Of a stretch of 64,000 bases of DNA, positions 1-64,000 are shown piece after piece. The DNA lies in NCBI GenBank assembly GCA_026745465.1, contig JACYXH010000137.1, positions 509,501 through 573,500 on the forward strand. The letters run 5' to 3'. Made by a program: the position numbers and the translations under genes. The notes beneath the pieces are model-generated. The model saw nothing but the letters and a program-made list of their open reading frames with translations. It was not told the DNA's origin and did no database searches. The DNA is from Lota lota. Its lineage: Eukaryota > Chordata > Actinopteri > Gadiformes > Lotidae. Numbering within the stretch: the first letter of the stretch is position 1; each line of letters opens with the position of its first letter.

Positions 1-310
1 ACCATCCGAGGCTTTACTTTAACAAATGAGGTAAGGGGGGGTTGTAACGTTTGTTCTGCAAGTATGCCTAACCGGTTATGTGGATGAATGGGTCAAAGAA
101 TATAGTTTAATAGAAAAATAGGTCGAAGTGCAAATAAAAGGACGTAGGCCTATACAAAGGTCATGTAAAAGCATTTTTACAAATGTATTTATATCGCATC
201 TAAATGTGAGCAGCGTGTCATACCACAAGGCATTTGAATCTCCGTTAACTATTCAAATGGAGAGGTTGGGGGCCTCTGAGGTTTTCACCACATCTCCCCT
301 GTGTGAACAG
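1..310. other. chadl upstream region / 5' UTR
   Basis: No gene other than the presumed 5' untranslated region of chadl is seen. The reading frame of chadl exon 1 stays open upstream to 128 and offers earlier ATGs (for example at 257), but the residues before 311 look like no secretion signal, so the start was placed at 311. No clear TATA box or CpG-rich promoter was recognised. Confidence 0.4.
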
Positions 311-7056
<6,746 letters not shown>

Positions 7057-7240
7057 ACGGATCAAAGCTGACATGTGATGCCCGAATCAGAGCTGTGCAA
7101 GACAGGGACATGGTAGGGATATGTGATATGAACACTAGGTGTCTCCTGGGACTTAGGTTAATGATATTGGGTGATATAGACTACATCTCGTTTGGTTTTG
7201 AAGATTGTGTTAGAGTAAAGTGGGACAAACTATTACACTG

Positions 7241-7246
7241 AATAAA
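7241..7246 (+). promoter_or_regulatory. chadl polyadenylation signal
   Basis: A canonical AATAAA lies 185 nt after the chadl stop codon, consistent with a short 3' UTR of roughly 200 nt. Confidence 0.7.
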
Positions 7247-7681
7247 CAAATTCCTCTACTTGGTGTAATGCACTTGGTCATCGAATATATATAATATAAC
7301 AATATCGGCATGTGTTATATGCAATTTAATTGCCATGTTATGTAAATTATAAACCGCTCAGCCGGCCCTTTAATAGAGATGAACACTGAAAACAACAGAA
7401 ACATTGCAATCTAGCAGGAGTTTGAACTCGGGTCGAACTCTATGGTCGTACCTGACTTTAGTTTGGTGTCTATGACCGCATGTATCCGGCAGATGGCAGA
7501 AGAAGTAATCTAAGGTCCAGAGGTCTTTATAGAACGCATACATCCGTGTTTAGTAATAAACGTGAACTATGGTTATCTAGAACTGATTCGGTTTGATTTA
7601 TAACTAAAAGTAAGCATATTATAGTGTATACATGAATGACTGACTACGGATAAAAGAGAACAGCTAGACCCCTCTCACAGC

Positions 7682-7753
7682 GGTTCTATGGTGTAATGGT
7701 TAGCACTCTGGACTCTGAATCCAGCGATCCGAGTTCAAATCTCGGTAGAACCT
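7682..7753 (+). tRNA. tRNA-Gln (anticodon CTG)
   Basis: A 72-nt cloverleaf without intron. The acceptor stem GGTTCTA pairs with TAGAACC. The D arm holds the A box (TGGTGTAATGGTTAGC). The anticodon arm is CTGGA-CTCTGAA-TCCAG with anticodon CTG (glutamine). The T arm CCGAG-TTCAAAT-CTCGG holds the B box. CCA is not encoded, as expected in eukaryotes. A T-run at 7757-7761 follows as RNA polymerase III terminator. All stems pair, so it looks functional. It stands alone between chadl and rbx1. Confidence 0.96.
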
Positions 7754-7756
7754 GTC

Positions 7757-7761
7757 TTTTT
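7757..7761 (+). terminator. RNA polymerase III terminator of tRNA-Gln
   Basis: Five T residues begin four bases after the tRNA discriminator base, the usual Pol III stop signal. Confidence 0.8.
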
Positions 7762-9953
<2,192 letters not shown>

Positions 9954-10200
9954 GAAGGATTTTCAGCCTCCCATTTTGCTCTTATTTCTGGCCTGTGCAA
10001 ACTTGCTGTTCATCATTGGTCCAAGACGTTGGGTCATATATTGAGTCGGGACCTGCTCATGTTTAGACATTATTATTACGTTATTTTAGGTCTGTTTAGA
10101 ATACTTTTTTTTTTATTTCAGTTTGCAATGTTGTAAATTAAAATCAAATTAAATCACTGTTAGGAAAAAACGGACTATTACTTATTTTGCTGCCAGTTCA
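9954..10200 (+). other. rbx1 3' UTR
   Basis: The presumed 3' UTR follows the stop at 9951-9953. Variant polyadenylation hexamers ATTAAA occur at 10137-10142 and 10148-10153; no AATAAA was seen. The transcript end is therefore placed near 10165, tentatively. Confidence 0.5.
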
Positions 10201-10919
10201 CTGAATCAATTATCAATTAATCCAAATCGGGTGGCTTACTTGGACCTTTGAAGGCCTATCAAGCATCTTAATAGCTTGAAATGAAATCATCCCTAGGAAT
10301 CCAGATAAATGTACAGGAAATTGGCATGTCTCTTCTTTATATCTGTATTTTAGTTCCATGCTCAAGTGCAGGCGTGCTGTCTGGGGCATATTCAGGAGCC
10401 ATGGCGTTAATCCACCAGCACAACAGCTTGTGAGGATTAGACGCCTACTTCATTACTGGGTGTATTGCACTGAAGACTGCCAGGGCTAGTTCCTATCGGT
10501 ACAGCTTCACTGGATTTCTTATAATTTAAACAAGCATTACCAATCTTACATGGCATGTTATAGGCATACGTACAATATCTAGATATTCATTCATTTCATG
10601 ATTACATTTGTGGCTAAGACTAGACAAGTTTCAGTTAATCTCAGGCTGTTGTCCAAACCGTTGGTATGAGCTCTGCCAAAACCTAGGTATTGTTGAAGAT
10701 GTTTAGATGAAATACAAGTGAAGCCAATCATTCTGGCCTAGAATTTCACTCATGGAGATCCGGGACTTCATAGCCTCACGCACACACAAATAACATGCAT
10801 AATGCAGCAAAACTGAATTAACCTCAGACGATATACTCCGATCTACTGCCTCAAGAGTTCAATCTTTAAGCTGTACAGGGCAATAAGTTAGAACATTTAA
10901 AGCTCAAGAACAATCGACT
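10201..10919. other. intergenic gap between rbx1 and st13 ends
   Basis: This unique-looking AT-rich sequence shows no coding region, RNA gene or clear repeat. Confidence 0.4.
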
Positions 10920-10939
10920 AATGATCATGTGACAATCAA

Positions 10940-10945
10940 TTTATT
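10940..10945 (-). promoter_or_regulatory. st13 polyadenylation signal
   Basis: TTTATT on the plus strand is AATAAA on the minus strand, about 575 nt beyond the st13 stop. This implies a 3' UTR of about 0.6 kb (11520 down to about 10920), which also holds a poly-C run at about 11489-11506. Confidence 0.6.
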
Positions 10946-11520
10946 GTGAATTAACTTCAGATACCAAAAGCTTTCTTTGCATTGAAAGAAAACAGAAAGG
11001 GTACATGTAACATTACAGTAAAGGAGGCAAACTATTAGAAAATATTAAACTTGAATAGGAAAGAAAAATCCTGCATTGGTGTTTGATTGGGTCAAGGTAA
11101 GGGCCTTTTATCAGTCGCAGAACAAAGTTTGAAGTCAAGGAGATGCAGGCTAAATACACAACATACGCTGACCTGTGGTTACAAAGGTGAGGTGGGCGTG
11201 GACAGTAGAAATAGACCTTTCCTGCCACCCCACGGCCCAGTGCCGGTAATAAGACTAGAGTCTGTAAGGTTACATTTTTCCATTGGACCTTTTCTTGATC
11301 TGCTTTTTGCAGCACACCTTTAATAGTAGAAACATTTTTTAGAGCATGCCTTCTTCAGTCCCCGGTACCGTGCATTTTGATGCACCACCCTTCGGACACC
11401 CATCCCAACCACGGCACTAATTGATCCATACAGTGGAATAAACATGTTCGCAAGCATCTGCACAGCTTCCTCCTCCCTCCTCCTCCTCCCCCCCCCCCCC
11501 CCCCCCTCTCTACTCCCTCT

Positions 11521-14500
11521 CTAGGTCTGTGGGGGAGCCCCAAACTTGGCGCTCAGCTTGGTGATGAGGGCCATAATCTTGGGGTTGCCCTGGTACTTGG
11601 AGATGTTTGCCGGGTTCTGAGCCACGTCCTGGAAGGCGTCCATGACATCCTGGTCCTAGAGAGGTCACACACACACACACACAACACTCAACTGTTAAGT
11701 GTTTATGTCTGCATCAAGGGACCGATGAGCTAAATGGCAGCAGGGCTGATAAAAAGAAACGATATCTTTATCTATGAGGGAGGCAAACAATGTTACAGTT
11801 TCTGGTAAAGTGAGGAAATGAACAAGAAAACATGAACTAGGGCTACGGCGTCTTTACAACTGTTCCCCTGGGTCGTGCATATCCTGCTGCCTAACGAGGC
11901 GCTGGTCAGGAGAAGGAGCCGCAGTGCAACTCACCTTCATGGCGTTCAGCACCTCTGGGTCGTTCAATAGATCCCCAATTCCGGGCATGCCGAAAGGAGA
12001 CCCGCCAGCCCCCCCAGCACCTCCTGGGAACCCACCAGCACCTCCAGGGAACCCACCAGCACCTCCTGGGAACCCACCAGCACCTCCTGGGAACCCACCA
12101 GCACCTCCTGGGAACCCACCAGCACCTCCTGGGAACCCACCAGCACCTCCTGGGAACCCACCAGCACCTGGAGTCAGACATGATGGAGCAAAAGGTTAAC
12201 CGTTTTGGTCACACTGGTGTGACCTACAATACTGGTGTGCTCCTATTATAATTTGTTGCACAATGGAGTCGACCTCACAGCTCCAATAAAGAACAAGTAC
12301 ATATACTTCTACAAGCACTTATCCATATGTAGCAATGGTTGAAGTTGCTGATTTGATGTCTATGGTTGGGAGCATCACCGCTTCTACGTAATACAGTTAA
12401 GTCTGGAGGGCTGAATCCCTACCTGGGAAACCTGGGAACCCTCCGGTTCCTCCTCCACCACCACCAGCAGCCTGGCGGGCCTCCTCCTCCTAGCAGAGAT
12501 GGAGGACAAGATTAGACAATCTACCCTGGCTCCACCCCTGTCCCCACCAGCAGCCTCCCAGCTCAGCAGCAACGCCCGCTGCAGGCATTGCTGCTGGTAG
12601 ATGGAAGGATGGGGATAGCGGCGACGGCTGGCGATGCTTTTCAGTAACCAGCTGGAGGCCCTCACCTTCTGAGCGCGCTCGTGTTCCTCCTTGGCCTTCT
12701 TTATCCTCTCCTTCTTATCCTTGATCTCCTTCTCCTCCCTCTTGCGCTCGTACTTGCGCCTGTGCTCGATGATCCGGTTGGCCTTGGGCTGGACCTCCTT
12801 GAGCAGAGCCGAGGCGTCTTCGTCGTAGTCCAGCTTGCAGGCGGTGGCCAGGTCCTTGGCGGCCTCCTCCCAGTTGCCCAGGAGCCTGCGGCACACAGGG
12901 CGGAACAAACACACCCTCGTTCAACACCACTTAATTAACGCCGTCAGCCATGGCTAACTACTGGACAGAAATACGCAGAGGGGGACCATTCCGGTGTCTG
13001 AACCCAGCCTTCATCTAAATGTGAAGCAGCCTCTAGCACTGCTGGGGTTGTGCATCATGGAGGGCTTGTCCATAGGAACATACTTGTTGGCTTTCCCTCT
13101 CCACTTGTAAGGCTGTGCGGAGTCTGGGTTGATGCTGATGGCTCGGTCACAGTCCCTCTTGGCTGCATTGGGCTTCTTCATCTGGATGTAGACGCTGGCG
13201 CACAGGAGACAAGCTGGTTAGATTCCCTGACGACACAAAGCTGACACTGCGTAGGGGTTTTGCTGTAGATTTTTATGTGCGTGTCGGTGGCGGTTGCTTA
13301 GGTTTTATTGTGCCAACATATGGACCACTAAGGGGTCAAATGAAAAGCCAGGGACTTGATGCTTCTTTTACCATGAGCCAAGACTAACCTAGCATGTTTA
13401 CAACTTATGTTTTTTTTTACTTTAGCTGAGCCGCTTAGTATAGTGCCGTCACTCTTTAATTCAAAAGACACAAAGCTAAACCAAAATAAACAGACCATCA
13501 GTACAACTCACCTAGCCCGCTTAGCTAACTAAACCAGTCAGTACAACTCACCTAGCCCGCTTAGCCCACTAAACCAGTCAGTACAACTCACCTAGCCCGC
13601 TTAGCCCACTAAACCAGTCAGTACAACTCACCTAGCCCGCTTAGCATACATGATGGCTACGCAAGGGTTGAGCTTGATGGCCTCGGTGAAGAGCTCCAGG
13701 GCCTTCTGTAGATCACCTACATGGCCGCCAGGGTAAGGGTTAGTATACAACAGACAAATACATATGATATCCTGCTAAACAACATACACTTAGCTACAAA
13801 AAACACCCAAAAGACACACCCTCTCCCAGGGCATTAATGGCCTCCATCTTCTTGTCGTTGGCCTGGTCCATCATCTCCTCCGTCACCTGAGGGAGTCCAG
13901 ACAGAGTTCAGCCAAACCAACATTTCAAGGCCAGGTGTATTGACTCCCAACGAAAACGTAAGAGGTGTATGAGAGAGAGGAACCAGGGAAGGAAGAACGA
14001 ATACCTCCAGGTTTTCGAAGTCTCCCATCTCTTGAGGTTCATCGGTGTCTGGCTCTATCACGCCCTCGTTGTCTATCTCTGGAGGCCGGGGGGAGAGTGA
14101 AAACCCATCAGTGGAAATAATGTCACCGGGTGGGGCACAGATCTTGCGATCATTGTGGGCCTCAAAGTGCCTTTAAAGCTTCCAATACAATCTTAATGTT
14201 TGGCTCGGATTCATGTCCGGCGCCCCCAGATGTCTGACCCCTCCCGGGTCCGTACCTATATCACTCTCGTCCTCAGAGATGCCTGCAGCGTCGTGGGCTG
14301 CGGACGGGTTGGGACCACATGGGCAGCCACCCTAAAAGCATCAACATGTTTACACACAATACAAGGTTGGTAGACTGTGGATCAACTCATCACTCCCTTA
14401 CTTGTCGTGCACTTTCAAAAGTAATGATGTTGGACTCTATATAAAATGTCAAACAAATCAAAAAACAAAAATGTGTTCACCTTGCAGGAACCCTCAGTCT

Positions 14501-15004
14501 TTCTTGGCAGAGGAATAAATGCGCCCATTCTGAAAAGGGAAATTCCATAAGCGATTAAGGTCAAAACATGCTTGAACAGATATAGAGCCGTTTTCATCTA
14601 AAGAAAACAAACACTATGTTGATGATGTTCGACACTCAAATAGTTAAGTGGCCCAAGAAACATGGTCGACATCTTCCTGAATGCGTCAGCCAATAATTAG
14701 TTCCGTGACCATTTTGCCATGGCGCAATCGTCCAGTGAGTCGGCATTGCGTTCTGGCCACTTCTGCGGCAAATCTAACGTTTACCAATGGGCGTGACTGC
14801 AGCCGCATCTCTTGCGTCGCCACATAAATACAGCTAACACCGCGTTGACTCGTGTCCGTCATACAGGTAGAAGTTATAAAAAAAGTGTACCAACCCCTTC
14901 AACCAGGTCCTGAAGAATTCCATCTCAGGCAGGTGCAGCACAGAGGAGTTGGATTGGCATAACTGCACGAAGGCCTTCAAGTCCGATAGTTTCTTTGGGT
15001 CCAT
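11521..15004 (-). CDS. st13: Hsc70-interacting protein (Hip / ST13), Hsp70 co-chaperone
   Basis: Minus-strand exons: 15004-14895, 14529-14481, 14331-14256, 14078-14005, 13886-13820, 13716-13632, 13194-13084, 12885-12666, 12489-12423, 12167-11935, 11655-11521. They total 1227 nt, 408 aa; human ST13 is 369. Hip binds the Hsc70 ATPase domain and stabilises its ADP state in the cytosol. Visible parts: N-terminal dimerisation segment ([14 protein letters not shown]), acidic linker with [13 protein letters not shown], three TPRs (about residues 107-222), a highly charged helix ([14 protein letters not shown]), a Gly/Phe/Pro repeat region, and the C-terminal DP/STI1 domain ([20 protein letters not shown]). 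The extra length is mainly seven copies of a 7-residue unit GAGGFPG encoded by a 21-bp repeat. The exon 6 donor is embedded in a 40-bp tandem repeat. It is head to head with xpnpep3. Confidence 0.95.
12018..12166 (-). repeat. 21-bp coding minisatellite in st13 exon 10 (GAGGFPG x7)
   Basis: Seven near-identical 21-bp units keep the reading frame and encode GAGGFPG repeats in the Gly-rich region between the charged helix and the DP domain. Mammalian Hip has irregular GGFPGGMPG-type repeats here, so this is an expansion and homogenisation of an ancestral motif. Confidence 0.95.
13501..13645 (-). repeat. 40-bp minisatellite that multiplies the st13 exon 6 donor
   Basis: Units start at 13501, 13541, 13581 and 13621; three are complete, and the fourth merges into exon 6. 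On the minus strand each contains GCGGGCTAG|GTGAGTTG, identical to the real donor (exon end 13632). Decoy donors thus follow 40, 80 and 120 nt into the intron. An in-frame TGA follows immediately, so use of a decoy would truncate the protein. Confidence 0.93.
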
Positions 15005-15974
15005 TCTGCGTCCCTGGATGCAGCCTCGGGGTGCTGCTGCTACACGGGGGTGAGAGACACACACACACACACACACACAGCTATCACACGTGGGGGAGTG
15101 CCACACACACAGCCATCACACGCTAGCTAACAGTTTGGCTACATGTCAATGCTAACTATATTAAGCTTAATTGGACTATTGATACCTGCGTCTGATTAAT
15201 GGGCGAGATAGCCTTCTAAAAACACAAATAAGATCAACACTTTGGTTAAACTATAACGAAAGTAAACAAAGATTCCAGTTTCTGCGACTAGTTTCTGGGT
15301 TGGAGGACATCTTACGAAATCTGCTGGAATATTCTGGAAGTGTCTAAGCCCGTGTCGATTTGATTATTCGTCGCATAAAAGCTGCACACGGGCGAATCAC
15401 ACAGCGAGTTCAATTTTTATTACGGTCAAAACGATTTGAAACACACCGATTCTAACCTGTACAGAGGATAGCGTCGGTTAGGACTGAGATGAAGAACTGC
15501 AGAAGGTGCACACTCGATGACGCACCACGGTGTTACTCCGAACCGGACGTTTATGCTATGTTTCTATTCAGGCAGTTAGCTGCCAGACAAACCGCGGGGT
15601 CCTGTGCTACATCCACAAGTCGCCAACAATACGTGTAACGGTCTGTTTTAACCAATGACAGACGCGTAAACATAGTTTTGGCCAATCATGATCTCGATGT
15701 TAAAGGGGAGGCCAGTCATTTCACCTTTCGTCTCTCTTACATAGGACGACCAAGCACCAAGTATATTCTCCGAATCACCAGCTAGGGAGTTAAAGCCATG
15801 ACAATCTGTTCTTGCCTCAAACCTGCTGTACATTTAATATATTTTAGTTGCTGAACGTAACTATTTAATATAACGAGATTCCTTTATTGATTGTGTCTAA
15901 TGATATATTGGAAAGCCAGCTGTAGACATTGGTGGCCCACCTATGTAGGGGGATAAATAATAAGTCTTGCAGCA
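15005..15974. promoter_or_regulatory. bidirectional promoter region st13 / xpnpep3
   Basis: The two start codons face away from each other across 970 bp, and the same head-to-head pair exists in mammals. No exon is recognised here apart from the presumed 5' UTRs; a non-coding first exon of st13 between about 15050 and 15550 is possible. A short (AC)n run lies at 15058-15079. The part at 15640-15830 (CCAATGACA, CCAATCATG boxes) resembles degraded repeat sequence. Confidence 0.5.
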
Positions 15975-17180
15975 ATGTTGCCTTCGCCGTACCTTCTCGC
16001 CCGATCTGTCAAACTGGTGCCAGGCTTGAATTGGAGGCGAGGTAATATATTCAGTGTTTCATACATAGATCACTTCATCGCAACATTACTTTTGCTCACC
16101 ATGTGACATCACATCAGTTATAATTTATGTTAGGCCTATGGTTGTGTCTGACACAACTATGCATACTTTTTTTGTGATCAGCAGACGCTTCATAATGTCT
16201 TGGAACCTATACAGGCTATTATTCACTCACTGTTACAACTTACTATTTTTGAGAGTTTCAACTTTGTGTTTCACTTTCTGTAGGGTGTCTCTGGTGCGCA
16301 TGCAGGAACATTTCAGTGAAACCAGGAGGTTTGAAACCCAAACAGTATCCTCCTCGGTACCTGGGCCAGCCGAGTCCATTCACCCATCCACACCTCATTA
16401 AATACGGTGAGTTGAGACACACAGCATAGCTCTTGCAAAGGGATCTTGCAGGCTCTTGCATTAGCAAAGTACTTAACGTTGGTATCATGTGATGTGTAGT
16501 CATATCATTTTATATTTCATTAAGTGCTCTATCAATTTGCTTTTTGAATAGCCCCCTGCCGTTTATCCAGTTATGTTCTGTATACAACCCTAACCGAGCC
16601 TAGCATATCGCTTTGGATAAAAGCATCCGCCAACTAACTAAATGTAACGGAAGTCCACATCAGGGCTACAAATGGGCTTCCACAGTGCAAATGCACTGTG
16701 AAGGTGTCTGGGTTGTTGATCTTTGATGTTTATGCAATAATGTTTGTGATACACACGACTGTTCTGGTCTGTTCTGTTCTGTTCTGTTCTGTTCTGGTTC
16801 TCTCCCACAGCATCCAGACATCCTAGCTAGTAACATTTGGCTCATGGAAGTGAACTCCAGCCTAGCTGTTACCTAGCAGCCTAACTGCCCACTCCAAAGT
16901 GGAGGGAGGGAACACTGCAGGGTTGTTCGGGAATATGGATTCATATATTTTATTGATAAGCATGGGAAATGCAACACAATATCGAATAAGTCGTCCACTG
17001 ATATAAACCCCAGCCTAAACAATCCAACTGGGGTTCATTACAGTGCAGTAAACACTCGATACAATTAGACTGCATAGAGTCTTGTGACTGAACAAAATCG
17101 TAATTACATTAGGAAAGAAAATCATACAGATTCCTCCCATGGCTTAAATTACAACCTTGCCCCAAAAAATGTATAACTCA

Positions 17181-17220
<40 letters not shown>

Positions 17221-17256
17221 ATATCTATATATATGTGTGTGTGTGTGTGTTTATAA

Positions 17257-17310
<54 letters not shown>

Positions 17311-20300
17311 GCGTGTGCAGGTGAGGTGACCCCTGGCTTGACGCAGGTGGAATATGAGCTGCGCCGGCACAAGCTGGCCTCCCTGGTCGAGGCCCAGGCG
17401 GAGCGGCTGGGGTCCGCCGGCCCCTCAGACTCCCACGTGGTGGTCCTGCTGTCCCACCCCACGCGCTACATGACCAATGACATCCCCTACCCCTTCCACC
17501 AGAACCAGGTGCTCGGCCCACGCGGCCTCATTCGTCATCCCCTCTTTCTTTCTGGGTCCTTCTGTCTGCTGTTCCCTCACATGATGCATTGCATTCTTGG
17601 TTTACTGGTTTCAACCATTTGTTTGGAAGTGTAGCAACAGGCATCCAAGGCCTACCTGTGTTATTAACCAATCACCCTTTATATTTTTTTGTACTGACCA
17701 ATTCCCAAATGCCTATTAGTCCGCAACTTCTCCGTTCATTTTTGATTACCAAGGGGCGTCACCAACGGGCGCAGACCAAAATACCTCTGGACGCAATTGG
17801 AGAGACCTACAACCAATCATAGCAACGAAACGTGTGACACAACAGTGGCAGCCATCTTGGTTGTTGATGAAAATGCCTCAACGGCGCTCCCATTGGGTGC
17901 TTCCTCGTATCCCACCCCGTGATAGATAAACGGTTGTGATTGGCCCAATTCGGACCAGGTCTGCTGGAGATCTGTCTGAACGGGAGGGGGGTCAGACGCA
18001 TATGCCTGAGCAAATAAAACATGAGCTCGCAGATTCGTCTGTTTCCCGGGCTAGGTAGGCGCAGAAACCAGAACAGATATTCTCACAGTGCATTTCACCA
18101 CCAGTAGCCAACGGGTGGCCTTTCTAACAAATTAATCTCAAATTATAGCTCTTAAATCGTAGCTACAGCACCTTTTAATGCCAAATGGGATCATCAACGC
18201 AATGAGGTGGATGGTATTGACCAGTTTGGACGCCTGTGTTCTGGCTACAGCACAGTACAGCCTGGCCAGTACAGGACATTCCAGTCTGGCTACAGCACAG
18301 TACAGCCTGGCCAGTACAGGACATTCCAGTCTGGCTACAGCACAGTACAGCCTGGCCAGTACAGGACATTCCAGTCTGGCTACAGCACAGTACAGCCTGG
18401 CCAGTACAGGACATTCCAGTCTGGCTACAGCACAGTACAGCCTGGCCAGTACAGGACATTCCAGTCTGGCTACAGCACAGTACAGCCTGGCCAGTACAGG
18501 ACATTCCAGTCTGGCTACAGCACAGTACAGCCTGGCCAGTACAGGACATTCCAGTCTGGCTACAGCACAGTACAGCCTGGCCAGTACAGGACATTCCAGT
18601 CTGGCTACAGCACAGCAGCCAGAATACTATGTGGCCACCAAGCCCCAGAAGCAAGAAGTACAGCTCACTTGCTTCGAACTTGATATGGTGGCTAACATGG
18701 GTACTGCATCCCAGTCCCAATAAGGACATGTTCACATGGGTGTCGTGTACAAAACCTCACCAGGGTTTGATTTTGGGGTGCCATTCATGCATGTGTCATT
18801 AACATTTAAATAATGTACATGCTTCATGTACGTACATGTTTGACCAGTATATTGCATATGGCTTTGGCGAACAGGCTCCATGAGTAGGCTGCCCTATTTG
18901 CCCCCCCTATTCAGTTCTCCATGACCAACGCATCAGAAGTTGTCCGCTTGTATGATGTGAGTTGTTACGACAGCCTGCTGGACAGCTGCTGCCACTGCAG
19001 CAGCTGCTGTAAGTGTGGAGGTTGTGCAGTAAGCCTGGATGCATCAAAGGAAATATTCTAGGCTTCCAACAGAATCAGAATCAGAGTTGCTTTTATTACA
19101 TCTTAACGTGCAAGTACGCAAGAGTAAACTTCTTAGGCTTGGACAGTCACATGGCAGCATCAATACAAGATGTTTACAAGATGTGCAAGATGTGCAAGAT
19201 GTCAAGATGTCAATACAAGATGTGGGAGATGTTTGCACAACATGATGGTGACGTGACTCGAGTGCGAGTTCTAGAGACCAACGAGTTGTACTGTGAAATG
19301 TAAAACACCTGTCTGTGCTCTGCAGGACTTCCTCTACCTCACTGGGATCCTGGAAGCGGACAGCGCCTTGGTCCTGCACGGGTCGGGGCGGCCGGACCAG
19401 GCCATCCTCTTCGTGCCCCGCAGGGACCCGGCCAGGGAGCTGTGGGACGGCGCGCGGTCCGGGAAAGACGGGGCGGCCGCGCTGACGGGCATAGAGCGGG
19501 TGCACTGCACCGAGGAGCTGGGCCTGGTGCTGCGCAGCCTGAAAGGTGTGTGGACGTTTCCACGAAAAAAACCCCCTCTTCTGAAACCTTTGAAAACGGC
19601 TTCCGGTTGTGACTGGCCGGACGTGACGCTGGTTCTTTTTTCCACACGCCGTTAGAAACGTTCCTCCATGCCGTAGTTATCCTGGTGATTGAGTTGTGTA
19701 GGCGTTGTAGTCGTCTACCGCCTTGCGTTCTGTTTGGTTCTTTCTGCCTCCACCATAAACCAGTGAGCGCAGCCCTCCTCACTGGATCGCCCTCACCGCT
19801 CACGGTGTTCACCTCTCTCACCGCGTCTCCCTCCCTCCCCACGTCCCTCCCTGTGTCTCTCGCTGGTCCCTCTCTCACCGCGTCTCCCTCCCTCCCTGTG
19901 TCTCTCGCTGGTCCCTCTCTCACCGCGTCTCCCTCCCTCCCCACGTCCCTCCCTGTGTCTCTCGCTGGTCCCTCTCTCACCGCGTCTCCCTCCCTCCCTG
20001 TGTCTCTCGCTGGTCCCTCTCTCACCGCGTCTCCCTCCCTATGGCACGTCCCTCCCTGTGTCTCTCGCTGGTCCCTCTCTCACCGCGTCTCCCTCCCTCC
20101 CCACGTCCCTCCCTGTGTCTCTCGCTGGTCCCTCTCTCACCGCGTCTCCCTCCCTCCCCACGTCCCTCCCTGTGTCTCTCGCTGGTCCCTCTCTCACCGC
20201 GTCTCCCTCCCTCCCCACGTCCCTCCCTGTGTCTCTCGCTGGTCCCTCTCTCACCGCGTCTCCCTCCCTCCCCACGTCCCTCCCCGTGTCTCTCGCTGGT

Positions 20301-23300
20301 CCCTCTCTCACCGCGTCTCCCTCCCTCCCCACGTCCCTCCCCGTGTCTCTCGCTGGTCCCTCTCTCACCGCGTCTCCCCCCCTCCCCACGTCCCTCCCTG
20401 TGTCTCTCGCTGGTCCCTCTCTCACCGCGTCTCCCTCCCTCCCCACGTCCCTCCCTGTGTCTCTCGCTGGTCCCTCTCTCACCGCGTCTCCCTCCCTATG
20501 GCACGTCCCTCCCTGTGTCTCTCGCTGGTCCCTCTCTCACCGCGTCTCCCTCCCTCCCCACGTCCCTCCCTGTGTCTCTCGCTGGTCCCTCTCTCACCGC
20601 GTCTCCCCCCCTCCCCACGTCCCTCCCTGTGTCTTTCGCTGGTCCCTCTCTCACCGCGTCTCCCCCCCTCCCCACGTCCCTCCCTGTGTCTCTCGCTGGT
20701 CCCTCTCTCACCGCGTCTCCCCCCCTCCCTGTGTCTCTCGCTGGTCCCTCTCTCACCGCGTCTCCCTCCCTCCCCGTGTCTCTCGCTGGTCCCTCTCTCA
20801 CCGCGTCTCCCCCCCTCCCCACGTCCCTCCCCAGGCTCTGTGCTTTGGTACGACGGCATCCGGCCGCCCCACCCGCAGCTCCACCAGACCCACCTGCTCC
20901 CCGTGCTGGAGGCGGGGACAGCGCCGCGTCCCGTCAGGCCGCTGACCCACTCGTTGCGGGCCCTCAAGAGCTCGGCCGAGGTGGCCCTCATGCAAGCGGC
21001 CGGTCAGATCACCGCTCAGGTACAGACGTTGGGAGTGGAACGACGGGGCCTCCCACAAGGCGGGGGCCTTTAAAACATCTTGGGCTTCAATTTTGGTTTT
21101 TAAAGCATGTCATCATTAGGATGATGTGGTTATGATGTAAGACAATGGTATGTTTTTGACTTCTTCATGACTTTGTTGTGCAGGCATTCAGGAAGACCAT
21201 GGCAATGACTCGGGGCGAGACTGACGAAGCCCTGATCTTCGCCAAGGTAGGAAATGTCATCTTCGCTTTTTTGCTTTGCTGTAATTTCTTGTTGAGAATA
21301 GTTTGTCAAAAATGCTGATTTATTTATGTTATTTAAATGCTGTGATTGTGACTTTTATGTGGGGAATTTTACGTTCCCAAGCGATGGTGGAAGAGCTGGG
21401 ATGTGTAGTACTTATATCTGGCCATTTAAGTGACAATTTGACAAATCGTGTCTTTCCAGTTTGATTTTGAGAATCGCGTCCATGGTGCCAACTTCCTGGC
21501 TTATCCACCTGTGATCGCCGGAGGGAACCGCGCCAATACCCTGCACTACATCAACAACAACCAGGTTATCAAGGTGAAGGGACAGGCCATGTCGTGGGAG
21601 CTGCACCCTTGAAACAAGCTAGGTGATCATCCCTTTGACCAAGATGATGAATACTTTTATGTTTCTCTCGTTTTTCTCGGAAGGATGGTGAGATGGTGCT
21701 TCTGGACGGAGGCTGTGAATACTTTGGCTATGTCAGCGATATCACTCGCACATGGCCAGTGAATGGCCAGTAAGTTGGGGGGGTGGGGGGAGGTTGGATA
21801 CTTACAACAGACTGTTCTTAGTTAACCTCTTTCCTCTGTGTGTGTGATGGACTGAACATTACTGAATGGACTGATTAGGGACTGAAGGATGTGAATTATA
21901 GGTGTGTAAGTATAGTGTTGTTGTGAGGAGCCAGGTGTCCTTGGAGTAAAAAGTAGTTCTTACAAACACTAGCCGTTCTTGCCATTCTGTAACTCAACCA
22001 GCACTGCTTCGCTCATAAACTGTGTGAACCTCAGGGCTGTGTACAAGACATTCAGAATTGTACTTTCTCTTTCAATTTTTCTTTCGCTTTCCCTGTATTT
22101 CACTAATTCTTTCCCCTGCTGATTCTTGATTGTGCTCTTCTTTCCTTCTTTCCTCCATTGCCTCCTTGGAAAGGTTCACTGCTGCCCAGGCGGAGCTGTA
22201 TGAGGCGGTGCTGGAGGTCCAGCTGGCCTGTCTGTCGATGTGTTCGCCAGGAGTGAGTCTGGACCACATCTACAGCTCCATGCTGGCCTTGCTGGGGAGG
22301 CAGCTGAGACGGCTGGGCATCGCCAAGGCCTCCGCCAGCGATGTTGATGTCCTGAAGGTATGTACATCAGAGCCAGGGGCGTTTCTAGGCATAGGCAACC
22401 TAGGGCGCCATCTGCAGGGGGGGAGGGGGCCAATTGTGCACCTGCTCCAATATGAACTGGTATAATTTTTTTTCTCCTTTAAGCAAGGGTAGGTCTACTG
22501 TCTAACCCCTACCTGCTCCTTTAAGCTAGTGTAGGTCTACTGTCTAACCCCTACCTGCTCCTTTAAGCTAGGGTAGGTCTACTGTCTAACCCCTACCTGC
22601 TCCTTTAAGCTAGTGTAGGTCTACTGTTTAACCCCTACCTGCTCCTTTAAGCTAGTGTAGGTATACTGTCTAACCCCTACCTGCTCCTTTAAGCTAGTGT
22701 AGGTATACTGTCTAACCCCTACCTGCTCCTTTAAGCTAGTGTAGGTCTACTGTCTAACCCCTACCTGCTCCTTTAAGCTAGTGTAGGTATACTGTCTAAC
22801 CCCTACCTGCTCCTTTAAGCTAGTGTAGGTATACTGTCTAACCCCTACCTGCTCCTTTAAGCTAGTGTAGGTCTACTGTCTAACCCCTACCTGCTCCTTT
22901 AAGCTAGTGTAGGTCTACTGTCTAACCCCTACCTGCTCCTTTAAGCTAGTGTAGGTCTACTGTCTAACCCCTACCTGCTCCTTTAAGCTAGTGTAGGTCT
23001 ACTGTCTAACCCCTACCTGCTCCTTTAAGCTAGGGTAGGTCTACTGTCTAACCCCTACCTGCTCCTTTAAGCTAGTGTAGGTCTACTGTCCAACCCCTAC
23101 CTGCTCCTTTAAGCTAGTGTAGGTCTACTGTCTAACCCCTACCTGCTCCTTTAAGCTAGTGTAGGTCTACTGTCTAACCCCTACCTGCTCCTTTAAGCTA
23201 GTGTAGGTCTACTGTCTAACCCCTACCTGCTCCTTTAAGCTAGTGTAGGTCTACTGTCTAACCCCTACCTGCTCCTTTAAGCTAGTGTAGGTCTACTGTC

Positions 23301-26300
23301 TAACCCCTACCTGCTCCTTAAAACTAGGCTAGGCGCTTTATTTTAGAAGCCTTTTTTGTCATATTTATTTAAATTTTCTTTCCATTCTGACAGAAATCAA
23401 TATATAGACAAAAAATAAGCAGTATCTGTGGCTGTGGCAGGCGTGTAATAAGCCCATCCAATTATTTCATTCAGCCAGAATGAAATGACCTACCTACCTA
23501 CCCGACCTACCTACCTGCGCGCACTCTGACCGTGCGCTCAGGGTGCAGCACCGGAGGCCTCCACTAGGCTACAGACGCGTAGTGCTAAAGCTAGCGAGCT
23601 CGTCACTTGTTTTGGGGAAGTGGCTTTGGAGGGAGGCCTGAATGTAGGGGTGGGCTATTGTAGGTTGGATACTTTGAAATCTAGCTTACTCTGGCTGGTT
23701 TCTCCAAAATGCCTACTCTAGCTTTAAGTAAAAATATGTTCTGCCTTGTAGCTGACTTAAGCTTGTGAAATGAAATCCCTGCCATAAACAGCCAGGATCC
23801 TGTCCTTGTTAATACTCTAGTCCATTATAAAGACTGTATCTTGTGTTTATCTTTAAGCCCTCGCCGATGGTGAGTGGTGAGGAAATCCCTCGTTTGGATG
23901 TTGGGTTGTTGTAACCCAACGTCCATATTTTCTTTGGAAAAGAAATGGGTGAAATGAACAAACGGAACATGCAGCTGTTTTGCTCTAACCTGGTTAGCTT
24001 TGATGTTGCTAATGAGCTCCAACTCCTCCATTTTGTTAAGCTCAAAATGCCTGTTGACATCCAAAGCTACAATGCCTCTCATTCATTCACTAAATGCACA
24101 CAACTATTTCTTGTTCTGTAGACTCCTTGAATTTTTGGTAAGGCATCTAGCAAAGTTAGTCTTACTTTGCAAATGTTCCTGTGGTATGTCTTTTACCAAT
24201 TACGTCATACATTTCATATCCTAATGCACATGTCCTCGAGGTGAACTACAAGATATTACATTATGATTGAACATTTTGTCTAAAGAAAGTTACAAGACAC
24301 TACATTCATGTTCACAATAAATCACCCCCCTTAAATACTGTCGTTCAGCCTAGTAAAACTAAGAGTCTCTAAACATTTCCAAGGTTTTTGCCTTCATGTG
24401 TTGCTTTGACCACCTAGAAACCCGTTTTCATAATTCTTATCACCCAAGATTACTTTTCACCATACTTCTATGGGGAATTTACAGACTGAATGTTTTATTT
24501 TATTCACTGTTGTATTGACCATTAGATGTTGATCTGTGGCCTCTGACCTAAACCTACCTCGCCTGGGAGTTTTTCTGTCTTGTGTGTATGGACTGGGTAA
24601 GCTGCAAAGGAACTGCCCTTCTTGGGATCAGTAAAGTTGTCTGAACTGACTTGAACTGAACATGAACCTTAAATGAACCTTAAATGAACTTCACTAAACA
24701 TTTCTACTGAACGCCAAACCTCTCTTCATGATGTGGTATTGTGGTGGAGCGCTTCAGCATATTGGTTGATAAAACCAGGATGTCAAATGCACGACACTCT
24801 GACACTTCTCTAAGACACTCCACTGATATAATGGTGTCCAGTGACCTCTTTGAAAGACACGGGCACAGCACGTGTTAATTCAAGGCAGGATTCTCTGAAA
24901 AGCCCTTTAGTACATTCAGAGTGGAGTCAAGGGGCTCCATGAGACCCTTCAGCTGAGTTCATACAGCAAGGCCATTTAAGATTAGACTTGTTACACCACT
25001 CGATTTGTCAAAGGACTTCATCAGGGCAATTTGAACATTTCACTATTATTGAGTAGCGACACCCTAACCATGAAGTATCTGGAAGAGAAGTCTTATCGCC
25101 TATCAAAATTGATTGGGTGGAGGTAATGGAAAAATAGTCTGTTGAACTTTTGCTAATTTGCATATTACAAGAGCTTGAACCTCTGGTGATCACCTGCATT
25201 CCATTGGCCGAAAATGTCTGCGTATGATTGGACGTTGTACTGTCCACGAGCTTGTCCCGTGCGCAAGTCGTCCTTTTATATTTTTTAAGTGTGTGTGTGC
25301 GTATGAGGGGTTTCACCGGGGGTCCTCTAAAAATGCTCCTCTCGTCCACAGTTCGCCCGGCACTACTGCCCCCACCACGTGGGCCATTACCTGGGCATGG
25401 ATGTCCACGACACCCCTGAGATGTCCCGATCCCGGGCCCTGCAGCCCGGGATGGCCATCACCATAGAACCAGGTACCCTGAGACACTGCCTGCTCGAATT
25501 CCCTCTTAAAGCTGACGTGGGTACGATTTGAGAGTCAAAGAGAGAGCGGAGAAAATAGCAGAGGAGGAATAATCTAAAAACACGCCCTCCCTCTCTGTTT
25601 CTCCGACCCATTGAGAAGTGTTGCATTTCACGCGCCTGTGATTGGCAGGCAAGATGGATTCCCCGAACCAATCAGGGAAGAGATGCCCCGAGTGGTCAGA
25701 AATGAGCCGGAGTGGTCTGAAATGGAAATGGTCTCATACAGAACCAGGGGCGCTCAACTCAAAACAGCTAATCTCACAGCACATTCCACTCACCAATAGC
25801 TGATGGTTAACTGTGCCATTTCTAACCAAATAAACTAAAAGAATGGCTCTTATGTCTTTCCTACAGCAGCTTAACTGCTCTTTCAGTGGGCGCAGGATAG
25901 TCTAGTAGTGGTTAGGCTGTTCCACTCCCAGGCGAAAGGTTCTGGGTTTGAAACCCACTGTCCGCAGTCTACCAGTAAGGTATTCTGGAGCAAAATGCCC
26001 AACCCACTAGCTGCTTTCACTGTAAATAAATCAATCCAAGCACATAAGTAACGACAGTAAATGTATCCAATAAAGGATGAAATACTTTACGTAAAAACCA
26101 AATACCTCATCTCTACAGGTGCCAAGACCGGCTTCCTCCTCCTCTGTGCTGAGCCTGTGTGTTATACTGTCACAGACCCTAACCTCCTCTGTGCTGAGCC
26201 TGTGTGTTATACTGTCACAGACCCTAACCTCCTCTGTGCTGAGCCTGTGTGTTATACTGTCACAGACCCTAACCTCCTCTGTGCTGAGCCTGTGTGTTAT

Positions 26301-27281
26301 ACTGTCACAGACCCTAACCTCCTCTGTGCTGAGCCTGTGTGTTATACTGTCACAGACCCTAACCTCCTCTGTGCTGAGCCTGTGTGTTATACTGTCACAG
26401 ACCCTAACCTCCTCTGTGCTGAGCCTGTGTGTTATACTGTCACAGACCCTAACCTCCTCTGTGCTGAGCCTGTGTGTTATACTGTCACAGACCCTAACCT
26501 CTGTGCTGAGCCTGTGTGCTCTTACACTGTCACAGCATCCCCACCTTGCCCTTAAAGCTAGGGTAGGCCATTTCTTTTAGAAGCATCCTTTGTCCTATTT
26601 GTTGAAATTGCTTAACATCCCGACAGCAATCTACAAATCCAATTCTCTGACAAAACAAATGAAGAACCCAGTATCTGTGGCTGTCGCAGGCCAGTAATGA
26701 GCCCATCCAGTTATTTCATTTTGCCCGAATGAAGTGATAGGCTGGCCTACATGTCTGTCTACCTGCCTACCCGGCTACCTGCGCGCACTCTACCCATGCA
26801 CCCATTGGGTAGGACCGGAGTCTTCCACAAGGCTAGGCAGACCTACTGCTCAAGCTAGCCATTTAGCCACATGTTTTGGGGGAGTGGCTTTGTAGGGAGG
26901 CCTGAAGGGAGGATCATTTCAAAATCTTGCTACCCTAGCTTTAAGTGACATGTTCGCCCATTCAACGTCAAACGCAGTCCACTCTCCCTGCAAACACTGG
27001 ATCCAGTGAATCCCAGACTTCCACGTCACTCATCCGGTCCTATTGCTTTTCCAGGTGGATAAACCCCTGCATTAGGAGCCTAATGACCCTGTCCTCTCTC
27101 CCTCTGGTCCCCAGGCCTGTACATCGCTGAGGACGACACCCGCGCCCCCACACGCTTCCGTGGCTTGGGGGTGAGGATAGAGGACGACGTGGTGATCCGA
27201 GATGAGGGGGGTCCACTTATCCTCTCCGCCGACGCACCAAAGACCATCGCGGACGTTGAAATGGCCTGCGCCCAGAGTTAG
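15975..27281 (+). CDS. xpnpep3: mitochondrial Xaa-Pro aminopeptidase 3
   Basis: Exons: 15975-16041, 16284-16406, 17321-17508, 19326-19545, 20835-21019, 21184-21246, 21460-21573, 21684-21769, 22174-22357, 25352-25472, 27115-27281. They give 1518 nt, 505 aa; the human protein has 507. The enzyme removes N-terminal residues before proline (Icp55/APP3 type, M24 family) in mitochondria. The N-terminus [22 protein letters not shown] is basic and hydrophobic, as in a mitochondrial presequence. The aminopeptidase N-domain (about 65-255) has [13 protein letters not shown] and [12 protein letters not shown]. The pita-bread domain holds all five metal ligands: Asp328 (LLDGG), Asp339 (SDITRTW), His422 (PHHVGHYLG), Glu449 (ITIEPG) and Glu473 (VRIEDD). 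The enzyme therefore looks active. Introns 2, 3, 4, 9 and 10 are loaded with micro- and minisatellites and transposon remnants. Confidence 0.96.
16605..16648 (+). mobile_element. SINE tail remnant, xpnpep3 intron 2
   Basis: CGCTTTGGATAAAAGCATCC followed by GCCAACTAACTAAATGTAA matches the conserved 3' tail seen in many teleost SINEs. The head is not evident. Confidence 0.6.
17183..17316. repeat. (TG)n/(TA)n compound microsatellite before xpnpep3 exon 3
   Basis: Three TG runs are separated by TATATA segments and end in GCGTGTGCAG, the acceptor of the exon at 17321. No conventional polypyrimidine tract is present; the 3' splice site is UG-rich. Confidence 0.93.
18241..18615. repeat. 45-bp minisatellite, xpnpep3 intron 3
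   Basis: Eight complete, nearly identical 45-bp units begin at 18241 and every 45 bp after; a partial ninth unit ends at 18615. The unit contains CAGTACAGCCTGGCCAGTAC. The period is a multiple of three and stop-free in several frames, so long spurious ORFs run through it on both strands. Confidence 0.97.
19070..19140 (-). mobile_element. LINE 3' end remnant
   Basis: AGAATCAGAATCAGAGTTGC, then TTTTATTAC and CAAGTACGC, resembles the 3' terminus of teleost LINE families in reverse orientation. It is short and degraded. Confidence 0.4.
19798..20833. repeat. 57/45-bp pyrimidine-rich minisatellite ending in the exon 5 acceptor
   Basis: About twenty units mix a 57-bp form (with CCCCACGTCCCT) and a shorter 45-bp form, all containing CTCGCTGGTCCCTCTCTCAC. 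The last unit reads CCACGTCCCTCCCCAG|GCTC and provides the AG of the exon starting at 20835. No AG dinucleotide is seen from 19773 to 20832. Confidence 0.95.
22474..23316. repeat. 42-bp minisatellite, xpnpep3 intron 9
   Basis: About twenty units of 42 bp contain CTCCTTTAAGCTAGTGTAGG and CTACTGTCTAACCCCTACC. The array abuts a MITE-like element at 23317 whose terminal repeat (CTTAAAACTAGGCTAGG) resembles the start of the unit. Confidence 0.96.
23317..23728. mobile_element. MITE-like element, copy 1
   Basis: An element of about 412 bp begins CTTAAAACTAGGCTAGGC and ends GCCTACTCTAGCTTTAAG, which are imperfect inverted repeats of each other. It shares internal blocks with 26551-26945 (CAGTATCTGTGGCTGT, AGCCCATCCA, TTATTTCATT). 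There is no coding capacity, so it is inferred to be a non-autonomous DNA transposon. Confidence 0.75.
24530..24665 (+). mobile_element. LINE 3' end remnant
   Basis: AACTGCCCTTCTTGGGATCA, then GTAAAGTTGTCTGAACTGA and short GAACT-type tail repeats, resembles the 3' terminus of teleost CR1/Rex/L2-like LINEs (GGGATCAATAAAGT). No open reverse transcriptase frame is attached. Confidence 0.5.
25890..26040 (+). mobile_element. tRNA-derived SINE
   Basis: A tRNA-like head has an A box region (TAGTCTAGTAGTGGTTAGGC) and a B box (GGTTCTGGGTTTGAAACCC at 25938-25956). A tail CTGCTTTCACTGTAAATAAA follows. It does not fold as a functional tRNA and is read as a SINE head. Confidence 0.7.
26138..26535. repeat. 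45-bp minisatellite, xpnpep3 intron 10
   Basis: Eight complete 45-bp units (CTGTGCTGAGCCTGTGTGTT, then ATACTGTCACAGACCCTAA) plus a degenerate partial unit. It ends 15 bp before the MITE-like element at 26551. Confidence 0.97.
26551..26945. mobile_element. MITE-like element, copy 2, with perfect terminal inverted repeats
   Basis: The 395-bp element begins CTTAAAGCTAGGGTAGGC and ends GCTACCCTAGCTTTAAG, giving perfect 16-bp terminal inverted repeats. The interior is homologous to copy 1 at 23317-23728. No target-site duplication is obvious. Confidence 0.8.
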
Positions 27282-28290
27282 GGCGGTGGGGAGGGACCAT
27301 GTGGGCAGCTGTTCGCATCGGGCTGCCATGGTCCTATTAGCCCCCTCCAGTGCACCACGTTGTCTTCAAAGTGTGTGCCACGACATTCTTTGCGTGCTTG
27401 TGTTGTTTATTTTCTTTGGGGGCACAGAGAAAAACGCATTGACGTGTCCCAAGTCTGGAACTCACAGTATATTTTATGGGAAATACGATTATTTAAAATT
27501 TACATTAAATGAAATTGGTTTGTTTAACTTCATGTAGTATCTCCAGGTGGAGTTGATGTTGTCCATTTGCTTGATTTCAAAATGACCATTAACATTGTTT
27601 TGAATCGATGATGGGAATGAAGCGCTGGTCATAGAGTGGAAGACAGCGATGTTATCTAAACCCTGCACTGGTTAGGCTAAACACCAAATTCTCTCCGAAG
27701 TCTACCTCCCTCGTTGAAAAGCGGTTTTGCAAACGTGCATTCGGCGATTTCTATCACATTTCGTGATACTTATCAAATGAAAAGACTTGATTGTGCTGTC
27801 CCCTTCGTATATCGCGTAATCGGTGGAACGTAAAACAGACCATTAAGCGCAAATAATGGGCAATGGGCTGGCTTTGTGGGTGCCATTTATTCTTCCATTT
27901 TGTTAAGATATCAAAATGTCTCGAGTGTAATCCATTCGTTTGCAAGAAACATAGCCTTTTGTGTTTAGACATACGTTGTAAAACAACCTTTAACTCATGC
28001 CCGTTGTTTGGAGATTCTAATGATAAAATGGTTGTAACGTCGGGAGCTTGGCGTCCACCCGTCGTTCACAGGGTTTGGCGTTTGATTGAAGTTAATTGTG
28101 ACCTGTGCATCGTGTGCTTTAGTCGCTCACTGGTGGAGCGCGACTGTCCCCTACAGATTATCACGTTAGAAGTACAACTCCGACAGAACACGAAACTGTA
28201 TTCCGGGCGATCCCGAGCAACTAACCAACCCCCCCTTACACGCCTAATGTTGCTGTACCTCCAACCCTCCCCCCGTATCAGAGGAGTAGA
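27282..28290. other. xpnpep3 3' UTR and xpnpep3-ep300 intergenic region
   Basis: This holds the xpnpep3 3' UTR, with a possible ATTAAA signal at 27504-27509 about 225 nt after the stop, then about 0.7 kb without recognised genes. The minus-strand open frame at 28066-28674 overlaps the ep300 promoter and resembles no known protein. Confidence 0.45.
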
Positions 28291-30239
28291 AACAACAAGC
28301 CGCCATTTTGTTTGTGCGGACAGACCGTAAGAAACAGGAGACACCGAGAGAAGGAGCGACTTCGCCGCCGATAACAGCCACTCCGCGAACCGCCGGTGGT
28401 ATAGAGGCGAAATCGTGTCTTGGCGTTTAATGCGACTATAGATCGCACGAACAAAAGACCAGACGCAACCGAAAACGGATCGGCAATTCAAAAAGGAAAT
28501 ACTCCGAGGATCCAAGGAAGGGGGTGTTTTTGCGGAGCGGAGACGGAGAGGAGAGGCGGAAGAGGGCAACATATTACAGCGAAGGAAAACCTGCGAAAGA
28601 AAAAATGAACGTGAATTATCATTATGTGTCCATCGCGAAGCAAGGAAATAGCACGCATAGACAATTATACACATAAATGTTTCACGGGCTCAAGGGAACG
28701 CTGGAAAGAAGAAAGACGGGGTTAAAGAAAAGGGAAATTTGTTGGGATAAACGCGAAGGGGGGCATTCTCCATCACAAAGAGTCAATGAAAGGATTTTTT
28801 GAACCCACAATATTTGGGGTGCAAGGATGATCTCTTGCATATCCACTGTTTTTCACTTCTAAAGAAGCCATATTTTGTGCCCGACGTTTTATTGAATTTT
28901 TGCCTAAGGTCGCATTTGCTTGTTTTCTGGAGTCTTATTTTTCAATTTGCCTTTCGTGCATGATTATACGCAGTGAGTGACAGTTAAAAATTGCAGTAGT
29001 TGTAACCATGCTATTTTTCAATCTGAGAAGCTTGCCAGTGTTTTCTTTGGTTGAAATCTAGGCTACATCGCTTTAGAAGTAACCCCATGGAACCTCTGCA
29101 AAATAAAACTAATTGGATCATTCTGATTGTACCCTAATTATTAAATAGTTGTTGGATAACATTTGAGAACTCTTCCAGAACAGAGAAATCTGCATCCGAA
29201 TCGATTGGCAATCAAGCAGTGATTTGGATTTTTTCTCTCTTGAATTTTGCAACCATTGCCAACCCAATTGGCTGCATCAGACCTTCGTGCGATGGGGCGC
29301 AACAACTAAATGTGCAACATGAGTCCGTTATTTTGACCCAGTGCCTTGCATGGTCAAATGTATACACTAAGGGCACAGTGGTTTACGTCCAGATGCAAAG
29401 AAGGCTTCGTGAGATGCATGGTATTTAAATGATATCCATTTTAGACGAGCTACTGTTGGACTGGTGTCTTTCGACGGAATCGTGATTTATTGGATTTATT
29501 CATTTGCACCGACCCCTGCTTTTTTTAGTGTTGAACAGGACAACATAACTCATGCTTATATTGCAGACGATCTTGAACGACTGTCACTCACATGAAGTGT
29601 TAAAACACCTACGGAGCACCTAGGTGATGTTTGGACTTGCTGGCCTTAACAGCAGAGAGAATTCGGATCAGGCGGAAGAAAGAGAAATGCCACTAAGGAG
29701 CTCTTTAACTGTTGCATGAGAGAAAGCTCCCAAAGAAAGTTACCACCACCAGGGTCGTGCGGGACTTGGCGTTTTTCGGTCGCATTTTTCCTTCCCATTC
29801 ACAGGAGGGGAGTCCTCACACGCGCGCGCCTCGTACCCGAAGCCCTACATTTCTCCGCCGACTATGGCGGACCCGACCGGCTACACCATGGAGGACAGGT
29901 CTTGGGACATTTTCGATGTCGCAGAAGAAGCTACATGAGGTAGTCGAAGGCCCCGTGCGTTCATCGACTCCACCTTGCCGCCACCTCCTCCTGCTGTGCC
30001 CGGAGAAATCCGCGAAGAAACTAAATCTCCGACAGGGGAGGGGGATTCGTATCTGCTGAGAGGGATCAACCGAGAGTGGGAACTCTGAAGGGAAGAGTTC
30101 AACATTGCCTTCTTTCCCCTACCGTCCCCCAAGCGGTGGGGGAAGAATCGGAAACAATTCCCGAGCAAGACACGGACGACAACTAGGGACATATATTCTC
30201 CCCGTGTGGATCCACAGCAATTTTTAATTCGTCAAAAAT
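28291..30239 (+). promoter_or_regulatory. ep300 promoter and long 5' UTR
   Basis: A YY1-type element AAGCCGCCATTTTG (28297-28310, reverse of CAAAATGGCGGC) and a GC/CpG-rich stretch at 28300-28580 suggest the transcription start. From there to the ATG at 30240 no convincing splice pair was chosen, so the 5' UTR may be up to 1.9 kb. It holds several upstream ATGs, including overlapping upstream frames at 29712-30059 and 29716-29943. Human EP300 also has a long 5' UTR. Confidence 0.5.
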
Positions 30240-59311
<29,072 letters not shown>

Positions 59312-59335
<24 letters not shown>

Positions 59336-59419
59336 GACATCATGTAGGACATCATGTAGGACATCATGTAGGACATCATGTAGGACATCATGTAGGACAT
59401 GGCGTAGGACATGGCGTAG
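59312..59419 (+). repeat. 12-bp tandem repeat spanning the ep300 stop codon
   Basis: Nine units: one GACATCATGAAG in the coding sequence, six GACATCATGTAG, two GACATGGCGTAG. The TAG of each of the last eight is in frame (59333, 59345, 59357, 59369, 59381, 59393, 59405, 59417). Confidence 0.96.
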
Positions 59420-60860
59420 GGAGGCTGGAGCCCAGAACACTCTGCGATTCATGGCAGAAACTGCACTCACCCAGGACAGTGTTATTATGGTTATTAAGTT
59501 TAATACTTACCCTCCGGGTTCTTTTTATACTATTATTAAATGTTATTTAAAATGTTTTCAATAAAGATACATTGAACTGAACTTCCTATGGGAGATGCAA
59601 CAATAAATCAACCGGTCGATAAATGAATTAGAATAAATGAATTGTAAGTTATTGCTGTTAATATATTTTTTTGCCAGTTGTGTACAAAGGAGGGATAGTT
59701 TCTCTATGCCCCCGCTTAGAGGATACAAACAGGATATTTTCTGGGAAGCCGGGTGGATGGTGCAGCATTTGCCTTTTTAACAAATGTTTTTAAAGATTTT
59801 AGAAGCGGTAAAGAATTAAAGAGGAAGCGATTTTAATGCAATGGACTTTTTATGTTGATTTCTTTTTTTTTCATCATTCGGTATGAATTTTTCAGAGTGA
59901 TGTGAGACATTAATGTTATTATAAACCCAAACAAGATGCATATCTTCAGTTAAAATGTTTGGTTTTTGATTTATTTATTTTTGTCCAAAGTGGGGTCGTT
60001 TTCTATTTTTTTTGTTGTTATAATGCACCCAGAGACCGCTACAATTGGTAGACATATATTTTGTAAACTGGTGTCGAGGATGGGCTGGTGTAGGATCTAT
60101 CATTTCGCCGTCTATGTATTTGGTTAGGTTTGTCCAGTCAGGAGTAAAACGATGATCTTGTCAGTGTTATGGCGGTGGAGGGCTTGAAATCTCCACCTAC
60201 AGCCAAGCGCCCCCTGTCGGCTACTGTATTGGGTATGTCATGCTGGAAGGGACTCGTCTCACAAACAGCCCGCTCCCTTTTGAATGTATGTGTGCGTGAG
60301 TGTCTGCGTGGGTATGTGCGCTCCTTCCTTAAGAAAGACACTTGATATTAAGCGAGTTGCGTCGTTGGGGAGGGACGGTTAGGGTGGCCGGTTGCATACC
60401 TGTGTGCCTGTAATATTTTTAGTATACGGGGGTGTGGAAACACCCGGGGGCTGGGCGGGGCTCGTCCACGTGTGTTTTCTTGAACTCTTGCCGTTCCGAG
60501 GAGTTTTAAGATGGAAGAGTATCTATCCAAATGGACTGTGTTGCACAGCTACGAGGAGGGGAGAGACGCGGCCCGGCCTCCCACCGTGTGTGTGCGTGTC
60601 TCGCTCTCTGTGCCTCTGCGTTTTTTTTTTCTTTATTAATTTTCTGTTGCTGCTTCCCCTGGATTTGCGCCTCCCACTCTCCGGGAGCAGAGGACCGCCC
60701 ACTTCCGGGACCGCCCTCTCGAGACTCCGCCCTCAATCTATCTTTCTGCTAAGAACTTTGGGAGTTTTAATTTAATGTTTTTTACTGTACAAAGGAAACA
60801 CAAACTGTGGACTCAAATACTGTTTTTATAATAAAATGGAAATTACAAATAAGTCATGGA
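59336..60860 (+). other. ep300 3' UTR
   Basis: AATAAA signals occur at 59560-59565 and 60830-60835, so short (about 0.24 kb) and long (about 1.5 kb) 3' UTR forms are possible. The stretch is AT-rich with T-runs and no coding potential. Human EP300 has a 3' UTR of about 1 kb. Confidence 0.6.
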
Positions 60861-61900
60861 ATAAATGTATTTTTGAAAACTCACTTTTAAAGGCCATGGT
60901 AGAGTATCCCACAGGGTTCGGATTAGCCAGCGCATAATTATGGATTTCATTTCGTTCCACTACTACTTCTACTTTCTGACTGAAATAGTTCCGACTACAA
61001 AAGATCGAGCTTACGATAACAAGCTCGTCCCTTATGCTGCCTTCATTCACTTTCCTGTGCGTATTGCTTTAAAATTGTGTGTGCTTTGCTGTATAATTGT
61101 ATATCTTTATACAGTACATGTTATTCTATTGGGGATCCAATTTTGCTCATTTGAAGACGACATGAGGCCTACTAAAACATCCCGGAGTCCGGCTGGCGTT
61201 CCTGTGGGCTGACTGTCATACCCAAATAGATGCGGACTACCTGTCGTCCAAAGCGGCCGCAGTGGTTGTTGCCATGCGTTTCACCACCACTGCCCCAGCA
61301 ACACGAATAAAAATGGCCTCCGTCTGCTTGCAATTGGCGGCCTGCCCTCCCCTATCACCTCCCAAATGACCAAATCTCATTCTTCCATAAAATGCATCCC
61401 GTCTAGGTGGCAAGCACCATACACTATCATTTCTTTTTGGAAATATTTGTTGTTTAACTTGTTCCCGATTATTCATTTTAAACAGCTGAAAGGAACGTGT
61501 CTCCGCCAAATATCACCTGCACATGATTGATATACAAACTTGACCCACGTGTTTAAGAGGAATCAATCGCAAACAGAGCAGAATTCAGGAACTGACATTC
61601 AGCACTGGAAGAAGGCTAATGTCTTCCCACCTATCTTGAGTGATAGTCTTGAAATGGAACGATGAGCAACAATGAGAAGAAATGTTTTTGTGTGTCACTG
61701 TTCTTTCTACTCAGTTCCTGGTGGAACAATGTGCCCTCTAGTGGCAATATGATATTATCACACGACCTATGATAACTGGGCCTACTAAAGCATTACAGGC
61801 CTATGCACTGAAGTCCAGCAAGCTCCCACCACGACAGGCTGGCCTGGCTGGAGCCCTCCCCAGCAGGCCCCGGTACGTCCAGCTGCAGAGCAGCCCACCA
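60861..61900. other. intergenic sequence without recognised features
   Basis: No gene, RNA or clear repeat is seen. A 90-codon minus-strand frame at 61237-61509 has no recognisable family motif and is not called. Confidence 0.35.
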
Positions 61901-61919
61901 GATGTGGTGCTGGGGCAAC

Positions 61920-62360
61920 ACCGCCACACCCCAAGTAACCAAACCTGCACCGTTTATATTCACCATCTACACCTCTGACCTCAGCTTCAACTCTGATGCC
62001 TCCTCCTCCTCCTCCTCCTCCTAATCCTCACTGAGGGGGAAGAGGAGGAGGAGGAGGAGGACAGAGGTGTGAGAGGGAGCCTCGGCCTGGGGAGAACCAT
62101 CCCCCCAGCACGACCAAGGAGCTGGTGATGGACCTCCGCGGAGCAGCAAGCCCCCCCCCCCCCCCCCACCCCCGTTACCATCTAGGGGGAGAAGGTGTAG
62201 CTGGTGGACTTGAACCGGTTCCTGGGACTGGACGGACCACACAGAGGCTCTCTGCTGGAACGGACGGAGCGGGCTGCTCTTCTCCGTAGATTCAGGTCCT
62301 GGGAGGTCTGCAGCAGGCCGCTGAAGACCTTCTACCAGGCGGTGGGAGCCGGCACCCTGT
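61920..62360 (+). mobile_element. decayed LINE reverse transcriptase fragment
   Basis: Frame pieces resemble the C-terminal part of the teleost L2/CR1-like LINE reverse transcriptase. PLLF-TIY-D-like sequence (FIFTIYTSDLSFNSDA) occurs at about 61953, and the thumb-region motif ALLRRFRSWEVCSRPLKTFY is encoded at about 62272-62331. The two pieces lie in different frames, separated by a CTC/GAG-rich insertion and a poly-C run (62152-62168). It is non-functional. Confidence 0.55.
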
Positions 62361-62560
62361 CCTCTGCTGTGGTGGGTTATGGGGGGGGGCACCCTGTCCT
62401 CTGCTGTGGTGGGTTATGGGGGGGGGGCACCCTGTCCTCTGCTGTGGTGGGTTATGGGGGGGGGCACCCTGTCCTCTGCTGTGGTGGGTTATGGGGGGGG
62501 GGCACCCTGTCCTCTGCTGTGGTGGGTTATGGGGGGGGGCACCCTGTCCTCTGCTGTGGT
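62355..62560 (+). repeat. minisatellite grown from the LINE fragment end
   Basis: About five units of 35-37 bp with CACCCTGTCCTCTGCTGTGG, GGGTTATG and a G-run of 7-9 follow the LINE piece without a gap. The first unit continues its reading frame, so the repeat appears to have amplified from the element's own sequence. Confidence 0.85.
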
Positions 62561-63300
62561 TGGTCCATATATTCTTAATCAATTTATACTTCATACTTAC
62601 CTAGCAGGACACTTCAATACCCCCCACCCCCCAACTGGATTCCTGATCACTTGACACTTTTGTAAGTATAAATACTAAATAATAAATGTGAATTTTGTAC
62701 ACCCAGTTTTTTTACACAACAAAAATGGACAAACACGTGTTTATTTGTTTATTGTTTAGTATTACGAAATATTTTTTGTATTTGTCTTTTTTGTATTCTG
62801 TTTATTTTTAGGTTGGCTCTATTTTGTCTCTCATCTCTATTTTGGCTGTCTTACTTCTCTGTGCCGTTACACCCACATTTCCTCCCCTGGGGATTGGTCT
62901 CTTATCTTGTAGGCCAACACAGTCCATCCAGTCATCTTGGGTTCCTCGTATTTAGTTCTCGTTTATTTTTTGTTGTTTCTTGAGTCTCTCTAAGCTCTTT
63001 TGAGGATTTGAACATTCGGTTTTGGGTCACTAAACTGTCCTGCTTATACGATACAGAGACTGTAAGTGGTTTATATTTATAACATCTGACCACTCTTACA
63101 GTCTCTGTACGATAGAGACTGTAAGAGTTCGTTTTAGAGTTAGATGTTTGACATATGTTTGACTTGTTGACTTCATTACGATTGGTCAAGTGTTTTGTTG
63201 TTGCCTTTCAGACAGGCAATTGAAAAATAGTGGTTAGTATTTACTGTATTTGTGTTATAAGAAACATCTATAAACAGACATCAGGCCCAGGTAATCATGT
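62561..63300. other. intergenic sequence with one hairpin
   Basis: AT-rich, without genes. A short hairpin lies at 63053-63108 and is listed separately. Confidence 0.35.
63053..63108. repeat. imperfect hairpin
   Basis: ACAGAGACTGTAAG (63053-63066) and its reverse complement (63095-63108) form a 14-bp stem. It extends by TGGT/ACCA pairing across a 2-nt bulge, with a loop of about 18 nt. A third copy, GAGACTGTAAGAG, follows at about 63115. Confidence 0.7.
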
Positions 63301-64000
63301 TTCCATATTTATTGTAAATACAGTCCAAATAAAAAGGCATTTTTCAGAAAGACATTTCAACAATTCGTCAAAGAGAAACTTCATTGAGACCAGTGATATA
63401 ATTTAGGCTATCCTATATGACATGCGATAAATAGTAACTCACGACCTTTTGACCTTACGTGCGTGCTTGTGTCGGTTTGCACATCGCCCCGCACAGCCTC
63501 GTAACGTTACCGTAAACGGACACCTCTTCGTTATACATAATACACAAAGGCTATCGCGATGGCGTGAGCCGTCAGAATATAAAACTAGAGCCAGTTAGCT
63601 CGGCGCACTCCAACACCACGAGGACGGAAAGACGGGAAACACAACAGAGTCACTGACCACGAGTTGCACCGTTTCACGTGTGACACGGAAATAACCGATT
63701 TCAGTCGAAGCACGGGACGCGTGGACAGACAGGGCATGCGCCGTCTAAATGTTGGAAAAAAGGCGAGGCTTCGCTTAGAAAAAGGAGCTAGTGAAACAAC
63801 CCCGATAACAGTTTTGTGTTCAGTGTGTGACCGACAGCGTGGAAAGCTTTTACTGATAACAGTAGCTGCTTGGAAGTAGTTGAGTAGGTTATGAGGTTGG
63901 AGCTTCAAACACAGTCGTTCCCTCCTGTTTGCTAGTATACGTGTGAACACGCCCGAGTGCACTGCCCTGACCGCGGCTAGACTAAACCACAAAAAAACAA
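63301..64000. other. right edge, possible 3' end of a minus-strand gene
   Basis: TTTATT at about 63307-63312 (AATAAA on the minus strand), then GC-balanced sequence and a 135-codon minus-strand frame at 63992-63585. No recognisable protein motif is found, so this could be a 3' UTR or exon of the next gene, or simply non-coding. Confidence 0.25.

Follow-up and report, generated by a model that had tools for sequence, protein, structure and literature searches.

AG dinucleotide exclusion zones, the AG-free stretches that run from the branch point to the acceptor at exons with distant branch points, were described by Gooding et al. (2006, PMC1431707); the human zones named in the accessible portion of that paper measure 381 nt (PTB exon 11) and 438 nt (nPTB), and the longest value in the full paper may exceed these. 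The ABCA7 intron 18 VNTR (De Roeck et al. 2018, PMC5954066) is, in the excerpted account, a C-rich intronic minisatellite of 25-bp units that lies flush with a donor, the first two bases of the unit being the GT, and that shows high variability and a link to exon skipping. The mirage minisatellites of amphioxus (PMC3087553) consist of repeats that reach the 3' splice site, with units that include exon sequence and, in many cases, AG/GT signals, and the available text reports regular splicing. For the G-quadruplex minisatellites CEB1/CEB25, one-base loops between G runs have been tied to instability in yeast, at least in the available extract (PMC5491262). Our literature search returned no paper combining an AG exclusion zone with a tandem repeat, and none on intronic tandem repeats in connection with splicing and teleosts. 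Earlier work reportedly deals with AC/GT repeats at splice sites of fish, with a minisatellite at the splice donor of a human interferon-induced gene and with an exon-intron VNTR of CBS.

As far as the accessible portions of these papers allow comparison, the xpnpep3 intron analyzed here shares one trait with each system. It has the AG-free stretch before the acceptor that marks distant branch-point exons (PMC1431707), but this stretch is 1060 nt long, consists largely of a tandem repeat whose array is also free of GA, and contains a candidate branch point near the acceptor. Its array is C-rich, intronic and flush with a splice site like the ABCA7 VNTR (PMC5954066), but at the acceptor and known from one haplotype. 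It reaches the 3' splice site like the mirage arrays (PMC3087553), whereas its units are intronic and AG-free. Finally, as in CEB1/CEB25 (PMC5491262), its units carry sequence motifs of G runs with one-base loops.

Architecture of the xpnpep3 intron

Exon limits were obtained by spliced alignment to a reconstructed sequence of human XPNPEP3. The protein encoded by the joined exons matches PDB 5x49 (human XPNPEP3) with an E-value of 1.7e-58 across the junction, and a PDB search with a single exon alone gave no match. The downstream exon, labelled exon 5 in the initial annotation, is the fourth aligned exon here, and the label holds only if there is an additional first coding exon 5' of the model. 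The features of the locus are as follows.

19326..19545, + strand: xpnpep3 upstream exon, 220 nt (spliced alignment; protein match to 5x49)
19546..20834, + strand: xpnpep3 intron, 1289 nt, GT-AG (spliced alignment)
19773..20832, + strand: AG-free zone, 1060 nt (dinucleotide scan)
19773..19815, + strand: 5' part of the zone outside the array, with three CTCAC and the zone's sole GA (19785)
19816..20834, + strand: minisatellite of 19 units, the last 39 nt long and truncated by the acceptor (repeat finding, unit alignment)
19816..20834, - (template) strand: short-loop G-quadruplex motifs (four G runs, loops of 1-4) in 13 of the 19 units (sequence motif only)
20797..20801, + strand: best candidate branch point, CTCAC of the last unit, A at 20800 (motif and distance)
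20802..20832, + strand: acceptor pyrimidine tract, formed by the last unit
20833..20834, + strand: predicted acceptor AG (spliced alignment)
20835..21019, + strand: xpnpep3 downstream exon, 185 nt (spliced alignment; protein match to 5x49)

The central observation of the initial annotation is borne out: AG is absent throughout 19773-20832, and the next AG (20833-20834) is the acceptor predicted from spliced alignment and XPNPEP3 homology, with an AG at 19771-19772 bounding the zone on the 5' side. Taken operationally, as a stretch free of AG for 100-150 nt or more back from an acceptor, an AG exclusion zone of 1060 nt is present, the longest of the 21 plus-strand AG-free runs of at least 120 nt in the 64-kb window (the whole stretch of DNA analyzed). 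The zone is pyrimidine-rich (82%), as had been claimed for the array, and contains 3.9% A (41/1060), with C following 38 of these A residues and T the other 3. Its length, described earlier as exceptional, exceeds chance expectation if bases are taken as independent, though not if the sequence is a repeat; the longest AG-to-AG distance (1062) ranks sixth among the 16 dinucleotides in the window, behind TC (1250), CT (1243), AA (1209), TG (1087) and GA (1067).

Most of the zone is the array, which spans 1019 nt, or 79% of the intron. Its units are 57, 45 or 58 bp long and were called as a tandem repeat with a 57-bp period and 18.7 copies, thus showing the head-to-tail units of about 10-100 bp in many copies that define a minisatellite. 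Including the truncated last unit, there are nine distinct unit sequences, in the order ABABCAAADDEACAFEGHI. The simple variants comprise two T-to-C sites and one C-to-T site, all transitions and none beside an A; the remainder are a deletion of 12 bp and a compound change common to two units, so that the visible variant events of independent origin number only about five. The repeat unit lacks AG, GA and AA and carries CTCAC together with C/T runs; the 57-bp consensus contains two A, each followed by C. CTCAC occurs in every unit (19/19), as had been proposed, and three further times in the 5' flank, for a total of 22 in the AG-free zone; those toward its 5' end are at 19778, 19792, 19799 and 19817. 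The whole intron has 23 yTnAy matches. The earlier figure of about 20 potential branch-point modules is correct as a count of motifs. Folding of the RNA from 20592 to 20840 (249 nt) gave a z-score of -2.06, equalled by 2 of 200 shuffles, and a sparse centroid.

The last unit supplies the pyrimidine tract as well as a candidate branch point of the ordinary kind: the A at 20800 lies 34 nt before the last intron base. The acceptor scored 4.6, the 34th of 50 from the weakest end, on a splice-site matrix of approximate frequencies compiled for this analysis.

Absence of AG compared with GA

The initial annotation offered two readings of the absence of AG: either it follows from a founder unit without AG, or it is upheld because splicing would be captured by any AG that arose. 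For a test of AG-specific depletion, GA served as the matched dinucleotide, and the single changes able to create each were counted. The two numbers are nearly equal (195 for AG, 193 for GA). GA is absent from the whole array as well, within a GA-free run of 1065 nt (19787 to 20851), and upstream of the acceptor the GA-free distance is 1046 nt against 1060 nt for AG; only the 43-nt flank outside the array is AG-free and yet contains a GA. AG exclusion in the functional sense, a depletion beyond that of a GA-like control, was therefore not found, in a comparison of low power. Only 10 of the 171 possible changes per unit create AG, only one of them a transition. In the absence of selection, 3-6 substitutions would all fail to produce an AG with a probability of 0.70-0.89; to detect depletion, some 50-77 independent substitutions would be required. 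The search of the unit variants for missing AG-creating changes thus gave no signal of depletion, at very low power.

These data support the first of the two readings, a founder unit without AG, both consensus A residues being followed by C and untouched by the substitutions and GA being likewise absent. We consider it probable that the AG-free zone is an amplified A-poor, pyrimidine-rich unit lying flush with the acceptor, whose freedom from AG was inherited and is neutral for splicing. Each copy added to such a C/T-rich founder would extend the zone at no cost, and growth may have proceeded by replication slippage, aided by the G-rich runs of the opposite strand. The last unit most likely forms a conventional 3' splice site that combines a branch A at 34 nt, a tract and the first AG. 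The other 18 units would be tolerated because no AG intervenes before the exon, and any branch point chosen there would lead, by 5'-to-3' search for AG, to one and the same acceptor and hence to an identical mRNA; both the choice of branch point and the neutrality of the array are inferred. The founder itself might, conjecturally, derive from acceptor-proximal sequence. AG-free zones of at least 57 nt are present at 16 of the 49 other acceptors, so that a 57-bp founder that lacks AG and adjoins an acceptor is not rare.

Possible selection against new acceptors

The second reading, in which purifying selection maintains AG exclusion by removing each new AG as a decoy acceptor for branch points in the upstream CTCAC units, is unlikely, even though several observations speak for it. 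The human introns with distant branch points follow the same logic, and an AG inserted upstream of alpha-tropomyosin exon 3 was used in vitro, according to the available part of PMC1431707. CTCAC and pyrimidine runs are present in every unit. A new AG in the array would plausibly be harmful, because 60 of the 195 AG-creating changes yield a site that scores no more than 1 bit below the real acceptor, and 39 of these 60 have a CTCAC A 15-45 nt upstream and would make strong decoys. Moreover, AG is avoided at short range at the acceptors of these genes. From 54 acceptors we removed four likely low-complexity artefacts (32656, 36971, 42696 and 12086); over the remaining 50, the median AG-free zone is 44 nt and the median GA-free zone 27 nt (Wilcoxon p 8e-5), with zones of at least 100 nt at 8 and 5 acceptors, respectively. 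Selection of this kind could therefore act on the array too.

Long runs are another matter. Runs of at least 120 nt cover the 5' flank of an acceptor in 9 of 21 cases for AG and 9 of 24 for GA, and pyrimidine richness, rather than AG avoidance, can therefore explain them. A looser rule, which counted run ends at acceptors (AG 9/21, GA 3/24), was dropped as evidence of avoidance because an AG-free run necessarily terminates at an AG. The run counts include three acceptors of a leucine-rich-repeat gene that were placed by eye, and under the looser rule their positions (2293, 4409 and 6724) were each off by one base. In the array itself, GA is as absent as AG despite equal mutational routes, the independent variants are too few to reveal depletion, and the normal candidate branch point at 34 nt makes distal ones unneeded. 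In amphioxus, acceptor arrays with AG in many units leave regular splicing undisturbed, as stated in the accessible text of PMC3087553. The proposal that selection maintains the absence of AG thus finds no support in about five variant events whose simple substitutions are all between C and T, at low power; purifying selection against new AG in the array, seen here in one haplotype, is nonetheless plausible.

Other arrays in the window

According to the initial annotation, equal absence of AG in similar arrays far from splice sites would count against its interpretation, and two further arrays are of this kind.

47658-48799: CT-free array, 1142 bp, AG-free on the untranscribed strand
62351-62564: AG-free array, 214 bp, 3 kb beyond the stop codon that ends the final long reading frame of ep300 and outside the modelled genes

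AG or CT is thus missing from other arrays in the window on which no pressure from splicing is known to act, in a comparison of 15 arrays hand-picked from 69 repeat rows, with microsatellites and several short or coding arrays excluded.

C/T arrays near two ep300 exons also abut acceptors on the sense strand. Of the six C/T arrays listed, five have an acceptor no more than 25 nt from their end (binomial 1.5e-8), a p value on which we do not rely as it includes acceptors placed by eye: those of the leucine-rich-repeat gene (2294, 4410 and 6723), two of which adjoin C/T arrays. The clean cases, in independently modelled genes, are the arrays at 19812-20831, 44036-44190 and 52749-52969. The xpnpep3 array may therefore be one instance of a wider habit of C/T arrays at acceptors. 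It is a doubtful further step to regard acceptor-flush pyrimidine arrays as recurrent in the genome, seeded by C/T-rich 3' splice regions and filtered by splicing for freedom from AG, so that AG exclusion zones of kilobase length arise in which many branch points are interchangeable. On such a reading, G-rich runs on the opposite strand would promote growth, one branch-point/pyrimidine module would become tens, and the arrays would be invisible to splicing while AG-free, splicing thereby filtering which repeats expand. Of the 17 C-rich quadruplex motifs located elsewhere than in the array, only 2 precede an acceptor by 100 nt or less, which counts against acceptors as general seeds of such motifs.

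Proposed regulation and boundary duplication

Proteins of the PTB and PCBP/hnRNP K types prefer CU-rich and C-rich motifs, and the array, with 19 CTCTCT and 46 CCCTCCC, could bind them, its copy number tuning exon inclusion. The ABCA7 VNTR offers a precedent, its length correlating with skipping of the next exon in the excerpted report (PMC5954066). We nevertheless hold this to be quite improbable: CTCTCT is frequent outside the array too, with 270 occurrences in the remainder of the window, and the 185-nt exon (20835-21019), not being divisible by 3, shifts the frame if skipped, so that regulation would be on/off. A mirage-like origin, in which the unit duplicated the intron-exon boundary and its copies since lost the acceptor AG, is rejected as highly improbable. 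In its favour, the array abuts the acceptor, and the start of the exon is resembled by short words that follow CCCTCCC. The similarity does not rise above chance, however (p 0.42 by shuffling; p 0.21 when random 23-mers from the window serve as the reference), and of the 54 acceptors compared, at least 8 score higher.

Significance

Under the preferred explanation, inheritance from an A-poor founder, repetition of the unit suffices for a long AG exclusion zone, and the GA control exposes such cases. A very long zone by itself proves neither a distant branch point nor selection. The xpnpep3 array is also a natural test of how far the spliceosome searches for the first AG, and of whether the choice of branch point matters when every choice yields the same acceptor.

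An AG-free minisatellite at an xpnpep3 acceptor

Judged by its genes and repeats, the window is probably teleost. The genes rbx1, st13 (minus strand), xpnpep3 and ep300 were placed in the window by tblastn, with human query proteins for this and for spliced alignment. The left end carries a leucine-rich-repeat gene, presumably "chadl-like" from gene order, in which five of six scanned reading frames match Pfam LRR-type or LRRCT models (for LRRCT slightly below the curated cut-off) and the sixth, 4178-4780, matches none. Two xpnpep3 exons delimit the intron considered here:

19326-19545, + strand, xpnpep3 exon (spliced alignment)
20835-21019, + strand, xpnpep3 exon (spliced alignment)

In the spliced alignment the intron between them is 1289 nt long with GT-AG ends, and the joined two-exon protein matches human XPNPEP3 (5x49) through the junction with an E-value of 1.7e-58; the acceptor AG at 20833-20834 is a prediction, and a well-supported one. 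The downstream exon is 185 nt, not a multiple of three, so its skipping would shift the frame.

The initial annotation had described an AG-free stretch at this acceptor, and an AG count reproduced its coordinates exactly: the sequence scan found no AG in 19773-20832 (1060 nt), between AGs at 19771-19772 and 20833-20834. No AG-free run on the + strand of the window is longer, the next being 462, 334, 296 and 295 nt. The zone consists of 54% C (572), 28% T (293), 15% G (154) and 4% A (41). From 19816 to the acceptor it is a 19-unit minisatellite (unit length 57, 45 or 58 bp), read from one haplotype whose repeat assembly may be imperfect, with a final unit of 39 nt terminating in the acceptor CAG. 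With the cut last unit counted there are nine unit sequences, in the order ABABCAAADDEACAFEGHI, and the recurrence of AB, among other orders, suggests that the array grew in part by blocks. The units differ by T-to-C substitutions at two sites, C-to-T at one, a 12-bp deletion that yields the four 45-bp units, and a compound change of TCCC to TATGG (two units). The branch-point-like motif CTCAC occurs once per unit and three times in the 5' flank of the zone. The A of the last copy lies 34 nt upstream of the intron end, an ordinary distance for a candidate branch point; according to Gooding et al. (PMC1431707), the elements usually fall within the final 40 nt.

AG absence against controls

Three tests of whether AG is specifically missing from the array answered no, or left it unproven. 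A is scarce, and within the repeat the only base ever found after it is C, with T in addition in the compound variant. The dinucleotide GA has the same two letters as AG and no role in acceptor choice; it is absent over 1065 nt despite 193 single changes that would create it, against 195 for AG, and the only GA inside the AG-free zone lies in its 5' flank. Within a unit, 10 of 171 single changes make AG, only one of these being a transition, and the probability of no AG arising in 3 to 6 substitutions without selection is 0.70-0.89; adequate power would require some 50-77 independent substitutions.

Among 15 arrays, hand-picked from 69 rows of a tandem-repeat search, three lack AG: the xpnpep3 array described above, 62351-62564 (214 bp) and 16759-16801 (43 bp). 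Two more, 47658-48799 (1142 bp) and 59311-59412, lack CT, which is AG on the other strand, and the remaining ten have both. The location of 47658-48799 is a predicted ep300 intron, and acceptor choice on the transcribed strand cannot account for its CT-free state. Empty runs longer than that of AG exist in the window for CT, TC, AA, TG and GA; given these runs and the array controls, arrays of about 1 kb empty of one dinucleotide are not unusual here.

Several of the window's arrays have further features. The 47658-48799 array (30-bp unit) starts 18 nt past a predicted ep300 exon end (47640) and also lacks TC, and 62351-62564, a 37-bp array about 3 kb past the stop codon that closes the last long ep300 reading frame, also lacks GA, AA and CG. 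Two arrays lie in xpnpep3 introns: 22474-23327 (42-bp, 20 copies) has no GA or CG in 854 bp, and 18240-18615 (45-bp unit, 8.4 copies, 100% matches, several frames open) either arose very recently, has been homogenised or reflects an effect of assembly.

Across 50 acceptors (4 of 54 were dropped as artefacts), median lengths are 44 nt for the AG-free zone, 27 nt for the GA-free zone and 14 nt for the next upstream AG interval (paired tests, p 8e-5 against GA and 1e-4 against the next interval), and lengths of at least 100 nt are reached in 8, 5 and 3 cases, respectively. The usual short-range AG avoidance is thus visible at the acceptors of the window. This avoidance is not apparent in the three longest acceptor zones (AG 1060, 334 and 296; matching GA 1046, 345 and 219), which are mostly tandem C/T-rich repeats. 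A predicted ep300 acceptor at 46943-46947 has two AGs three bases apart (ctagcag) after a 295-nt AG-free stretch.

Proposed working and growth of the array

We class the xpnpep3 case as an AG exclusion zone built by a minisatellite. The nearest known systems are AG exclusion zones themselves (PMC1431707); the ABCA7 VNTR, flush with a donor, in which length and exon skipping are correlated (PMC5954066); and amphioxus boundary minisatellites, with which regular splicing is reported undisturbed though many units carry AG/GT signals (PMC3087553). A literature search on the pair "AG exclusion zone" and "tandem repeat" found no paper combining them.

Most likely, the last unit would carry out splicing while the others ride along. 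Under the scanning model of acceptor choice (Gooding et al., PMC1431707), a branch point in any unit would meet no intervening AG and reach the same acceptor, so that extra copies would be neutral. An AG newly arising within the array may be harmful. Scored with approximate splice-site frequencies, 60 of the 195 possible AG-creating changes match or beat the real acceptor or fall short of it by no more than 1 bit; 39 of these have a CTCAC at 15-45 nt upstream. The reading frame would be kept by only 64 of the 195. Purifying selection, which the initial annotation had offered beside a founder without AG, is therefore credible, yet the array is too uniform to reveal it.

On the template strand, 13 of the 19 units have four G runs separated by loops of 1-4 bases; the other 63 kb hold 20 such motifs, 3 plus and 17 minus. 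CEB1 instability in yeast is reported to be driven by G triplets with one-base loops (PMC5491262), and by this motif argument G runs may have aided array growth. Of the C-rich motifs outside the array, 17 in all, only 2 occur in the 100 nt upstream of an acceptor, which counts against a general rule.

Other repeats beside splice sites

Two GT repeats adjoin splice sites: 34563-34711 starts at a predicted ep300 donor, and a gap of 3 nt separates the end of 17183-17317 from a predicted xpnpep3 exon. On the sense strand, two C/T dinucleotide-type arrays stop just short of predicted ep300 exons, 44036-44190 by 17 nt (inside an AG-free zone of 296 nt) and 52749-52969 by 3 nt (inside one of 334 nt). 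No AG/GA dinucleotide run on the + strand of the window continues unbroken for 30 nt or more. In the leucine-rich-repeat gene, C/T arrays 4240-4405 and 6609-6716 adjoin the acceptors of apparent exons, judged by eye, and a further C/T array, 2138-2219, stops 74 nt short of an exon likewise judged by eye. This context of C/T arrays at acceptors may carry more weight than the single xpnpep3 case.
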